64,000 nucleotides of DNA from an uncultured Kordiimonas sp. Lineage in GTDB: Bacteria > Pseudomonadota > Alphaproteobacteria > Sphingomonadales > Kordiimonadaceae. Shown here piece by piece: positions 1-64,000 of the stretch (the first letter of the stretch is position 1; each line of letters begins with the position of its first letter). The notes beneath the pieces were generated by a model that made no database searches, was not told where the DNA came from, and worked only from the letters and a program-made list of their open reading frames with translations. The stretch spans positions 496,001 through 560,000 of the forward strand of contig CANNEK010000002.1 in assembly GCA_947503625.1 (NCBI GenBank). The letters run 5' to 3'. The position numbers were made by a program, and so were the translations under genes.

Positions 1-204
1 ACTGCTGCAAGCCTCCTGATGGCAGCATTGCTTGTGGGGGCATACAGCCGCTGGAGCACCCTGTTTCATACAGATGGTTTTGAGCGAGTGTTGGTCTTGG
101 CAGCTTTTGTAGTCGGCGGCGCCTTGACATACTTTTCCACCAGTTTTGCGCTTGGTGCCCTGAAGCCCAACCAAATCAAGGTATTGTTGAAACGACAACG
201 CTGA
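1..204 (+). CDS. murJ: MurJ (MviN) lipid II flippase, C-terminal fragment
   Basis: Only the last 67 codons are inside the window; the frame is open from base 1 to the TGA at 202-204. The visible part has two hydrophobic stretches separated by a short polar loop and ends in a basic tail (KVLLKRQR), as expected for the last helices of the MurJ lipid II flippase in the inner membrane. The assignment rests mainly on position: murJ directly upstream of trpS is a common alphaproteobacterial arrangement. The fragment alone is too short to exclude another polytopic membrane protein. Confidence 0.55.
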   Translation, partial: TAASLLMAALLVGAYSRWSTLFHTDGFERVLVLAAFVVGGALTYFSTSFALGALKPNQIKVLLKRQR

Positions 205-288
205 TCGTTGCTTGACCGCCGGGTCGCAGCTTGTCATAAGGCGAGCACTCGAGTTTACGCCTATTGTGACACAAACGGAGACCAACCC

Positions 289-1302
289 GTGACGACCGCT
301 TTGAAATCCGCAGGCCGTGTTTTTTCCGGCGCCCAACCTTCCGGCAACATGCATCTTGGTAATTATCTGGGTGCTTTCAGAAACTGGGCACGTTTGCAGG
401 ATGAATACGAGTCGATCTACTGCGTTGTCGACATGCACGCGATCACGGTTTGGCAAAACCCGGCCGAGCTTCAAAACCAGATTCGCGAGGCAGCAGCGGC
501 ATACATGGCCTCCGGTGTCGATCCGTCTCGTTCCATCCTCTACAACCAAAGCAAAGTTGCCGGGCACGCGGAACTGGCATGGATATTCAACTGTGTTGCG
601 CGTCTTGGCTGGCTAAACCGGATGACCCAGTTTAAAGACAAGGCTGGCAAAAACAGGGAAAAAGCCTCGGTGGGATTATACATTTACCCCAACCTGATGG
701 CTGCTGATATTCTGCTCTACAAGGCAACACATGTACCGGTCGGCGCGGACCAGAAACAACACCTGGAGCTAACCCGCGATATTGCGCAGAAGTTTAACAA
801 TGATTACGGCACGGACCTGTTTCCCATGACAGAACCTCTTATCATGGGCGAAGGCGCGCGGGTCATGAGCTTGCGTGACGGATCAAAAAAAATGTCCAAG
901 TCCGAGCCATCAGACATGACGCGCATCAACCTGAACGATGATGCAGACACACTTGCCAACAAAATTCGCAAGGCGCGAACCGACGCAGAACCGTTGCCTG
1001 GCAATTCAGGTGCCCTTGAGAGCCGCCCTGAAGCCACAAACCTTGTGGGTATATATGCTGCATTGATGGACCAGGACAGAGACTCGGTTTGTGCAGAATT
1101 CGAAGGTCGCGGGTTTGGTGATTTCAAAAAGGCTCTTACAGAGGTTGTCGTCACGAAGCTCGCTCCCATCACGGGAGAAATGGCCAGGTTGCAGAAAGAC
1201 CCGGCCTATATAGACAGCGTCCTTAAGGATGGCGCAGAAAGAGCATCAGCTCTGGCCGAACCTATTCTCGCAGAGATCAAGCGCGCTGTTGGTTACATCT
1301 AG
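289..1302 (+). CDS. trpS: Tryptophanyl-tRNA synthetase
   Basis: Class I aminoacyl-tRNA synthetase that charges tRNA-Trp in the cytoplasm. The HIGH-type motif HLGN is at residues 22-25 and a perfect KMSKS is at 201-205; the 337-aa length is normal for bacterial TrpRS. The frame is open back to a TTG at 208, but the start is placed at GTG 289: GGAG at 277-280 gives 8-nt spacing and the protein then begins just before the conserved N-terminal segment ([10 protein letters not shown]). It lies 84 bp after the murJ stop and is probably cotranscribed with it. A possible terminator follows about 85 nt downstream. Confidence 0.97.
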
Positions 1303-1387
1303 GAATTTGAGCAATATAGTGAAGGTGTTTCTGTTCAGTTTCAGTTCAGACTCCCGCCGCTAGGATAGGCTCAAATCAGAAGGTTGT

Positions 1388-1408
1388 CAGGGCGGGGTGC
1401 CTGTTTTT
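1388..1408 (+). terminator. Possible Rho-independent terminator after trpS
   Basis: A short GC-rich hairpin (CAGG, bulged G, C / GCCTG; loop GGGGT) is followed directly by TTTTT. It is on the right strand downstream of trpS and upstream of a separately transcribed lipoprotein gene. The stem is only five pairs with a bulge, so support is moderate at best. Confidence 0.35.
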
Positions 1409-1507
1409 GGCTTTCTGGTGCAGCGACGCGGTGCGCGGTTGGAATTTTCTTCCAAACGGCAAAAGAATATTAGGGGGTCGCGAAACCGGTTGTTTGTTCT
1501 TAAAGTA

Positions 1508-1534
1508 TGGTGCAGTTCTATAGCTTCTGCACCA
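1508..1534. promoter_or_regulatory. 8-bp perfect dyad in front of the lipoprotein gene
   Basis: TGGTGCAG at 1508-1515 and CTGCACCA at 1527-1534 are exact reverse complements separated by 11 nt. The dyad ends 8 nt before the AAGGA ribosome site of the next gene, so it could be a 5'-UTR hairpin or a protein-binding site. A second smaller dyad (TTGGAA-N5-TTCCAA, 1439-1455) lies upstream. The function of both is inferred only from position. Confidence 0.4.
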
Positions 1535-1553
1535 GCAGAGTAAGGATTTGAGT

Positions 1554-2210
1554 ATGAACCGACACTATTTCCGAATGGCTTCCATAACACTGATGGCAGT
1601 GGCACTTTCTGCCTGCGCCAGTACATTTAGAAGCGATGTGACCAGTTTCCATGTGGCTACACCCCCTGCAGGGGCCAAAGTTGTTTTGGTACCCATCGAC
1701 GAATCGCGACAGGACAGCCTGGAATACCGCCAGTATGCCAGTGCTATTCAGGGTATTCTTGAGCAAAGCGGTTTCGTGGGTGCGCGTGACGATGCGCCTG
1801 ACTATGTGATTGGCTTTGATGTGGCCGTTAATGAAGGCCGAGAGAAGTTTCGCACATACCCGGCAGGTGGCTTTGCAGGTTCTGTCTGGTGGAACCGTGG
1901 TTATGCCTGGGGCGGATGGTGGGACCCATTCTTTGGTGGTCCTGGCTTTGGCGGACCGGGTTTTGCAGGTCCGGGTTTTGGGGGCACAAACGTTACAGCC
2001 CGCACAGTGTACCGGGCTGAGCTGAGGGTCGAGATACGCGAGCCAGACGGGACCATGATTTTTGAAGCAACAGCCGAAACAGAATCACGGTCCAGAAGCC
2101 TGCCAGCCCTTGTTCCGCTGCTTGCCGAAGCTCTCTTCGAAGACTTTCCGGGTGCAAACGGTGTAACCCGGCGGGTTAAAATTGATTTGGAAGGCCGCGA
2201 AAAGCCCTAG
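1554..2210 (+). CDS. DUF4136-like outer-membrane lipoprotein
   Basis: A 218-aa exported lipoprotein: a short basic N-terminus, a hydrophobic core and a lipobox (LSAC) with the lipidated Cys at residue 21. Residues about 30-95 and 148-205 resemble the DUF4136 fold (VPIDES...YVIGFDVAV and YRAELRVEIREPDGTMIFEA), typical of envelope lipoproteins of unknown role. Between them is a Trp/Gly/Phe-rich insert with a repeated GPGF[GA] unit at residues 128-144. The start is ATG 1554, with AAGGA at 1542-1546 and 7-nt spacing; an in-frame TTG 6 nt upstream is less likely. A terminator hairpin follows, so it is probably monocistronic. Confidence 0.75.
   Translation: MNRHYFRMASITLMAVALSACASTFRSDVTSFHVATPPAGAKVVLVPIDESRQDSLEYRQYASAIQGILEQSGFVGARDDAPDYVIGFDVAVNEGREKFRTYPAGGFAGSVWWNRGYAWGGWWDPFFGGPGFGGPGFAGPGFGGTNVTARTVYRAELRVEIREPDGTMIFEATAETESRSRSLPALVPLLAEALFEDFPGANGVTRRVKIDLEGREKP
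1935..1985 (+). repeat. Tandem 15-bp coding repeat (GPGF[GA])
   Basis: Inside the lipoprotein gene, about three and a half imperfect 15-bp units encode GGP-GFGGP-GFAGP-GFGG. In-frame repeats like this can change copy number without breaking the gene, altering the length of a surface-exposed glycine-rich loop. Copy-number variation itself is inference. Confidence 0.6.
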
Positions 2211-2241
2211 GGTGCAACAGGCCCCATGCCTTTACCAAGTT

Positions 2242-2270
2242 GATGGTCCCCAAGGGGGCCATTCTTTCTG
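2242..2270 (+). terminator. Rho-independent terminator after the lipoprotein gene
   Basis: TGGTCCCC at 2244-2251 pairs with GGGGGCCA at 2254-2261 (one G-T pair), extendable by one A-T, and is followed by a T-rich tract (TTCTTTCT). It lies 32 nt after the lipoprotein stop and before the glycan island. The very short loop would open by one pair. Confidence 0.5.
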
Positions 2271-2379
2271 TAACCACCACTCCGTCACGTTGACAAAACC
2301 GGCCTAACAATTGCTTGCATAAATTCGCGAGATGGACTCTGATCCATTTAAATTTTGATAATGATATTGGAAACAGGCA

Positions 2380-3342
2380 ATGAAAACTGCTCTTGTCTGC
2401 GGTGCAGGCGGCTTTATAGGCAATCATCTGGTTTCGAGGCTGAAAGCCGAAGGTTTCTGGGTTCGGGGTGTGGATCTCAAATTTCCGGAATTCTCCGAAA
2501 CGGCAGCGGACGACTTTTTCGTCGGAGACCTGAGAGAGCTGACGGTATGCCATCGGGCCATCGACCGCAACTTTGATGAAGTTTACCAGTTAGCAGCAGA
2601 TATGGGCGGCGCCGGGTATATTTTTACCGGGGAAAACGATGCCAATGTCATGCACAATTCGGCGTCGATCAACCTGAATGTGGTTGATACTTGCTATAAG
2701 CGTAACATAAAGCGTGTTTTTTACTCATCAAGCGCCTGCATGTATCCGGAATACAACCAACTCAACCCCGATGACCCGAATTGTGCAGAAGACAGCGCGT
2801 ATCCGGCAGCACCTGACAGCGAATACGGTTGGGAAAAGCTCTTTAGCGAGCGCCTCTATCTTGCCTACAATCGAAACCATGGAATGCAAAACCGAATTGC
2901 GCGTTTCCACAATATATTTGGACCACTGGGTACGTGGCAGGGTGGTAAAGAGAAAGCGCCGGCGGCAATCTGTCGGAAAGTTGCGTTAGCGTCGGACAGC
3001 GGCAACATCGAAATATGGGGCGATGGCGAGCAAACAAGATCTTTCCTCTATATCGATGAGTGTATTGAAGGTGTTTTGAGGCTGATGCGATCGGATTTTG
3101 AAGGGCCTGTCAACATTGGCTCGGATGAGATGGTCACAATCAACCAATTGGTGGATTTGGCATGTGACGTCGCAGAAAAGTCTTTGCAGAAACAGCATAT
3201 TGACGGACCACTGGGTGTTCGCGGTCGTAATTCTGACAACCGGCTGATTGAAGAAAAGCTGGGCTGGAGCCCTTCGATGCCACTGCAAGAGGGAATCAAG
3301 AAAACATATGAATGGATTTCGGATCAAATTCATCAGCAATGA
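2380..3342 (+). CDS. GDP-mannose 3,5-epimerase
   Basis: Extended SDR nucleotide-sugar epimerase (320 aa) converting GDP-D-mannose to GDP-L-galactose, with GDP-L-gulose as by-product. The Rossmann motif GAGGFIG is at residues 8-14. Recalling the plant GME sequence, the catalytic set aligns at a constant offset of 25: Cys120 (Cys145), Tyr149 (Tyr174), Lys153 (Lys178), Lys192 (Lys217). Plant-like blocks are also kept: RFHNIFGPLGTW, EKAPAAICRK, IWGDGEQTRSFLYIDE, VNIGSDEMV and GVRGRNSDN. That is far closer to GME than to generic UDP-sugar epimerases. First gene of the glycan island; its stop overlaps the next start (ATGA). The GDP-mannose supply genes are not in the window. Confidence 0.9.
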   Translation: MKTALVCGAGGFIGNHLVSRLKAEGFWVRGVDLKFPEFSETAADDFFVGDLRELTVCHRAIDRNFDEVYQLAADMGGAGYIFTGENDANVMHNSASINLNVVDTCYKRNIKRVFYSSSACMYPEYNQLNPDDPNCAEDSAYPAAPDSEYGWEKLFSERLYLAYNRNHGMQNRIARFHNIFGPLGTWQGGKEKAPAAICRKVALASDSGNIEIWGDGEQTRSFLYIDECIEGVLRLMRSDFEGPVNIGSDEMVTINQLVDLACDVAEKSLQKQHIDGPLGVRGRNSDNRLIEEKLGWSPSMPLQEGIKKTYEWISDQIHQQ

Positions 3343-4418
3343 CAAACGGATCTTATCTCTCCACGCCAAAAGCATACGTTACCCGCGCGCTTGCGGCATA
3401 TGCAATTCATTGCCACCCCGACCTGCCGGTTGTCTATATCAATAACCCGAAGGCTGCGTGCTCAACCGTCAAAGCCAGTTTATCGTCTTATTTTGATGAA
3501 AAAACAGGCCAGAAAACATTTATACCTGGCCGCGGCATTCATTCGAAATCCGGCAAGCCCTTTCTCTCCAACCTACTTGATGAAGGAAAGAAGGTAAGGG
3601 AGGGTATAGTTCAAAAACCGCTCTTCAGTATTGCCAGAAACCCGTATTCTCGCCTGTTATCTGCCTATTATCACAAAATACTTGCCTCTGACCCACCGGT
3701 TCTGGACTGGTTCTGTGAACGTTTCTTTCTGCGCCGGAAGAAAATCTCCGGCAAAAGTGTCCCGCTCTCATTGTTTCTGAAGTTACTCGTATGCGACGAC
3801 CCGCTCCTGCTGAACGCGCACTTCAGGCCCCAAAGTGTGAACCTGATGCTGCCGTATGCAGAGCTGGACTTTTTGGGCCACGTGGAAAACATGGCCACAA
3901 CGAAGGATTATCTGGCGGATCATGGCATCCCACTTGTAACAGCCAATATCAGCCCTCCAAACTATATGGACGAGGTAACGCAACAAATGGATGCAACTTG
4001 TACAGGTCTGCTCTGCTCACTCTATCGGGCGGATTTCGAGGGTTTGGGGTATGATCCCGGTTCCGGAATTTTTGCCCCGCCTATTGGAAAACCAGTGCCC
4101 GGTACCGGCCTTGGAAAAATGATTGTTGAGGACAGGTTTGAGGACCAGCGCCTCGCTCCAGAGCTGTCTTTCATGCTTCAATTTCAGGCAACGCCCGATC
4201 CCAAGGCAAAGCTGGCATTGGCAGTTGGCACAAACCATGCACATAAAAACCGGAATATATTGCGAACGGTTCACTCTCTTTTTGTCCGGGAAGGTGAAGT
4301 CGAGCGTGCCAAACAAATCTGGGATTATTATTGTCATTGTCTGACCGATCATTTACGGCATGTCGAAGACCCGTCAATCATAGACCGGGGTGCCGTCGAT
4401 AGTGCGACAGCCTGCTAG
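3339..4418 (+). CDS. Sulfotransferase family 2 protein
   Basis: A 359-aa member of the Sulfotransfer_2 (carbohydrate sulfotransferase) family, expected to move sulfate from PAPS to a sugar hydroxyl. The 5'-phosphosulfate loop is INNPKAACSTVKA (residues 34-46), and the 3'-phosphate site is ARNPYSRLLSAYY (99-111) with Arg100 and Ser104. The C-terminal ~90 residues match nothing I recognise. The start is ATG 3339, overlapping the epimerase stop as ATGA; an upstream in-frame ATG at 3312 lies inside the epimerase gene and is less likely. The coupling suggests that a sugar derived from GDP-L-galactose, or the chain carrying it, is sulfated. Confidence 0.82.
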   Translation: MTNGSYLSTPKAYVTRALAAYAIHCHPDLPVVYINNPKAACSTVKASLSSYFDEKTGQKTFIPGRGIHSKSGKPFLSNLLDEGKKVREGIVQKPLFSIARNPYSRLLSAYYHKILASDPPVLDWFCERFFLRRKKISGKSVPLSLFLKLLVCDDPLLLNAHFRPQSVNLMLPYAELDFLGHVENMATTKDYLADHGIPLVTANISPPNYMDEVTQQMDATCTGLLCSLYRADFEGLGYDPGSGIFAPPIGKPVPGTGLGKMIVEDRFEDQRLAPELSFMLQFQATPDPKAKLALAVGTNHAHKNRNILRTVHSLFVREGEVERAKQIWDYYCHCLTDHLRHVEDPSIIDRGAVDSATAC

Positions 4419-4458
4419 ATAATCTGCTCACGACACTCACAATTAAAGAGAGGTTTCT

Positions 4459-6027
4459 GTGCCCCGAGCTTGCAAAAACATCCCGGTGAAAGTGGTTCCC
4501 GAGGAAGGGTACTCGTTTGACGATTACCGCGACATTATTCGTCTCGAATGCGAACGGATGGAGCGGATTGTGCGCACCCATGACTATATTAGTGAGGGCG
4601 ACAGGTTTCTGGTCCCGGCGACCGAAAAAGCTGTGCCAAGTCTGGAGCCTGCTCTGCGCCAGTCCGATACACGGGTAAATTATTTCAAACGATATGGAGC
4701 CAACAGCAGTTTTTACGGCGTTCCTGTAAGACCTAATCACACACGTGCAAAAACCAGTGGTCCGCCACCGGCGTTTGCTCTCGCAGAATGGCCATATCTG
4801 TCCGAAGAGGACAGGACACTCAAATCCAGGCTGGAGGGATATGATAAGGTTATCTGTCTTTCAGACAGGTTCTGGAGCAACTATCATCATATTTTGAACA
4901 CGCACGCCGACCAGACGACGAACGTCCGCTATGGCTGGGAACCGCAGATAGCGGCGATCCCTCTGGACTTGGCGACGAAAGCGTTTCGCCATACAGCCTA
5001 CACTTTCCAGTCCTGGCTATATTATCGAGCAACCTGCGAGACCGGGAAAATCCTTATCATTGCCACACCGGAACAAATGGCGTGGATTGCGGAACACCAT
5101 GACGATTTGTTGCCGTCATGCACAGACATTCTGATCGCTGGTGCAGAGCTGAAATTGCGGCCCTTCATGGATAACAACACAGCATTGCTGACCACCCGGG
5201 ACGGACTTTCGGCCTGCCTGGCACCGGCCAGCAGGCTGTGCGCCACAAACGAGCTGCATGCCGATCAGCAATCGCTGCCAAAAATTTCTGTTGTTGTATG
5301 CAGTTATAACCAAGCGGATTATCTTGAGCTTTGCCTGCAGTCGATCCTTGACCAGAAGTATCCAAATCTTGAACTGATCGTGGTCGACGGCAATTCAACA
5401 GATCACAGCAAGGATATTCTCGAGCGATACCGCGGCCAGTGCACACATCTGTTGATAGAAGACGATGATGGCCAGTCAGATGCACTGAACAAAGGCTTCA
5501 GCCTGTCCAGCGGTGACGTCATGACATGGGTCTGCAGCGACGATGGGCTTGAACCTGATGCACTGATGCGGGTGGGGCTGGCCTTTGCTGCACAGCCTGA
5601 AACCGATGTTCTGGTCGGCGGCTGCCGTCGAATTGATGCGGAAGGCAACAATCTTTCAATACATCACACCCATTTGCCATACCGCCAACAGGTGCGGTTA
5701 AGTTTCGGTGACATGATCAGTTTTGGGCCCACGTGGTTGCGGAGCTTCTATTTCATTCAGCCGGAACTGTTCTGGTCTCGGCGGATATGGGAAAAGTCTG
5801 GCGGTTATATCGCCAACCACATGTTCTTTGCGATGGACTACGAGTTGTTTTTGCGGTTTGCCCTGGCGGGCGCTAGAGCTTATCACATTCCTCAGTGCCT
5901 GGCATTTGCGCTGGTCCATCAGGCGCAGAAGTCTGCCCATGCCGGACGAAACCTGCCAACCATTCTTCGCATGATGCGTGAATTTGAAACGCTCTTTGCT
6001 GAATTGACCGAGGAACCCGGGCATTAA
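4459..6027 (+). CDS. Family 2 glycosyltransferase with an unknown N-terminal domain
   Basis: A 522-aa protein in two parts. Residues about 275-510 are a GT-A family 2 glycosyltransferase: ISVVVCSYNQADYLE (276-290), the nucleotide-binding DGNSTD (310-315), DDDGQSDALNKGF (335-347) and the metal-binding region CSDDG (359-363). Residues 1-270 are not recognised; they include Cys- and Trp-containing segments and may hold a second, divergent transferase or an acceptor-binding domain. The start is GTG 4459 with GAGAGG at 4448-4453. The next gene begins 1 nt after the stop. It probably adds one sugar to the island's glycan; donor and linkage are unknown. Confidence 0.85.
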   Translation: MPRACKNIPVKVVPEEGYSFDDYRDIIRLECERMERIVRTHDYISEGDRFLVPATEKAVPSLEPALRQSDTRVNYFKRYGANSSFYGVPVRPNHTRAKTSGPPPAFALAEWPYLSEEDRTLKSRLEGYDKVICLSDRFWSNYHHILNTHADQTTNVRYGWEPQIAAIPLDLATKAFRHTAYTFQSWLYYRATCETGKILIIATPEQMAWIAEHHDDLLPSCTDILIAGAELKLRPFMDNNTALLTTRDGLSACLAPASRLCATNELHADQQSLPKISVVVCSYNQADYLELCLQSILDQKYPNLELIVVDGNSTDHSKDILERYRGQCTHLLIEDDDGQSDALNKGFSLSSGDVMTWVCSDDGLEPDALMRVGLAFAAQPETDVLVGGCRRIDAEGNNLSIHHTHLPYRQQVRLSFGDMISFGPTWLRSFYFIQPELFWSRRIWEKSGGYIANHMFFAMDYELFLRFALAGARAYHIPQCLAFALVHQAQKSAHAGRNLPTILRMMREFETLFAELTEEPGH

Positions 6028-6028
6028 A

Positions 6029-7330
6029 ATGACATCGTCCAGCTTCAAAGTTCTTCATGTGACCTTCAACTGGGGCAATGGCGGCGCCGCCATCGGCGCA
6101 CGCAGGCTCTACGGCGCCATGAAAAAACATGGTGTTGATTGCGAGATACTTGTTGTCCGGAACGAGCACCCCGGCAATCCGGAACCGCTTGTTTACGAAC
6201 GACCGTTATGGCGAGTAAAGCTCGCAAACAAATTTTATGCCCGCCTCAACCGTTGGCATAAAACCGGCAGCCCGGTTCTGAAATCCTATAATCTAATGCC
6301 GACAGGCCTTGATAAGATCATCAACAACAGCGACGCTGATATCGTCCAGTGCCACTGGCTGGGTGCAAATGCCATATCCATTCCCGAGTTCGGGCGCTTG
6401 CGAAAGCCTGTTTTCTGGAAATTGCCGGACATGTGGGCCATCAGCGGCGCTGAGCACTACAACCTTCCGGAAGACAAACCGCGCCATGCACTCGGGTACA
6501 GTCGCGAAACACAGCAAAATCATGAACAGGGGTTTGACCTGAACAAGTGGGTCTGGCGCCACAAAATGCGACACTGGCGCTCTGAAGACCTTGATCTACG
6601 CATCGTCTGCCCCAGCAACTGGTTGGCTGGATGCGTCCGCGACAGCAAACTGCTGGGCCAGCGCCCGGTCCGTCAGATTTTCAATCCGATCGACACCGGA
6701 CTTTTCCAGCCCATGCAGAAACAGGAAGCCCTTGATGCGCTTGGGCTTGGACACCTGGCTGGCAAAAAAATCATCTCCTTTGGTGCAGACGGCGCCACTA
6801 CAGCACGGCGCAAAGGCTATCATCACCTGGTTCAGTCACTTGAGACCCTTGGCAAAATGCGAGACGACTGTGCCCTGCTGGTTTTCGGAGGCCCAAAACG
6901 CGAAAAAGAGGACATGCACGGGATCGAGGCCTATTCGCTGGGTCTCATCGACGATGTGCGGCAAGTCGTCAAACTTTATTGTGCCAGCGATCTTTTTGTC
7001 CTGCCCACGGAACGCGATAATCTGCCCAATGTCATCAAAGAATCCATGGCTTGCGGCACGCCGTGTGTCGCATTTGATGTTGGAGGCTGCCCGGACATGA
7101 TCGAACATCAGGTGACCGGATATCTGGCCCGCCCCTTTGATACCGAGGATCTGGCGACCGGCATGGACTGGGTTTTGGAGAACAGTTCACCTGCCATGCG
7201 CGGAAAAGTTCGGGACATTGCTGCAGCTCGGCACGACGAGAAAACAGCGGTGGTCAATTATCTCGATTATTACCAAACAGCTCTGCCTGATCATCCCGGA
7301 TTGAAAAAACTGCGCGAAACCCTGGATTAA
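6029..7330 (+). CDS. Family 4 glycosyltransferase (GT-B)
   Basis: A 433-aa retaining glycosyltransferase. The N-terminal Rossmann half starts with VLHVTFNWGNGGAAIGARRL (8-27), the glycine-rich acceptor loop. The C-terminal GT4 domain carries the donor motif D-NLPNVIK-E (330-338) followed by SMACGTPCVAFDVGG, the usual sugar-nucleotide site with Asp in place of the first Glu of the EX7E motif, which is common in this subgroup. Last gene of the first + strand block; it converges with the minus-strand block 13 nt away. The specific sugar cannot be read from sequence. Confidence 0.9.
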   Translation: MTSSSFKVLHVTFNWGNGGAAIGARRLYGAMKKHGVDCEILVVRNEHPGNPEPLVYERPLWRVKLANKFYARLNRWHKTGSPVLKSYNLMPTGLDKIINNSDADIVQCHWLGANAISIPEFGRLRKPVFWKLPDMWAISGAEHYNLPEDKPRHALGYSRETQQNHEQGFDLNKWVWRHKMRHWRSEDLDLRIVCPSNWLAGCVRDSKLLGQRPVRQIFNPIDTGLFQPMQKQEALDALGLGHLAGKKIISFGADGATTARRKGYHHLVQSLETLGKMRDDCALLVFGGPKREKEDMHGIEAYSLGLIDDVRQVVKLYCASDLFVLPTERDNLPNVIKESMACGTPCVAFDVGGCPDMIEHQVTGYLARPFDTEDLATGMDWVLENSSPAMRGKVRDIAAARHDEKTAVVNYLDYYQTALPDHPGLKKLRETLD

Positions 7331-7343
7331 CCTGCACCGACTA

Positions 7344-8939
7344 TCAGGAACGGCACTGGGCCTCCAACGCTGTTGTCGCCATAGACAAAGACAGTGTCAC
7401 GAGCGCCAGCTCATCCGATTGGCCTGTTGTTCGCCTTGACTGCAACTCAGCCTGCAGGCGGTGCAAGCAACAGACATGGTCGGCCAACATATCGTGTTCG
7501 ATCGCTTCTTCAGGTTGTTTGTAGTGGGTGATAGAGGGGTCCCGGGTACCGGAAAACCGACGGGACCTGTTGGCAACAACCCGGGTCAGTTCCTCCAGCG
7601 CCGCCGACGGCGTTTCGCCGGCAAGAAATTCCAGAAGCGCAACGGCATGGCCCCAGCGTTCATGGTCAACAAGGCCACACAAGATCACAACACAAAAGGT
7701 TGCGTAGCGATTGGTCATCTGTTCAGGGAGGTCTGGCGAACCCGCCACATGACGAGCCAAGGCTTCAAGTGGGTCCGGGTTCAGCGCCCTGAGCGCATGC
7801 AATATTTCTGAGGGATAATCCCTGAAGCTGGAAAAGTGCGCAGCGTTTTTGTCGAGCAATGCATTTACAACCATCGTCACTTCATCATCTGCCCCGCTTT
7901 CGTCATTGCTGGCGGGCAAATCAGCCGTAACGGGCCTTGGCGCCACCGGTGATCCGAAGAATTCTTCATATAACTCAATGCTGGACCCGGGGGATTTCGT
8001 TTCTTTTTGGGCAACCTCATGCGCAACAGCAATGAAGGATGCCCAGTTCGGCGAACGCGGCTCAAGCCCCGCAACATCCGTCATGACGCTATGGGAAGTC
8101 AGCCGCAGGTCGGGAATATTGTCATGGTACATCGACATGTCAGGACGATCGGCATTAAAAACAATGTCTGGCGCCACGTTGCGGGGGCCCAGGTTCAAAC
8201 AACAAACAAACCGATCCAGACTCAGGTTGGCTATGCGCCAGGCCATATAGGGTATGATCGGAGGAAACGCATCAGGGTTCAAGCGACCGCCTGACTGAAA
8301 GCTCTCAAAAAAGAACCGCATATCCTGGCGCATATTGCGATGTTCATAGCAATAGAGGAAAAGTGGCTCGGCCATCACATATTGAAGACCAAACCATCGG
8401 AATTCAGGTTCCATTTCAACGGGATTATAGTCGTTGGTGTAAAATGACTCACACCAACCAATCAAATTCAGGGACTTTTTTGTTGCCGCAAAGTTGAACT
8501 CCTGGACCCTGCCGGGATGCAATACCGATATTTCCCCGCAGACGATACGGCCACGCAGCACATCGGCCACTTTCCGGTCTGCATCGATCAGTCGGTTCAG
8601 GTAGGCAACAACCTGTGGCAGAACACGGTTATAATCTGTCCTGACCCGCACCAGAACATCATCATCGGAAAAATAAGGCATGGCCGCCAACAGGGACTTA
8701 TATTGCTGCTCCATGAAACCGAACGATTTTCTTGGAGGCTGGCGAGTAACAACCAGTTCCACCGGACAACGCTGCAAAGCCTCAAAAATATCGCCGTGTG
8801 CTTCATGTTCCCAAACCACCACCACACAGCGCCCATAATGACGCGTAGCCAGAGGCAGTTGGCGAAGAACCAGCAACGCCTCCAACCCGCGCCCGCCGGC
8901 AATACTGCCGGTCATGATGAAGTTCAGCTTGTCGCCCAA
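7344..8939 (-). CDS. Unassigned glycosyltransferase-like protein (WavE-type features)
   Basis: About 531 aa. The N-terminal half has the look of WavE or capsule-type transferases: an opening FIMTGSIAGGRGLEALL, a segment KSLLAAMPYFSDDDVLVRVRTDY where the R-x-D-Y element resembles the KxRxD of that group, then a Trp/Tyr-rich middle. The C-terminal ~200 residues are helical and unrecognised. Start choice: TTG 8939 has AGAAGG 7 nt upstream; an in-frame TTG at 8957 or ATG at 8915 is possible. Last gene of the minus-strand block, 29 nt after the methyltransferase stop. The transferase role is inference from context and weak motif likeness. Confidence 0.5.
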   Translation of the reverse strand: MGDKLNFIMTGSIAGGRGLEALLVLRQLPLATRHYGRCVVVVWEHEAHGDIFEALQRCPVELVVTRQPPRKSFGFMEQQYKSLLAAMPYFSDDDVLVRVRTDYNRVLPQVVAYLNRLIDADRKVADVLRGRIVCGEISVLHPGRVQEFNFAATKKSLNLIGWCESFYTNDYNPVEMEPEFRWFGLQYVMAEPLFLYCYEHRNMRQDMRFFFESFQSGGRLNPDAFPPIIPYMAWRIANLSLDRFVCCLNLGPRNVAPDIVFNADRPDMSMYHDNIPDLRLTSHSVMTDVAGLEPRSPNWASFIAVAHEVAQKETKSPGSSIELYEEFFGSPVAPRPVTADLPASNDESGADDEVTMVVNALLDKNAAHFSSFRDYPSEILHALRALNPDPLEALARHVAGSPDLPEQMTNRYATFCVVILCGLVDHERWGHAVALLEFLAGETPSAALEELTRVVANRSRRFSGTRDPSITHYKQPEEAIEHDMLADHVCCLHRLQAELQSRRTTGQSDELALVTLSLSMATTALEAQCRS

Positions 8940-8968
8940 GTTATTGCCTTCTTTCAAATTCCATCTTG

Positions 8969-9757
8969 CTATTGCCTACCGGAAATTTTTCGCTGGTCTG
9001 CTATTGAGGCGGCGCCTTCCGGAATCGGTCTGGCAAGCATTGCAAGCCTGCCTACCGGTTTTTGGCCCTTGGCAACAGCAGCGGGGCACGGCGGCTTAAC
9101 GCGCCACAATTCTTCATGCACCGGCTCAAATAGGCTGCGGATCAGCATCTCTTTGAGGCACAGGCGTGTCGGCGCCCAGGTGTCGGAGGGCCCATAGAAG
9201 TGATAATTTCCTTCAAGGCCGTTAAACGCCATGTAGGAATTTTCGTCGTCGTCAATAAATGCCGTCTCGAGTAGCATGACGCCGTCTTCGCTAATCACCT
9301 TTCGTGCCTGGGCAAACGACAGCATGGGATCACGCAGGTGATACAGCAGGCCCAGATGGTGAAGGACATCATATTTTTCAGGCAAGCCGATTGTTGACAG
9401 GCGGGTGGTCAGCTCCTGAATCGGGACATTGCACATAGGAATAACGTCAGATTCCAGAATCTCCCGACAAAACAAAAGGTTGCGAAAACCCATAAGCCGC
9501 GCGTCTGAGGACACAACCATCGAGGCGCCTTTGCGCTCCGCACGGAACGCCCAGTAACCGTCCCATGAGGCCAAATCCAGGACCGTCTTGCCCTCATAGG
9601 AAATGGAGTCCATAATTGCACGTGTGCCGACCCATTGATCATCAAAATCAAAGCCGGGGGTTACAATTCCATGGCCCAGATCAATTTTATGGTACCAGGG
9701 CTTTAGCTCTTCGACCCGGCGTTCGATATAATCTGCTCTCGTTTCATCTGGTTTCAT
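8969..9757 (-). CDS. CmoB-like SAM-dependent methyltransferase
   Basis: A 262-aa class I methyltransferase. The SAM-binding motif I is VLDLASWDGYWAF (residues ~59-71), and the fold shows CmoB / Methyltransf_9 hallmarks: PWYHKIDLGHGI near the start and HHLGLLYHLRDP after motif III. True CmoB modifies U34 of tRNA with carboxy-SAM, but it is longer and comes with cmoA. Here the gene sits among glycan genes, so sugar methylation is more plausible. A related domain occurs at the C-terminus of the protein at 18374-19966. Start ATG 9757 follows an AAGAGA purine stretch. Confidence 0.8.
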   Translation of the reverse strand: MKPDETRADYIERRVEELKPWYHKIDLGHGIVTPGFDFDDQWVGTRAIMDSISYEGKTVLDLASWDGYWAFRAERKGASMVVSSDARLMGFRNLLFCREILESDVIPMCNVPIQELTTRLSTIGLPEKYDVLHHLGLLYHLRDPMLSFAQARKVISEDGVMLLETAFIDDDENSYMAFNGLEGNYHFYGPSDTWAPTRLCLKEMLIRSLFEPVHEELWRVKPPCPAAVAKGQKPVGRLAMLARPIPEGAASIADQRKISGRQ

Positions 9758-9834
9758 ATTTTATCTCTTCACATTCACAGGGTCAGACACTCCGTTGCCC
9801 ATTCTCTTTATTCGGGCTAGCGATCATGTCATGG

Positions 9835-11187
9835 TCAATAAAGACAGTCGTCGTCGTTCAATCCATATTCAGCCATTTGGCTCAAAATCTGGTCAAAATA
9901 CATCGTGCCAATCAAAATGAGTGGTGCTCGCACTTTCTGAGCCGCCAGTGCCCCGGGTTTTTGCACGGGAACCGGGAAAACCGGATCGTGCCGGGGATCA
10001 TGGTAGCTATCGATTGCACCCGTCAGGGTGATGCCATGCCGCTCTAAAAAAATGTACAGCCTGCGGGCATAGGCGCCAGTACCCCACACGAAAAGCGGAA
10101 GGCCGTTCTCGAGAGATTGTGAAATGGCGCGACTAAAATCACGACAGGCGAAATCCTGCACCAAATCAATGGCTTCTTGCCACCTCCCGTTACCGCAAAG
10201 GTCCGACGCCTGCACCAGCAGCGACTTCACTGCAGCTGCGTCGACTTTTGTAAAGTCGCGGACCGGGAAAAACCGCTGCCACCGCCACAGCAACGACCGC
10301 AAGTCATCCATTACCTGAGCCGCGCTGGTGTTCTGATCACCTTGAGCAAAGTGTAGATAGGCGACGAGTTCTCGACCATTGTCCGGCACAAATCTGCTGT
10401 GGTGGCTTTCCGCTGTTTCATCTGCAAGCCTGGCCACTCGTTGATCTTCCAGATAGTGAGTGCTGCTGGAGTCGATAGTGCTAACCTCTTCAGGGCCAAG
10501 CTTCCTGTTATGCTGAGCAGCTGATCCGTGAGTGATTTCTGCCCACTGGCCGCCATAGCCGTGTATCGGATGCAGCGCCGTCCGGGCGGACGATACATCG
10601 ACTACTGGCACACCCTGAGATCCAGCATACCATAGCATCCAGTTGTCCCACATAGGCCTGCCAATTGAAAAAGGCGGAATGTCCTGGAACAATCCGCGCG
10701 AAAACAAGAACAGGTCGATGGCGTAAGGATAGTCCCAGCTGCCGGTAACGTCAGCGAGTGAACACAACGTCTGGCCGATTTGAGGGTCGCTAAAGTCCAG
10801 TGCATGATTTAGGGCGACATTGAAGCGGCGTGTGGTCACGAGAAATGGTTGGCTGGCCATTTTTTCAGCAACAACGGACAGAGCATCAATCATCCCGGGA
10901 AGCAGGATAATGTCCGCGTTCAGGTAGGCTAAAAAACGTGTCTTTGCCTGCTGCTCCGCGATCTCGAACAGATCACTGACAACCGGTAGACCATCAGGGT
11001 TGCGGGCGACATGGGGAACATGAGCAACATCAAGCTCCGCGGCCAGATCGGCAACGCCTGGCTCATCGCCAATCAGTAATACAGGAACACCAAGACCGTG
11101 CCATGAACAAATGGCGTTCCTTTGATGAACGGCATTCACACCTTCAAACGGTTTGCAAGTCGTGAAGATCGTCAGCTCCGACATCAT
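9835..11187 (-). CDS. Glycosyltransferase-like protein with C-terminal nucleotide-binding domain
   Basis: A 450-aa protein. Residues ~3-260 look like a GT-A domain (LTIFTTCKPFEGVNAVHQRNA, FLAYLNADIILLPGM with an NAD/DxD-type metal site, then a WDNWMLWYAGSQG acceptor segment). Residues ~365-450 form a separate Rossmann-like unit (FVWGTGAYARRLYIFLERHG, then AIDSYHDP), like the N-terminal nucleotide-binding domain of PglD-type acyltransferases but without the acyltransferase helix. Start ATG 11187 overlaps the upstream stop as ATGA, indicating translational coupling to the TPR-glycosyltransferase. The exact reaction is unknown. Confidence 0.65.
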   Translation of the reverse strand: MMSELTIFTTCKPFEGVNAVHQRNAICSWHGLGVPVLLIGDEPGVADLAAELDVAHVPHVARNPDGLPVVSDLFEIAEQQAKTRFLAYLNADIILLPGMIDALSVVAEKMASQPFLVTTRRFNVALNHALDFSDPQIGQTLCSLADVTGSWDYPYAIDLFLFSRGLFQDIPPFSIGRPMWDNWMLWYAGSQGVPVVDVSSARTALHPIHGYGGQWAEITHGSAAQHNRKLGPEEVSTIDSSSTHYLEDQRVARLADETAESHHSRFVPDNGRELVAYLHFAQGDQNTSAAQVMDDLRSLLWRWQRFFPVRDFTKVDAAAVKSLLVQASDLCGNGRWQEAIDLVQDFACRDFSRAISQSLENGLPLFVWGTGAYARRLYIFLERHGITLTGAIDSYHDPRHDPVFPVPVQKPGALAAQKVRAPLILIGTMYFDQILSQMAEYGLNDDDCLY

Positions 11188-12959
11188 GACACAACCGCTT
11201 TTTTCTGCAGGGTTTCATGTATGATTGCCCGAACCTGGGTTTCCGCGTCCTGCCAGAAATCAAAAGCCTCGCGCTCTTTTGAACCATAGGCAAACTGGTG
11301 AATGCGGTTGTCAATCCAGCGCAAATTCGGTGCATAAAAAAGCCGTTCTTCGTCGCGTGACGTTCCGAAGTGCCACCATGGCCTGCCCCGGGCTAACAGC
11401 AACGTCTGCGATCCAAGCGCCATGGAAAACATCTGGGTTGCGGTTGCCGGGCCGACAACAAAGTCCAGATTGTCCATGATCGCCAGATTGGCTTCAATAT
11501 CCTGCTTCAGGTCAACGTCGTCCCAGCTATGAATGCGGCGTCCTGTGGCTGCATGAAACTCTTTCAGTTGCAAACCCACGTCGCCGTATTGCAGGCAGAT
11601 CAGGTCAACACCTTCCAATGCGGCAATGTCCCGCCAGAATGATACATCCGTATAGCCGCCAACCCGGTCATTGGCCTTGTTGCTCGATTCCCAGGAAACA
11701 CCAATCTTGAGGCTGCCCGGCAGCTGACCAAGTCTTTGCTGCCACTTGGCCTTCAAAGCAGGGTCGGAGTGCAAATAGCCGTCTTCGTCTACCGGGATAT
11801 CAAATCTGCGCGGACCCCAGGTGTGTGGCCAGGTGGACGCAAGCGGACAGAAAAAATCAATCTCGATCGAGCCATCTTCAACCATGCGGTCGATCGCAGA
11901 ACATTTGCGATATGTGTGGCCATACAGGGTTTGCGTTTCGTACGCTTCGACGATTGCCTCCGGCATCAACCGTTTGAAAACGCTGACCAGTCGGGGCTCA
12001 CAGGCCAGCACAAGCTGTTTTGCCTGCTGGTAAATTTTTGGCAGGCTCTTGGCGAAAAAGACCTCGTCACCGATGCCTTGTTCTCCGCAAACCAGCAGGG
12101 TTTTGTCGGACACGTCCTCACCTTGCCAGCTTGGAAAATCAAAGGCGAACTGGGTATTCTGGCCACGCGCGCGCTCCGCCGACATGCGGCGTTCCCAATG
12201 AGGCCAGGCCAGCGCCACAAAGCCTTGTTCGAAATGCAGGTTCGCGAGGCCGAGGTGGGTTTCCGTGCAGTCAGGATTGAGCGCCAGCGCCTTGTTCGAA
12301 AAGCTCAGGACAGTATCCCTGTCACTCTCGACCGATGCAAGGTTGGACCAAAAGCGATAGTCAGATTCATCGAGGCTGATAGCCTGCCGGAAAAAAGCAC
12401 GTGCTTCGCCGAACATCTGCTTGGCCTTGGCGACCACGCCAAGACTGTTCCAAAGCGGTGGATAGGATGGAAACAGGGCGACAGTGTCATTGAGCATGGC
12501 AAGCGCGTCGTCGTATTTTTCCTGGGCAATCTGTGCTGCGCCCAGATTGACATAGTAGCTTGGCTCGGAGGGATTAAGTGACAAAACCGTCCGCCATACT
12601 TTTTCGGCTACATCATGAAGAGACATGTTCACCGCCATCTCCCCCATGATAGCCAGCAGCGTCTCATTAGGGCCATGGATGGCAAGCGCTTCCTCAAGCA
12701 GCTCGATCGCTTTGGGGCGTTCTCCGAGTTCGGTCAGTGCTTTTGACAGAGCCACCATAATGCCAAAACTTTTGGGTGCCAGCAACCAGGCGCGCTTTAA
12801 CTCTGCTTCGGCTGATAGCCAGTCCGCACGATTGAAATGCTCCATGCCCGACTTGAGATGGACCCGGGCAGCGGACGAGAGTTTTTCCGTCGCGAACTCT
12901 TTTCCAACAAAGTTTCTTTTCGACAATGAACCGGCTTTCGAGGACGCACCTGTCTTCAT
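11184..12959 (-). CDS. TPR protein with glycosyltransferase 9-like C-terminal domain
   Basis: A 591-aa protein with two regions. Residues ~30-280 are tetratricopeptide repeats (typical turns such as ALNPDCTETHLGLANLHFEQG and ALFPSYPPLWNSLGVVAKA). Residues ~290-580 resemble the heptosyltransferase-like GT9 domain found in TPR-glycosyltransferases, opening with LLVCGEQGIGDEVFFA and later ISVSWESSNKAND-type and FVVGPATATQMFSMALG segments. Such proteins often glycosylate proteins or LPS in alphaproteobacteria. The start is ATG 12959, overlapping the epimerase stop as ATGA; longer in-frame starts up to 12989 lie inside that gene. Confidence 0.75.
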   Translation of the reverse strand: MKTGASSKAGSLSKRNFVGKEFATEKLSSAARVHLKSGMEHFNRADWLSAEAELKRAWLLAPKSFGIMVALSKALTELGERPKAIELLEEALAIHGPNETLLAIMGEMAVNMSLHDVAEKVWRTVLSLNPSEPSYYVNLGAAQIAQEKYDDALAMLNDTVALFPSYPPLWNSLGVVAKAKQMFGEARAFFRQAISLDESDYRFWSNLASVESDRDTVLSFSNKALALNPDCTETHLGLANLHFEQGFVALAWPHWERRMSAERARGQNTQFAFDFPSWQGEDVSDKTLLVCGEQGIGDEVFFAKSLPKIYQQAKQLVLACEPRLVSVFKRLMPEAIVEAYETQTLYGHTYRKCSAIDRMVEDGSIEIDFFCPLASTWPHTWGPRRFDIPVDEDGYLHSDPALKAKWQQRLGQLPGSLKIGVSWESSNKANDRVGGYTDVSFWRDIAALEGVDLICLQYGDVGLQLKEFHAATGRRIHSWDDVDLKQDIEANLAIMDNLDFVVGPATATQMFSMALGSQTLLLARGRPWWHFGTSRDEERLFYAPNLRWIDNRIHQFAYGSKEREAFDFWQDAETQVRAIIHETLQKKAVVS

Positions 12960-13885
12960 TGCCGCTCGGCCTCCAAAAACCATTGCCATGTCTGCTGCAA
13001 TCCCTCACGCAGGGCGGTCTGAGGTGCATAGTTGAGTTCACGCCCCGCTTTAGAAATATCACAGCAGGACCGGTGGATTTCGCCGCGGCGACGGTCGCGG
13101 TACTCTACGCGGACAGGATAGTCGGAGCCGACCGTTTCGCGGATCAGGTCGATCAGTGTATTGATCGACGTCTCAACACCGGTACCAAGCTGTAAGACGC
13201 CGGAAACGGCGGGGTCGGCAACGGCATCGTGAATGGCTTTTGCAATGTCGAACGAATAAACATAATCGCGGGTCTGGGTACCATCGCCGTATACGACCAG
13301 TGTTTCCCCGCGCATGATCTGTCGCATGAATGCAGCGACCACACTGCCTTTATGGAAACTGTACGGTCCGTAAACATTGGAGAACCGGAGCGCCATACAA
13401 GACATGTCATATGATTGGGAGAAGGCCGAGCAATAGGCTTCGAGTGCCAGTTTGGACGCACCATAAGGGCTGGCTGGGCGCGGCACCATATTTTCATGAA
13501 CCGGCGGTTCCACGTCACCGATAATGGCGCCGCCGGTTGACGCACAGACCAGACGCCCGACATTGCGGGATCTCATCTTGCTCAACAGCTTGTAGCTGCC
13601 CATCACGTTGATATCAAAATTCTTTTTCGGATCTTCGATGGACTCAATGACGCGAGTATCTGCCGCAAGATGAATAACGGCATCAACACCTTCCAGAGCC
13701 CGGTCCAGGGCATCCTCATCCATGATATCGCCGTGCATAAACTCGCATGTCAGTGAGGCAAGATGGCTGCGATGACCTACCGACTCGTTGTCCAAAACGC
13801 GCAGGGAGTAATCAGTATGTTGATTGAGATAGGCAATCAGGTTTGTGCCGATAAACCCTGCGCCGCCGGTAATTAACAGTTTCAT
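12956..13885 (-). CDS. NAD-dependent nucleotide-sugar epimerase/dehydratase
   Basis: Extended SDR enzyme of the UDP-glucose 4-epimerase / WbpP type (about 309 aa). It has the Rossmann motif GGAGFIG near residue 7, a Ser-Thr catalytic region (CASTGGAIIG), YGASK for the YxxxK pair, RFSNVYGP, and VVYGDGTQTRDYVYSFDIA for substrate binding. The likely role is C4 epimerisation of a UDP-hexose or hexosamine for the glycan. Start: ATG 13885 has GAAAG at 8-nt spacing and gives the canonical MKLLITGG opening; ATG 13891 is the alternative. It overlaps the next gene's start by ATGA. Confidence 0.87.
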   Translation of the reverse strand: MKLLITGGAGFIGTNLIAYLNQHTDYSLRVLDNESVGHRSHLASLTCEFMHGDIMDEDALDRALEGVDAVIHLAADTRVIESIEDPKKNFDINVMGSYKLLSKMRSRNVGRLVCASTGGAIIGDVEPPVHENMVPRPASPYGASKLALEAYCSAFSQSYDMSCMALRFSNVYGPYSFHKGSVVAAFMRQIMRGETLVVYGDGTQTRDYVYSFDIAKAIHDAVADPAVSGVLQLGTGVETSINTLIDLIRETVGSDYPVRVEYRDRRRGEIHRSCCDISKAGRELNYAPQTALREGLQQTWQWFLEAERQ

Positions 13886-13928
13886 CGACATATCTTTCAA
13901 CCCCGCCTGGAATAACCCGGGCCGACCT

Positions 13929-15086
13929 TTACCATTTCGACACGCATGGAATTTTACTCAGATCACATCGATCTTTGTATTTGGCGGCAATATCGGTCAC
14001 CTCCGACAACAGTCCCGCCTCCAGCGTAATCGGATCGAGACCCAGACCCAGAAATTGTTCATTTTTGACGTGAAGGTCGTTTTCGGCTGCTTCGTTTCTG
14101 GGATTTTCCACAAAATCAACGTCCGCGCCGGTCATGCCTGAAATCAGATTGGCAAGATCAACGACACGGTGCGTCTCTGTCATCTGGTTCAGGATCTGGA
14201 CGCGGTCTCCCCGGGCCGGCGGATTTTCAACCGCAAGCTCAATACAACGACAGGTGTCCTGTATGTGAATGAAGGCTCTGGTTTGACCGCCGGTACCATG
14301 CACTGTCAGTGGATGGCCAACAGCCGCCTGCATCAGGAAACGGTTCAAAACCGTACCATAGTCGCCATCATAGTCGAACCTGTTGATCAGACGTTCGTCC
14401 TGCCGGGTCTCTGCGGTCTGTGTGCCCCAAACGATGCCCTGATGGAGGTCTGTGATGCGCACACCATCATTTTTATTATAGAAAAAGAAGAAAAGCTGAT
14501 CCTGAGTTTTGGTCATGTGATAGATCGATCCAGGGTTGGCCGGATACAGGATTTCCTGCCGATGTGGGCCAAAATCTGTGTCGACCGAGACTTCAAGATA
14601 ACCTTCGGGGATCTTCATACCGGCAGAACCATAACCATAAACACCCATCGTACCCAGATGCACCAGATGAATATCGAGGCCGGAATCGGCAATAGCGCAC
14701 AGTACATCGTTTGTCGAATTAAGGTTGTTATTTACGGTGTAGCGCTTGTGGTAGGGCGACTTCATCGAATATGGGGCCGCCCGCTGCTCTGCAAAATGGA
14801 TGATGGTATCCGGCTTCTCGGCTACAATGAGGTCATAAAGCTGACGGTAGTTTTTCCCGACCGTAAAATCGTAAAAACTGATGGTCTTACCACTTACGTC
14901 CTGCCATGCACGCAACCGTTCGCCGATGTGCCGAATGGGTGTCAGCGAATCGACCTCGAGCTCCACATCAATCTTACGACGGGTCAGGTTGTCTACAATG
15001 ATCACGTCGTGACCGGCATTCGACAAATGCAGTGCAGACGGCCATCCGCAGAAACCGTCTCCGCCAAGAACAATTATTTTTGACAT
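13929..15086 (-). CDS. sqdB: UDP-sulfoquinovose synthase (SqdB/SQD1 family)
   Basis: A 385-aa SDR enzyme that makes UDP-sulfoquinovose from UDP-glucose and sulfite. Family-specific features: GGDGFCGW at the dinucleotide site (residues 8-15), [12 protein letters not shown] (97-108), LGTMGVYG with catalytic Thr146, YHMTK with Tyr189 and Lys193, then [29 protein letters not shown] and [17 protein letters not shown]. These match SQD1 rather than ordinary epimerases. No sulfolipid synthase partner (SqdC, SqdD or SqdX) is beside it; it lies in a glycan island, so the sulfonated sugar may go into a polysaccharide or glycoprotein. Ribosome site GAAGG, start ATG 15086. Confidence 0.87.
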
Positions 15087-15141
15087 TCTATACCTTCGAG
15101 CTTCCCTGACCTGAAATTTATTGGCAATTTATAAATAAAGC

Positions 15142-15166
15142 AAAAAGCGAGCCACCTTTTGGCTGC
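15142..15166 (-). terminator. Rho-independent terminator (minus strand)
   Basis: Read on the minus strand: GCAGCCA, loop AAAGG, TGGCT-(C)-GC with one bulged C, then TTTTTG. It starts 13 nt after the stop of the gene at 15180-16637. It should reduce read-through into sqdB, so sqdB and the genes behind it may have their own promoter in the A+T-rich 15087-15141 stretch. Confidence 0.6.
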
Positions 15167-15179
15167 CTGCGACATAGGC

Positions 15180-16637
15180 TTAGACGCTCGCAGCCTTTGT
15201 CTCCCCGCTACGTTCCACAAACTTTTTTAATATGTTAATAGTGTCCGCCCGCTCTGATCGCACTGGCTGACTATCAGCCGCATCCAGCAGTCGATGAATT
15301 TGGTAGGAAATTTCTTCGTCAGTTATCTTTGTAACTTCATCTCTCCTGTGTCGGACACCTCTGATAAACCGGGTTGCCAGACCCTCGCGCCAAAGGTGTT
15401 CGGCAATTCGGTCATGTGGCTTGACCGGACATGAAACCCGGCCTGAAGTCAGATCCGGTGACATAAAGTTCTTCCACTGATCAAAATACTGATCCATTGC
15501 ACTTGCCCTGCCAAGAGCAAAACAATCACTGAAGATAAACAGGCTGTCAGGATGCATGGCATCAATCAATATTTCATTGTCAGCCAATCTGTAGTCAGCG
15601 ATAATATCAGCCAAAGGGTAATCTGACGCATGGATATAATCGGGACGCACGAAGAGTTTATAGTCGAAACTCTCACCAGTATGACCCACAAAGTCGCGAC
15701 TTAGATCGTTCGCTTTTTCTCGCAGGTAGACGAGCTTGAACATGTTCAATGGGTTGGCAACAGAGTTTTCCGACAATTCTCGCGGAAACTTAGCCTCCAG
15801 ATCATTAGCTATTGAATTATACTTGCTGTTAAAAACGTCTTCACTATGAACCTCGAACATTTCGGCACCGAAACCCGCCTTGATCTCGTCCGCATTCACC
15901 TCTCCGACAAGCTGATCACGGACACCGGGCATGATTGATAGAACCTCTTCCGCATCAAGACCTTCATCCACCAAAAAATCGGCAAAGCTACCGCTCATGA
16001 TCATTTTATAGTAAGCGCGATTCTGCTCCTTAAATTTCTTTCCAGCCTGTGGACGGTAGCCCGATTTATCCCAAGTCGCCATAAAGACGCGCGCATCAGC
16101 TCCAGAGATCAACGGAACAAGGCTTTCGGCCGCTTTCCGCCATGCGCGAATCTGCCCGGCAACAATGACTGCAACCTTTGGCTTCTTCTGTCGTGCCTTT
16201 GATAAACCGATTTTTTTCTCTTGTTCAGCTAACGGAATCTGGCCCGTGCCCACACCACACCAGAATACATCCCTAAATTCCTGCAAGTGCTGCCCGTAAC
16301 CGCTATGCAGAAGCAGTTTATTCAGTCGGAATAGCCTATCCGCATCTAACGAACCAAATTGGTAATCCTGTTTGAGGCAGCTTGCCAAAAACAACGTCAA
16401 CTTCGAAGTCAATTGGGCCAGATAGGGTGCAAGTTCTCCGGGCGGCATCGCCTTGTGAGAGTGCAGATCAATGAATCGGCACAAACGCTCAATTACAATG
16501 GACGGAACGTCGGTTTCACAACCGTTTTCAGATACATGTTCAACAAGCAGTTGAAGAAGACGGTTCAGTCGATCGGCTTGGCCATTCACCGCGGCAAGTT
16601 TAAAGTATGCAATTAGCTCTTCGCCAGGATCAGTCAT
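15180..16637 (-). CDS. Unassigned glycosyltransferase-like protein
   Basis: A 485-aa protein. Residues ~1-150 are helical and unrecognised. From ~150 the sequence resembles capsule/LPS transferases of the VIVAGQIRAWRKAAESL...ARVFMATWDKSG kind, with a later FDYKLFVRPDYIHASDYPL segment holding an R-x-D-Y element like that of the protein at 7344-8939. Towards the end is PHDRIAEHLWREGLATRFIRG, also typical of this group. It is more A+T-rich by eye than most of the window, as is the following gene, which may reflect transfer. A terminator hairpin follows its stop. Function is inferred from context and weak similarity only. Confidence 0.5.
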   Translation of the reverse strand: MTDPGEELIAYFKLAAVNGQADRLNRLLQLLVEHVSENGCETDVPSIVIERLCRFIDLHSHKAMPPGELAPYLAQLTSKLTLFLASCLKQDYQFGSLDADRLFRLNKLLLHSGYGQHLQEFRDVFWCGVGTGQIPLAEQEKKIGLSKARQKKPKVAVIVAGQIRAWRKAAESLVPLISGADARVFMATWDKSGYRPQAGKKFKEQNRAYYKMIMSGSFADFLVDEGLDAEEVLSIMPGVRDQLVGEVNADEIKAGFGAEMFEVHSEDVFNSKYNSIANDLEAKFPRELSENSVANPLNMFKLVYLREKANDLSRDFVGHTGESFDYKLFVRPDYIHASDYPLADIIADYRLADNEILIDAMHPDSLFIFSDCFALGRASAMDQYFDQWKNFMSPDLTSGRVSCPVKPHDRIAEHLWREGLATRFIRGVRHRRDEVTKITDEEISYQIHRLLDAADSQPVRSERADTINILKKFVERSGETKAASV

Positions 16638-16676
16638 AGATTGCAGAGCCCTTGTGAAAAATGAATGGTGAGAAAA

Positions 16677-17411
16677 TCAGTGGGCCGGGAAAGGAGTTTT
16701 ACTCGACGCCATCTGTTTTTGAAATTCAACAATGTTTGGCCAAACTCCCAAGTCTTTGTACTCTTGAACAGGAAAGGCGGCTGACGTGACCTGAAGTTTA
16801 CCAATATCCACAGACTGACGCTGAATCGACCGAGTCATCATTTCAAGCAGCAGGCGGCCAGTCTCGGCCCGGAATCCAAACGTTGTCCAAAAAGCGTTGA
16901 ATTGGCGCTTGTCCTCCATATCAGGTTTGTCGCAGAAATCCGCTACCCGTCCATCCTCAATCATCAGTGCGCCCAGAGACTTTAAAGTTTTCCGATCTGT
17001 TGCAGGCAAGTAACCGAAGCATACCCCATGATCTTTCAGCTGCTCGTCAAAGGTTGCAAGAATGGGAAATTCCGGCTTTCCGACAAGAAAAGAGTCAGGT
17101 AGAAATACAATATTTTTTTCACCAAACTCTTTTTCTGCCGACAAAATACTGCCGGCCCATTCGAAATTCTTTTCGTTGAAATAAATGAATTTCAGATAAA
17201 AATCTTCCCGCCATTTAGCTAAATAGTCAACCAGTTGCATTTTTTCTGGCGAGAGAATGACAATCACCTCTGAAATGGAGTGCTTGTGTTGTTGAAGGCG
17301 CCTGAAGGTCAGGTCGATGAGGGCCGTTTGCTCGGCTATCAGATGGATTTCCTTCGGATACGGCAACCCCAGCCGTGTTCCCATTCCCGCGCAGGGCAAA
17401 ATAATTTTCAT
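16677..17411 (-). CDS. Sugar-1-phosphate nucleotidyltransferase
   Basis: A 244-aa single-domain nucleotidyltransferase. The activating NTP loop is LPCAGMGTRLGLPYPKEI (residues 5-22), followed by the usual Rossmann-like pattern (EVIVILSPEK, IVFLPDSFLVG). It lacks the C-terminal hexapeptide domain of GlmU-type enzymes. It should activate a sugar 1-phosphate with an NTP for the island, but neither base nor sugar can be fixed from sequence. AAGGAGG lies 6 nt before ATG 17411. First gene of the minus-strand block; 200 nt of divergent control region separate it from the + strand block. Confidence 0.78.
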   Translation of the reverse strand: MKIILPCAGMGTRLGLPYPKEIHLIAEQTALIDLTFRRLQQHKHSISEVIVILSPEKMQLVDYLAKWREDFYLKFIYFNEKNFEWAGSILSAEKEFGEKNIVFLPDSFLVGKPEFPILATFDEQLKDHGVCFGYLPATDRKTLKSLGALMIEDGRVADFCDKPDMEDKRQFNAFWTTFGFRAETGRLLLEMMTRSIQRQSVDIGKLQVTSAAFPVQEYKDLGVWPNIVEFQKQMASSKTPFPAH

Positions 17412-17612
17412 CCACGACCTCCTTTTTCAGGCGCTGTACCAACATTGGCACGAAAGATGTAAACAGATGTTTCAGCAATCGGCAATGCGAAACACGGGCC
17501 AACCACTACCGCCCACAATTGGAATAGTAATTTTGCTGGTTTGCAGATAATCGATTGCATTTTGATAGCGATATCGTCTTGTATTGTAACAGGAAATTTC
17601 GAGGAAGTGTCT

Positions 17613-18341
17613 ATGAGCTGGTATGCAGACTATTCAAAACCCGACGCCTTTCAGATGAAAAATGTCGGCTCCTCCAACTGGGAAGAATTTGTTTTCCATA
17701 GTGAACAAATTACCCAGGAGGTCCAGGAAACACTACTTGAATTCCTGCAGACACCCCTGTCCGATCGCCGGATTCTCGACTTTGGCTGCGGCATCGGGCG
17801 TGTTGCCCTGAAACTATGGCAGGATGCTGGCGCGCCAAGCCATGGGTGCGACATCAATCCGGATGCCATAAAATACCTGGGCCAACAATTGCCCGACGTT
17901 GATCTTATGGTCAGCACCTATGAACCCCCCCTGACATATGAAGCCGGGTTTTTCGACCTCATTTTTTCCATTTCCATCTGGACACACTTGCCGCCCGAGC
18001 TGCAAATGCCATGGCTCGAAGAAATCCACAGGATTTTGAAGCCGGGCGGTACTGCGCTGATCTCTATCTCCAGCGCCTCATCGATGCCGATCCGGAAAAG
18101 ACGCCTGGAGCTGTGGGAGAAATATGACGAAGAGGACCTGGAGCGGGAAGGCATCCTGTTTGTCGAGTATCGCTACCTGCAGAAAACACCTGAAGCATAC
18201 CCCGGCGTTACCAGCAGTTATGGCTCAACCATGCATAACTTTGATTTCGTAAAGCGCGAATGGGGCAAACTGTTCTCCAGTGTGGAGATCCGCCCCAAAG
18301 CAATTGCCAAATCGCAGGATCTGGTGATTTTGCGTAAATAG
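17613..18341 (+). CDS. Class I SAM-dependent methyltransferase
   Basis: A 242-aa methyltransferase. Motif I is ILDFGCGIGRVALKLW, with acidic residue CDINPDAIKYL as motif II and FDLIFSISIWTHLPPELQ as motif III/post-III, as in the Methyltransf_11/25 group of small-molecule and sugar methylases. Start ATG 17613 is set by GAGGAAG at 17601-17607 (5-nt spacing); the frame is open upstream to 17541 but without a ribosome site. It opens the second + strand block, divergent from the nucleotidyltransferase. The acceptor is unknown; glycan context suggests a sugar. Confidence 0.82.
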   Translation: MSWYADYSKPDAFQMKNVGSSNWEEFVFHSEQITQEVQETLLEFLQTPLSDRRILDFGCGIGRVALKLWQDAGAPSHGCDINPDAIKYLGQQLPDVDLMVSTYEPPLTYEAGFFDLIFSISIWTHLPPELQMPWLEEIHRILKPGGTALISISSASSMPIRKRRLELWEKYDEEDLEREGILFVEYRYLQKTPEAYPGVTSSYGSTMHNFDFVKREWGKLFSSVEIRPKAIAKSQDLVILRK

Positions 18342-18373
18342 AAACAGCAACCCGCTGGCCACAGGGCGAAAAC

Positions 18374-19966
18374 ATGTCAAATGCCGAAACAGGAATTGCT
18401 GAAGCCAGGGACAGTCTTGGGCGGCTGGCTATTATTGTTGCGGGAAAACACTCGAAGACGCTTGCAGATAGCTGGGCCATCCTGACAGGCCTGCCAGACG
18501 ATCATATTTTTGAGGTCGAATGTGAAACCGGTGGGCATACCGCCGCTTATGCGCAAGCGCTCGATTCTTTGGGCGCAACAGGCAATTTTGATTTCGCGCT
18601 GTGTACTGCACTGCCAGCAGTATCGGGGCAGTCCCTCCAACGGTCACTTAAAACGTTACTGCAGACATTGAACCATCACCCGCGAACAGCAGCCGTTGAC
18701 CTGGTTCAGGGAAACACCACAGAAATTGAGGGCGATCAGACCGTTTTTCACCACCGAAGCGTTGTTGATATTCGGTGTTTCGTTGTTTCGCTTGCCGCCA
18801 CAAAAGGGGCGGGTTTTCTTTCACATATTTTCCCTTTCTCGGTAGGCGCGGCAGAAGAGTGGAGCTTCCGGCTGCTCAAAAAGGGCTTGCTAACGGGCAC
18901 GGCCTCTATGGTTCTGGCTGATACCAGGACCGACCATGGATCGGTGGGACAAAGGGATCAAAAACTCTGTTATGAATTTTGCGCTCGATATTTTGTAGAG
19001 CATCACGGCCGCGACTGGGATACTGTGGCAGCCAGCTATCTGCCTTATGACCTGCAAAAGGAAAATGGCTTTGAGCAGGCGCGCATTCGCTGGCAGGCAG
19101 GGATTTCTGATCACGAACAGGCCCTATATTCCGCAACATTATCCGTTCCTGAAACCACAACAGGCGGTGTCTTGGGGCAGGACTATTTCGCCAGCAGGAT
19201 ATTTGGCATCGTGCGGCTTGTAACGGCAGAGAAAGCCTGCGAGCTACTGCATCCATGGTATTATCCGATTACCATAGGCACTGTTGAAGTTGACCCCGGC
19301 ATCGGTAGCAAGGAGAGCCCACAAACCCTTACCGCCAGACGGAGCTTCATGGATCATATTCTGATCGACACCGTCCCGGATTTGTATGACTTCAATGGAA
19401 AACATGTCCTGGATCTGGGGTCAAACTGTGGGTATTTCAGCGCCGTCTACGCCAAAGCAGGCGTCACCCGGGTGACGGCTGTTGAGGGCAGGTTACAGCA
19501 TATCCATCAGGGGCACCTCTATTGGGGTGCTAATAATTTGTTGGCTGGTAGCCATTATGAATTCCTGCATGCCAATGTGGACTCCGACCGGGACTGGCAA
19601 GATATTTTGGTGAGAGGGCCCTATGACGTCGTCCTGTGCGCCGGCCTTCTATATCATTTGCCGGACCCCTACACAGTGCTTGAACGCATAACAACGTGTG
19701 CAAAAGAAGCGATTATTCTCGATACCCGAATTTCGAAAACACTTCGCGGCCTAAGGGAACCCGGCGGTTTCAGTTTTGACGCTATTGTCGAGACAAGGGA
19801 TAAAATTGTTCCACAAAGGAAAGAACTCGAGCGCATCCTGACGTCAGCCGGCTTTTCGGTTGCCGAGATTACGTCGGACAAGCCGATGCCGCCCGGAGTT
19901 CCGGACGTTGATGACTATTCCAAAGGCAATCGCATCACTTTGCTGGCGCAACGGAAAGGAGGTTGA
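18374..19966 (+). CDS. Two-domain protein: unknown N-terminus plus CmoB-like methyltransferase
   Basis: A 530-aa protein. Residues ~1-250 have a weak glycosyltransferase look (FDFALCTALPAVSGQSLQRSL, GAAEEWSFRLLKKGLLTG) but lack a convincing metal-binding motif. Residues ~310-500 are a class I methyltransferase with motif I HVLDLGSNCGYFSAVYAKAG, VTAVEGRLQHI, and the CmoB/Methyltransf_9-like AGLLYHLPDPYTVLERI. The C-terminal part resembles the separate protein at 8969-9757, so the island has two relatives of this methyltransferase. The stop is followed at once by the next gene's Shine-Dalgarno context, implying cotranscription. Confidence 0.72.
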   Translation: MSNAETGIAEARDSLGRLAIIVAGKHSKTLADSWAILTGLPDDHIFEVECETGGHTAAYAQALDSLGATGNFDFALCTALPAVSGQSLQRSLKTLLQTLNHHPRTAAVDLVQGNTTEIEGDQTVFHHRSVVDIRCFVVSLAATKGAGFLSHIFPFSVGAAEEWSFRLLKKGLLTGTASMVLADTRTDHGSVGQRDQKLCYEFCARYFVEHHGRDWDTVAASYLPYDLQKENGFEQARIRWQAGISDHEQALYSATLSVPETTTGGVLGQDYFASRIFGIVRLVTAEKACELLHPWYYPITIGTVEVDPGIGSKESPQTLTARRSFMDHILIDTVPDLYDFNGKHVLDLGSNCGYFSAVYAKAGVTRVTAVEGRLQHIHQGHLYWGANNLLAGSHYEFLHANVDSDRDWQDILVRGPYDVVLCAGLLYHLPDPYTVLERITTCAKEAIILDTRISKTLRGLREPGGFSFDAIVETRDKIVPQRKELERILTSAGFSVAEITSDKPMPPGVPDVDDYSKGNRITLLAQRKGG

Positions 19967-19971
19967 CCGTA

Positions 19972-20931
19972 ATGCAGAAACCCGTTCGTACCGTCCTCGT
20001 GGAGCTGACCAACAATTGTAACTATCGCTGTCCTTCTTGCCCTCAGTCCATTTGGCAAAAACCAGACTTCCTGCATTCGCCTTTTGATCGCCCTCGCGGC
20101 TTTATGGCATTTGATCTGTTTCGGAATATTGTGGACCAGGCTTTTGAGTGTGCTGAGGAAATCAACTTCAGCTATTTTGGCGAACCAATGATGCATCCTG
20201 ACTTTGTTCCGATGATGAACTATCTGAAAAACCGGCCGCCAGGATTACGGGTCGTCATGAACACCAACCTGTCATATGCATCCGCTGAAGTTTTTCAGAC
20301 GCTGATCGACATTGAGCTGGATGATCTGCGCATCAGCCTGGATGCAGCAGACGGAAAAACCTATGAGGTGGTCCGGCCGGGGCGCTATTTTGTCGATCTT
20401 GACGGTACGTCAAAGAAGGGGGACAGATATGATACGATCGTTGGAAAAGCCGCATACTGGCACAGTCTCGAAGGTCACAGCCCAACCCGCCATGTATATA
20501 CGGTAAGCAGCCTCAATGAGCATCATATTTTGCCCTATGCAGAGCTATGGCAGCCTCATTTGGGCGTACGCGATGTCATCCTTTTCAAGAATGTTCTGAC
20601 TTATGGTGGAAAAATGGGGGATCCTCTGATCAAGGTAGGCCCCTGCAATAACTGGCGCTGGCGGTCCCTGACCATTGACTGGTCAGGGCGGATTTCCGCC
20701 TGTCATCTGGATACCAATATGGAATTGGAAGTCGCACACACGAAGGATATCTCCCTGAAAGATGTTTTCGAATCCAGCGCCTATCAGGCGGTGAAAAAAG
20801 CTTCCCTTGAGCGAACGATTACGCCCTGTGACACATGCGTCGATTCAAACTATTGGGACAATACGGTCAGGGTTTTTCACGACACATTGCTGGATCACCA
20901 GATGCCGGACAATTTTATCGGTGCTGCTTGA
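19972..20931 (+). CDS. Radical SAM protein with SPASM-like C-terminus
   Basis: A 319-aa radical SAM enzyme. The [4Fe-4S]-SAM motif CX3CX2C is Cys16, Cys20 and Cys23 in TNNCNYRCPSC, followed by NFSYFGEPMMHP (the GGE-type region) and RISLDAADGKTYE. The C-terminal part has further cysteines (PCNNWRWR, ISACHLD, CDTCVDS), as in SPASM domains that bind an extra cluster. Start ATG 19972 has AAGGAGG at 19956-19962; a TTG at 19963 overlaps that site and is rejected. The stop overlaps the cytidylyltransferase start (TGATG), so the two are coupled. The substrate is unknown; a sugar or sugar nucleotide fits the neighbours. Confidence 0.82.
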   Translation: MQKPVRTVLVELTNNCNYRCPSCPQSIWQKPDFLHSPFDRPRGFMAFDLFRNIVDQAFECAEEINFSYFGEPMMHPDFVPMMNYLKNRPPGLRVVMNTNLSYASAEVFQTLIDIELDDLRISLDAADGKTYEVVRPGRYFVDLDGTSKKGDRYDTIVGKAAYWHSLEGHSPTRHVYTVSSLNEHHILPYAELWQPHLGVRDVILFKNVLTYGGKMGDPLIKVGPCNNWRWRSLTIDWSGRISACHLDTNMELEVAHTKDISLKDVFESSAYQAVKKASLERTITPCDTCVDSNYWDNTVRVFHDTLLDHQMPDNFIGAA

Positions 20932-21719
20932 TGCCTGCTAGCCCAACAACAGCATGTATCATTCAGGCTCGCCGGACATCCGAACGGCTCCCTGACAAGG
21001 TATTGTTACCTTTAGCGGGAAAACCGGTTGTCACACACGTGATTCACAGATGCCTGAAAATACCCGGAGCTGGAAAGGTTGTTCTGGCCGCACCGGATGG
21101 CCCTTTTGAAGACCCGCTTGAATCGGTGGCCCGGGAAGCGGGAGCGCTGTGCCATAGGGGGCCGCTTGACGACGTTCTGTCCCGTTTCTGGGGCGCATAC
21201 CAGCTATGCCCCTCCGACTATGTGATGCGCATTACCGCTGATTGCCCTCTAATTGATCCTGACCTGTGTCAGCAACTGATCGAGAAAACCATCGCGACAC
21301 ACGCGGACTATGGCGCTTTGGTCAATTGGCCACATGGCCTCGATTGCGAAATATTCACTGCGAAACTTTTGAAAGAGACGCACGAGCAGGCCCATGAAGC
21401 AGTTGACCGCGAACACGTAACACTCTGGATGAAAAAACGGCCAGGGCTCAATAAAGTGTTTGTAACGCCAGACCAGCCTGAAACAATGAAGGGTAATCGT
21501 TGGGTTCTGGACTATCCAGAAGACTATGATTTCCTGAAAGAGGTATTTGAAAAACTGCCTGAAAGCCCTGGATACGGAGGCTGGCGTGATGTTGTAGGGG
21601 TTTTGAAGACCTTTCCAGAACTTCGCGACATAAACAACAGGTGCGAACAAATTTGGGCTGAAAAAAACCAACGGATATACCAGAAATCCGGCCAGATATG
21701 GCGCCCGCCCGGAACATAG
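20931..21719 (+). CDS. SpsF-like cytidylyltransferase
   Basis: A 262-aa member of the acylneuraminate/KDO cytidylyltransferase family, nearest the spore-coat SpsF group. The nucleotide-binding start is IIQARRTSERLPDKVLLPLAGKP, then RITADCPLIDPDL (metal-binding Asp residues) and WVLDYPEDYDFLKEVFEKL near the end. It is expected to transfer CMP from CTP to an acidic sugar or similar acceptor. Start ATG 20931 overlaps the radical SAM stop; a longer in-frame start at 20835 lies inside that gene. Last gene of the island; about 155 nt of control region follow. Confidence 0.82.
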   Translation: MPASPTTACIIQARRTSERLPDKVLLPLAGKPVVTHVIHRCLKIPGAGKVVLAAPDGPFEDPLESVAREAGALCHRGPLDDVLSRFWGAYQLCPSDYVMRITADCPLIDPDLCQQLIEKTIATHADYGALVNWPHGLDCEIFTAKLLKETHEQAHEAVDREHVTLWMKKRPGLNKVFVTPDQPETMKGNRWVLDYPEDYDFLKEVFEKLPESPGYGGWRDVVGVLKTFPELRDINNRCEQIWAEKNQRIYQKSGQIWRPPGT

Positions 21720-21805
21720 TCCAATTTTTCAAATCGATTCAGACACATCCGGCGGGCTCATCGAAAGCAACACGCGAGAGGGCTTCTATCGCTTACTTGC
21801 TGCTA

Positions 21806-21834
21806 TTGACAGCTTCTGTACACAACAATACTTT
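21806..21834 (+). promoter_or_regulatory. Sigma70-type promoter
   Basis: Perfect -35 TTGACA at 21806-21811, 17-nt spacer, -10 TACTTT at 21829-21834, and 42 nt to the membrane protein's ATG. It is one of the best housekeeping promoter matches in the window. Confidence 0.65.
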
Positions 21835-21847
21835 ATTTTTCAAAGTA
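21829..21847. promoter_or_regulatory. Dyad operator overlapping the -10 box
   Basis: TACTTT (21829-21834), N7, AAAGTA (21842-21847): a perfect 6-bp inverted repeat whose left arm is the -10 element itself. A repressor bound here would block RNA polymerase. The winged-helix protein encoded two genes downstream is the obvious candidate; binding is inferred. Confidence 0.45.
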
Positions 21848-21876
21848 CTTCTAAACATAGAATCAGAGGCTGATTG

Positions 21877-22497
21877 ATGGAAACTCCACAAGACCGAAGC
21901 GCTGCAGAAGACCTGGCCTTAATTCGACGCATGATGGATGCCGGACGGCAAAAGGCCGCTTTTGATGGCGTACATCTTGTTATCTGGGGCAGTATCCTGA
22001 TGCTCGCCTATTTCATCCAGTATTTGCAGATGTACGACTATCTGCCACGCGGCTCGCTTTGGGTCTGGCTGCCAGCTTTCATTATGGGCTGGTCGCTCTC
22101 GTTTCTGGCTGGCCGGCGATCATCTTGCATACCGGACGAGAGCGCAAACCTCGCAGTCAAGGCATACAATAGCGCATGGTTCGCTGTTGGCATTACAATG
22201 GTCCTGCATTTCCTGACAGCTGTTGCCGCCCAGGCGTTTGACCCTAAAGCGATAACAGTGCTTGCGTGCGGTGTCATTGCCTGTGCTTTTTATGTGATCT
22301 CTGTCGTGACAGAGATCAAAGCCCTAAAACTTGTATCTGGCGGCTGGTGGCTTGTGCTGATCTATGCCACAGCCCTGTCGGAATACGATCCCGAAATATT
22401 GCTGGTACTGTCTGCAGCCAGCGCACTGCTGATCTTGTTGCCGGGCCAACTGATGCGGCGACTGGCCAACAACACAACCGCAGATAACCGGGTATAG
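21877..22497 (+). CDS. Polytopic inner-membrane protein of unknown function
   Basis: A 206-aa protein with about six predicted membrane helices (for example LVIWGSILMLAYFIQYL, LWVWLPAFIMGWSLSFLAG, AWFAVGITMVLHFLTAVAA, ITVLACGVIACAFYVISVV) after a charged cytoplasmic start (EDLALIRRMMDAGRQK). No enzymatic or transport motif is visible. Start ATG 21877 with AGAGG at 7-nt spacing. Four nucleotides separate it from the winged-helix gene; membrane protein-regulator pairs of this kind are widespread and often autoregulated, but their role is unclear. Confidence 0.7.
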   Translation: METPQDRSAAEDLALIRRMMDAGRQKAAFDGVHLVIWGSILMLAYFIQYLQMYDYLPRGSLWVWLPAFIMGWSLSFLAGRRSSCIPDESANLAVKAYNSAWFAVGITMVLHFLTAVAAQAFDPKAITVLACGVIACAFYVISVVTEIKALKLVSGGWWLVLIYATALSEYDPEILLVLSAASALLILLPGQLMRRLANNTTADNRV

Positions 22498-22500
22498 GCA

Positions 22501-22809
22501 ATGAACTACGACTATCGCACCATCGACGATGTCATCCATTCGCGGGTGCGGTTGGCGATCATGTCGTTTCTGGTCACAGCCCGGGAAGCCGAATTTGTCC
22601 AGCTGAAAAAAACCCTGAAGGTATCTGACGGTAACCTGAGCACTCATCTCAAAAAGCTGGAAGACAAAAGTTATGTTGCGGTGAGCAAGCAGTTTATCGA
22701 CAATAAACCCCAGACCAGAATAGCGATTACATCGACCGGCGAGACAGCCTTCAATGCTTATGTTGAAGGGCTGGCTGCAATGCTGGGAAGCGACCAAACC
22801 AAAGACTAA
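22501..22809 (+). CDS. Winged-helix transcriptional regulator
   Basis: A 102-aa single-domain DNA-binding protein. It has the winged-helix arrangement of the HTH_34 / MarR-ArsR-like group: IHSRVRLAIMSFLVTA (helix 1), FVQLKKTLKVSDGNLSTHLKKLEDKSYV (helix-turn-helix), then a beta wing QTRIAITSTG and a C-terminal dimer helix. No metal-binding cysteines are present. It probably represses its own operon through the dyad at 21829-21847. A strong bidirectional terminator follows immediately. Confidence 0.82.
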   Translation: MNYDYRTIDDVIHSRVRLAIMSFLVTAREAEFVQLKKTLKVSDGNLSTHLKKLEDKSYVAVSKQFIDNKPQTRIAITSTGETAFNAYVEGLAAMLGSDQTKD

Positions 22810-22810
22810 A

Positions 22811-22833
22811 AAAGGGACGCAAAACGTCCCTTT
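22811..22833. terminator. Bidirectional Rho-independent terminator
   Basis: AAAGGGACG (22811-22819), loop CAAAA, CGTCCCTTT (22825-22833): a perfect 9-bp stem with A-tract on one side and T-tract on the other. It sits between the convergent regulator and metallo-hydrolase genes and can serve both. Confidence 0.85.
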
Positions 22834-22857
22834 CATCAACGGTTTCCTCTGGCGCGC

Positions 22858-23763
22858 CTAGAGACTATTGTATACGAAACTCAGAAACGCTTTAGGCCAA
22901 TCATCCCCACCAGCGCCGAAGTCCTCCAAATATCCGTCAAGCGCGTCTGATGCCTGAACATCTTCCAGCGACGCGCCGTCCGATTTCATTGCCGCGACCC
23001 GGCCGCGAACTGCAACCAGCATATCGCGGTAGCTTGTCAGACCAGTTCGGTCTGTTACAGCGCCGTGGCCGGGGATAATGCGGGTGCTTTCGCCCGCGAT
23101 CCCCAGAACCTTGCTAGCTGCAGCAATTACGCCGTCAACGGACCCGCCGCTGTCAACGTCAATAAAAGGGAAACGCCCCATAAAGAATGTGTCGCCCATG
23201 TGGATGACATCAGAACCTTCAAAATGGACAATGCTGTCGCCGTCTGTGTGGGCGTTTTCCACATGGTGCATGCGTGCCTGCTCTCCGTTAAGGTGCAGAC
23301 CCGCCTGATCATTGAAGGTGACCACCGGCAGGGCAAACCCTTCCTGTGGCGGTGTGCGGTTATTGAAAGCCTTTATAAAAGAGCCAGAGGCCATGCGAAT
23401 GCGCACATTATCATGGGCCACAATCACCGTTCCCTCCTTGCCCAGATTTTCGTTGCCACCAGTATGGTCACCGTGGAAGTGGGTATTGATGGCAAAGCGG
23501 ATTGGCTTGTCAGATAAAGCTGAAATCGCTGTCCTGATCTTTTCGGTCAGCGGAGCAAACTGGTCATCGACGATGTAAACGCCGTCGTCACCAACCGACA
23601 CACCAATGTTACCGCCAGCCCCGAACAGCACATATATGTTTCCATTGACCGGCTCTGTTTTTATCTCAACCGCGTCCCAGTCCTGCGCTGCGACATGTGG
23701 TGCCAGATAAATGCTGGCCATCATTGCAGCCGCTGTTGTCCATTTAGACATGGTCACGTTCAT
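22858..23763 (-). CDS. Secreted metallo-beta-lactamase-fold hydrolase
   Basis: A 301-aa MBL-fold protein with a signal peptide (basic start, hydrophobic core, cleavage near VAAQ, residue ~27), so it acts in the periplasm or outside. The zinc motif HFHGDH is at 95-100 (His95, His97, Asp99, His100), with His172 (AHTDGD), Asp191 (MGDTFF) and His233 (PGHG). This layout matches subclass B-like and quinoprotein-relay-type periplasmic MBL proteins rather than proven beta-lactamases; the substrate is unknown. Start ATG 23763 is nearly on top of an AGGGGA site; ATG 23751 is an alternative. Confidence 0.88.
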   Translation of the reverse strand: MNVTMSKWTTAAAMMASIYLAPHVAAQDWDAVEIKTEPVNGNIYVLFGAGGNIGVSVGDDGVYIVDDQFAPLTEKIRTAISALSDKPIRFAINTHFHGDHTGGNENLGKEGTVIVAHDNVRIRMASGSFIKAFNNRTPPQEGFALPVVTFNDQAGLHLNGEQARMHHVENAHTDGDSIVHFEGSDVIHMGDTFFMGRFPFIDVDSGGSVDGVIAAASKVLGIAGESTRIIPGHGAVTDRTGLTSYRDMLVAVRGRVAAMKSDGASLEDVQASDALDGYLEDFGAGGDDWPKAFLSFVYNSL

Positions 23764-24091
23764 CTCCCCTGAGTGTTCTTAGCCCGTGAGGTTTAAAAAG
23801 GGCTCAAATGCCGCCTTAATGTTTATTAAGCGCATACTAGACACTCATGTCTCATGGTCAATGCCGGTCACGGTGTGTTGATCAGACATCGCAGGCAGCA
23901 TTTTGCGGCACATTTTCACGTCAGGAATTTCAATACGGTCATTTTACTGCCAAGGTTGCCGGCAAGGTTACGGGCGAGGTTGCAGTTTTTCATGTTTTCG
24001 CTTTGCCAAGGCTTTGCTATTGGCTACATCAGAATGCATGATGATACTTGACGCTGGCGGTTAAGACATCTGATGAAACGAAGGGGTCTCC
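23764..24091. other. 328-nt divergent control region
   Basis: No convincing gene: the short open frames overlap each other and lack ribosome sites. The region separates the metallo-hydrolase (-) and the Ddl-like operon (+), so promoters for both must lie here. Visible structure: an A+T-rich stretch near 23795-23835 and a three-copy 12-bp direct repeat at 23951-23986. No single promoter match stands out. Confidence 0.5.
23951..23986. repeat. Three tandem 12-bp repeats
   Basis: CAAGGTTGCCGG, CAAGGTTACGGG and CGAGGTTGCAGT lie head to tail about 105 nt upstream of the Ddl-like start. Helically phased repeats upstream of an operon often bind activators; here that is only a possibility. Confidence 0.5.
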
Positions 24092-25315
24092 ATGGCCGAA
24101 AAAAAAACAGTCGCTGTCATCTTTGGTGGTCGCAGCGTAGAGCATGATGTCAGTATCCTGACAGGGCTGCAGTTTCTGGAAGCTTTGGACCCAACGCTAT
24201 ACGACGGCCTGCCTCTTTATGTTGATGCCCTCGGCCAGTGGTGGACTGGTGATGCCCTGAAAAACCGCAAAAATTATCCGGTTTCCCGAAGTGATGGCGA
24301 CCTGACCCAGGTTTTTCTTGACCTTGCTGCGCCCGCAACCGGCAGACCGCGTCTGGCAACTACACAAAAGGGCTTTTTTGGGGAAAAAACCGCCTACATT
24401 CCTTTTGATCTGATGGTGCCCGCAATCCATGGGTCAAACGGCGAAGACGGCACCCTTCAGGGACTGCTTGAATTCGCCGGCATTCCCTTTGCCGGTTGCC
24501 GCCCCCTTGGTGCCGCCGCCACGATGAACAAAGAGTTTGCCAAGGCCGTTGCCCGACAACATGGCCTGAGTATTTTGCCGGAACTCACGGTCAGCAAACC
24601 TGCCAAGGGCACGTTTCTTGACCCCGACATGCTGAAACAGTCCCTGGAGGGCATGCTCGGTGAAAACCCCTTTCCCGTGATTGCAAAACCAAGCAACCTT
24701 GGCTCCAGCGTTGGTGTCTCAAGGGCGAATGATATGGACGCGCTGATCGCGGCCCTGATGGCAATTTTCCGCCTTGATAGATCGGCTATTGTTGAGCCAT
24801 TTGTCCCGAATCTTGTTGAATATAATATCGCTGTCCGGCGAAATGCCGATCTCTTGATTGAAACGTCCGCTATCGAACGCCCCCTAAGCAAAACAGACGT
24901 TCTGGACTTTAAAAACAAGTACCTGGCAGGCGGCACACCTGGTGGCCCCAAGCTTGATACCGGCCCGAGCGAAGGCATGGCATCCCTAAACCGCGTACTA
25001 AGCCCGGAAGAACTCTCAGACGCGCAAGAGACCCAAATTCGCGATACAGCTTCCACCATTTTTGATGCTCTTGATCTGGCAGGCAGCGTGCGTATCGACT
25101 TCCTGTGCAACGGCGAAACCGGTGAACTATGGTTCAACGAAGCCAATACAATCCCCGGGTCTTTTGCCTACTTTTTGTGGGAAGCAGCGCTAACCCCCGT
25201 CAGCTTCCTGAAGCTCGCCAGCGACATGATTGATGAAGGGTTTCGACTTTCCAGCGAACGTCTGGGTGCAACCGACGCAGCAAGCGGCGAAGCAACCATT
25301 TTCACAAAGGGCTAG
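24092..25315 (+). CDS. D-alanine-D-alanine ligase-like ATP-grasp enzyme
   Basis: A 407-aa Ddl-family ligase that joins a D-amino acid to a second D-amino or hydroxy acid using ATP. N-terminal FGGRSVEHDVS (11-21), HGSNGEDGTLQGLLE (113-127), ATP-grasp VIAKPSNLGSSVGVS (196-210) and metal site ELWFNEANTIPGS are conserved. Two specificity positions differ from E. coli DdlB: Thr144 stands where Ser150 is expected, and Phe273 (LDFKNKY) where Tyr216 is expected. Tyr-to-Phe there is associated with depsipeptide (D-Ala-D-Lac) ligase activity. It is not in a division/cell-wall cluster but heads an operon with a hydrolase and a Mur ligase. Confidence 0.85.
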   Translation: MAEKKTVAVIFGGRSVEHDVSILTGLQFLEALDPTLYDGLPLYVDALGQWWTGDALKNRKNYPVSRSDGDLTQVFLDLAAPATGRPRLATTQKGFFGEKTAYIPFDLMVPAIHGSNGEDGTLQGLLEFAGIPFAGCRPLGAAATMNKEFAKAVARQHGLSILPELTVSKPAKGTFLDPDMLKQSLEGMLGENPFPVIAKPSNLGSSVGVSRANDMDALIAALMAIFRLDRSAIVEPFVPNLVEYNIAVRRNADLLIETSAIERPLSKTDVLDFKNKYLAGGTPGGPKLDTGPSEGMASLNRVLSPEELSDAQETQIRDTASTIFDALDLAGSVRIDFLCNGETGELWFNEANTIPGSFAYFLWEAALTPVSFLKLASDMIDEGFRLSSERLGATDAASGEATIFTKG

Positions 25316-25317
25316 TT

Positions 25318-26106
25318 TTGGCTTCAATGCAGGAAAATCCGGTTCCGGCGGAAACAGCGTGGCACCAAACCAGCAAAGGCAAAAATGCCGGGCCCAGTTT
25401 CATCTGGCTTCATGGTTGGGGCCAGGATATTTCAGCATTTGACCGCCTGTCGGGCTTGCTTGAAGGCAAGGGTCAACACAGGCTTTTTGACCAGCCCGGG
25501 TTTGGTAAAACACCGGTCATTTCCCCCGGTGATGGCACACGCGACTATGCCGAAAAACTCGCTATGCTTCTTGAGGGCACAGGCCCTCATATTTTTGTCG
25601 GGCACAGCTTCGGGGTACGGGTTTCCCTCCAGATGGCCGCTCACCACCCCGAACTTGTGTCGGCGATCGTGGGTATCGCGGGCGCAGGACTACAACGCAA
25701 AAGATCACTTGGTTTCAGGCTGCGCGCCCGCTTCATCCGGCTGTGGGGCAAAGCAACACGTATGATAGACGGATTGTTTGGAACAGGCCTGCGTCAAAAA
25801 TTCGAAAACCGCTTCGGCAGCGCGGATTACCGCAACGCTGGCGAACTCAGGACAACATTGGTCAAAACAGTAACAGAAGACCTGAGCGCCGTTTCAGCAA
25901 AAGCCTCGTGCCCAGCCTGTTTGATTTACGGTGAAAACGATACTGAAACGCCGCCAGAATTTGGGGAGCGGTATCAGAAAATTATGAAGAACGCCGAATT
26001 TCATGTCCTGCCGGGTTATGATCACTGGGATATTTTGACCCGCGGCGCCTATCAATGCGAAGCTGTCATCACTCGATTTCTGGACAAGATAAAGACCCAT
26101 GCCTGA
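25318..26106 (+). CDS. Alpha/beta hydrolase
   Basis: A 262-aa alpha/beta hydrolase. Oxyanion-hole segment WLHGWGQD (30-37), nucleophile elbow GHSFG with Ser97, acid Asp208 (YGENDTE) and His236 (GYDHWD) form a complete triad. There is no signal peptide, so it is cytoplasmic. Start: TTG 25318 has AAAGGG at about 6-nt spacing and lies 2 nt after the ligase stop; ATG 25327 is the alternative. The end overlaps the Mur ligase by 8 nt. Sandwiched between two amide/ester-bond-forming ligases, it may release or proofread their product; this is inference. Confidence 0.88.
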   Translation: MASMQENPVPAETAWHQTSKGKNAGPSFIWLHGWGQDISAFDRLSGLLEGKGQHRLFDQPGFGKTPVISPGDGTRDYAEKLAMLLEGTGPHIFVGHSFGVRVSLQMAAHHPELVSAIVGIAGAGLQRKRSLGFRLRARFIRLWGKATRMIDGLFGTGLRQKFENRFGSADYRNAGELRTTLVKTVTEDLSAVSAKASCPACLIYGENDTETPPEFGERYQKIMKNAEFHVLPGYDHWDILTRGAYQCEAVITRFLDKIKTHA

Positions 26107-27859
26107 CCTGAGCACCATAGATCCCACTCTCGCGACCGCCGCCAGCATCCTTGCGCTTTTCATGCTTTGGTTTGCAGCTGCCCGCGGCGCAGCCTTGATG
26201 ATGTTTTTTCAGCAGGAAGAATACGATAGCCCTCGTTTTCTCAACTGGCTGCGAGAAAAACAGGCATATGACAAAACAGCGAGCCTTTGGTTCGCTGTTG
26301 CCGCCGTTCTTTCTGCCGCCCTGCACAGCGAATTAGCGTCAGGTTTGCTGGAGAGCGCCGCCTACATTATTATTCTTCCATTCCTTTTTGTTCTGGTTGG
26401 CGTTTTACATGGGGCGCTAAAGTCCGCCAGCACCATGAGAGACAATAAAAAACCGCTGGTCAGAACCGAGCGCGTCAAACGTATTTTGCGAGTGTATCAT
26501 TTACTTGTGCTGGCTTTGCTTGTCGTCCTTTTTGCACTGGCAAGTCTGGCACCTGTTGGCTCAAGCTACAGTTTCTCTTATCAGGAAAATGCCGATAGCT
26601 GGATTGACAGACTTGAGTTTCTCAGTCTCAATCACGACTGGCGGCTGGCAGCTTTCACCCTGCTCGCGATTGGCTTTGCTCAGGCCTTGCCATTTCTGAT
26701 TGTCGCAGCCAACAAAATGCTGGAGCCTTTTGAAGAGCGTGTGAAAGCCCGGTTCCGCGCCGAAGCTGTCGAAAAATTCAACAAACTGGCGCCTACTGTC
26801 GTTGCCATCACTGGCTCTTTTGGCAAAACATCCACCAAGCATATTCTCGCCCATATTCTGGACGCTGCTGCGCCAACGCTGGCAACACCCGGCAGCGTGA
26901 ACACTGAAATGGGCATCACCCGTGTTATCCGCGAGCAACTAACACCCGAGCACCAGTATTTTATTGTAGAAATGGGCGCTTATGGCCCGGGTTCGATTGC
27001 ACGCCTTTGTCGATTGACTCCGCCGGATGTTGCACTGATAACAGCGGTTGGAGCGGCTCATTACGAACGCTTCAAAACGCTTGAGACAGTCGCGAAAGCA
27101 AAGTTCGAGATTGCAGAAGCTGTGTTCGCCAATAAAGGTAGGGCGGTTGTCAGTGTTGATGGCATTCCCACTGACCTGCTTGCTGAACGCACCAAGGCCG
27201 TACCCGGAGATTACATAACCGCCGGGAAAAATGGCGCTATTGGTTTGGTCGGTCACACCATCACACCAGACGGCCTTCAAATTGACATTACCGACGGTGA
27301 AGACAAACACACGTTAAAGTCGCCTCTTTTTGGCAACCATCAGGTGGACAATATCCTTATGGCGTCAGCCACAGCGCGGGCTTTGGGTTTGCCGTGGGCC
27401 GCGATCAAAGGGGCGCTGGCTACCGTGCCGCAAATTCGCTACCGGCTTGAGGTTGCGAAAAGTGCCGGTGCGCCGACGCTGGTCAACGATGCCTATAATT
27501 CAAACCCTATCGGCTTTGCTGCAGCACTTGACTGTCTTGATGTCTTGGTGAAACCAAACGGACGCCGTATTCTCGTGACGCCCGGCATGGTGGAACTGGG
27601 CGCTATTCACGACGCAGAGCACGAACGCCTTGGCACGCTTGCCGCCAACCATACGGATATCGTGTGCGTGGTTACCCCGGACCGGATACCAAGCTTCCTC
27701 AAGGGTCTTGAAGCGGCAAATGACGGCTCGACAACTGTCATGACATTTTCAACGCAGGACGCTGCCGAGCAGTGGGTCAAGGCCAACTGGAAACCAGAGG
27801 ACGTTGTGCTTTTCGAAAACAATCTGCCAGACCTTTACGAAGCAGAAGTCCGTTTCTAA
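26099..27859 (+). CDS. Membrane-anchored MurF-like Mur ligase
   Basis: A 586-aa protein. Residues ~1-210 hold about five membrane helices (around 12-36, 60-76, 84-107, 132-152, 182-204). Residues ~228-586 are a Mur ligase: P-loop ITGSFGKTS (237-245), the Glu-containing VEMGAYGPGSI (290-300), KAKFE at the usual modified-Lys region (~333-337), and NDAYNSNP (463-470), the MurF-type motif. Canonical MurF is soluble and ~450-470 aa, so this is a distinct membrane form. It should add an amino acid or dipeptide, perhaps the product of the Ddl-like enzyme, to a lipid-linked or membrane-near acceptor. Overlap with the hydrolase gene shows tight coupling. Confidence 0.83.
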   Translation: MPDLSTIDPTLATAASILALFMLWFAAARGAALMMFFQQEEYDSPRFLNWLREKQAYDKTASLWFAVAAVLSAALHSELASGLLESAAYIIILPFLFVLVGVLHGALKSASTMRDNKKPLVRTERVKRILRVYHLLVLALLVVLFALASLAPVGSSYSFSYQENADSWIDRLEFLSLNHDWRLAAFTLLAIGFAQALPFLIVAANKMLEPFEERVKARFRAEAVEKFNKLAPTVVAITGSFGKTSTKHILAHILDAAAPTLATPGSVNTEMGITRVIREQLTPEHQYFIVEMGAYGPGSIARLCRLTPPDVALITAVGAAHYERFKTLETVAKAKFEIAEAVFANKGRAVVSVDGIPTDLLAERTKAVPGDYITAGKNGAIGLVGHTITPDGLQIDITDGEDKHTLKSPLFGNHQVDNILMASATARALGLPWAAIKGALATVPQIRYRLEVAKSAGAPTLVNDAYNSNPIGFAAALDCLDVLVKPNGRRILVTPGMVELGAIHDAEHERLGTLAANHTDIVCVVTPDRIPSFLKGLEAANDGSTTVMTFSTQDAAEQWVKANWKPEDVVLFENNLPDLYEAEVRF

Positions 27860-27873
27860 CCAACAAGAAGCGC

Positions 27874-28707
27874 TTACTTGGCAACATCAATGCGTTCCAG
27901 ATTGGCACGAGCGGCTTCAGCATCAAGGCCGGCATCCTCAATACTCAACGCTTTCACCCATGCCTTGCGCGCGGCATCCGTGTCGCCTTGCGCATCTTTT
28001 AGATTACCAAGTTCAAGGTAGGCTGATGCATCGTCCGGAAAAGCTTTCAGATAGCGCTCCAGCGCAACCTCTGCCCTGTCGAAATACTCCAGCGCACGGG
28101 CGGCCGATGCGATAAACAGCAGCAGGTCAGTTCGCCGGGGGTTGGCGTCAAGCACCTCCTCAAGTTCACTGAGCGCCAGCGCATAGTCTTCTTCTGCTGC
28201 CGCGATAAAAGCCCGGTCTTCCTTGATGGAAAGCTCAAGGGCGGAATTTTCAGGCACCAGCGCCAGCGCCTGTTCAATCGCAGCCTCGGCGCGTACCAGT
28301 TCGCCGCCTCTCAACCAGGCATTGGCTGCCTGACGAAACGTATCCGCCAGCATGCTGGCGGTCGCCGTTGCGCGGGTGTCACCGCGCACCGGCATACCGC
28401 GACCAATACGCATATCTTCGGCAATGCCTTCAAGCCGAACAGCAGCTTCCGCATACTCTTCACCGTAAAAAAGCCCGAGCGCTTCACAGTGACGGGCCGG
28501 CACGCCGCCACCTGCAAGCTGCCATTCAAGCGCCATGTTAATCCCGCGGTCAGGCGCACTTTCCGCCAGCGCAACACATGTGCTGTAGCGGTTTCCCCCA
28601 TCCTCTTCAGACATCTGCGCTTTTAACGCTGGTGCTATTATCAGCAGGCCCAAAAAAAATAAGGTGGCAGATGCCGTTAAATCAGTATGATTTCGATCAA
28701 ATCTCAT
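27874..28707 (-). CDS. Exported TPR-repeat protein
   Basis: About 277 aa with an N-terminal signal (TLFFLGLLIIAPALKAQ) and tetratricopeptide repeats from residue ~85 on (AANAWLRGGELVRAEAAIEQALALVPENS, YALALSELEEVLDANPRR, AEVALERYLKAFPDDASAYLELG). It is a periplasmic scaffold protein of unknown partner. Start ATG 28707 is chosen because it places the signal normally; a TTG at 28743 is possible. Neither has a clear ribosome site. It converges with the Mur ligase gene with a 14-nt gap and diverges from the SDR gene. Confidence 0.7.
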   Translation of the reverse strand: MRFDRNHTDLTASATLFFLGLLIIAPALKAQMSEEDGGNRYSTCVALAESAPDRGINMALEWQLAGGGVPARHCEALGLFYGEEYAEAAVRLEGIAEDMRIGRGMPVRGDTRATATASMLADTFRQAANAWLRGGELVRAEAAIEQALALVPENSALELSIKEDRAFIAAAEEDYALALSELEEVLDANPRRTDLLLFIASAARALEYFDRAEVALERYLKAFPDDASAYLELGNLKDAQGDTDAARKAWVKALSIEDAGLDAEAARANLERIDVAK

Positions 28708-28756
28708 GCGGCGGACAGTGCGCAAAAGGCGTGGCAATTTCAAGGCGTAAAATCAG

Positions 28757-29647
28757 ATGACAGACACACCCCCTGCCAATCGGCATTTGTTGGTATTTGG
28801 CCCCGGCTATAGCGCTCGGCCTTTTATGGAAAAGGCGCTGGAGGCGCGGTGGCAGGTTTCAGCGACATGGCGACGGGCAGACGCTGCAGACCAACTGAAG
28901 CTTCAAGGCATCAATCCGGTTGAATTTGAGGACAGTACCCTGTCCGGGAACAAACAACTGAAAAACGTCACGCATATTCTGGTCTCCATAGCCCCCAAAG
29001 GAGGCGCCGACCCGGTGCTTCAGGCATTTGAACCATGGATCAGATCGCTCAGGTCACTTGAATGGGCAGGGTACCTTTCCAGCACCAATGTGTACGGCGA
29101 CCATGGCGGGAACTGGGTGGATGAAACGTCGGAAACGAAACCCGGTCTTGACCGCGGCAAGCGCCGGCTTCTCGCTGAGCAGGCATGGACAAAGCTGGGT
29201 AACGCAGAAGGGTTTGCGGTGCATATCTTCAGGCTGGCCGGGATTTATGGGCCGGGCAAGAATGCTATCCGTTCTGTACTGGACGGCAGAGCGCGCCGGG
29301 TGATCAAAGAAGGCCAGGTATTTGGCCGAATTCACCGCGAAGACATTGCAAGTGCGCTTTGGCTTGCCGCCAACTCGAACGTCGGCAGTGATGTTTTCAA
29401 CATTTCCGACGACCTGCCTTCGCCGCCGCAAGACGTGATTGCCGAAGCAGCGCGCCTGTTGGAAGTTGCCGCACCGCCAGAAGTTCCCTACGAAGACGCT
29501 GACCTGAGCCCAATGGGCCGCAGCTTCTATGAAGAAAACAAACGGGTCAGAAACCAGAAAGCAAAAGATGTTCTTGGCTGGGCGCTATTGTACCCGGATT
29601 ACCATCAGGCGTTGCCGAAATTGCTGAAATCAGAACGCGGTGGCTAG
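28757..29647 (+). CDS. SDR-family NAD(P)-binding protein (YeeZ-like)
   Basis: A 296-aa atypical SDR. The dinucleotide loop is VFGPGYSARP (a GxGxxA-type variant), the middle has YLSSTNVYGDHGGNWVDE as the Ser/YGD active region and RLAGIYGPGKNAI, and the end has RIHREDIASALWLA. YeeZ-like proteins are predicted NAD(P)-dependent oxidoreductases or epimerases of unknown substrate. The stop codon shares the palindrome CTAG with the stop of the facing universal stress protein gene. Confidence 0.75.
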   Translation: MTDTPPANRHLLVFGPGYSARPFMEKALEARWQVSATWRRADAADQLKLQGINPVEFEDSTLSGNKQLKNVTHILVSIAPKGGADPVLQAFEPWIRSLRSLEWAGYLSSTNVYGDHGGNWVDETSETKPGLDRGKRRLLAEQAWTKLGNAEGFAVHIFRLAGIYGPGKNAIRSVLDGRARRVIKEGQVFGRIHREDIASALWLAANSNVGSDVFNISDDLPSPPQDVIAEAARLLEVAAPPEVPYEDADLSPMGRSFYEENKRVRNQKAKDVLGWALLYPDYHQALPKLLKSERGG

Positions 29648-30198
29648 GCCATGGCGTCAACTTGATCATAGGTCATGCTACCCGGTATCAGAAAGACCGG
29701 GCAGGGCAAATCGAAGATCGCCGTGCCGGTGAAATAGTCTACGAGCGGGCCGGGCCCGCCATCATCGCCAGCAGCCAGAACCAGGCCAAAAATGTCATCG
29801 CGGGTCTTGATATAATCTACAACCGCTTCTTTGGGGTCCCCTTCAACCACAACCGTTTCAGGTTCCACACCACAATAATCATTCAGTTGCTGGGAAACAC
29901 CAGCGAGCAGTTCTTCCGCCTGCTCGAACGCTTCTTCCCGCATTCTGTCGGCAACCGCCATCCAGTGCTGGAATTCGCCCGGGCGAATACAATGAAAGAG
30001 GATCAGGCCGCCACCTGTAATGTGAACGGCACGCGCCGCCGCAAAGCGAATGGCTACCTTGCATTCAGGCGAGTCGTCGACCACCACCAAAAGTCTCCGG
30101 TGCCGCTTTGCAACCGGCCGGATCGGACCATGAATATCTTCAACCACGCATCTGCCCCCTTCTGAGATCAGCTTGGCAGGCAATTCCTCCTGTGGCAA
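29644..30198 (-). CDS. Universal stress protein family member
   Basis: A 184-aa UspA-fold protein. The core begins RRLLVVVDDSPECKVAIRFAAARA; a long helix (MREEAFEQAEELLAGVSQQL) and VVEGDPKEAVVDYI follow, and it ends with CPVFLIPG. The ATP-binding G-2X-G-9X-G(S/T) motif is degenerate (AAGDDGGPGPLVDYFTGTA), so ATP binding is uncertain. Start: TTG 30198 is the longest frame; GTG 30147, with a GGGGG tract 7 nt upstream, is a good alternative. The gene is 16 nt behind the DUF2333 gene and probably cotranscribed. Confidence 0.8.
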   Translation of the reverse strand: MPQEELPAKLISEGGRCVVEDIHGPIRPVAKRHRRLLVVVDDSPECKVAIRFAAARAVHITGGGLILFHCIRPGEFQHWMAVADRMREEAFEQAEELLAGVSQQLNDYCGVEPETVVVEGDPKEAVVDYIKTRDDIFGLVLAAGDDGGPGPLVDYFTGTAIFDLPCPVFLIPGSMTYDQVDAMA

Positions 30199-30214
30199 GG
30201 CCTGAAATGCTCCG

Positions 30215-31240
30215 CTATTTCAACAGAATATTGCTAACCTCGCGCAGCTGGGTACGGGCACGCAGGAGATAAAACCCCTGCATTGACAAATGGTTAGCGA
30301 TCACGCCGTCAACGGCACCGTTGGTGACAATGAGGGGGTCCAAAGTGGCCGCAGAACTCATGGATTTCAGCAGGTCATCATAAAGCGCCGCGATCTCGCG
30401 GTTTTCAATAACGTCTGAAAAATCCTTTCGAATCGCCCGCAACAATATTGTGTAGGCGTAAACCTGACCTTTCACCTGATAAAACAAATCGTCCGCGCCA
30501 AAATCGGGGACAACACCACCTGCATGGTCACCAATGTAGGTATCAAGCGACGCCGAAGAAGCCCCCAGATCAAGAGCTATCCGGTCAAGGGTGGCCAACA
30601 AATTGTCAGACCTGCGGTCAAACACCGACTGGCCTGTACCAAGTTGCGCATTGTAGGTGTCAAGCTGACCAAGACCCTCACGATAATATTGATCCGATGG
30701 TTTGGTCGGCAGCAGGCTGGTTGACATATCGATGATCCAGCGTTCCGGTTCAATCGAGAGATTGCTTGCGGCTTTTTCCAGATTCTCGTCGACAGAGCTT
30801 GAACCACGGCGGCGACCAAGCTGGTCCCTCAATTCAAATGAAAACCGGGACACAGCGCCCATAATGCCTTTCTGGAAACTCGGTGTATTGTCCAGCCACC
30901 AGCCGGGCAACATAAAGGGGTCATTTGGTGTCCAGTTGTTATGCTCGGTTTCCCTGCGAACCAGATAGGTAACAGCGCTTACTGTCGCCGACCCGCCGGG
31001 AGGGGCAACAGAATCAACGGCGAGTGTATCGTCAATACGATTTACGATCGGCATGCCAATCAGAATATAGGCAAAGAAAGCAATCGGGGTGCCAACCGCG
31101 ACCTTTCGCCATGTGCTGCCTGACACCGTGCGGAGCCAGCCAGCGAGATAGCGCCAGAAGGCGCGAAGAGCACCACCAATCCAGCTAAATAAAGCTGCAA
31201 AGCGCTCTTTTATCCATAGCCAAATTTCACTTGCCACCAC
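30215..31240 (-). CDS. DUF2333 family membrane protein
   Basis: A 341-aa protein with one membrane helix (about residues 47-68, VAVGTPIAFFAYILIGMPIV) after an amphipathic cytoplasmic start, and a large periplasmic part. The sequence matches DUF2333: YLVRRETEHNNWTPNDPFMLPGWWLDNTPSFQKGIMGAVSRF and FYLLRARTQLREVSNILLK. The role is unknown; the family is conserved in alpha- and gammaproteobacteria. Start GTG 31240 (or the next GTG, 31237), with GAGGAG 4-7 nt upstream. Confidence 0.85.
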   Translation of the reverse strand: MVASEIWLWIKERFAALFSWIGGALRAFWRYLAGWLRTVSGSTWRKVAVGTPIAFFAYILIGMPIVNRIDDTLAVDSVAPPGGSATVSAVTYLVRRETEHNNWTPNDPFMLPGWWLDNTPSFQKGIMGAVSRFSFELRDQLGRRRGSSSVDENLEKAASNLSIEPERWIIDMSTSLLPTKPSDQYYREGLGQLDTYNAQLGTGQSVFDRRSDNLLATLDRIALDLGASSASLDTYIGDHAGGVVPDFGADDLFYQVKGQVYAYTILLRAIRKDFSDVIENREIAALYDDLLKSMSSAATLDPLIVTNGAVDGVIANHLSMQGFYLLRARTQLREVSNILLK

Positions 31241-31392
31241 GCGTCTCCTCGTTGGTCGTCGCCACCAGCATTCTTGTTTTCACCGAATATGTGTTGATTT
31301 TGGGAGGCCAAAACAAGGTTTTTGGCAGATTTTACTGCAAAAAAGGAGTCGAACTCGCCAATTATGGAAAAAAACACGGAACAATCTTGCAC

Positions 31393-31408
31393 GCTGACCG
31401 GGGTCAGC
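31393..31408 (+). promoter_or_regulatory. Hairpin before the DUF952-pyrD operon
   Basis: GCTGACC (31393-31399) and GGTCAGC (31402-31408) form a perfect 7-bp stem ending 13 nt before ATG 31422. The ATG has no recognisable Shine-Dalgarno sequence, so the hairpin may influence initiation. Function is inferred only from position. Confidence 0.35.
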
Positions 31409-31421
31409 CTATTCAACTCGC

Positions 31422-31790
31422 ATGACCCGATGGATTTTTAAAATTTTACGCCCTGACGAATTCAAGCTCGCCGAATCCACGTCGGCATACACTGGCTCCA
31501 GTGCTGATTTGCATGACGGTTTCATTCATTTTTCGACATTACAACAAATGCCCGGAACTGTGAGCAAACATTTTGATGACGCGCAGCAAATCCATATTCT
31601 GGCTTTTGACATCGATCTTTGGCGCGATGACGAGTTGAAATGGGAACCGTCACGCGGGGGAGACCTGTTCCCACACCTGTACGATACATTCGATGTAAAA
31701 ACAGCAGCACAAACCTGGTCAATTGACCGCAAAAATGGCGAGCCGTTCGACTTTGATCCAATAGAACGCTGGGTGCTCCGGAATGATTGA
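31422..31790 (+). CDS. DUF952 domain protein
   Basis: A 122-aa protein made entirely of the DUF952 domain: WIFKILRPDEFKLAEST, DGFIHFSTLQQMPGTVSKHF, ILAFDIDLWRDDELKWEPSRGGDLFPHLY. The domain is related in fold to the RNA 2'-phosphotransferase/ADP-ribosyl group, but no function is established for this family. It overlaps pyrD by 8 nt, the usual arrangement in alphaproteobacteria, so it is translated together with pyrimidine synthesis. Confidence 0.85.
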   Translation: MTRWIFKILRPDEFKLAESTSAYTGSSADLHDGFIHFSTLQQMPGTVSKHFDDAQQIHILAFDIDLWRDDELKWEPSRGGDLFPHLYDTFDVKTAAQTWSIDRKNGEPFDFDPIERWVLRND

Positions 31791-32868
31791 TCTTTTTGCC
31801 TTTGCGCGACCCTTTTTTCATGCGCTGGACCCGGAGAAGGCCCACAACCTGACGGTGGCAGCGCTTTCCAAAGGGGTGACCGGCATGTCCAGAAGCCCGA
31901 AACGCTACGAAAACCTGAAAACTACTGTTTTTGGCCTCAATTTCGACAACCCGGTTGGTCTTGCTGCCGGGTTTGATAAAGATGCCGAAGCGCTTGCCGG
32001 TGCACAACGCATGGGTTTCGGGTTTGTGGAAGCCGGTACGGTCACCCCTGAACCACAACCCGGCAACGAACGCCCGCGCCTGTTTCGCCTGAGCGCCGAC
32101 AAAGCCGTGATTAATCGCTTTGGCTTCAACAACAAGGGTTTAGATGCCTTCGCCCGAAAACTGGAAGCGTTTCGACCACCTTACGGCAAGACACGCAGCG
32201 TTGTCGGTGCCAATGTCGGTGCCAACAAGGATGCAACGGACCGTACCGCAGACTATGAAACCTGTATCAGGCGGCTTTATGGGCTAAGTGACTATTTCAC
32301 CGTTAATATCTCAAGCCCCAATACACCGGGGCTTCGGGCGCTTCAGTCGAAGACTGCCCTTGAGGACCTTGTCGACCGGGTGCTTGCGATACGGCAGGAA
32401 AAAATCGCAGCGGGCGCGAAGCGCACCCCAATCCTGGTAAAAATTGCGCCGGACCTTTTGAAGGATGATATCCGGGACATCGCTGACGTCGCACTCGCCT
32501 CCGATATTGACGGCCTGATCGTCAGCAATACCACCATCACCCGGCCCAAAAGCCTGACGTCCGCCGACAAGGGCGAAGCAGGCGGCCTGTCGGGCAAGCC
32601 CCTCTTTGCACCATCCACAGAGATATTGCGCGATATCTATGCTGCCACAGGCGGCAAGGTACCTCTGATAGGTGTCGGCGGGATCGCGTCCGGCCAGGAC
32701 GCCTACGAGAAAATTCGTGCCGGCGCGTCATTGGTGCAGCTCTATTCAGCCCTCGTATACGAAGGTCCAATGCTTGTGGAACGGATCAAAGCGGACTTGG
32801 CGAAAAAGCTAAAGAACGATGGCTATGCCACTATCGCTGACGCTGTCGGCGCAGACACAAAACCTTAA
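31783..32868 (+). CDS. pyrD: Dihydroorotate dehydrogenase (quinone), class 2
   Basis: A 361-aa FMN enzyme oxidising dihydroorotate to orotate with the quinone pool at the inner membrane. The N-terminal ~40 residues (FAFARPFFHALDPEKAHNLTV) form the membrane-contact helices of class 2. The FMN barrel has NPVGLAAGFDKD, GFVEAGTVTPEPQPGN, INRFGFNNKG, catalytic Ser in NISSPNTPGLR, LVKIAPDL, IVSNTT, and GVGGIASGQDA / LVQLYSALVYEGP at the phosphate site. The stop shares the palindrome TTAA with the facing gene's stop. Confidence 0.97.
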   Translation: MIDLFAFARPFFHALDPEKAHNLTVAALSKGVTGMSRSPKRYENLKTTVFGLNFDNPVGLAAGFDKDAEALAGAQRMGFGFVEAGTVTPEPQPGNERPRLFRLSADKAVINRFGFNNKGLDAFARKLEAFRPPYGKTRSVVGANVGANKDATDRTADYETCIRRLYGLSDYFTVNISSPNTPGLRALQSKTALEDLVDRVLAIRQEKIAAGAKRTPILVKIAPDLLKDDIRDIADVALASDIDGLIVSNTTITRPKSLTSADKGEAGGLSGKPLFAPSTEILRDIYAATGGKVPLIGVGGIASGQDAYEKIRAGASLVQLYSALVYEGPMLVERIKADLAKKLKNDGYATIADAVGADTKP

Positions 32869-33788
32869 GCCAGCAAATCAAGGCCTGCTTTTTGAGGCTG
32901 CGCATTTTCAAGCGGTAGTGCGCTCGCAAACGCGGTTTGCGCGATCAGGCTGTCTGACGTTGATAAGGCTGAACCCTGAGCTTCGTCTGCTCCGCTTGCG
33001 GCTTCAGAAATCTGCTCGGAAATCGATGGTGACGAAAACCCTTCGTCCCTAACGGAAGGGTTTTGTGACCCCTCACCGGTCGTCTCGGACAAGCGCGCAT
33101 CTGCTTCTTCAGTTCGTTTAGCGTTCAATTCGGCCTGCGCCGCCCTGATACCTGCTTCAGCCTGCGCAGCAACAGCACGGTCCTGACCGGATGGTTTTGC
33201 GGGGGCAAGCGCAGACCGGCGAACCGTTTCCAGCTTCTGGATGGTTGCTTCGGGGTCACCCGCCACAGTACCAGAATCAATTTGAACCTGGCCTGATACC
33301 GCATAACGAATACCATCAGGGCCCGTCACATATTCATACGTAGGACGACCGGCATAAGCGCCGCCCGTTGCGGCATGCGCAGCTTCATGCGCCCGGACCT
33401 CGCGGTCTATCGCCTGAAGTTCGCGCACATAAGCCTGTTCTTCGTCCGTCAGGCCCGCCGCGTTCACATCCGCGTCTGCAGCTGCAGCCTGTTCAATCGC
33501 TTGCTCGATCCGCTGACTGCTTGCTGATGGAGGACCCGCTCGCGGCGGTTCGGCAACCCGTATTTCCTGCGCAGAAAGGGCTGTGGCTCCGGCTAAACTC
33601 AAGGGACGGCCGGATGACTGCTGATCATCCTGCGGCGTCGCAGATGCGGGCTGCTCCGGAGGTTTCGGCTTTTCGCGCAAGGACCTTGCGGCATCCGGCA
33701 GGTCCGGCTGCAGCTCGCGCGGAATGCTTACGCGGCGAATATTCGGCGGCGCAGCACCAAAGGTCGGCAATATGGACCCACTGCTCAT
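32865..33788 (-). CDS. SprA-related putative metallopeptidase-domain protein
   Basis: A 307-aa protein. Residues ~115-175 match the SprA-related family: LTDEEQAYVRELQAIDREVRAHEAAHAATGG, where HEAAH is an HExxH-type zinc site, then GGAYAGRPTYEYVTGPDGIRYAVSGQVQID. The flanks are low-complexity, rich in Ala, Pro, Ser and Gln (1-110 and 180-307), and look disordered. There is no signal peptide. Whether it cleaves peptide bonds has not been shown for the family as far as I know. It lies behind the ECF sigma operon, 65 nt from the sensor gene, and may belong to it. Confidence 0.78.
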   Translation of the reverse strand: MSSGSILPTFGAAPPNIRRVSIPRELQPDLPDAARSLREKPKPPEQPASATPQDDQQSSGRPLSLAGATALSAQEIRVAEPPRAGPPSASSQRIEQAIEQAAAADADVNAAGLTDEEQAYVRELQAIDREVRAHEAAHAATGGAYAGRPTYEYVTGPDGIRYAVSGQVQIDSGTVAGDPEATIQKLETVRRSALAPAKPSGQDRAVAAQAEAGIRAAQAELNAKRTEEADARLSETTGEGSQNPSVRDEGFSSPSISEQISEAASGADEAQGSALSTSDSLIAQTAFASALPLENAQPQKAGLDLLA

Positions 33789-33853
33789 ACGCTGAATTTA
33801 CCATGTTTTTGCCTGAAAAGTCGAATCGCAACAATCATGGTTGGATTTTTGAT

Positions 33854-34393
33854 TTAAAACCCGCCAGTCGGAGGCGGGCGGCGGTCAGGGCCATCCACCC
33901 CCCTGCGGTCCTTTCGGCGGGGTGGCGGGCCGTCATGTGTGCGCGACCTTGACCGACGGAACAGGTCCTCCGCGACGGCACGCCGGGTCTCGACATCCAG
34001 TGTGGCAACAAATTCAAGAACGATCCGGCGGATTGAAAGATCAGCATCCCTGACAAACTCTTCATGATCACGAAGCAAGCCTTCTAGCTCCTGCATGTCA
34101 ACAGTTTCCGCCATCAAAAGTGCCCGGATGCGCTGTTCATTCTGACGCTGTTGCCTGCTGCGCGCTCTCAGGCTATCCCGATTGTTTTCAAGCAGTGTGC
34201 GTGCAGCCAGCCTCTCTTCTTCCGACAGATACCGGCCCAGTGCCCGCATATTAAGCCCGCCACCCGGGGGCGACCCACCATGGTTCACACCAGGGCCCGA
34301 GACCCTTTTTCCAATGGCAATGCCAATGACAAAAACGTTTACCGCAAGCGACAATGCAAGCGCGGCAACAATCCATTTCATTGCTTTACTCAT
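33854..34393 (-). CDS. Periplasmic heavy-metal-sensor-like protein (Spy/CnrX-like)
   Basis: A 179-aa protein with an N-terminal signal anchor (WIVAALALSLAVNVFVIGIAIG) and a helical periplasmic domain of the Metal_resist / Spy-CnrX group: YLSEEERLAARTLLENNRDSLRARSRQQRQNEQRIRALLMAE, then LEGLLRDHEEFVRDADLSIRRIVLEFVATLD. The C-terminus is Arg/Pro/Asp-rich. It lies directly behind an ECF sigma factor and its likely anti-sigma factor, the same layout as the cnrYXH metal-response systems, so it may sense an envelope signal. No clear metal ligands can be named. Confidence 0.75.
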   Translation of the reverse strand: MSKAMKWIVAALALSLAVNVFVIGIAIGKRVSGPGVNHGGSPPGGGLNMRALGRYLSEEERLAARTLLENNRDSLRARSRQQRQNEQRIRALLMAETVDMQELEGLLRDHEEFVRDADLSIRRIVLEFVATLDVETRRAVAEDLFRRSRSRTHDGPPPRRKDRRGVDGPDRRPPPTGGF

Positions 34394-34437
34394 GCGTCTT
34401 CCAATCCCCGACGTCTGGCGTGTCTATCCCTGTTGCG

Positions 34438-34974
34438 TCACCCATCGAACGACAGATCCTGTTCTTCATCGCCGAACAGTCCGGCGCTAATATCATAGTC
34501 TTCATAACTTCCTTGCAGATCTGTTTGCACAGCCTCAAGGCCAACAACAATTCCGGATACAAGCAGCACCGCAGCAAACGCCCCCTGAGACACAAGCCCG
34601 CGTGCAGAAAAAAGCCTCTCGGGATCAAACAATTGTCCAAAGAAGGATGACAACGACCAGTCAGAAACCAAACCGGGTAACCTGGCCATCGGTCCGGCAA
34701 TTTCCTGAACATGTGTTTCCGGTATCAGCGACAACCGCTCCATAAAAGAACCGGCGTGGTCAGTAGCTGTATCACCCTGCTCACTGTAGCGGAGTTCACA
34801 AAACAGCTGGCCAAGTTGCCGGGCATCCGCCAGAAGGCGCGTGCCTGTGTCAGTTTCGGCGAACAGAAGCGCAGCCCCTCGCATGTGATCCGGCCAGGAA
34901 CCAACCCTCGAGCCAAATCGGGCCAAACCTTCCTCAAACTGCTCTTTGCTCATCATTTCAACATCTTTTGCCAT
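34438..34974 (-). CDS. Probable anti-sigma factor, membrane-anchored
   Basis: A 178-aa protein with a cytoplasmic N-terminal ~125 residues, one membrane helix (GAFAAVLLVSGIVVGLEAV, ~135-153) and a short periplasmic acidic tail. It begins MAKDVEMMSKEQFEEGLARFGSRVGSWPDHMR, as in anti-sigma proteins that follow alphaproteobacterial ECF genes. It lacks the zinc HxxxCxxC motif. Start ATG 34974 is set by AGGAGG at 6-nt spacing; a longer TTG frame to 34992 overlaps the sigma gene. Position between sigma factor and periplasmic sensor supports the role. Confidence 0.7.
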   Translation of the reverse strand: MAKDVEMMSKEQFEEGLARFGSRVGSWPDHMRGAALLFAETDTGTRLLADARQLGQLFCELRYSEQGDTATDHAGSFMERLSLIPETHVQEIAGPMARLPGLVSDWSLSSFFGQLFDPERLFSARGLVSQGAFAAVLLVSGIVVGLEAVQTDLQGSYEDYDISAGLFGDEEQDLSFDG

Positions 34975-34984
34975 CGCAGGCCTC

Positions 34985-35560
34985 CTAAGCAAACGCCGAC
35001 ATAAGGTCAGCTTTTTCTGCTTTCAGTTCTTCCCGTATTTTGGCACGTGATCGCACCAGAAGGCTCTCGTAAGCCTTGATATTCAAATCCATTATTCCAG
35101 CGGCCTCCATATTTGAAAAGCCATCCAGATAACTCAATGTCAGCGCCTGTTTCTGCCGGTCTGACAAGCGCGCCAATGCAGCCATCAGGATTTGTCTTCC
35201 GCCATCAGCCTCCAGAGAGGCTTCTGCTGTCGGTCGGTGATCCGGAGTGTCAAACCCCTCAGGTAATGGAGCGGGCTTTTTCCGCCTCAGTTCGTCCAGG
35301 CACCGATTTACGACCACTCGGTGGAACCATGTGGTGAACTTTGCTTTCGTTCCGTCAAAGCTTTGTGGGCGGGTCCACAATTTGACGAAACATTCCTGCA
35401 CCATTTCTTCGGCCAGCATGATGTCTCCGCAGGTTCGAATTGCAATCGCACGAAACCTCAAACCATGGCGACCAACCAGACAGGAAAATGCCTTGCGGTC
35501 GCCATCACAAACTTTTGCGACCAGCGTTTCATCGCTGCTATCGTCTAGGCTGTCATGCAC
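34985..35560 (-). CDS. ECF-type RNA polymerase sigma factor
   Basis: A 191-aa ECF sigma factor with only regions sigma2 and sigma4. Sigma2 (~22-90): RHGLRFRAIAIRTCGDIMLAEEMVQECFVKLWTRPQSFDGTKAKFTTWFHRVVVNRCLDELRRKK. Sigma4 (~125-180): ILMAALARLSDRQKQALTLSYLDGFSNMEAAGIMDLNIKAYESLLVRSRAKIREEL, with its helix-turn-helix. First gene of a four-gene unit: sigma, anti-sigma, periplasmic sensor, SprA-related protein. A GGAACT element 67 nt upstream suggests autoregulation. Confidence 0.92.
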   Translation of the reverse strand: MHDSLDDSSDETLVAKVCDGDRKAFSCLVGRHGLRFRAIAIRTCGDIMLAEEMVQECFVKLWTRPQSFDGTKAKFTTWFHRVVVNRCLDELRRKKPAPLPEGFDTPDHRPTAEASLEADGGRQILMAALARLSDRQKQALTLSYLDGFSNMEAAGIMDLNIKAYESLLVRSRAKIREELKAEKADLMSAFA

Positions 35561-35603
35561 CCGGGTGTTAACCTTTTTTTCGCCGCCGCTTTGCCTTGGC
35601 GCT

Positions 35604-35632
35604 GACCATAATACGGGACAAACACCAGTTCC
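35604..35632 (-). promoter_or_regulatory. Possible ECF-type promoter
   Basis: GGAACT at 35627-35632 on the minus strand is the classic ECF -35 element. No -10 is clear: ATGGTC (35604-35609) is at 17 nt, CGTATT (35610-35615) at only 11. Weak on its own; its location in front of the sigma gene is the main support. Confidence 0.28.
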
Positions 35633-35670
35633 CTTCGATTTAATGATAGTTGGCCACAGATGCCAAGCTG

Positions 35671-35695
35671 GAAAAAAGAAGGTGCGGGCACCTTC
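35671..35695 (-). terminator. Minus-strand Rho-independent terminator with no gene in front of it
   Basis: On the minus strand GAAGGTGC (35688-35695), CC, GCACCTTC (35678-35685) form a perfect 8-bp stem, followed by TTTTTTC. No minus-strand gene lies between here and ugd (+). It may end a small RNA made from 35696-35840, or act as an attenuator in a long leader of the sigma gene. Confidence 0.6.
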
Positions 35696-35724
35696 GCCTG
35701 ATCAATGATAGCGCAACTGCTTGC

Positions 35725-35753
35725 TTGCCTAATCTATCACAAGACCGTAACAA
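35725..35753 (+). promoter_or_regulatory. Sigma70-type promoter of ugd
   Basis: TTGCCT at 35725-35730, 17-nt spacer, TAACAA at 35748-35753. It leaves a leader of about 80 nt before ATG 35841, in which two hairpins can form. Confidence 0.4.
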
Positions 35754-35761
35754 ATGGGCAG

Positions 35762-35822
35762 TATGCCGCTTGGCATAGGGATTAAGTCAGCCAACAAATA
35801 GCAGGCGGACTGCTAAACAGTC
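35762..35822 (+). promoter_or_regulatory. Two hairpins in the ugd leader
   Basis: TATGCC/GGCATA (35762-35767 and 35772-35777, loop GCTT) and GACTG/CAGTC (35808-35812 and 35818-35822, loop CTAAA). Both lie between the likely promoter and the ribosome site. They match no riboswitch family I recognise. Confidence 0.35.
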
Positions 35823-35840
35823 GCAGAGAAGGGTATCTCC

Positions 35841-37148
35841 ATGAAAATTGCAGTTATTGGGACCGGGTATGTCGGTTTGGTTTCGGGCACCTGCTTTTCG
35901 GAATATGGCCATCAGGTAACCTGTGTGGACAAAGATGCCGGCAAAATCGATGCGCTGAAAAAAGGGGTTATCCCCATCTTTGAACCCGGCCTTGATACCA
36001 TGGTTGCCCGCAATCAGGACAGCGGCCAGCTTTCCTTCACCACTGACCTCGGAGAAGCCATGCAGGGCGCAGAAGCCGTCTTCATTGCCGTCGGCACGCC
36101 AAGCCGTCGCGGCGACGGGCACGCAGACTTGCAATATGTCTTTGCCGCTGTCGAAGAACTGGCCGATCACATTAAAGAATTTACGGTGATCGTGACCAAA
36201 TCAACCGTGCCCGTGGGAACGGGAGCCGAGATCAGAAAACGATTGGCCGCGCGACTAAGTTCAGATTTGTTCAGTGTGGCCTCAAACCCCGAGTTTCTCA
36301 GGGAAGGCGCCGCGATTGAAGACTTTATGCGCCCTGACAGGGTCGTCGTGGGTGTTGAAGATGACCGTGCCCGCGCAGTTATGCAGGAGTTATATCGGCC
36401 GCTTAACCTGAACGAGTCACCCCTGTTGTTTACCGGCCGCGAAACCGCAGAAATCATCAAGTATGCCGCCAACGCTTTCCTTGCTACAAAAATCAGCTTT
36501 ATCAATGAAATGGCAGATATGTGCGAAGCCGTGGGGGCGGACGTGCAGTCGGTTGCCAAGGGTATTGGTCTGGACAAAAGAATTGGCGGCAAATTTCTGC
36601 ACGCGGGCCCGGGTTTTGGCGGCAGCTGTTTCCCCAAAGACACGCGTGCGCTGGTGCATTCCGCAGACGACTACGGCGTTGCCATGCGCATTGTCCGGTC
36701 AGTGGTTGAGGTGAATGAAAGCCGGAAACTCGCGATGGCCGACAAAATTATCAAAGCCGCCGATGGCAGTGTTGAGGGTAAAAAAGTTGCGATTCTGGGC
36801 CTGACCTTCAAACCCAACACTGATGATATGCGCGAGAGCCCCTCGCTTGATATTATCCCTGCCTTGCAGAAAGCCGGTGCTGACGTCCATGCCTTCGACC
36901 CAAAGGGTATGGATGAGGCTCGTCATATGCTGGACAATGTGACGTTCCACGAAGATGCGTATGGTACAATGGACGGCGCAGATGTTCTGGTCATTATCAC
37001 GGAATGGAACCAGTTCCGCGCCCTTGATCTCGCAAAAGTAAAGTCCCTGATGAACTCAGCCCTGATGGTTGATTTACGCAACATCTATGCCCGTGCAGAC
37101 CTTGAAGAACATGGTTTCCACTATGTGGGCATAGGCCGCCGCGGGTAG
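35841..37148 (+). CDS. ugd: UDP-glucose 6-dehydrogenase
   Basis: A 435-aa enzyme oxidising UDP-glucose to UDP-glucuronate with two NAD+. Rossmann motif GTGYVGL (7-13), Lys207 in EIIKYAANAF, and the catalytic Cys263 in GPGFGGSCFPKDTRAL; the C-terminal domain has GLTFKPNTDDMRESPS. Length is typical. It supplies uronic acid precursors for cell-surface glycans and may serve the island at 2.4-21.7 kb, though it is 14 kb away. It is followed 2 nt later by the MATE pump gene. An AGAGAAGGG purine stretch precedes ATG 35841. Confidence 0.96.
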   Translation: MKIAVIGTGYVGLVSGTCFSEYGHQVTCVDKDAGKIDALKKGVIPIFEPGLDTMVARNQDSGQLSFTTDLGEAMQGAEAVFIAVGTPSRRGDGHADLQYVFAAVEELADHIKEFTVIVTKSTVPVGTGAEIRKRLAARLSSDLFSVASNPEFLREGAAIEDFMRPDRVVVGVEDDRARAVMQELYRPLNLNESPLLFTGRETAEIIKYAANAFLATKISFINEMADMCEAVGADVQSVAKGIGLDKRIGGKFLHAGPGFGGSCFPKDTRALVHSADDYGVAMRIVRSVVEVNESRKLAMADKIIKAADGSVEGKKVAILGLTFKPNTDDMRESPSLDIIPALQKAGADVHAFDPKGMDEARHMLDNVTFHEDAYGTMDGADVLVIITEWNQFRALDLAKVKSLMNSALMVDLRNIYARADLEEHGFHYVGIGRRG

Positions 37149-37150
37149 GC

Positions 37151-38524
37151 ATGGCAAGCGCAAACAGCACGCCTTCAACATCTGGCTCACCGGAGCCTTC
37201 TTCGGACCGTCGGGTTTGGGCCATAGCAGGTCCTGCCATGATCGCCAACTCGTCCGCCCCTCTGGTTGGACTTGTTGACACATGGGCGATCGGCCATATG
37301 CCTGAAGCAACTCACCTTGCAGCCGTTGGCGTTGGTGCAACGGTTTTCAGCTATTTGTTCTGGGCATTTGGTTTCATGCGCATGAGCACCACAGGGCTTG
37401 TTGCACAGGCCAACGGTCGCGGTGACAAAAGCGAGATGATGCGCATTGTTGTGCAGTCTCTGGTGTTTGGCGGGATGATTGCCGTTGGCCTGATTGCGCT
37501 GCAGTCTGTTCTGTTTTCCGCCAGTCTGGTCGCCCTGGCACCGCCGACAACAACAGCCGTGCTCTACCAGCAGTATTTTGATATTCGTATCTGGTCGGCG
37601 CCCGCCGTTTTGTTCACCTATGGAATCACCGGCTTTCTGATCGGTGTTGCCCGCGCCCGGGCGGCACTTGTGCTCCAGCTTGTACTCAATATCAGCAATG
37701 GGGCTCTGAACCTGTTGTTTGTATTGGGTTTCAACATGGGCGTTCAGGGCATTGCGCTTGGGTCCCTGATCGCTGAATGGACCGCTGCGATAGTTGGCCT
37801 TTGGCTGCTCGCCAATTATTTTGGTAGCGGTGCAATCAAGGCGGCACTTTTCGAGAAAACACTTTGGCAGGTCAAAGGCTTTCTGCGTCTGGCACAAACA
37901 AACGGCTATATCTTTGTGCGCACACTTCTTTTGATGACAGGCCTGTCGCTGGTAACCCGCGAAGCAGGTTTAATCAGTGAAAGTGCGCTTGCTGCAAGCC
38001 ATATCATGACTGTTTTCATGCTGCTGATCAGTCTGGGGCTGGATGCGTTTGCCTATTCGGTTGAAGCTCTGGCAGGTGCTGCCTATGGAAAATTTGCGCT
38101 GGACAACTTCAGGCGCTGGGTCAAGGTTACCACCAAATGGGCGATGCTGGCGGCCTTTATCTACACATTGGCATTTTATCTGTTTGGGGGCCTGGTGATT
38201 GATACGCTCACCGGTGTTGAAAGCGTGCGACAGGCAGCGCTAGGTGCGCTGCCCGTTATGGTATGGTTGCCCATCGTGTCGGTCTGGTGCTTCCAGTTTG
38301 ACGGCATTTTCATCGGCGCGACGTCTGCGGGCGCGATGATGATCACAATGCTGATATCATTTCTTGTGTTTATCGCCAGCATGGGCCCCTTCACAGACGC
38401 CTACGGGCTGAAGGGCCTTTGGCTCGCTGTATTGGTATTCACGGCCGCCCGCGGGATCACACAAGCCGTCTATTACCCCTTCATTGTTCGCAAACTACGA
38501 CAGGGCGCCGCACAGGCAGGTTAA
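37151..38524 (+). CDS. MATE-family efflux transporter
   Basis: A 457-aa inner-membrane protein with about 12 helices arranged as two MatE repeats. The first repeat opens AIAGPAMIANSSAPLVGLVDTWAIGHM, a typical MATE helix 1, with GVGATVFSYLFWAFGFMRMSTTGLVAQA next; the second repeat starts near residue 230 (LRLAQTNGYIFVRTLLLM). This subgroup includes DinF-like proteins, often cation-coupled drug or metabolite exporters. The substrate is unknown. It starts 2 nt after ugd and converges with the arsC-like gene; a weak TAAAGC/GCTTTA hairpin spans both stop codons. Confidence 0.9.
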   Translation: MASANSTPSTSGSPEPSSDRRVWAIAGPAMIANSSAPLVGLVDTWAIGHMPEATHLAAVGVGATVFSYLFWAFGFMRMSTTGLVAQANGRGDKSEMMRIVVQSLVFGGMIAVGLIALQSVLFSASLVALAPPTTTAVLYQQYFDIRIWSAPAVLFTYGITGFLIGVARARAALVLQLVLNISNGALNLLFVLGFNMGVQGIALGSLIAEWTAAIVGLWLLANYFGSGAIKAALFEKTLWQVKGFLRLAQTNGYIFVRTLLLMTGLSLVTREAGLISESALAASHIMTVFMLLISLGLDAFAYSVEALAGAAYGKFALDNFRRWVKVTTKWAMLAAFIYTLAFYLFGGLVIDTLTGVESVRQAALGALPVMVWLPIVSVWCFQFDGIFIGATSAGAMMITMLISFLVFIASMGPFTDAYGLKGLWLAVLVFTAARGITQAVYYPFIVRKLRQGAAQAG

Positions 38525-38536
38525 AGCCCGGCAGCT

Positions 38537-38878
38537 TTAGAGAATTTCGAGCACGCTTTCCGGCGGGCGACCAAGAGCTGCCCTATCGCCATTGATCACA
38601 ACCGGTCTTTCGATCAGTTTGGGCGCGCTGGCCATGGCTGCAACCAGGCCGGTGCCTTCAACACTGGCAAGGCCTTGCTCTTTATACTCGGCTTCACCGG
38701 TGCGCATCAGCGCGCGCGGCTCGATAGAAAGCATCTGCAGGACACCTTGAATCTCGTCGGCCGTAGGTGCATCGTTCTGATAGAGCCGGATGGTGGGCGT
38801 CAGGCCTTTTTCTTCCAACAATGCAAGAGTTTGGCGTGATTTACTGCAACGGGGATTGTGCCAGATCGTCAAAGACAT
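38537..38878 (-). CDS. ArsC/YfgD-type arsenate reductase (glutaredoxin-dependent family)
   Basis: A 113-aa thioredoxin-fold protein. The active-site Cys11 lies in WHNPRCSKSRQTLALLEE; IRLYQNDAPTADEI and the cis-Pro region LIERPVVINGDRAALGRPPESVLEIL are conserved in the ArsC/YfgD family. Many chromosomal members without an ars operon do not confer arsenate resistance, and no other ars gene is nearby. Start ATG 38878 has GGAG at 5-nt spacing; a longer TTG/ATG frame to 38920 is less likely. Confidence 0.88.
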   Translation of the reverse strand: MSLTIWHNPRCSKSRQTLALLEEKGLTPTIRLYQNDAPTADEIQGVLQMLSIEPRALMRTGEAEYKEQGLASVEGTGLVAAMASAPKLIERPVVINGDRAALGRPPESVLEIL

Positions 38879-38921
38879 AAGAACTCCAAGCGCGTGTATG
38901 TTTATGGTCAAAAGTTCCATC

Positions 38922-38996
38922 TGGAGCGGGTGAAGGGATTCGAACCCTCGACACCCAGCTTGGGAAGCTGGTGCTCTACCCCTGAGCTACACCCGC
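38922..38996 (-). tRNA. tRNA-Gly (anticodon CCC)
   Basis: Minus-strand cloverleaf. The acceptor stem GCGGGTG/CACCCGC closes perfectly; D-loop TAGCTCAGGGGTAGAGC; anticodon stem CCAGC/GCTGG with loop TTCCCAA, so anticodon CCC; T-arm GAGGG-TTCGAAT-CCCTT. Discriminator T at 38925 and an encoded CCA at 38922-38924. It reads GGG glycine codons. It lies between the arsC-like gene and metZ. Confidence 0.96.
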
Positions 38997-39179
38997 CCGC
39001 GCCCAAAGTCATACCCGCTTTTTGGGTACGAACTCAACCGGAATTAAGCACGCTTGCAGGCAACAATCTTTTGACCGGCACCCAAGAATTTGTCGCGTGT
39101 TCCGGGCAACTAGCCCTTGACGCTGTGCCCGCGTGCGGTCAACGTGGCGGCGCGTATCGACTTTTACTGGAGAACCGTC

Positions 39180-40388
39180 ATGAAACACCGCACCGGCAGT
39201 GACCGAAACACCACCAGAGGCTGGGCTCGCCAGACCCAGATGGTGCGCGCCGGGTCGATGCGGTCGGATTTTGACGAGATGTCAGAAGCACTGTTTCTCA
39301 CCTCGGGCTTTGCCTACGAAACCGCTGAAGAAGCGGAAGCCCGGTTTGACGGACGCGCAGAAGGCTTCACCTATTCTCGCCAGACAAACCCCACTGTTGC
39401 CATGTTCGAGGAACGTATGGCTGTCCTTGAGGGCACAGATGTTGGCCGGGCAACAGGCACCGGCATGGCGGCAATGACAGCGTCACTTCTGGCTGGCCTC
39501 AAAGCCGGCGACCACGTTGTGGGCGCACGCGCGCTTTTTGGCTCATGCCGCTGGTTACTGGACGAACTGTTGCCTCGTTACGGAATCGAAACAACATTGG
39601 TTGATGGCCGGGACCTCGCTGCCTGGAAATCAGCTGTTCAGCCAAACACCAAAGTGTTTTTTCTGGAATCGCCCGCCAACCCAACGCTTGAGATAATCGA
39701 CCTGAGGGCGGTGGCAGATATTGCGCACAACAGCGGCGCGCGCCTGGTGGTTGACAATGTTTTTGCAACGCCCGTTTTGCAGCGGCCAATCGAACAGGGC
39801 GCCGATATCGTCTGTTATTCGGCAACCAAACACATTGACGGGCAGGGCCGGTGTCTCGGTGGTATCGTATTGTGCGACAAGAAATTCGACGAGGATTTCC
39901 TTTACCCCTATTACCGGCACACAGGCTGTGCGATGTCCCCGTTTAACGCGTGGGTTATGCTGAAGGGGCTTGAGACCATGGGGCTCAGGGTTCACGCCAT
40001 GTGTGATGGCGCTGAAACCGTTGCGGAAGCGATGGCAGATCGCATCGAGGACGTGCGCCATCCATCCCTCTCATCGTTTGCCCAAAGGGAGCTGGCCCTG
40101 TCACAGATGGACCGCGGCGGCACCATGGTGGTCTGTGAACTGCCCGGGGGCCGGGACCAGGCTTTCCGGTTCCTGAATGCGCTGGAGATTGTCGATATTT
40201 CCAACAACCTTGGCGACTCGCGTTCAATTGCAACCCACCCCTGGAGCACCACGCACAAGGCACTTGGGGAAGCCCAGCGCCTCGAACTTGGCATTACCCC
40301 GGGGCTGCTCAGGTTATCCATTGGTCTCGAAGACCCGCGCGACCTCGTCGCAGACATCAGCGCCGCCCTGGGCGCCGCAGGTCTTTAG
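39180..40388 (+). CDS. metZ: O-succinylhomoserine sulfhydrylase
   Basis: A 402-aa PLP enzyme of the Cys/Met metabolism family, making homocysteine directly from O-succinylhomoserine and sulfide. The PLP lysine is in YSATKHIDGQGRCLGG; other family blocks are YSRQTNPTVAMFEERMAVLEG, TGTGMAAMTASLLAGLKAGDHVV, ESPANPTLEIIDL, VDNVFATPVLQRP and the C-terminal LLRLSIGLEDPRDLVADI. The SATKHIDGQGR form is typical of MetZ. Start ATG 39180 with GGAG upstream; the frame is open to 39117 without support. apaG follows after 5 nt. Confidence 0.93.
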   Translation: MKHRTGSDRNTTRGWARQTQMVRAGSMRSDFDEMSEALFLTSGFAYETAEEAEARFDGRAEGFTYSRQTNPTVAMFEERMAVLEGTDVGRATGTGMAAMTASLLAGLKAGDHVVGARALFGSCRWLLDELLPRYGIETTLVDGRDLAAWKSAVQPNTKVFFLESPANPTLEIIDLRAVADIAHNSGARLVVDNVFATPVLQRPIEQGADIVCYSATKHIDGQGRCLGGIVLCDKKFDEDFLYPYYRHTGCAMSPFNAWVMLKGLETMGLRVHAMCDGAETVAEAMADRIEDVRHPSLSSFAQRELALSQMDRGGTMVVCELPGGRDQAFRFLNALEIVDISNNLGDSRSIATHPWSTTHKALGEAQRLELGITPGLLRLSIGLEDPRDLVADISAALGAAGL

Positions 40389-40393
40389 CGCTT

Positions 40394-40813
40394 ATGGAAG
40401 ATCTCATTGAAGATGTCATGACTTTCGAGGCCGAGACGCGCGGTGTTCGCATTGCTGTGCAGTCCTACTTTCTGGAAGATCAGTCGGAGCCCGACGACGC
40501 CCAGTACGTCTGGGCCTACAGGATCAAGATTATCAACGAGCGTGCGGAAACAGTTCAGCTTCTGAACCGTCACTGGGTCATTACAGACGCTTCGGGTGGA
40601 ACAAAAGAGGTAAAGGGAGAAGGCGTGATCGGCGAGCAGCCGGTTATCTCTCCGGGGCAACATTTTGTCTATACGAGCGGCACGCCGCTCTCGACATCCT
40701 CCGGCTTCATGCGCGGCAACTACGAGATGCAAGACGAAGACGGCAATCATTTTTTGGTTGAGATACCCTCGTTCTCGCTTGATAGTCCTTATTATTCGCT
40801 GAACGTAAACTGA
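40394..40813 (+). CDS. apaG: ApaG domain protein
   Basis: A 139-aa ApaG protein, a small fibronectin-III-like beta-sandwich: GVRIAVQSYFLEDQSEPDDAQYVWAYRIKIINE, VQLLNRHWVITDASGGTKEVKGEGVIGEQPVISPG, and YTSGTPLSTSSGFMRGNYEMQDEDG. The protein has been linked to Co2+/Mg2+ efflux and diadenosine-nucleotide metabolism in enterobacteria; its molecular action is unsettled. It is placed between metZ and trkH, with 5 and 8 nt gaps. Confidence 0.94.
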   Translation: MEDLIEDVMTFEAETRGVRIAVQSYFLEDQSEPDDAQYVWAYRIKIINERAETVQLLNRHWVITDASGGTKEVKGEGVIGEQPVISPGQHFVYTSGTPLSTSSGFMRGNYEMQDEDGNHFLVEIPSFSLDSPYYSLNVN

Positions 40814-40821
40814 AGGTTTGC

Positions 40822-42270
40822 ATGCTGGACTTGCGCCCAGTTCTTTACACTCTCGGTTCTCTGGTGCTGATGCTGGCGGGCGGCATGTTCGTGCCGGTTT
40901 TGTTTGACCTTCTTGCCGGCAATCAGGATTGGGAGATTTTTGTTCTCGCCGCCTTCCTGACCGCCACGATCGGCGGCATGTTCATGCTGGCAAACCGCGG
41001 CACCGGTGAGGAAATAAACCTGCGACAGGCTTTCCTGCTGACATTCCTTGCCTGGGCAATGCTACCAGCGTTTGCGGCACTGCCGCTTGCGTTTTCCGAG
41101 CTTAACCTTAGCTACACAGACGCTTATTTTGAAGCCATGAGCGGCCTGACAACAACCGGCTCGACCGTGATAACCGGGCTTGACACCGCGCCGCCAGGCA
41201 TTTTGATGTGGCGATCGCTTCTGCAATGGTTTGGCGGCATCGGTATCGTCGTTATGGCGGTTGCTGTTTTGCCGATGCTGCAGGTCGGCGGCATGCAGGT
41301 TTTCAAGGCAGAAAGCTTTGACACGGTAGAAAAAATCCTGCCGCGCGCCGGTCAGATTTCCAGTGTAATCAGCGGCGTCTATGTCGCGCTTACCGCACTC
41401 TGCATGTTTGCTTACCTTGTGGGCGGCATGGGTGCTTTCGATGCACTCTCTCACGCAATGACCACTATCGCGACCGGCGGCTTCTCGACGTCTGATGCTT
41501 CAATGGGCAAGTTTGACAGCTTCTCGATTGATATGACCGCGTCGTTTTTTATGGTGATCGGATCGATCCCGTTCATACTGTATCTTCAGGTCTTGCGGGG
41601 CAGGCCACTTGCGCTATGGCAGGATGAGCAGGTCAGAGGCTTCCTGAAACTGGTGCTGTTTTTGTGTTTTGCTGTGGTTGTCTGGCTGATCATCTGGAAA
41701 GGGTTTTCACTACCGGAAGCACTGCGATATGGCATCTTCAATATCATTTCCATCCTCACAGGCACCGGCTATTCCACGATTGACTACAGCCAGTGGGGCA
41801 GCTTCTCTGCCACGCTTTTCTTCATGGTCATGTTCATCGGCGGCTGTGCTGGCTCCACAAGCTGCGGTATCAAGATATTCCGGTTTCAGGTGTTGTTCAA
41901 ATCGATGAAAAGCTGGATAGACCATATTCTGCAGCCAAACGGCGTGTTCATCGCTCGCTATAACGGCAGACCGATCCCGGAGGATGTCAGAAACTCTGTC
42001 ATGAGCTTCCTGACCCTGTTTCTTGGTACATTTCTTGTCCTTTCGTTTGCAATCGCGGCAACGGGGGTAGACTGGATTACCGCCTTCTCAAGCGCCGGCA
42101 CAGCACTTGCCAATGTCGGCCCCGGACTGGGCGAAGACGTGGGCCCGGCCGGTACATTTGGCGGCCTCGGCGACCCGGCAAAATGGTTGATGGCGTTAGG
42201 TATGTTGATCGGCCGCCTGGAGCTTTTTTCGGTTCTTGTTCTGATATCGCCCCGTTTTTGGCGCGCCTGA
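40822..42270 (+). CDS. trkH: TrkH-family potassium transporter membrane subunit
   Basis: A 482-aa inner-membrane K+ uptake channel subunit with four M1-P-M2 repeats. All four selectivity loops are visible: TTTGST (in SGLTTTGSTV), ATGGFS (TIATGGFSTSDAS), TGTGYST (ILTGTGYSTIDYSQWG) and NVGPGLG. The cytoplasmic TrkA regulator is not in the window. GAAGG lies upstream of ATG 40822. It is the last gene of the metZ-apaG-trkH unit. Confidence 0.95.
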   Translation: MLDLRPVLYTLGSLVLMLAGGMFVPVLFDLLAGNQDWEIFVLAAFLTATIGGMFMLANRGTGEEINLRQAFLLTFLAWAMLPAFAALPLAFSELNLSYTDAYFEAMSGLTTTGSTVITGLDTAPPGILMWRSLLQWFGGIGIVVMAVAVLPMLQVGGMQVFKAESFDTVEKILPRAGQISSVISGVYVALTALCMFAYLVGGMGAFDALSHAMTTIATGGFSTSDASMGKFDSFSIDMTASFFMVIGSIPFILYLQVLRGRPLALWQDEQVRGFLKLVLFLCFAVVVWLIIWKGFSLPEALRYGIFNIISILTGTGYSTIDYSQWGSFSATLFFMVMFIGGCAGSTSCGIKIFRFQVLFKSMKSWIDHILQPNGVFIARYNGRPIPEDVRNSVMSFLTLFLGTFLVLSFAIAATGVDWITAFSSAGTALANVGPGLGEDVGPAGTFGGLGDPAKWLMALGMLIGRLELFSVLVLISPRFWRA

Positions 42271-42348
42271 CCGGCATATAATAATTCAATACTGGCCTCA
42301 CTTTAATTTGTTCAACCAATATTCATGCAGCCCGGTTAAGGTAGCCAG

Positions 42349-43170
42349 ATGAAATACCTGAGTTTTCTTCTTTTACTGGTTTTACCCGCGCCCGTGTTTG
42401 CGCAGGAAAGTGCCGTCGGGTGGCAGTATTATCTGGCAGGTGAGTTTGATACGGCAAGGTCCATGGCACGCACAAGCGGTACGCCGGAAGGCTATGCACT
42501 TGCGTGCCGCGCCGGGATGGTTGCAGGTGGTTTTCTTGAAACCGGCAGGGCGGCGGCTGTGCGTTCGCTGCATCAGGCGCTCAAGGATTGCGAGCAGGCC
42601 CTGATAGCAGACCCGAACAGTTATGTCGCAGGCCTCAGCCACGCCATTGCCATCGGTTTCGAAGGGTTGCGGCTTCGCAAAGCATCCTATGCCCGGGCGT
42701 CCCGGCGCGAGATAGAAGCCCTGATTGACAAATACCCCGACAATGCTCTGGCCACCGGCGCACTGGCGGGATGGCACGCTGCGGTTGCCCGTGAAGGTTG
42801 GCTTGCCAGGTTGTTTCTCCGGGCCAGTCGCTCTGACGCTAAAACACTATACAGGCAAGCGATGGATATGCCTGATGCAGAACTACCGCTTTACTACGAA
42901 TACATCCGGTTTCTGGCGGAAGGGGATAAGGCGGAAAGGCTTGAGGCTATTGGCCTGATCCAGAGCGCCATTAACAAAGGCGCAAACGACGGGCTTGGCC
43001 GGTTGCTTTTGACCCGATGTCAGAACCTGCTGAAAGCACTGGAAAGCGGCAAAAACAGACAGATACAGGAAGCGATAGACAAGGCAACACCCTTCATCGA
43101 AATCGATGAATGGGGCACCAGAGAAAAAACCGATGTTAGTGCTTACCCGCTAAGAGAGGCTTTGCGTTGA
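42349..43170 (+). CDS. Exported helical-repeat (TPR-like) protein
   Basis: A 273-aa protein with a signal peptide (YLSFLLLLVLPAPVFAQ) followed by alpha-helical repeat sequence resembling TPRs (FDTARSMARTSGTPEGYALACRAGM, LHQALKDCEQALIADPNSYVAGLSHAIAIG, AINKGANDGLGRLLLTRCQNLLKALESG). It is a periplasmic protein of unknown partner. A perfect TATAAT at 42277-42282 could be its -10 box, though no good -35 is at the right distance. Its stop overlaps the TTG start of the cytochrome gene. Confidence 0.7.
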   Translation: MKYLSFLLLLVLPAPVFAQESAVGWQYYLAGEFDTARSMARTSGTPEGYALACRAGMVAGGFLETGRAAAVRSLHQALKDCEQALIADPNSYVAGLSHAIAIGFEGLRLRKASYARASRREIEALIDKYPDNALATGALAGWHAAVAREGWLARLFLRASRSDAKTLYRQAMDMPDAELPLYYEYIRFLAEGDKAERLEAIGLIQSAINKGANDGLGRLLLTRCQNLLKALESGKNRQIQEAIDKATPFIEIDEWGTREKTDVSAYPLREALR

Positions 43171-43763
43171 ACGAGAGTGGGGACCAGAACTACTCCAAGG
43201 TTGCCATTGTTCTGCACTGGCTGATAGCCCTTTGTTTTTTTGGCATGGTGGTTATCGGCTTTACGATGACCCGCATGGGAGAGGGCGCGCTGTCCCTCAA
43301 ATTCAACATGTATCAATGGCACAAGTCTTTCGGCATTCTGATTTTGCTTCTGACACTTGTTCGCCTGGCGTGGCGCAGCCGGGTCAGGCCGCCAAAAACA
43401 ACGCCCGGAAAGCTTTGGGAAGCCCGTGCTGCAACCACAAGCCATATCCTGCTATACGGCTTTACAATTCTGGTACCCTTGGCCGGATGGGCAATGGTTT
43501 CAGCGTCACCCTGGAACATCCCGACGGTTCTTTTTGAAACCGTGCCCTGGCCGCACCTGCCAGGCTTTGAAAGCCTCTCTGACAAGCAAAGCGCTGAAGC
43601 CAAATTGAAACTGATCCATAAGGCACTGGCATACGGAACGGTAGCTTTGGTTCTCCTTCACGCCTTGGCCGCCTTGCGGCACCATCTGATCCTGAAAGAC
43701 ACCACGCTCGTAAAAATGCTGCCCATACTGAAAAACCTTCGAAAGAAAACAGATGATGCGTAA
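43167..43763 (+). CDS. Cytochrome b561
   Basis: A 198-aa four-helix di-haem membrane cytochrome. Conserved histidines occur in IVLHWLIALCFFGMVVIGF (helix 1), YQWHKSFGILILLL (helix 2), IHKALAYGTVALVLLHALAALRHH (helix 4). Members pass electrons between quinol and periplasmic partners. Start TTG 43167 overlaps the previous stop (TTGA) and has GAGAGG at 7-nt spacing. It is followed by two yceI genes, a frequent trio in proteobacteria in which YceI lipocalin-like proteins may bind an isoprenoid or quinone. Confidence 0.92.
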   Translation: MNESGDQNYSKVAIVLHWLIALCFFGMVVIGFTMTRMGEGALSLKFNMYQWHKSFGILILLLTLVRLAWRSRVRPPKTTPGKLWEARAATTSHILLYGFTILVPLAGWAMVSASPWNIPTVLFETVPWPHLPGFESLSDKQSAEAKLKLIHKALAYGTVALVLLHALAALRHHLILKDTTLVKMLPILKNLRKKTDDA

Positions 43764-44325
43764 ACCCGCTCTTGCCTTTCTATGCGCCTTGCAACTGCTT
43801 GCCGCAAGCGGCAATGCACTGGCAGACAGCTGGATCGTTGATATGGGAAAAAGCCGGTTGTCTTTTTCCGGCACCCAAACCGGCGAACCCTTTGAAGGGC
43901 AATTTGAACGGTTTGAGACAAACATTCGGTTCGACCCGGCAACACCGGCACAAGCCTCGGTTCGTGCTGTCATCGATATGACCTCTGCTTCAACGGGCGA
44001 TAACCAGCGGGATCAGGCATTGCCCCAGAAAGACTGGTTTTTTGTGTCCATGTTCCCGTCAACGGTGTTTGAGGCAAACGGTTTTACACCCGTTGCAGGA
44101 GAACAGTATAAAACAAATGGCACCCTTACACTGCGCGGTATCGAGAAACCCCTGACGCTTTATTTTGACCTGAAGATCGACGGGGACGAGGCCCGGATGA
44201 CTGCAAGCCACACACTTGTCCGCAGTGACTACAGCGTTGGTACGGGGCCGTGGGCGGAAGGAAAATGGGTGGGCCTGGAGGTTTCTCTGTCAATCCAGCT
44301 TATCGCGAGGAGAAACAGCGAATGA
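43753..44325 (+). CDS. YceI-family periplasmic protein
   Basis: A 190-aa YceI protein with a signal peptide (FLCALQLLAASGNALA, cleavage near residue 25) and one lipocalin-like beta-barrel: WIVDMGKSRLSFSGTQTGEPFEGQFERFETNIRFDP, DWFFVSMFPSTVFEANGF, TLTLRGIEKPLTLYFDLKI, HTLVRSDYSVGTGPWAEGKWVGLEV. YceI barrels bind long polyisoprenoid chains. Start ATG 43753 or 43756 overlaps the cytochrome stop; the end overlaps the second yceI gene (ATGA). Confidence 0.9.
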   Translation: MMRKPALAFLCALQLLAASGNALADSWIVDMGKSRLSFSGTQTGEPFEGQFERFETNIRFDPATPAQASVRAVIDMTSASTGDNQRDQALPQKDWFFVSMFPSTVFEANGFTPVAGEQYKTNGTLTLRGIEKPLTLYFDLKIDGDEARMTASHTLVRSDYSVGTGPWAEGKWVGLEVSLSIQLIARRNSE

Positions 44326-44960
44326 CCCCTACTGTAACCAGGTCCGTTCGCAAGATACTGGTGCTGGCAGCATGTTCGCTGATCGCAGGCTGCGCAACTG
44401 TAGCTTCTATTGTTTATCCCCTGAACGAAAACGCCGACAAGGCGCGTGCCGGAAACTACAGTCTGGACGATGACCATGCATCGGTTGTCTTTAGCATCAA
44501 TCACTTTGGTTTTTCGGAATTTCGCGGTCGCTTTGACACCCTTACGGGTTCATTGGATCTGGATAGTGAAAACCCGCAAAACAGCTATGTAACGGTGGAT
44601 GTCGCGATCAACAGCCTTCATACCGGGGTTGAAGCACTTGATCAGCAGCTGCTGGCCAAAGATATGTTTGATGCTGGTACATACTCAAACGCAACCTTCA
44701 CATCTGATACAGTGACCAGGGTTTCCGATGACAGCGCACGCATTGATGGTGTGCTGACCATCAAAGGCATATCCAGACCAATTTCACTTGAAGCACGTTT
44801 TATTGGCAGCGGCACCAACCCCCTATCCGGCAGACAAACCACGGGCTTTACCGCCACAACAATTCTGAAACGGTCCGATTTTGGCTTGAAAAACTGGTTG
44901 CCTTTTGTCGAAGACGAGGTCGAAGTTGTGTTGGATGTAGAGTTCGCGGAAAACCGCTAG
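44322..44960 (+). CDS. YceI-family lipoprotein
   Basis: A 212-aa second YceI protein, this one a lipoprotein (lipobox LIAGC). The barrel opens YSLDDDHASVVFSINHFGFSEFRGRFDTLTGSLDLD and carries INSLHTGVEALDQQLLAKDMFDAGTYSNATFTSD and TTGFTATTILKRSDFGLKNWLPF. ATG 44322 overlaps the first yceI stop and is preceded by GCGAGGAG; the frame is open upstream to 44250 without meaning. Its stop shares CTAG with the facing terB stop. Confidence 0.92.
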   Translation: MTPTVTRSVRKILVLAACSLIAGCATVASIVYPLNENADKARAGNYSLDDDHASVVFSINHFGFSEFRGRFDTLTGSLDLDSENPQNSYVTVDVAINSLHTGVEALDQQLLAKDMFDAGTYSNATFTSDTVTRVSDDSARIDGVLTIKGISRPISLEARFIGSGTNPLSGRQTTGFTATTILKRSDFGLKNWLPFVEDEVEVVLDVEFAENR

Positions 44961-45370
44961 GTAACGGTTTTCTGGCGGGCAGCAATACCCCGTTCAATAG
45001 CGGCTGCAGTCAAGCGGTCCACATTCAAATAGTGGCGGAACATTTCCAGAAGACGTAATTCTTCCTGGGTTAGCGTGCTGTCGGAAGCCGCTACTTCACA
45101 CGCCAATGCATACACGAGGTCGAAATGCGTTTCCGGCACGGCTTCCTCGATCAGCCCAAGAACGGCATCCAGGCCCTCTTCGCTTTGTAGAAGCTGAATG
45201 CAGGTTTGCGTATCCGTGCGCAAACGCTCGATATTATAACCCCTGAATGCAGGCAAATAGCCAACAAGGCCCGTCATCCGGGTAAGCTCGCTGTCCGTCA
45301 TATGATCATCAGACGCCGAAACGGTGACCATGGTGTAAACAAGTGCGGTTTCTGGACTGATCGTGGACAT
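44957..45370 (-). CDS. TerB-family (tellurite resistance) protein
   Basis: A 137-aa all-helical TerB-like protein: TALVYTMVTVSASDDHMTDSELTRMTGLV (with the acidic DxxxTDSE signature), then ETHFDLVYALACEVAASDSTLTQEELRLLEMFRHYLNVD, the second half of the TerB repeat. Isolated TerB proteins are common and need not relate to tellurite; no other ter genes are near. An AAGGAGAAG ribosome site precedes ATG 45370. A long dyad lies 40 nt upstream. Confidence 0.85.
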   Translation of the reverse strand: MSTISPETALVYTMVTVSASDDHMTDSELTRMTGLVGYLPAFRGYNIERLRTDTQTCIQLLQSEEGLDAVLGLIEEAVPETHFDLVYALACEVAASDSTLTQEELRLLEMFRHYLNVDRLTAAAIERGIAARQKTVT

Positions 45371-45409
45371 GAACTTCTCCTTTTGTCGCGACCCTAGTTT
45401 GACTGGGTT

Positions 45410-45435
45410 TGTGACACAAGGGAAATACTGTCACA
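45410..45435. promoter_or_regulatory. Dyad upstream of terB
   Basis: TGTGACA (45410-45416), N12, TGTCACA (45429-45435), a perfect 7-bp inverted repeat flanked by further imperfect symmetry (GGGT/ACCC). Arm spacing suits a dimeric regulator such as a CRP/FNR-like or GntR protein; which one is unknown. Confidence 0.4.
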
Positions 45436-45579
45436 CCCTGTAAAAAGAGGCTGGGCGCACCCTAACCATACAAATAGTCCTTTTAGTCATCGGATGACGC
45501 AAGACCCGGACAGCACCAAAACACAGTCAAGCAGGTCACATTCGCCGAGGCGGCACGGGAAGAGTTTGGTGTTCCGGTT

Positions 45580-48402
45580 TCACGGTTCTTTTTGCTCCTG
45601 CCGTGAATAGAATGAGCGTGCGATGCTAATCGCATCTTTCAAACCAACACGGGAAACTTCAACCCCTTCCGGGAAAGCATCCAGAAGCCGGGTGGGTGTC
45701 TGGCCATCGAGCATGATGAACAATCCTCGGTCACTGGCGCGGCGGACAAGTCGGCCATAGGCTTGTGCGAGTTTGAGCCGGGTCAGCATTTCGTCATACA
45801 CCCGGCCACCAAAAGCGGCACGGCGCGCGCGGTGCAGAAGCGTTGGCCGGGGCCACGGCACCCTGTCAAAAACGATCATACGCAAACTGTCACCGGGAAC
45901 GTCAACACCGTCACGGACAGCATCCGTGCCAAGCAGGCAGCTGCGTGCTTCGTCCCGAAAGATATCAACCAGCGTTGCGGTGTCGACGGGATCTACATGC
46001 TGCGCATACAGCGGAATGTTCAGACTTTCCAGATCAGGAGCGATATGATGATAAGCGGCGCGCAAACGGCTGATCGCCGTGAACAACCCCAAACCACCGC
46101 CGTCAGACGCCCGAAATAACTCCCGATAAGCCGCCGCCACCTGCAGCGGGTCCGCCTTGTTTACGTCACCAACAATCAGAACCTGCGTTTGCGCGGCATA
46201 GTCGAAGGGCGACGCCACGTTTAACCGCCGTGGCGGCATGGCAAGATGCTGTGCACCGGTTCGCATATCTGCTGACGACCAATCATCGGCATGACCAGCC
46301 TTGTCCCTTAGTGTTGCTGACGTGATCAGGGCACCGTGGGTATTGGCAAGCACAACATCTGCAAACGGCTTGGTTGGATCAACAAAGTGCCGGCAATAGG
46401 CAACATCCCGCTCGCGCCCGTCAAAACGGTCCACCTCCAGCCAATCCACAAACTCGTCTGGCGGTGGGCTGCCAAAGCTTTCCGCCATGCTCGCCCACAG
46501 GCCTACTGTATCTGCACGTAGTTTCAGGGACCGGGCAGAGGCTTCCAGCCGCCCGCGAGAGGTACTGTCAAGCGTTTCACTTTCCTCGTCCAGTTTTACC
46601 GCCAGCGCCGTGGCAAGCGCGCTCATTGGTTTCGATAGCGTAACAAACGCCTCCGCCAGACTGTGGGCTGCCGGCGCCAAACCTTCGATAGGGTCAGTGA
46701 TCGGGGCTTCAAGGCCATGCGGCCCCGAGGCATTGGTGCGGGCCATCACCTGTGCACGCCCCAGCATCAGGAAACTTTCAAAACGGGATAGTGCCGCCGC
46801 GCCGGTAACGCGGCCCAGCCAGTTGTCACTTGGCAAAACCCGGGCGGCTTCCAGTACCTCATCCAGAAGCGCACGGCAGCTGTTATCATCTGCGACCAGT
46901 TCTTCCAGCCTGGATTTGAGCCCGCGCGCCCGGGTGCTGCCACCCGATTCCTTACCGCGTATCCAACGCCTCAGTTCTGCGCCTTCAAGGCCGGACAGAC
47001 GCACAGAAAAGGCGCTGTCAGCTGCTTCGAACACATGGTGACCTTCGTCAAAAACCAGCCGGCGCGGCAAATCAGGATCATCGCCGCGGGTTGCAGCCTG
47101 AGTAACCACAAGTGCATGGTTGGCAACAACAAGGTCTGCGTGCTTGGCCTTGCGAGCGGTTTTTTCGACAAAACACTTTCGGAAATGCGCGCACGCGGAA
47201 TACAGGCATTCGCCGCGGCGATCTGTCAGCCCGGCGATACGCCCGGCACCAAAGTGCGCACCAAGCCAACTGGGAAAGTCGCCGCCGATCATATCGCCGT
47301 CCCGGGTGAAGCGCGCCCAGCGTACAACAAGGCCAATCAGGATTCTGTCCCGGTCAACCAAAGGCCCGCCACCACCAGAGGCAGAGTTCATATTGGCGCG
47401 CATCATGACTGCACGAAGGGTTTCTTCGACATTCAGCAGGCAGGCATAGTTTTCACGGCCCTTGCGGATAACCGCCCGTTTGGCCTTGATCTTCGGGTCC
47501 GGGTATAGCTTGGTCAGTTCCTGATCGAGCTGGCGTTGCAGGTTCTTGGTAAATGTGGACAGCCAGACCGGGCCGTCATTTTTTTCAGCCCACAGGCTGG
47601 CAGGCGCGATGTATCCAAGCGTTTTACCGGTGCCGGTTCCCCCTTCAAGCAACTGAAGGTTCGGGCTTTCAGATACTTCCCGGGGCCGAAAGGCGTGGGT
47701 GGCGGCGGCAGCAAACCGCTGTTGGCCGGGCCGGGTTTCAGCGCCCTCACCCAACAGTTGTGCCAAACGACTTTGACTGTCTTCCGGGTCTACCGGCTCG
47801 TCACCCGGCGGCGGCGGCGGCGCGCCGTCCTCCCATTCCGGAAGCGCTGACCAGACTGAAAGGCCGTCTTCCCGGCTATTGTCTGCATAGGTTTCAGCAG
47901 CCTTCAACACAAGCGGGCCCCACGGCCAGCCGGCCCGCGCCATCATCATGGCAACCCGGGCCGAACCCGCGCGGTAGCGGTATGTTTGCGCGGCCGGGTC
48001 TTCCAGAAGGCGGGCGGCAACTGCCTGCACCGCCAAACAGTCGTCTTCAGGGCTTCCCGTGGGCGCCGACAGGTTCAGAACGCCAGTAAGGCCACCGATC
48101 GTTGGCAGGCAATAGCGCGCAGGCCTGATGAAAGCGAACAGTTCAAGTACATCAAATGCCCGAATGACGGGCAGGCCAAGCCGGCGCGCTGCCAAAACCC
48201 GGTTCACCAGCACATGCGGCTCGCCTGAGATCACGTCCGCCGCTTCATCCAGCGAATAGCTTTCGAAAGCGCCGTCTGTTGTCAGCACCACAGCCCCTGT
48301 CACACCCACAACAGCAACAGGCAAAGCATCCAGTCGCGCGGACTGTTTTTCGCTGTCAATAATCAGGTCATGAGGAGCCATATCTTGCATGTCGGCGAGC
48401 AT
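45580..48402 (-). CDS. DinG/XPD-type Fe-S ATP-dependent DNA helicase
   Basis: About 940 aa, superfamily 2 helicase of the DinG/YoaA group. Walker A is GGTGTGKT (~254-261), the DEAH box is DEGH in VFDEGHHVFEAADSAF, and four cysteines between them (CLLNVEETL; CLYSACAHFRKCF) fit the Fe-S cluster of this family. The C-terminal helicase motifs include LLGTDAVRDGVDVPGDSLRMIVFDRVPW and LAQAYGRLVRRASDRGLFIMLD. The N-terminal ~230 residues are an extra domain. ATG 48402 is the likeliest start; TTG 48432, ATG 48390 and ATG 48381 are alternatives. It probably resolves unusual DNA structures during repair. Confidence 0.93.
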   Translation of the reverse strand: MLADMQDMAPHDLIIDSEKQSARLDALPVAVVGVTGAVVLTTDGAFESYSLDEAADVISGEPHVLVNRVLAARRLGLPVIRAFDVLELFAFIRPARYCLPTIGGLTGVLNLSAPTGSPEDDCLAVQAVAARLLEDPAAQTYRYRAGSARVAMMMARAGWPWGPLVLKAAETYADNSREDGLSVWSALPEWEDGAPPPPPGDEPVDPEDSQSRLAQLLGEGAETRPGQQRFAAAATHAFRPREVSESPNLQLLEGGTGTGKTLGYIAPASLWAEKNDGPVWLSTFTKNLQRQLDQELTKLYPDPKIKAKRAVIRKGRENYACLLNVEETLRAVMMRANMNSASGGGGPLVDRDRILIGLVVRWARFTRDGDMIGGDFPSWLGAHFGAGRIAGLTDRRGECLYSACAHFRKCFVEKTARKAKHADLVVANHALVVTQAATRGDDPDLPRRLVFDEGHHVFEAADSAFSVRLSGLEGAELRRWIRGKESGGSTRARGLKSRLEELVADDNSCRALLDEVLEAARVLPSDNWLGRVTGAAALSRFESFLMLGRAQVMARTNASGPHGLEAPITDPIEGLAPAAHSLAEAFVTLSKPMSALATALAVKLDEESETLDSTSRGRLEASARSLKLRADTVGLWASMAESFGSPPPDEFVDWLEVDRFDGRERDVAYCRHFVDPTKPFADVVLANTHGALITSATLRDKAGHADDWSSADMRTGAQHLAMPPRRLNVASPFDYAAQTQVLIVGDVNKADPLQVAAAYRELFRASDGGGLGLFTAISRLRAAYHHIAPDLESLNIPLYAQHVDPVDTATLVDIFRDEARSCLLGTDAVRDGVDVPGDSLRMIVFDRVPWPRPTLLHRARRAAFGGRVYDEMLTRLKLAQAYGRLVRRASDRGLFIMLDGQTPTRLLDAFPEGVEVSRVGLKDAISIARSFYSRQEQKEP

Positions 48403-48547
48403 AGCGGGCGCTCTTGAAAAATACAGGCGCAAAATGGCGACGGGCGCATGAATATTCGTTTCGTCACTTTTTGGTGTTTTTCTTGACGCAAGGCCCCAGA
48501 ATGCATAGGGTCCGCCGCCTCGAACAGTCGCTGAAACCCGTCAGAAA

Positions 48548-50143
48548 ATGGTGATGCCCATGACCGGAAATGTTGATCTTGCCCTTGCGTCCAAAGCCTG
48601 GCCCTTCCAGGAAGCCGAGAAGCTTGTCAAACGGTTTAAAAACGGCGCACCTGAAAAAGGGTACATTCTGTTTGAAACCGGCTACGGGCCTTCCGGGCTG
48701 CCGCATCTGGGCACTTTCGGCGAGGTAGCGCGCACCACCATGGTTATGCGCGCCTTTCAGGAAATTTCCGACCTGCCGACAAAGCTGATCTGCTTCTCTG
48801 ATGATATGGACGGCCTTCGCAAAGTGCCGACAAACGTGCCAAATCAGGAATTGCTTGCGGAAGCTCTTGGCAAACCGCTGACGGTGGTGCCGGACCCTTT
48901 TGGCACACATGACAGTTTCGGCGCACACAACAATGCGCGCCTGCAGGCGTTTCTGGACCAGTATGGTTTCGAGTATGATTTTTATTCGTCAACCGAATGC
49001 TACCGCGCGGGCCGCTTTGACGCCACGCTGGTAAAAATCTGCCAGCGCTATGAGAAAATCATCAATGTCATCCTGCCAACGCTGGGCGAAGAACGCCGCC
49101 AGACCTACAGCCCGTTCCTGCCATTGTGCCCGGAAACAGGCCATGTACTGCAGGTTCCGGTCGAGATTATTGATGCCGAGGCAGGCATTATTGCCTTCGA
49201 AAGCGAGAGCGGCACCCGGTACGAGCGGCCGGTTACAGGCGGCAATGTAAAATGCCAGTGGAAAGTGGACTGGGCGATGCGCTGGGACGCCCTTGACGTT
49301 GATTATGAAATGGCCGGTAAAGACCTTGATGAAAGCGTAAAGCTTTCCTCGATCATCCGGCGCATTCTGGGCGGCAAGCCACCGGAAGCCCTGAGTTACG
49401 AGATGTTCCTTGACCAGAACGGCCAGAAAATCTCCAAGTCGAAAGGCAATGGCATTTCGATCGAGGAATGGCTTGCGTATGCAAGCCCGGAAAGCCTGTC
49501 TTTGTACATGTTCCAGTCGCCCCGCAAGGCCAAGCGCCTGTATTTCGATGTGATCCCGAAAGCGGTTGACGAATATTATACTTTTGTTTCCAAGTTTCAT
49601 CAGCAGGAACTGGCAGACCAGTACAAGAACCCGGCATGGCACATCCACGGCGGCGATGTGCCAAAAGCAGACCTGCCTGTTTCCTTCGCGTTGCTGCTAA
49701 ACCTCGTGTCTGTTGCGAACGCCGAAGACAAGGATGCGCTGTGGGGCTCTGTGGCCAAATACGCCGAAGGAGCAACAGCGGAAAAATATCCGGATCTGGA
49801 CCGGCTGATGGGCTATGCGATCCGCTACTATCATGATTTCATCAAGCCAAACAAAACCTTCCGCATGCCAAACGAGCAGGAGCTGACGGCGTTTGAAAGC
49901 CTGAAAACACGCCTGAAGGCACTGGACCCCGCTGAGCATGACGCAGAACTGATCATGACCGAGGTCTATTCTGCCGGCAAGGACGCAGAGTTTGAAAACC
50001 TGCGCGACTGGTTCAAGGCCTGCTACGAGGTTCTTCTGGGGCAGGAACAGGGCCCGCGCATGGGCGGTTTCATCGCGCTCTATGGCATCAAGGAAACACT
50101 GGCGCTGATTGATGACGCACTTGCTGGCAAACTGGCGGGCTAG
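48548..50143 (+). CDS. lysS: Lysyl-tRNA synthetase, class I
   Basis: A 531-aa class I LysRS, the archaeal-type enzyme used by many alphaproteobacteria in place of class II. HIGH-type motif PHLGT near residues 52-56, KMSKS-type KISKSKG near 296, and family blocks FETGYGPSGLPHLGTFGEVARTTMV, CFSDDMDGLRKVP, KCQWKVDWAMRWDALDVDYEMAGKDL. The first in-frame ATG, 48548, is used; ATGs at 48554 and 48560 are alternatives. It stands alone between convergent and divergent neighbours. No class II lysS is in the window. Confidence 0.96.
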   Translation: MVMPMTGNVDLALASKAWPFQEAEKLVKRFKNGAPEKGYILFETGYGPSGLPHLGTFGEVARTTMVMRAFQEISDLPTKLICFSDDMDGLRKVPTNVPNQELLAEALGKPLTVVPDPFGTHDSFGAHNNARLQAFLDQYGFEYDFYSSTECYRAGRFDATLVKICQRYEKIINVILPTLGEERRQTYSPFLPLCPETGHVLQVPVEIIDAEAGIIAFESESGTRYERPVTGGNVKCQWKVDWAMRWDALDVDYEMAGKDLDESVKLSSIIRRILGGKPPEALSYEMFLDQNGQKISKSKGNGISIEEWLAYASPESLSLYMFQSPRKAKRLYFDVIPKAVDEYYTFVSKFHQQELADQYKNPAWHIHGGDVPKADLPVSFALLLNLVSVANAEDKDALWGSVAKYAEGATAEKYPDLDRLMGYAIRYYHDFIKPNKTFRMPNEQELTAFESLKTRLKALDPAEHDAELIMTEVYSAGKDAEFENLRDWFKACYEVLLGQEQGPRMGGFIALYGIKETLALIDDALAGKLAG

Positions 50144-50168
50144 TTTAGGATTCCATGGTCACCGGGCG

Positions 50169-50858
50169 CTACGCCGTGCGGTGCGACAGCTCGGCAAACA
50201 GGGCGCCGTCCTCGGAAATACCATCCCGGTCAATGATGCCTGCAAGATGGTCAAAAGCCGCCAAGGCGTCCAGGTTGCCGCCGCTTTTGGCTATGCTTTC
50301 CCTGCGCAGGCGATCAAACTTGGCCAGGTCCATGGGCACAAGCGCAAGCCAGTTTTCATACGTAAAGTCCACATCGGCCCCGGCAAGCGACACCGCCTCC
50401 GCGATATGCCCGGCGTTCAGAACATCATTGTGGATTTCGCCCGCTGACCGGTCGATTGATTTCATCCAGCGGTCAAAAGCATGCGCCGCCTGCTGGGACG
50501 CAACCGTGGGATCATACCAGCAGTCAAGAAACAGCACATGGGTTCTGGCGACCCGCAGGCATTCGCTGACAGCAGCGCTGAAATCCTCAAAATGATGCAG
50601 GGAAAATTCGGATACCACCATGTCCACCGACCCGTCATCAAGCGGCAGGCTCTCCGCGCGACCGCGGACAATTTCGGCATTCACGCCGGGCTCAAGGAGG
50701 GTTGGATCACTTTCCACCCCGCTTGCCGCAATGCCCTTATCCTGCAGGAACCGGATCAGCGCACCGTCGCCGCAGCCGACATCCAGCACGGTCCCGGGCT
50801 TCAGGGCCATGATCCTGTCCCGGAACTGCTGCCGATAATAAGCATGCGGGCTTGTCAT
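50169..50858 (-). CDS. SAM-dependent methyltransferase (Methyltransf_11)
   Basis: A 229-aa class I methyltransferase: motif I VLDVGCGDGALIRFL, acidic SGVESDP, VRGRAESLPLDDGSVDMVVSEFSLHHF for motifs II-III. The C-terminal part is helical with no further signature. The substrate is unknown. It converges with lysS (25-nt gap). It is upstream-adjacent to a 466-nt stretch that holds no convincing gene. Confidence 0.83.
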   Translation of the reverse strand: MTSPHAYYRQQFRDRIMALKPGTVLDVGCGDGALIRFLQDKGIAASGVESDPTLLEPGVNAEIVRGRAESLPLDDGSVDMVVSEFSLHHFEDFSAAVSECLRVARTHVLFLDCWYDPTVASQQAAHAFDRWMKSIDRSAGEIHNDVLNAGHIAEAVSLAGADVDFTYENWLALVPMDLAKFDRLRRESIAKSGGNLDALAAFDHLAGIIDRDGISEDGALFAELSHRTA

Positions 50859-51324
50859 CTAACAAGAATACGCGACAGCTTTGTTGCCAACAAGGCAAAA
50901 CCAGCGCTGCGCTTGGGCGGTTCCACCGCGCTTTACAGCATCTGTTAAGGACTGGTGTCGACCACGCGTGTGGTTTTTGTTCTCGTTACTCTTTTCAACT
51001 GATATCGGAAGCCGAACGATTGAAGCCAGAGTTTCACGCGAATCGAACGCTTTACCTTACGCGGGCGCAACTGATCATTGCATGGTCTCTCGCACTGCTT
51101 CATACTGGTCTGGCCTGCGGCAAATTCCGTGGGTCGGGACCGCAAACCCGAAATTAGCAAAGCACGGGCATTCTGTATGGAATTGTCCGGATGGCAGCGT
51201 GTGGGGAAATCCCATGCGGTAATGGTTATGTACAAGCTCGGGTTTCGGCCCAGCCAAATACCCTGCCCGAGGTTGCTTTGCTCCTCGGCTTTGCGGCGCC
51301 GGTCAATCAGACAGGAGGCCGTTC
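50859..51324. other. 466-nt stretch without a convincing gene
   Basis: Several short open frames overlap on both strands without ribosome sites or recognisable products. Visible structure: GCGGT/ACCGC hairpin near 50919-50931, and ACCAC-GCGT-GTGGT (50961-50974) running into TTTTT, which looks like a weak + strand terminator although no + gene ends just before it. The 3' part must contain the promoter of the gene at 51325. A small RNA is possible but unsupported. Confidence 0.35.
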
Positions 51325-51816
51325 ATGACAAAGCAATTCACCGCTGCACCCCAAAAACCGAATGCCAGAGACCATGCCCGCGAAACCGGGCTGCTGCCGA
51401 CCCGCCCCAGCGCGCTGTTGCAACATGCACTCGACGATTTGGTGAAAATCGAGCGCAGCGACCGCTACTATTACCGGTCCTCTTGCCCGGTTTACTACAC
51501 CACAGGCAATATGTGCGGGCTTGATCTGGCCGGGTGTGTGTTGGTGGAAACCTTCGGCGCGCCCCTGATTACGGCAAGCAACAGGCAGGTCAAGGGCGGG
51601 TTTCTGGAGAGGAGCGGGCCTTACCAGCAAAACAGGCAGGCGATGTTCGCGCTTGATTACTTCGGCAGGGGGCAGATAAACGACGCGCTCCGATGCCTTG
51701 GCATCACCAGCGTTGATTTTGAAAACAGGCCCGCCACGGCGCACGAAGGCGACAGGATGCCCTTCAACGCCTTGATGGACGGGATTGTCGCCGACCTTGA
51801 AAAGGCCGGACTGTAA
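51325..51816 (+). CDS. Conserved-looking protein of unknown function
   Basis: A 163-aa soluble protein I do not recognise. AGGAGG 6 nt before ATG 51325 and a normal codon pattern support a real gene. A Tyr/Cys-rich centre (ERSDRYYYRSSCPVYYTTGNMCGLDLAGCVL) holds three closely spaced cysteines; the second half is MFALDYFGRGQINDALRCLG followed by a helical tail (MPFNALMDGIVADLEKAGL). No signal peptide or membrane helix. It converges with the XRE regulator gene. No function can be proposed. Confidence 0.65.
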   Translation: MTKQFTAAPQKPNARDHARETGLLPTRPSALLQHALDDLVKIERSDRYYYRSSCPVYYTTGNMCGLDLAGCVLVETFGAPLITASNRQVKGGFLERSGPYQQNRQAMFALDYFGRGQINDALRCLGITSVDFENRPATAHEGDRMPFNALMDGIVADLEKAGL

Positions 51817-51872
51817 GCGCTGGGGCCCGGCCAGCATGAAGCGAAAGGCGGTGCGCTGAGGACGCCACCCTT

Positions 51873-52067
51873 CTAGTTCTCGGGCGTGAATATCTCTTCT
51901 ATGGTCATGCCAAAAGTCCGGGAGATGGTGAAGGCAAGCGGCAGGCTCGGGTCATATTTGCCGCGCTCGATCGCGATCACTGTCTGGCGCGAAACACCAA
52001 GCTGTTCCGCCAAATCTGCCTGCGACCAGCCATGTTCGGTACGAAGGTCTTTCAATCGATTGTTCAT
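51873..52067 (-). CDS. Small XRE-family (Cro/C1-type) regulator
   Basis: A 64-aa protein that is only a helix-turn-helix: NNRLKDLRTEHGWSQADLAEQLGVSRQTVIAIERGKYDPSLPLAFTISRTFGMTIEEIF. This is the short YozG-like class, typically cotranscribed with a small membrane protein and autoregulated. Its start overlaps the stop of the membrane protein gene upstream (52064-52067). The twin dyads at 52475-52529 are the natural binding sites. Confidence 0.92.
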   Translation of the reverse strand: MNNRLKDLRTEHGWSQADLAEQLGVSRQTVIAIERGKYDPSLPLAFTISRTFGMTIEEIFTPEN

Positions 52068-52459
52068 GCGTATTTTCGTTTGATAAAAACCATGGCAATG
52101 CCCTGAACGCCAATCAGCATCGGCATGATCCAGATAGTCTGCAAACCGGGAAACCCGACCCCTTCCAGAAACCCGTAGGTGAAACTGCCGACGCCAACAA
52201 TAAAGAAGGTGGTAAGCGTTGCTTCAAAGGCAATCTGCTTTTGCAATTCATCCCACGAGCGGGCGAAAACGATCACCGACCTTGCAAAGTATAAAATTGG
52301 AAGTACGGGCAACAGGGCAAGCAAAACTGGCAACCAGCCGTCGGTTCCATAACCATGCAGGAAAAAGTTTACCGAAAAGAGCACCACACCATATGTGGCA
52401 AACGACAGTATTGTGTCGCGCAGATATTTTTTTACAGCGGGTCTCATCAACGGCTCCAT
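52064..52459 (-). CDS. Small four-helix membrane protein paired with the XRE regulator
   Basis: A 131-aa inner-membrane protein with about four helices (ILSFATYGVVLFSVNFFL, WLPVLLALLPVLPILYFA, ATLTTFFIVGVGSFTYGFL, TIWIMPMLIGVQGIAMVFI) and a cytoplasmic basic tail (KRKYA). First gene of a two-gene operon with the XRE regulator. Start ATG 52459; ATG 52447 also possible. The role of such partners is unknown. Confidence 0.8.
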   Translation of the reverse strand: MEPLMRPAVKKYLRDTILSFATYGVVLFSVNFFLHGYGTDGWLPVLLALLPVLPILYFARSVIVFARSWDELQKQIAFEATLTTFFIVGVGSFTYGFLEGVGFPGLQTIWIMPMLIGVQGIAMVFIKRKYA

Positions 52460-52474
52460 TGTTGCAGTCTATTT

Positions 52475-52492
52475 TGTAAAGTACCCTTTACA
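52475..52492. promoter_or_regulatory. Operator copy 1 (perfect dyad)
   Basis: TGTAAAG-TACC-CTTTACA: 7-bp perfect arms and 4-nt centre, 16 nt upstream of the membrane protein ATG. Fifteen bases (52479-52493) recur exactly in copy 2. Likely binding site of the XRE protein. Confidence 0.65.
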
Positions 52493-52517
52493 TATCTACC
52501 GCACCACACCGTGTCAA
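52489..52517 (-). promoter_or_regulatory. Promoter of the membrane protein-XRE operon
   Basis: Minus strand: perfect -35 TTGACA (52512-52517), 17-nt spacer, -10 TATGTA (52489-52494). The -35 lies inside operator copy 2 and the -10 overlaps operator copy 1, so one regulator bound at both would shut the promoter. Confidence 0.55.
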
Positions 52518-52529
52518 GTACCCTTTACA
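52512..52529. promoter_or_regulatory. Operator copy 2 (one mismatch)
   Basis: TGTCAAG-TACC-CTTTACA. It differs from copy 1 at one base, and that base (C for A) is what creates the perfect TTGACA -35 on the minus strand. Centre-to-centre distance to copy 1 is 37 bp. Confidence 0.6.
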
Positions 52530-52564
52530 TTTCCCAAGATGTTTTTTTTGCAAACAAACGCTTG

Positions 52565-52583
52565 TTGACTTGTTAAAAGTCAA
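52565..52583. promoter_or_regulatory. Dyad upstream of the TonB receptor gene
   Basis: TTGACTT (52565-52571), GTTAA, AAGTCAA (52577-52583): perfect 7-bp inverted repeat 40 nt before the first possible start. Could be an operator for metal- or nutrient-controlled expression or a leader hairpin. It does not resemble a Fur, Zur or BtuB element. Confidence 0.4.
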
Positions 52584-52622
52584 AGCCATGGACGAACCTG
52601 GCCGGTAACGATAAACCGAACA

Positions 52623-54707
52623 GTGAAATACGAACTTTGGGGTCTGCTTTTCGTGAAATACATCGTTAACACCGTGCCATCATTGCTGGCGCTCTGCGTT
52701 TGCGCGAGCCCTGCTGCTTTCTCATTGGAAACCGACGAAAATGAAGACGCTATTGAAACCATCGTGGTTCATGGCCGGGAACTGAAGCTGATTGGTGACA
52801 TCAATGCAGCGTCCACCGGCGTTGTCGGCTATGCAGACTTTGAAAACCGGCCCTTTTCACGCGTTGGCGAGCTTGTGGAAGTTATTCCGGGTGCGGTGGC
52901 AACCCAGCACTCTGGTGAAGGCAAGGCCAACCAGTATTTCCTGCGCGGCTTTAACCTTGACCATGGAACCGACTTTTCCGCGCATGTTGACGGCGTACCT
53001 GTGAACCTGCGCACGCATGGTCATGGTCAGGGCTATCTTGACCTCAACTTTGTGATCCCTGAAGTGGTGGAACGTGTGGATTACCGCAAAGGCCCCTATT
53101 CACCAACCACCGGCGATTTCTCGTCGGCGGGTTCTGCGCGCTATTCCACGTACGAAAAAATGGACGAGGGTTTTGTTCAGTTTACCGCCGGTGAATTTGG
53201 TTACTACCGCGGGGTTGGGGCTTTGAGCCATGATATCGCCTCCGATACAACGCTGCTTTTTGCCCTTGAAGGGGCAAGTCACAATGGCCCGTGGGTGCTT
53301 GATCAAAATCTCGAAAAAATCAATGCCTTCACCAAACTTACCCACCGCACGGCAAACTGGCATATCAATATGGTTGCCAGCGCCTATGACAGCTCGTGGA
53401 ATGCCACTGACCAGGTACCGGAACGTGCGATTGAAAATGGTATCATTGACAGGTTCGGTTTTATCGACAGTGACCTTGGCGGCGACACGACCAGGCTCAG
53501 CTTTTCAGTGCAGTCACGCCACCAAACCCCTGCGGGCACGAGCACAGAGATATCTGCGTACGCGGTTTCCTATGATTTTTCATTGTTTTCAAACTTCACC
53601 TATTTTCTGGATGACCCGTTGAACGGTGACGAGTTTGAGCAGATCGACGAGCGCAGCTATTATGGGGGTGCCGTCACCCACGAACGGCAGGCAAACGATC
53701 AGCTTACCTTTCGGGTTGGCGCGGAGGGGCGTTTTGACAACATCTCGGATGTGGGCCTGTTCAGAACGGCTGCACGCCAGCGGCTTTCAACGGTCCGGCG
53801 CGACAGCGTTGACCAGCTAAGCCTGTCCGCATGGGGCGAAGTGGAAATTCACCTGACCGAACGACTGCGGGCAACCGCCGGTTTGCGCGGGGACTATTAT
53901 GATGCCGATGTAGATGCCATCAGCATGCCGGTTAACAGCGGGACCGCAGATGATACGTTGGTATCGCCAAGTTTTGCCCTGGCGTGGCGTGCCACCGAAA
54001 ACCTTGAACTTTACGCCAACTATGGCCGGGGCTTTCATTCCAATGACGTGCGCGGTGCAACCATTTCAATTGACCCGAATTCCGGCGACGCGGTTGACCC
54101 GGTACCCATTCTTGTTCGCTCCAAAGGGGCGGAACTGGGTGCGCGGCTTGAGCACAAAGGCCTGACAGCGACTGTTGCACTGTTCATGCTTGATCTGGAT
54201 TCGGAGCTTGTCTTTGTCGGCGATGCAGGAACAACCGAGGCCAACGACGCGTCTTCACGGGTTGGTATCGAAACCAGCCTGTTCTGGCGCCCCAACGACT
54301 GGCTTGTTGTGGATGCAAGCGCAGCCTGGACGGATGCCGAGTTTGATATAGCAGGTAATGAAACCTACATTCCCGGTGCCGTAAAGCGGGTGCTGGGGGG
54401 CGGCATGACAGCCCAGTTCAGCTCATGGACGGTCAGTGCGCGCCTTCGTCATTTTGGCGCAGCACCGCTGATTGAAGACGGGTCGGTTTTCTCCGAACCG
54501 ACAACATTGGTAAACATGGCGGTCAATTATGACTGGCGGCAGGTGACGCTTGGTTTTGAACTATTGAATGTGTTTGATGCCGAAGATGCCGACATCAGTT
54601 ATTTTTTCGAGTCCCGGTTACCCGGGGAGACATCGCCCGTGGAAGATATTCACCTCCACCCCGTGGAGCCGAGGCAGGTACGGGCGAGTCTTCGCTATAA
54701 TTTCTAG
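52623..54707 (+). CDS. TonB-dependent outer-membrane receptor
   Basis: A 694-aa outer-membrane beta-barrel receptor. Signal peptide (YIVNTVPSLLALCVCASPAAFS), TonB-box-like ETIVVHG (~45-51), plug domain with PFSRVGELVEVIPGAVATQHSGEGKANQYFLRGFNLDHGTDFSAHVDGVPVN, then HGHGQGYLDLNFVIPEVVERVDYRKGPY, and a barrel ending in the aromatic terminal strand LRYNF. The substrate is unknown. Start: GTG 52623 gives the longest frame; GTG 52653 puts the signal peptide in the usual position and has GGGG 10 nt upstream. The nonamer GTGAAATAC occurs at both candidate starts. Confidence 0.92.
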   Translation: MKYELWGLLFVKYIVNTVPSLLALCVCASPAAFSLETDENEDAIETIVVHGRELKLIGDINAASTGVVGYADFENRPFSRVGELVEVIPGAVATQHSGEGKANQYFLRGFNLDHGTDFSAHVDGVPVNLRTHGHGQGYLDLNFVIPEVVERVDYRKGPYSPTTGDFSSAGSARYSTYEKMDEGFVQFTAGEFGYYRGVGALSHDIASDTTLLFALEGASHNGPWVLDQNLEKINAFTKLTHRTANWHINMVASAYDSSWNATDQVPERAIENGIIDRFGFIDSDLGGDTTRLSFSVQSRHQTPAGTSTEISAYAVSYDFSLFSNFTYFLDDPLNGDEFEQIDERSYYGGAVTHERQANDQLTFRVGAEGRFDNISDVGLFRTAARQRLSTVRRDSVDQLSLSAWGEVEIHLTERLRATAGLRGDYYDADVDAISMPVNSGTADDTLVSPSFALAWRATENLELYANYGRGFHSNDVRGATISIDPNSGDAVDPVPILVRSKGAELGARLEHKGLTATVALFMLDLDSELVFVGDAGTTEANDASSRVGIETSLFWRPNDWLVVDASAAWTDAEFDIAGNETYIPGAVKRVLGGGMTAQFSSWTVSARLRHFGAAPLIEDGSVFSEPTTLVNMAVNYDWRQVTLGFELLNVFDAEDADISYFFESRLPGETSPVEDIHLHPVEPRQVRASLRYNF

Positions 54708-54757
54708 ATAGTTTCTGGCTTTCAGGACAAAAATGGCATGCCGGGCCCGGGAAACAA

Positions 54758-55375
54758 TCAGGCTTCGGTATCGAGCTTTTTCTCTTCACTCTTGGCAACA
54801 CCCACCATCGCAGGCCGCAAAAGACGGTCCTTGATCACATAGCCGGCGGCAACTACCTGCATCACGCTACCCGGCGCATGGTCAGGGGTCGGAACCTCAA
54901 ACATGGCCTGATGAAACTTGTGATCAAATTTCTCGCCAACTTCAGGCTCGACTTTTTTAATGCCGTAGCGTTCCATGGTGTTCAACAGCTCGCGCTCTGT
55001 CATCTCTACGCCTTCAACGAACGCCTTCATATCATCAGCGGTATCGTCAGGCATGGAATCAAGTGCACGGCGCAGGTTGTCACTGACAGTGAGCATGTCG
55101 CGGGCAAAGCCGGTGACAGCATAGGCGCTGGCGTCAGCGCGGTCACGGTCAGCGCGACGACGGACGTTTTCTGTCTCGGCGCGGGCGCGGAGAACCTGAT
55201 CCTTTAACATCGCAACTTCTTCCTGCAAGGCTGCGACCGGATCTGTTTCCACTTCCATATCCACATCTTCCGGCAGTGGGTCAGTGGCTTCTGAATGGGC
55301 GCTTTCACCCGGAACTGCGTCCATGTCCTGATGCTGTTCTTCTTCTGCTGCAGGTTTTTCTTCTTGTGCGCTCAT
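54758..55375 (-). CDS. grpE: GrpE nucleotide exchange factor
   Basis: A 205-aa DnaK co-chaperone. The acidic, disordered N-terminus (~1-55) is followed by a long coiled coil ([59 protein letters not shown]) and the C-terminal beta domain with [41 protein letters not shown], the GrpE signature. It follows hrcA by 28 nt. dnaK and dnaJ are not in the window. It converges with the TonB receptor gene. Confidence 0.97.
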
Positions 55376-55403
55376 GTCACGGTATTCCTAAACTGATCAA
55401 ACT

Positions 55404-56450
55404 CTATAAAAGTCGGCCAACCACCTGGGCCGTATAGTCAACCATGGGTACAATCCGGGCATAATTGAGCCGTGTAGGACCAATCACCCCTATCACACCA
55501 ACGATTTTGTTCGCGCCATTCATATAGGGAGAAACCACCAGAGATGAACCCGATAGCGAAAATAAATTATTCTCTGACCCTATGAAAAGGCGCACGCCGC
55601 GCCCGTCTTTGGCGAGTTCCATCAATTTGATCAAGTCTTTTTTGCGTTCAAGTTCGTCAAAAAGCTGTTTCATGCGGTCCAGGTCATCGGCGACCTGCAC
55701 ATTTTCCAGCAGATTGCTCTGGCCCGAAACAATCAGTGTAGACGGGTGATTATCATCGCCAGCCCACACCGCCAGGCCGCTTTTCACCACTTTTTCCGAT
55801 AGATCATCCAGCTCACTCTGATGGCTGGCAAGTTCAGCATCAATCGCGCTCAGAACGTCATCGATGGCGCGACCGGCAAGGCGCGCGTTTAGAAAATTGG
55901 TGGCCTGAACCAGCACGGATGTCGGTAACCCTAACGGCACATCGATCAGGCGATTCTCGACAACACCATCTTCCGACACCATAACAACCAGTGCTTTGTC
56001 CGCGGCGATTGGCACAAATTCGATATGGCGCACACGCGCATCCTGATGCGGCACCATCACCAGCGACGCGCACTGCGAAAGACCGGACAGCGCTTTTGTC
56101 GCGTCGGAAAGCACATTTTCAAACTGTTTGCCGGAAGCAACGCACTGACCTTTGATCGCCTCACGCTCTTCTTTTGTCAGATTGCCGACTTCCATCATGC
56201 CATCGACAAACAACCTGAGACCAAGGTCGGTCGGCACACGCCCGGCAGATGTGTGCGGTGCCGAAACCAACCCAGCCTCTTCAAGATCAGCCATGACATT
56301 ACGGATCGTCGCCGCTGATACACTGATGCCATCCGAGCGACTGATGGTACGGGAGCCAACCGGATCACCTGTATCCAGGTAAGTTTCGACAATCTGCTGG
56401 AAAATTGTCCTTGATCGGTCCGTCAGCTGCGCAATCGACATGCGTGTCAT
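55404..56450 (-). CDS. hrcA: Heat-inducible transcription repressor HrcA
   Basis: A 348-aa HrcA. The N-terminal winged helix (RSRTIFQQIVETYLDTGDPVGSRTISRSDGISVSAATIRNVMADLEEAGLVSAPHTSAGRVPTDLGLRLFVD) and the C-terminal GAF-like effector domain (IGSENNLFSLSGSSLVVSPYMNGANKIVGVIGVIGPTRLNYARIVPMVDY) are intact. HrcA represses chaperone genes through CIRCE. No CIRCE is visible in front of hrcA itself. Start ATG 56450 or 56441. It is divergent from rph, as in other alphaproteobacteria. Confidence 0.97.
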   Translation of the reverse strand: MTRMSIAQLTDRSRTIFQQIVETYLDTGDPVGSRTISRSDGISVSAATIRNVMADLEEAGLVSAPHTSAGRVPTDLGLRLFVDGMMEVGNLTKEEREAIKGQCVASGKQFENVLSDATKALSGLSQCASLVMVPHQDARVRHIEFVPIAADKALVVMVSEDGVVENRLIDVPLGLPTSVLVQATNFLNARLAGRAIDDVLSAIDAELASHQSELDDLSEKVVKSGLAVWAGDDNHPSTLIVSGQSNLLENVQVADDLDRMKQLFDELERKKDLIKLMELAKDGRGVRLFIGSENNLFSLSGSSLVVSPYMNGANKIVGVIGVIGPTRLNYARIVPMVDYTAQVVGRLL

Positions 56451-56491
56451 TCTCCGTTTTCCTCAGGTATGCCAGCTTTTTTCTACCTGAA

Positions 56492-56520
56492 AGGTAAGAA
56501 AACAGCGCGCGGTCCGTCAA
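56492..56520 (-). promoter_or_regulatory. Probable hrcA-grpE promoter
   Basis: Minus strand: TTGACG (56515-56520), 17-nt spacer, TTACCT (56492-56497), about 40 nt before the hrcA start. A hairpin (TACCT/AGGTA) overlaps the -10 region. Confidence 0.4.
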
Positions 56521-56556
56521 TCCATTAATAATGGCCCACAAATACTGTGAAGGCCT

Positions 56557-56585
56557 TTGACCTATATGGGGTGGCAGAGTAGAAG
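56557..56585 (+). promoter_or_regulatory. Probable rph promoter
   Basis: TTGACC (56557-56562), 17-nt spacer, TAGAAG (56580-56585), 40 nt before ATG 56625. Confidence 0.4.
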
Positions 56586-56624
56586 GGGCAACAATGATGG
56601 ATATTTCCAAATAAAGGATAAAAC

Positions 56625-57344
56625 ATGCGACCGAGCGGAAGAACCCACGATGAGATGCGCGCAATTGAAATGACACCCGGTTTTGCAAAGCACGCTGAAG
56701 GCAGCTGTTTTGTCAAATTTGGCGATACCCATGTACTTGTTACCGCAACGTTTGAAGAGCGCACGCCCCCTTGGCTCAGAGACACAGGCAAAGGCTGGAT
56801 CACAGCAGAATACGGTATGCTGCCCCGGGCTACCCACGGTCGTGTGCCACGCGAGGCGGCAAAGGGCAAGCAATCGGGCCGCACACAGGAAATCCAGCGA
56901 TTGATTGGCCGCGCAATGCGCGCTGTTGTTGACCTGGAGCTGATGGGCGAACGCCAGATCAGGCTTGATTGCGATGTTATTCAGGCGGACGGAGGCACCC
57001 GCACGGCGTCGATTTCCGGTGCTTATGTCGCCCTTAGCCAATGCTTCGACTGGTTAATAAAGGAAGGTGTGCTGGCAGTATCCCCATTCACAGACAGTGT
57101 TGCTGCGATTTCCTGCGGTATCTATGAAGGCAATCCGGTGCTGGATCTCGACTATCCTGAGGATAGTGCCGCAGCGACAGACGCCAATTTTGTCCTGACG
57201 GGCAACGGCGGCATTGTGGAAATTCAATCAACAGCCGAAGAAGAGCCCTTTTCGGAAGAAGAGTTTATGCGCCTTCTGCGCCTTGCCCGTATTGGCTGCG
57301 ACGAAATCAAACGTGCACAAGACGCTGCCATAGCAGCGTTCTGA
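56625..57344 (+). CDS. rph: Ribonuclease PH
   Basis: A 239-aa phosphorolytic 3'-exoribonuclease that trims tRNA precursors. It has the RNase PH core: [77 protein letters not shown], phosphate-binding [54 protein letters not shown], and full C-terminus. Unlike the frameshifted rph of E. coli K-12 this one is intact. Start ATG 56625 with AAAGGA upstream. It leads the rph-rdgB-hemW operon. Confidence 0.97.
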
Positions 57345-57362
57345 ACCGGAAAGTCGCAGAGT

Positions 57363-57962
57363 ATGGCCCGGCATTTTGACGGCAAAAAACTGGTGATCGC
57401 CAGCCATAATCAGGGCAAGGTTCGTGAGATTGGCGAACTTCTGGCACCCTTTGGCGTGGAAACGATTTCGGCTGGCGAGCTTGGCCTGCCGGAACCGGTT
57501 GAAGACGGCAGTACCTTCATTGCCAACGCCGAGATCAAGGCGCATGCAGCGGCCATGGCCTCTGGCCTTCCTGCGCTTTCCGATGACAGCGGACTGGAGG
57601 TAGCAGGGCTTGACGGAGACCCGGGTATTTTCAGCGCACGCTGGTGCGGACCCGATAAGGACTTCACTGTCGGCATGCGAATGATCAACGAAAAACTCGG
57701 TGACACCCCCGAGCGCGGTGCCAATTTTACCTGCGCGCTTACCCTCGCATGGCCTGACGGCCACATGGAAAGTTTTGAAGGCAGGGTTTTTGGTACGGTG
57801 ACCTGGCCAATGCGCGGAACAAGGGGCTTTGGTTACGACCCGATTTTCATTCCGGATGGATTCACGAGAACGTTTGCGGAAATGGACCCGGCAGACAAAC
57901 ATGCGATGAGCCACCGAGCAGATGCCTTCCGGCAGTTGATTGATGCCTGTTTCAGGGCCTGA
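57363..57962 (+). CDS. rdgB: RdgB/HAM1 non-canonical purine NTP pyrophosphatase
   Basis: A 199-aa enzyme that hydrolyses dITP, ITP and XTP to monophosphates, protecting DNA and RNA. Substrate loop [14 protein letters not shown] (~14-27), [30 protein letters not shown] with catalytic Asp residues, GARFSARWCG-type segment as [13 protein letters not shown], and C-terminal [13 protein letters not shown] and [16 protein letters not shown]. Eighteen nt after rph; its end overlaps the hemW start. Confidence 0.96.
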
Positions 57963-59148
57963 GAGCCAGCCAGGCCTTCCCGGTTCGGATACGGCAACAT
58001 CAGCCGCGATCTATGTGCACTGGCCGTTTTGTGAAAAAAAGTGCCCCTATTGTGATTTCAACAGCCATGTTCGGGATCATGTCGACCAGCAAGTTTGGCA
58101 GAAAGCGATGCTGCAGGAGATTGCAACATTCGCTGCGCATTTTCCGAACCTGAAAGCTTCTTCAATCTTTTTTGGTGGGGGCACCCCCAGTCTGATGCCA
58201 CCAGATACCACCAATGCCATTATTGATGAGATCAAAAAATACTGGCAACCGGATGACGACATTGAAATCACACTTGAAGCGAACCCTTCAAGTGTTGAAG
58301 CAAGTCGCTTCGCCGCTTATGCACAGGCCGGTGTAAATCGTGTTTCACTGGGCGTTCAAAGCTTTAACGACAGTTCCTTAAAGTTTCTTGGCAGGCTGCA
58401 CTCAGCGCAAGAAGCGTTGGCAGCACTTGATGTTGCACAAGACAACTTTGCGCGCGTAAGTAATGACTTGATATATGCGCTTCCTCATCAATCACGTGAA
58501 GAGTGGCAAGCAGAACTGCAGCAGGCCCTTGAGTTTTCGCCTTCACACCTTTCACTGTATCAACTAACAATCGAGGAAGGTACAGCCTTCTATCATCAGT
58601 TCAGGCGAGGCAGGTTTTCCCTGCCGAACGAAGACGAAGCAGCGGCATTGTTCGAGTTAACGCAGGGTATAACGCAAGCAGCAGGTCTTCCCGCCTATGA
58701 AACCTCCAACCATGCGAAACCCGGAGAAGAGTCCCGGCACAACCTCGCCTACTGGCAAGGACTGCCTTATGTCGGTATTGGCCCCGGGGCACACGGCCGA
58801 CTTCCCGGACCGGCCACCGGTACCGCATACGCACACTTTCAGATAAAACGACCGGAAGACTGGGTTTTGGCAGTGCAAAGCCGGAGGGTCGGCCTTGCGG
58901 AGGTTGACTTGATTGACCGGGATGACCGGGCTGTTGAGGCAATCATGATGGGGCTTCGCCTTGCCAGGGGAATAGAGCGGGAGACATTCAGGCACAGGTT
59001 TGGTCAAGACCTAATGGCCTACATTGACCTTGAGAATCTCGAGGACCTTATTGAGCAGGGGTATGTGAATTCTTTCCGCTCATCACTTTCCCTGACCGGA
59101 AAAGGTTCGCCTTTGCTGAATTTTCTCCTGCCCAAGATCCTGAAATAG
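57943..59148 (+). CDS. hemW: HemW-type radical SAM protein
   Basis: A 401-aa member of the coproporphyrinogen-dehydrogenase-like family. The cluster motif [10 protein letters not shown] (CX3CX2CxF) lies near residue 33, in [19 protein letters not shown], followed by [31 protein letters not shown] and [10 protein letters not shown]. It lacks the extra cysteine and N-terminal part of HemN and follows rdgB, the usual hemW context; HemW binds haem and is thought to act as a haem chaperone. ATG 57943 overlaps the end of rdgB by 20 nt. Confidence 0.94.
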
Positions 59149-59159
59149 TGTCGAATTGG

Positions 59160-60572
59160 TCAGTTTTTAAGGGCAAAACCAAATGCAGGAAAACTCTCAG
59201 GTGCCGGGTCAATAACCTGAAAACCATCTCTGTCCAGCGCCAACACGGCCAGGGCCCGTTCCGTCGTGCCGTCCGGCAAAAACCGGAACAGCCCGTCTAC
59301 ACCAACAAACCCTTCCGGTGACAGGAAGCGTTCCAGTGCAAACATACGGTCAATATCCTCGTTTTCAATAGCATCGCTATCCCCCTCATCTTCAAGCGGT
59401 TCGCGAGCAAATCGGGCAATCAGGGATACAGCGTCATAGGCCAGCGTTGCCAGACGGGGAGGCACTTCAGCATAGGTTTCCTCAAACCGCGCAAGAAACC
59501 CTTTCGGAGCATCAGGGTCCGGAGCCGCAAACCAAGCCCCCTGCAACGGAGGCTCTCTCAATAATGCTTCGTTGTTCCAGAGCCCGGTACCAATGAGTTT
59601 AACCCGGTTCGGGTCTATTTCATAAAAAGGCAACAGCGGCGCAAGCGTGCGCATCAACGCGCCACCTTCAGGCACGAGAACAGCATCGAAATCAACACCC
59701 TCCATGACCTCGGCATCTTCAAGCTTTTCAGCGATTTCATCCGTCACGTCGTCGCGTAGTGACCGTAGAAACCTCACCTCTCTGCGTACATCATCCCTGC
59801 GTTCATCATAGCGTGCAAGGCGCTTTACCGGCTCAAACAACGCATCCGCATCTGGTGGATAGCTCTCGATTGCGGAAACAATGGCACCAGCATCAGCAAC
59901 GCTATCACCAAAGGCTGCGCGTATACGGCTACCATAACGGCCAAAAGGCACCAAAGCGCCGAAGTTCGACAAGCCCTGGCCAGCTGCATAGTCGACGACC
60001 CTTTTAACTTCGGCTTCAGGGAGAAAACCCATGATAAACCGACCCGGTTCCGCAACAGAGCTATCGTTTGAAAACCCGATCATTGGAATACCCGCCGGCA
60101 CCAGAATATCACCCACAGCCTGGACATTGCTTGCGAGCAAAGGCCCCAGAACAACCGATACGCCAGATGCAACAGCTTCCCTCGCTCTTGCTTCCGCGAC
60201 ATCGGGGTCCGCCTGCGTATCCATTGGGATAATTCGAATTTTGGGGTCATAGGCATCAAAAAGCGCCATGGTTGCCGCGCGCAACAACGCTCTGCCTGTC
60301 GCTTCTTCCGAACCGGAAAGCGGCAGCATCAAACCAATGTTGATGGCTTGCTCTGCGAGCTCCTCTTCACGAACGCTGGAAACTTCGTTTTCGTCGTCGT
60401 CCGTCACCTCAACCGTCGATGGTGGTGGCGCCACGCTTGGTGCAGGGAATTGCCCTTGCTCGCGTGCCGGTCCGCCACACGCGGCAAGTGCCACAGAAAA
60501 ACAAACAGCAAATAGTGTTTTTGCCAAGGCATGACCATAATTTTGAAAGACGCTTGCGAACATGGGGCCCAT
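59160..60572 (-). CDS. Penicillin-binding protein activator (LpoA-like lipoprotein)
   Basis: About 470 aa: a lipoprotein (FAVCFSVALAACGG, lipobox LAAC) with a low-complexity linker and a two-lobed periplasmic-binding-protein fold: INIGLMLPLSGSEEATGRALLRAATMALFD, VVLGPLLASNVQAVGDILVPAGIPMIGFSND, FDAVLVPEGGALMRTLAPLLPFYEIDPNRVKLIGTGLW. This is the alphaproteobacterial family annotated as PBP activator, by likeness to the C-terminal half of LpoA. ATG 60572 is the start that gives a normal signal; an open frame runs further upstream to 60758 but overlaps rsmI. Divergent from rsmI. Confidence 0.87.
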   Translation of the reverse strand: MGPMFASVFQNYGHALAKTLFAVCFSVALAACGGPAREQGQFPAPSVAPPPSTVEVTDDDENEVSSVREEELAEQAINIGLMLPLSGSEEATGRALLRAATMALFDAYDPKIRIIPMDTQADPDVAEARAREAVASGVSVVLGPLLASNVQAVGDILVPAGIPMIGFSNDSSVAEPGRFIMGFLPEAEVKRVVDYAAGQGLSNFGALVPFGRYGSRIRAAFGDSVADAGAIVSAIESYPPDADALFEPVKRLARYDERRDDVRREVRFLRSLRDDVTDEIAEKLEDAEVMEGVDFDAVLVPEGGALMRTLAPLLPFYEIDPNRVKLIGTGLWNNEALLREPPLQGAWFAAPDPDAPKGFLARFEETYAEVPPRLATLAYDAVSLIARFAREPLEDEGDSDAIENEDIDRMFALERFLSPEGFVGVDGLFRFLPDGTTERALAVLALDRDGFQVIDPAPESFPAFGFALKN

Positions 60573-60700
60573 GGTGTTTGCTGCCACAATAATCTGTAAG
60601 ATAGTTTTGGTTGCAGCCGGACAGTAGGCTGAAACCCTCGCCCTGTAAATTAGTGCTTCGTATTTTATACGCTGTATCTGAATAGCAAGTCTGGACTGGA

Positions 60701-61618
60701 ATGATGGCAGAAATTCGATCAGATGCAACGGACAGCGGAGCAACTGATACCAACACACCGGCCAAGGTTAAAGCCGGGCTTTACATAGTTGCGACACCCA
60801 TTGGAAACCTGGGCGATATTTCCACACGCGCGATCGAAACCCTGAAAAGAGTTGACGCGATCGCATGCGAAGACACCAGGGTAACAGCGAAACTGCTAAA
60901 CGCTTTTTTGATCAAAAAACCCATGATGGCCTATCATGAACATAACGGCGCAGCGCAACGACCGAAGCTGATTGATATGATCCGGTCCGGCAAGTCTGTT
61001 GCGCTGGTTTCCGATGCCGGAACACCACTGATATCAGACCCTGGTTTCAAGCTGGTTGATGAGGTTGCAGATGCAGGGCTCTTTATCACAACATTGCCCG
61101 GGCCAGCCGCTGTTATTGCCGCTCTGACGCTGGCGGGACTGCCAACCGACCGTTTTCTGTTTATGGGGTTTGCACCACATAAAAGCAAAGCCCGAAAAGA
61201 CTGGTTCGAAAAGGAAAAAAACACAAACGCAACACTGGTTTATTATGAAAGTGCACGACGTATCAAAGACAGTCTTGCAGACTTGCTTACTGTACTTGGG
61301 GACCGAAACGTGGCTGTATGCCGGGAAATAACCAAGAAGTTCGAGGAAGTTGTGCGGGACAAGTCATCTGCCGCAATACAGCGATATGAAGAGCTTGGAG
61401 CGCCAAAGGGTGAGCTTGTGGTAGTAGTAGAAGCCGCAACCATCGAAGAAAAAACAACAGAGGAAGCAACAGTATCCAAGGACACACTCCTGGAGACAGC
61501 GCTGAAACATATGTCCGTGAAATCAGCCGCCGCTTTTGTCGCCGACCTTACTGGTGCCCGGAAAAGCGAAATCTACACAAAAGCGCTGTCTTTTCGGCAG
61601 GACGATAACACTGGATAG
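60701..61618 (+). CDS. rsmI: 16S rRNA (cytidine1402-2'-O)-methyltransferase
   Basis: A 305-aa tetrapyrrole-methylase-fold rRNA methylase: AGLYIVATPIGNLGDISTRAIETLKRVDAIACEDTRVTAKLL at the N-terminus, VALVSDAGTPLISDPGFKLVDEV and LPGPAAVIAALTLAGLPTDRFLFMGFAPHKSKARKDWFEK in the middle. It modifies C1402 in the ribosomal P site. ATG 60701 or 60704 can serve as start. Divergent from the PBP activator and followed by yraN, the usual order in proteobacteria. Confidence 0.96.
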   Translation: MMAEIRSDATDSGATDTNTPAKVKAGLYIVATPIGNLGDISTRAIETLKRVDAIACEDTRVTAKLLNAFLIKKPMMAYHEHNGAAQRPKLIDMIRSGKSVALVSDAGTPLISDPGFKLVDEVADAGLFITTLPGPAAVIAALTLAGLPTDRFLFMGFAPHKSKARKDWFEKEKNTNATLVYYESARRIKDSLADLLTVLGDRNVAVCREITKKFEEVVRDKSSAAIQRYEELGAPKGELVVVVEAATIEEKTTEEATVSKDTLLETALKHMSVKSAAAFVADLTGARKSEIYTKALSFRQDDNTG

Positions 61619-61661
61619 TTGCTGGCTTATCGCGATGTATGAAGAATAGGCCCCCGCCTCC

Positions 61662-62030
61662 ATGGATATGAAAGCAGAAAAACAAAAAGCAGAGCGTCGC
61701 GGCCGCAACGCAGAGATGCTCTCGGTACTTTTGCTGCGGGTGAAGGGCTATAGAGTTCTGGAGCAACGGTATCGGTGTGCTGCAGGCGAAATAGATATCA
61801 TAGCCCGGAAAGGTAAAACTTATGCGTTTGTTGAGGTAAAGGCTCGTAAAAACAATGTTTTAGCGCTGGAAAGCATCACTTCGCATCAACGCGTGCGGAT
61901 CGAAAATGCTGCAGAGGTTTGGCTGCAGAACGTGCGATCACATGATTTTGCAGTGCGCTTTGATGTTATTGCAGTTGCACCCAGACAGCTTCCGAACCAT
62001 ATGATAGATGCTTGGCGCCCAGGTTGGTGA
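61662..62030 (+). CDS. YraN/UPF0102 nuclease-fold protein
   Basis: A 122-aa protein of the UPF0102 (YraN) family, a small restriction-endonuclease-like fold: GRNAEMLSVLLLRVKGYRVLEQRYRCAAGEIDIIARKGKTYAFVEVKARKN, with the Glu-Asp-Glu-Lys active-site pattern (GEIDIIA, FVEVKAR). The cellular role is not settled; suggested to act on DNA or Holliday junctions. Start ATG 61662 (or 61668); no clear ribosome site, 43 nt after rsmI. Confidence 0.9.
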   Translation: MDMKAEKQKAERRGRNAEMLSVLLLRVKGYRVLEQRYRCAAGEIDIIARKGKTYAFVEVKARKNNVLALESITSHQRVRIENAAEVWLQNVRSHDFAVRFDVIAVAPRQLPNHMIDAWRPGW

Positions 62031-62117
62031 AAACCCGGAAACCTGTGCGTGAAATACAATGAGATGTAGCTCTAGTCGCCGGCGGGTTTGATGTCGGCAA
62101 AAGTCAGGAAAAATACT

Positions 62118-63074
62118 ATGGCCTCTTCAAACCTTCAGGTTGCTTTTCAGATGGACCCAATGGAGGGCATCAACATTGACGGTGACAGCACTTTTGTATT
62201 GATGCTTGAAGCCCAGAAGCGCGGATACACACTCTGGCATTATTTGGCGGAGGACCTGTCTTATGAGGATGGCAGAGTGTACGCATCTGCCCGCAAGGTG
62301 CGCGTACAACGGGAAAAAGGTAACCATTTCGAATTTCTGAGCGATACCGTCAGGCTTAATCTTCGTGAAGTGGATGTGGTTTGGATGCGGCAGGACCCAC
62401 CTTTTGATATGTCCTACATCTCTGCGACCCATCTGCTGGATCTCATTGAAGGTGATACGCTGGTGATGAACAACCCGGCAGAGGTTCGCAACGCTCCCGA
62501 AAAACTGTTTGTGACCAAGTTCAAGGAGTTAATGCCGCCAACCCTGATTACGCGGCGCGAAAATGAGGTAAAAGAATTTCGCGCGAAGCACGGGGAAATC
62601 ATCGTAAAGCCCCTGTATGGCAACGGCGGTGCCGGGGTATTCCACCTGAAAACGGACGATTCGAACCTTGGAAGCCTTATGGAGATGTTTCTGGAGGGGT
62701 CGCGAGAGCCCGTCATGGTTCAGAAGTTTCTGCCGGAAGTCCGAGAAGGTGACAAGCGTATTATCCTGATCGATGGAGAAGCAGTCGGTGCTATAAACCG
62801 CGTGCCTGCTGCTGGCGAAATACGATCGAATATGGTGGCTGGCGGCGCTGCAGTCCGATCCAGCCTGACTGAACGAGAGCAGGAAATTTGCGACACCATC
62901 GGCCCCGACCTTAAAGCAAAAGGCCTGACTTTTGTAGGCATAGATGTCATTGGCGACTGGCTTACCGAGATCAACGTAACATCACCAACAGGACTGCAGG
63001 CAGTGAACCAGTTTGATGGAACATTGCTGGAAGCACAGATTTGGGATGCCGTTGAGACAAAGCTCAACGGTTAA
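62118..63074 (+). CDS. gshB: Glutathione synthetase
   Basis: A 318-aa ATP-grasp ligase joining gamma-glutamylcysteine and glycine. Blocks: VAFQMDPMEGINIDGDSTFVLMLEAQKRGYTL, VDVVWMRQDPPFDMSYISATHLLD, VMNNPAEVRNAPEKLFVTKF, ATP-binding IIVKPLYGNGGAGVFHL, and FVGIDVIGDWLTEINVTSPTGLQ. Start ATG 62118, with AGGA 8 nt upstream; the frame is open to 62088 without support. It closes the rsmI-yraN-gshB unit and converges with parB (12-nt gap). Confidence 0.96.
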   Translation: MASSNLQVAFQMDPMEGINIDGDSTFVLMLEAQKRGYTLWHYLAEDLSYEDGRVYASARKVRVQREKGNHFEFLSDTVRLNLREVDVVWMRQDPPFDMSYISATHLLDLIEGDTLVMNNPAEVRNAPEKLFVTKFKELMPPTLITRRENEVKEFRAKHGEIIVKPLYGNGGAGVFHLKTDDSNLGSLMEMFLEGSREPVMVQKFLPEVREGDKRIILIDGEAVGAINRVPAAGEIRSNMVAGGAAVRSSLTEREQEICDTIGPDLKAKGLTFVGIDVIGDWLTEINVTSPTGLQAVNQFDGTLLEAQIWDAVETKLNG

Positions 63075-63086
63075 GGCTGAACGTCG

Positions 63087-64000
63087 CTAAAAACCGCACA
63101 CGCCAAGCTTGGAACACAGTTCATCCAGTTCTTCCAGGGACTTGTAACTGATGGTTACGGCACCACCTTCACCCGCGTGATCAATGCTGACTTTCATGGA
63201 CAAGGCTGCTGTCAGGTCTTTTTCAAGCGCAATGGTGTCTGCATCTTTTCCACCAGCTTTCGGCCTCCCACCCGGTGTTGGTTCGCGCCGCTTGGCGGAA
63301 CCAGCCTTCGCGGCGGCCTCTGTCTGGCGCACGCTCATGCCGTCTGCAATCACTTTGCCGGCCAGCCCCACAGGGTCGGTCGCTGTCAACAAAGCGCGCG
63401 CATGGCCCATGGAAAGACGGCCTTCATCAACCAGGTCCCGCACTTTTTGCGGCAGGTTTAAAAGTCTTAGCAGATTGGTGATATGGCTCCTGCTTTTGCC
63501 AACGATTTTTGCCAGGACTTCCTGAGTGTGGCCAAATTCTTCAAGAAGCCGGTTGTAGGCCGTCGCTTCCTCAATGGCGGAAAGGTCTTCTCGCTGAATA
63601 TTTTCAACAATGGCAACCTCGAGCACTTCGGTATCTGTCAGCTCTCTGACGACTACAGGAACTTCATGTACGCCTGCTTTTTGTGCGGCCCGCCACCTAC
63701 GCTCACCAGCAACAATCTGAAATTTTTCAGGCGCCAATTCTCGCACGAGTATCGGTTGTAAAAGACCTTTTTCTTTTATCGAGAGGGACAGTTCTTCGAG
63801 TGCGGCCTCGTCAAATCGATAGCGTGGCTGAGCATTGTTCCTTTCGATAAACTCAATCGGCAGGCGACGCCGGTTGCTTGAAGAGGGCGAAGATTGAGCA
63901 GAAACGCCTGACCCAAGCCCCTCCTCGGCACCTGTTTCTTCCACAGCGTCCTCAATAATCGGCCGGTCATCTCCCAACAGCGCAGAAAGACCCCGCCCCA
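63087..64000 (-). CDS. parB: Chromosome-partitioning protein ParB, 5' end outside the window
   Basis: At least 304 codons are visible; the frame continues past base 64000 as the typical GRGLSALLGDD N-terminus, so only a few codons are missing. The CTP-binding ParB/Srx domain has IERNNAQPRYRFDEAALEELSLSIKEKGLLQPILVR and IVAGERRWRAAQKAG; then VENIQREDLSAIEEATAYNRL, the helix-turn-helix VLAKIVGKSRSHITNLLRLLNLP and a C-terminal dimer region. It loads on parS near the origin, so this end of the window is probably close to oriC; parA is expected just beyond the edge. Confidence 0.97.
   Translation of the reverse strand, partial: GRGLSALLGDDRPIIEDAVEETGAEEGLGSGVSAQSSPSSSNRRRLPIEFIERNNAQPRYRFDEAALEELSLSIKEKGLLQPILVRELAPEKFQIVAGERRWRAAQKAGVHEVPVVVRELTDTEVLEVAIVENIQREDLSAIEEATAYNRLLEEFGHTQEVLAKIVGKSRSHITNLLRLLNLPQKVRDLVDEGRLSMGHARALLTATDPVGLAGKVIADGMSVRQTEAAAKAGSAKRREPTPGGRPKAGGKDADTIALEKDLTAALSMKVSIDHAGEGGAVTISYKSLEELDELCSKLGVCGF

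Follow-up and report, generated by a model that had tools for sequence, protein, structure and literature searches.

The three-gene operon described here, which encodes a D-alanine--D-alanine ligase (Ddl), an alpha/beta hydrolase and a membrane-embedded MurF (TM-MurF), very probably constitutes, as judged from sequence, the housekeeping route of its lineage for the synthesis of D-Ala-D-Ala and its addition during peptidoglycan formation, with TM-MurF standing in for the soluble MurF. MurF is usually regarded as a soluble enzyme that acts before the membrane step; here it seems to be replaced by a membrane protein devoid of the usual substrate-binding domain, and several relatives still have the old enzyme, decaying at its original site. 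The features of the trio within the window, namely the whole analyzed stretch of 64,000 nucleotides, are compiled in Table 1.

Table 1. Features of the trio, with positions counted from the first letter of the window
Feature	Position	Strand	Basis
Ddl (D-alanine--D-alanine ligase), 407 aa	24092..25315	+	Pfam PF01820 + PF07478
Alpha/beta hydrolase, 262 aa from TTG, nearest EstV family	25318..26106	+	Pfam Abhydrolase
Membrane-embedded MurF (TM-MurF), 586 aa	26099..27859	+	TIGR01143 partial match; Foldseek
Hydrolase span with triad S97, D208, H236	25606..26025	+	alignment of 47 rows
TM-MurF membrane domain (residues 1-231), found where canonical MurF has the UDP-MurNAc-binding N domain	26099..26791	+	AlphaFold helices
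TM-MurF cytosolic loop 1 (predicted), residues 38-58, QQEEYD..RF..W.......D	26210..26272	+	52-row alignment
TM-MurF core of cytosolic loop 2 (predicted), residues 117-129, KK.LV.T.R..RI	26447..26485	+	52-row alignment
TM-MurF Walker A region, residues 238-246	26810..26836	+	52-row alignment
TM-MurF NDAYNSNP motif, residues 463-470	27485..27508	+	52-row alignment

All three open reading frames were found where a preliminary description of this DNA had placed them, and the 8-nt overlap between the hydrolase and Mur ligase genes was confirmed, while the 2-nt gap between ddl and the hydrolase gene holds from the TTG start and may instead be 11 nt, given an in-frame ATG at 25327. The recognition of a Ddl-MurF-like pair that includes a membrane-embedded Mur ligase and lies away from the division cluster was also right. 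The trio is a unit far beyond chance: the three genes stand in the same order on one strand in 16 of 17 membrane-ligase loci (ddl of L011 being interrupted by the contig end), and in the seventeenth, L023, ddl is located on the opposite strand, about 2.4 kb off. Chance neighbours were ruled out, the order of the trio being stable across families whose flanks differ. Among plasmid records, none covered 80% of the TM-MurF ligase, and the hydrolase returned just distant relatives with <60% identity.

Pfam detected the Mur_ligase_M and Mur_ligase_C domains in TM-MurF, and the N-terminal Mur_ligase domain was not found; positions 63-403 of TIGR01143 were aligned to residues 221-572 only, with a score of 218.4 bits, below the curated cut-off of 288.6. 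Its assignment as a MurF is founded on the middle and C-terminal domains, the MurF-type motifs and the catalytic residues, and the top ten PDB matches obtained by Foldseek were all MurF. The P-loop, previously assigned to residues 237-245, was about right (Walker A, G239-S245), and the NDAYNSNP motif was verified at its earlier position. Throughout 52 TM-MurFs, G239, S240, G242, K243 and T244 of Walker A and D464, N467 and N469 of NDAYNSNP are conserved at 100% (Y466, 96%), and the nine catalytic residues checked reach 96-100%, all nine being present in the window protein.

The AlphaFold model of TM-MurF (mean pLDDT 86.2) is helical over residues 1-230, with helices at 9-39, 59-74, 88-115, 124-148 and 182-230; together with hydropathy and charge, it fits five spans, in agreement with the about five membrane helices counted in the preliminary description. 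A fold search with residues 1-231 yielded no PDB match at E<=0.001. Ten of the 21 columns of loop 1 (38-58) and eight of the 20 columns of loop 111-130 are >=80% identical in the 52 TM-MurFs, and columns at this level make up 24/66 in the predicted cytosolic stretches vs 0/43 in the periplasmic ones, the latter score being depressed by gaps (columns 44-62% filled). The first 230 residues appear, according to the model, to form a membrane domain instead of a UDP-binding domain, and its conserved loops are predicted to face the cytosol.

In the phylogenetic tree, one branch with 100% SH-aLRT parted 53 TM rows from 25 canonical MurF rows, and the split held on the catalytic core alone. TM-MurF is a deep separate branch from canonical MurF, and the tree ruled out that an alphaproteobacterial MurF had recently acquired a membrane domain by fusion. 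The preliminary description had held that placement of both ligases within the canonical clades, together with ordinary D-Ala-D-Ala activity, would speak against a special role; for the Mur ligase, the tree shows a position outside the canonical MurF clade. Along the TM-MurF tree, the presence of canonical MurF changes several times, a wording preferred to the count of 6, which used early labels (G328 and G300 absent, G323 and G219 present).

The trio's Ddl possesses both Ddl domains and the residues of the ATP-grasp fold, and scores 210.7 with TIGR01205, under the curated cut-off of 245.65, which was exceeded in only one of 38 TM genomes, by the second Ddl of G237. The pair K276-Y277, which presumably distinguishes D-Ala-D-Ala ligases from those that make D-Ala-D-Lac, is conserved in 43/43 sequences, and position 361, presumably Ser in canonical Ddl and situated beside the second D-Ala, is aromatic (F or Y) in all 43. 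The pair suggests D-Ala-D-Ala specificity of the trio's Ddl, and the aromatic residue is unusual. A special kinship with the Ddl of Helicobacter pylori was ruled out, 2pvp ranking 12th. That the trio gives the main stem another terminal residue (D-Lac, D-Ser or other), so that the whole wall would carry non-standard termini, would suit the altered second subsite, if the assumed role of position 361 is right, and the ester-cleaving hydrolase of the operon would suit a depsipeptide; such a wall is nonetheless very improbable in view of the K276-Y277 pair and the ordinary transpeptidase and carboxypeptidase matches in the genome (four and one, the latter of type S11). Given these matches, the genome should need the pentapeptide.

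PF08245 marks seven places in the genome, corresponding to murE, murD, murC, the trio, two putative cyanophycin synthetases and one putative FolC. The division/cell-wall cluster runs ftsI-murE-mraY-murD-ftsW-murG-murC-murB-ftsQ-ftsA-ftsZ, with murE and mraY 4 nt apart, and contains neither murF nor ddl. Profile searches of the 11-contig assembly found no second MurF, although its gaps could in principle hide a murF. PF07478 gave ten matches, and domain scanning of the best three found no other complete Ddl, the two runners-up being without the N domain and the remaining seven scoring <=44.4 bits; TIGR01205 at E<=1e-25 gave one match in G000. The search for a separate canonical ddl and murF, which had been proposed as decisive for the earlier idea of a dedicated pathway, therefore found neither, and the trio as an extra paralogue beside a normal pathway was ruled out. 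Such a second pathway, whether for extending a lipid-linked precursor by a non-standard D-Ala-X unit or for making a peptide-like product, would agree with a membrane ligase that has its own Ddl and hydrolase, and with the aromatic position 361. It is most unlikely, however, since it would leave the genome with no detected murF or other complete ddl for the ordinary unit, and K276-Y277 presumably signals D-Ala-D-Ala. Of the proposal in the preliminary description, the link to a lipid-linked precursor stays plausible, whereas the dedicated D-Ala-X or natural-product pathway is not supported.

TM-MurF is present in 14/14 sampled genomes of the window's family, each having exactly one Ddl at E<=1e-25, that of the trio. 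It was also found in 16 other sampled alphaproteobacterial families, mostly accompanied by the hydrolase and in many cases by ddl, and in 20 of 289 genomes of the class sample. Within the 14 family genomes, canonical MurF is absent from four, dead in one (G328, in which a 473-residue MurF-like ORF inside the cluster retains 0/9 catalytic residues), altered from Glu to Lys in one (G323) and intact at the nine residues in eight, under a check that accepted K/S beside N467, S beside N469 and S beside T244, letters chosen after the alignment had been seen. The Pro after NAN, outside the nine, is missing in the canonical MurF of G292, G304, G309 and G343. In the 20 class-sample genomes, canonical MurF is near-intact in two, eroded in six, unclear in one and not detected in 11, the last label being weaker for G038, G069 and G137, where the murE-mraY gap was not covered, and for G013, where the stretch covered has no mraY after murE.

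Five TM-MurF genomes carry a MurF remnant fused to MurE, in which the N-terminal region is kept and 0-4 of the nine catalytic residues survive; the genome-wide search overlooked the remnant of G251, which is visible from the length of the murE frame. A 152-aa ORF sits between murE and mraY in G237, a MurF fragment lies at a contig end in G300, and three relatives (L103, L104 and L105) retain murF between murE and mraY, with no ddl there. In ten genomes (that of the window, G314, G331, G337, G293, G058, G117, G222, G235 and G275), the murE-mraY gap is <=185 nt, so that no MurF remnant exists at this site; elsewhere in these genomes, coverage was by the genome-wide search alone. Canonical MurF scores have a median of 346.2 in 21 TM genomes vs 369.7 in 27 others (p 1.7e-6; G328 and partial matches excluded), a difference confounded by kinship and given no weight here. 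By sequence, canonical MurF is often absent or catalytically decayed where TM-MurF exists, with eight of 14 family members keeping an intact one, and in these members labour may be divided, which counts against a housekeeping role of TM-MurF throughout.

The complete triad noted earlier in the hydrolase is borne out by conservation of S97, D208 and H236 in 47, 47 and 46 of 47 rows. Its best NCBIfam family is NF058580 EstV (73.4 bits, below the cut-off of 300), which was matched by 21/21 aligned hydrolases that also match six other families; we assume that H. pylori HP0739 belongs to EstV. The hydrolase may serve the same step as TM-MurF, and our best guess is an esterase that would clear misformed ester-linked or acyl products, although the housekeeping explanation as such leaves it unexplained.

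In the favoured housekeeping scheme, Ddl would couple two D-Ala, and TM-MurF would attach the dipeptide, on the cytosolic side of the membrane, to MurNAc-tripeptide, a reaction proposed because TM-MurF is the sole copy and its active site is conserved. The lack of a UDP-binding domain, the conserved predicted cytosolic stretches and the parallel with MurT make a lipid-linked MurNAc-tripeptide (lipid I or II), extended after MraY, a candidate acceptor at only just short of an even chance. The fuller proposal that the textbook order is reversed, with MraY loading UDP-MurNAc-tripeptide onto undecaprenyl phosphate, D-Ala-D-Ala being added to lipid I/II and the membrane domain holding the substrate, is tentative and a little under even; it would make canonical MurF dispensable and would thereby explain its repeated loss and decay. 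The membrane domain might instead act as a tether or docking platform only, UDP-MurNAc-tripeptide being taken from the cytosol via other contacts or partners and UDP-MurNAc-pentapeptide passed to the adjacent MraY, which we regard as a substantial possibility, albeit below even. The MurF N-terminal region retained on MurE in the five genomes despite lost catalytic residues, as if binding were still wanted, argues for a tether and, with the G237 ORF, against the lipid acceptor, in that a UDP-linked precursor could still be presented. The C. jejuni MurF, described as acting on UDP-linked tripeptide in the relevant part of PMC5530802, weighs in the same direction, and a passage of PMC9507126 reports that H. 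pylori MurF interacts with the membrane protein Csd5, which favours the tether. Against it stand the ten genomes devoid of a remnant at the murE-mraY site and the charged residues conserved on the side predicted to be cytosolic, which exceed the needs of a plain anchor. Should the acceptor prove lipid-linked, peptidoglycan would not be assembled in one universal order, and MurF inhibitors directed against the UDP pocket would not affect such bacteria.

Compared with known systems, TM-MurF shares with canonical MurF (TIGR01143; PDB 4qf5, 4cvm and 1gg4) the middle and C-terminal domains, nine of nine catalytic residues, the best fold match and the proposed reaction, and differs in its five-helix membrane domain, the missing UDP-MurNAc-binding N domain, a location outside the division cluster and the deep separate clade. 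MurT of the MurT/GatD system for lipid II amidation is likewise a Mur ligase that lacks the UDP-binding N domain and, according to the portions of PMC6085368 and PMC6113224 that deal with it, acts on lipid I and II and on no UDP precursor. Unlike TM-MurF, whose operon partners are Ddl and the hydrolase, MurT amidates D-Glu with GatD; its N-terminus is short (only ~35 residues, vs the membrane domain), and its match to the TM-MurF profile is far lower (27.8 bits). MurE-MurF fusions are known (e.g., PDB 8f5d, by title), and in five TM-MurF genomes MurE is also joined to a MurF-derived part, which, unlike in the known fusions, has lost catalytic residues. The same three functions occur in one neighbourhood of C. 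jejuni, namely Cj0798c (ddl), Cj0796c (alpha/beta hydrolase, possibly essential) and Cj0795c (murF), as described in the section of PMC5530802 on these genes; the likeness concerns the described functions and neighbourhood rather than sequence, and Cj0797c intervenes by locus number. This possible parallel in Campylobacter and Helicobacter, in which the same functions are neighbours, would allow the question to be addressed in genera that have been studied in depth.

The operon comprises three plus-strand open reading frames (ORFs) whose coordinates agree with those of the preliminary description, while the 2-nt spacing reported between ddl and the alpha/beta hydrolase gene holds with a TTG start, to which an ATG at 25327 is an equal alternative. 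In the third protein the N-terminal Mur ligase domain was not found by Pfam, and its best NCBIfam match is the MurF profile TIGR01143, covered at positions 63-403 only and scored at 218.4 bits, below the cut-off of 288.6. Divergent from the trio lies a metallo-beta-lactamase-fold protein with a signal-like start (22858-23763, by eye); of 18 Kordiimonadales loci, 15 have it next to the trio. A row of methyltransferase-like, radical-SAM-like and nucleotidyltransferase-like ORFs (17541-21719, likewise by eye) resembles a surface glycan or modification cluster; at least one of the two genes searched adjoins the trio in 2 of those 18 loci, some of which end before that distance.

Genes of the trio in the window
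Gene	Position	Strand	Basis
ddl	24092-25315	+	ORF, both Ddl domains (Pfam)
alpha/beta hydrolase	25318-26106	+	ORF from TTG, Pfam alpha/beta hydrolase
membrane Mur ligase	26099-27859	+	ORF, Pfam Mur ligase middle and C-terminal domains

The window's own genome, related to Kordiimonas (4.07 Mb, 11 contigs, completeness estimate 100%; the window lies on C2), bears its division cluster (L029) on another contig, which upholds the earlier view that the trio stands apart from the division/cell-wall genes. By our reading of its ORFs the cluster runs ftsI-murE-mraY-murD-ftsW-murG-murC-murB-ftsQ-ftsA-ftsZ, with no murF between murE and mraY (spacing 4 nt); nor is a ddl present at the murB-ftsQ junction, where the listed ORFs overlap. 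Genome-wide, the Mur ligase middle domain occurs at seven places, and a canonical MurF query gave no full-length match. Four of the seven are murE, murD, murC and the trio; a fifth frame is read as FolC, and the last two, large adjacent frames of 933 and 583 aa (L031, C1:955000-968000), are probably a cyanophycin synthetase pair. Ten Ddl-C matches were obtained; the second and third best, after the trio's, are ATP-grasp proteins of 376 aa (L033:1474-2604) and 337 aa (L034:1045-2058), and the domain scan, which covered these two, found no Ddl N domain in either, the remaining seven reaching at most 44.4 bits. The Ddl profile TIGR01205 at E<=1e-25 retrieved the trio's Ddl only. The proposal of a dedicated route beside the ordinary one, adding a non-standard D-Ala-X unit or leading to a natural product, is not supported, since this search revealed neither a second murF nor a second complete ddl. 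The genome also yields matches to the transpeptidase domain (four) and to the S11 carboxypeptidase family (one), so that the organism should need pentapeptide stems.

In the Ddl alignment, K276-Y277, E17, S205-S206, R334 and N352 are conserved in all 43 rows, and position 361, where canonical enzymes carry Ser at the second D-Ala site, is F in 31 and Y in 12. The hydrolase triad is likewise kept (S97 47/47, D208 47/47, H236 46/47); among NCBIfam families the window hydrolase matches EstV (H. pylori HP0739) best, and this family also gives the lowest E-value over the 21 aligned members.

An AlphaFold model of the ligase (18 sequences, mean pLDDT 86.2) retrieved PDB matches of which ranks 1-10 are all MurF, the tenth, 2am1, being titled 'sp protein ligand 1' and named MurF in another listing. 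Residues 1-230 of the model form helices at 9-39, 59-74, 88-115, 124-148 and 182-230 and a short hairpin at 153-180, with no Rossmann-like N domain seen there; the membrane domain alone gave no PDB fold match at E<=0.001. Hydropathy and charge fit five predicted membrane spans that would leave the catalytic part on the cytosolic side, in line with the about five membrane helices described previously. Across 52 membrane MurFs, columns at least 80% identical number 10/21 in stretch 38-58, 8/20 in 111-130 and 6/25 in 207-231, all predicted to be cytosolic, and 0/13 in 75-87 and 0/30 in 152-181, both predicted to be periplasmic but gappy (62% and 44% filled). The fully conserved residues of the membrane domain include R29, Q38, Q39, Y42, D58, T123, R125, L208 and P210; such conservation would exceed the needs of a plain anchor and would suit the binding of a membrane partner or of a lipid-linked substrate by its head group. 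A tree of the kind suggested in the preliminary description, here on the catalytic core alone, places the membrane form outside canonical MurF, one branch with 100% SH-aLRT dividing 53 membrane rows from 25 canonical rows (alphaproteobacterial and other); the method was quick, and long branches (L079, canonical group) meet there.

A genome-contig scan yielded 21 loci, 17 with the membrane form and four with an ordinary MurF (Bacillota, Melainabacteria); ddl, hydrolase and ligase are co-directional in 16 of the 17, and L023 has ddl nearby on the opposite strand. In the order sample (60 genomes) the membrane form is present in at least 29, counted as long frames with a match starting near profile position 60 (two split), and 22 of these were fetched and aligned. 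Among the matches listed, all at or above about 76 bits, it occurs in 14/14 genomes of the window's family f1, 5/7 of f163, 2/2 of f164 and 8/8 of f160, and not in f2 (13), f161 (1), f162 (4) or f165 (11). The class sample has it in 20 of 289 genomes (scores from 247 up to 1044 bits, the best other match reaching 159) from 13 families besides f1, or 16 once f160, f163 and f164 are added; even the weakest match, G031 (L079), has the hydrophobic N-terminal region and the KKPLV.T.RV motif. At the strict limit of 1e-50, the phylum sample (349 genomes) gave three matches, all f1. The hydrolase adjoins the ligase or sits within 0.8 kb in 17 of the 19 class loci outside the own genome, and ddl lies near it, in either direction, in 12, some misses being contig ends. 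Any of eleven window neighbours flanks the genes in 18/18 Kordiimonadales loci examined versus 3/22 of other families, where the trio or the hydrolase-ligase pair is kept in 21/22 (L076, ligase alone). Each of the 14 f1 genomes has a single Ddl at E<=1e-25, that of the trio, and so many as 34 of the 38 genomes examined with the membrane form have a single one, sometimes away from the ligase (G117, G219, G222).

Canonical MurF has met varied fates beside the membrane form. Three f1 relatives (L104, G298; L103, G292; L105, G323) retain murF between murE and mraY in a cluster without ddl, the catalytic Glu being Lys in G323; eight of the 14 f1 genomes have a canonical MurF intact at the nine catalytic positions checked, where K or S for N at 467, S for N at 469 and S for T at 244 were tolerated. 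murE lies within 4 nt of mraY or overlaps it in the own genome, G314, G331 and G337 (f1) and G293 (f163), and 3-185 nt away in G058, G117, G222, G235 and G275; the 490-nt gap of G237 holds a 152-aa ORF (L142:6975-7433), possibly a further MurF remnant. Between murE and mraY of the single-contig G328, a still open frame of 473 residues (L127:7-1428), 36-37% identical to G298 MurF, keeps 0/9 catalytic positions, the Walker lysine being among those lost, and is perhaps retained as a scaffold. Elsewhere a MurF part is fused behind MurE (L133, G021; L134, G153; L138, G251; L136, G050; L135, G166), keeping 0/9, 0/9, 1/9, 1/9 and 4/9 residues, respectively, and shortened in the first four. MurF keeps 6/9 in G219, 9/9 in G115 and 8/9 in G198; in five genomes that lack the membrane form, and in four unrelated MurFs, all nine residues are present. 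Among the 20 class-sample genomes, canonical MurF is near-intact in 2, eroded in 6, undecided in G031 (63% complete) and undetected in 11, several being incomplete assemblies (the own genome, G013, G038, G058, G069, G117, G137, G222, G235, G237, G275). A stretch resembling the N-domain (S)R.V.(P)GDLF motif persists in the fused remnants, although G251 and G050 have it in altered form. This keeping of the MurF N-terminal region speaks for a UDP-linked acceptor, as does the way in which the C. jejuni enzyme is commonly described, and we regard such an acceptor as a real possibility, though somewhat below an even chance.

Among the titles and abstract openings listed from the open-access literature, no membrane-embedded MurF was found described, and a direct phrase search matched solely a paper on methanogenic archaea. 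For C. jejuni, passages of PMC5530802 describe an alpha/beta hydrolase gene (Cj0796c) with ddl (Cj0798c) directly upstream and murF (Cj0795c) nearby, and report an unsuccessful attempt to delete the hydrolase gene. A C. jejuni membrane proteome (excerpt of PMC3460892) lists, with two peptides from the outer-membrane fraction, a 'mur ligase family protein', CJJ_0816, that is probably MurF by its neighbouring locus number; that the membrane domain is common to Campylobacterota MurF is a lead only. We tentatively favour a lipid-linked precursor as the acceptor, at little short of an even chance, because the UDP-binding domain is lost, the cytosolic face is conserved and MurT offers a parallel. 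Both the membrane ligase and MurT are devoid of the UDP-binding domain, and with MurT, according to passages of PMC6085368 and PMC6113224, lipid I and lipid II are amidated and UDP-linked precursors are not.
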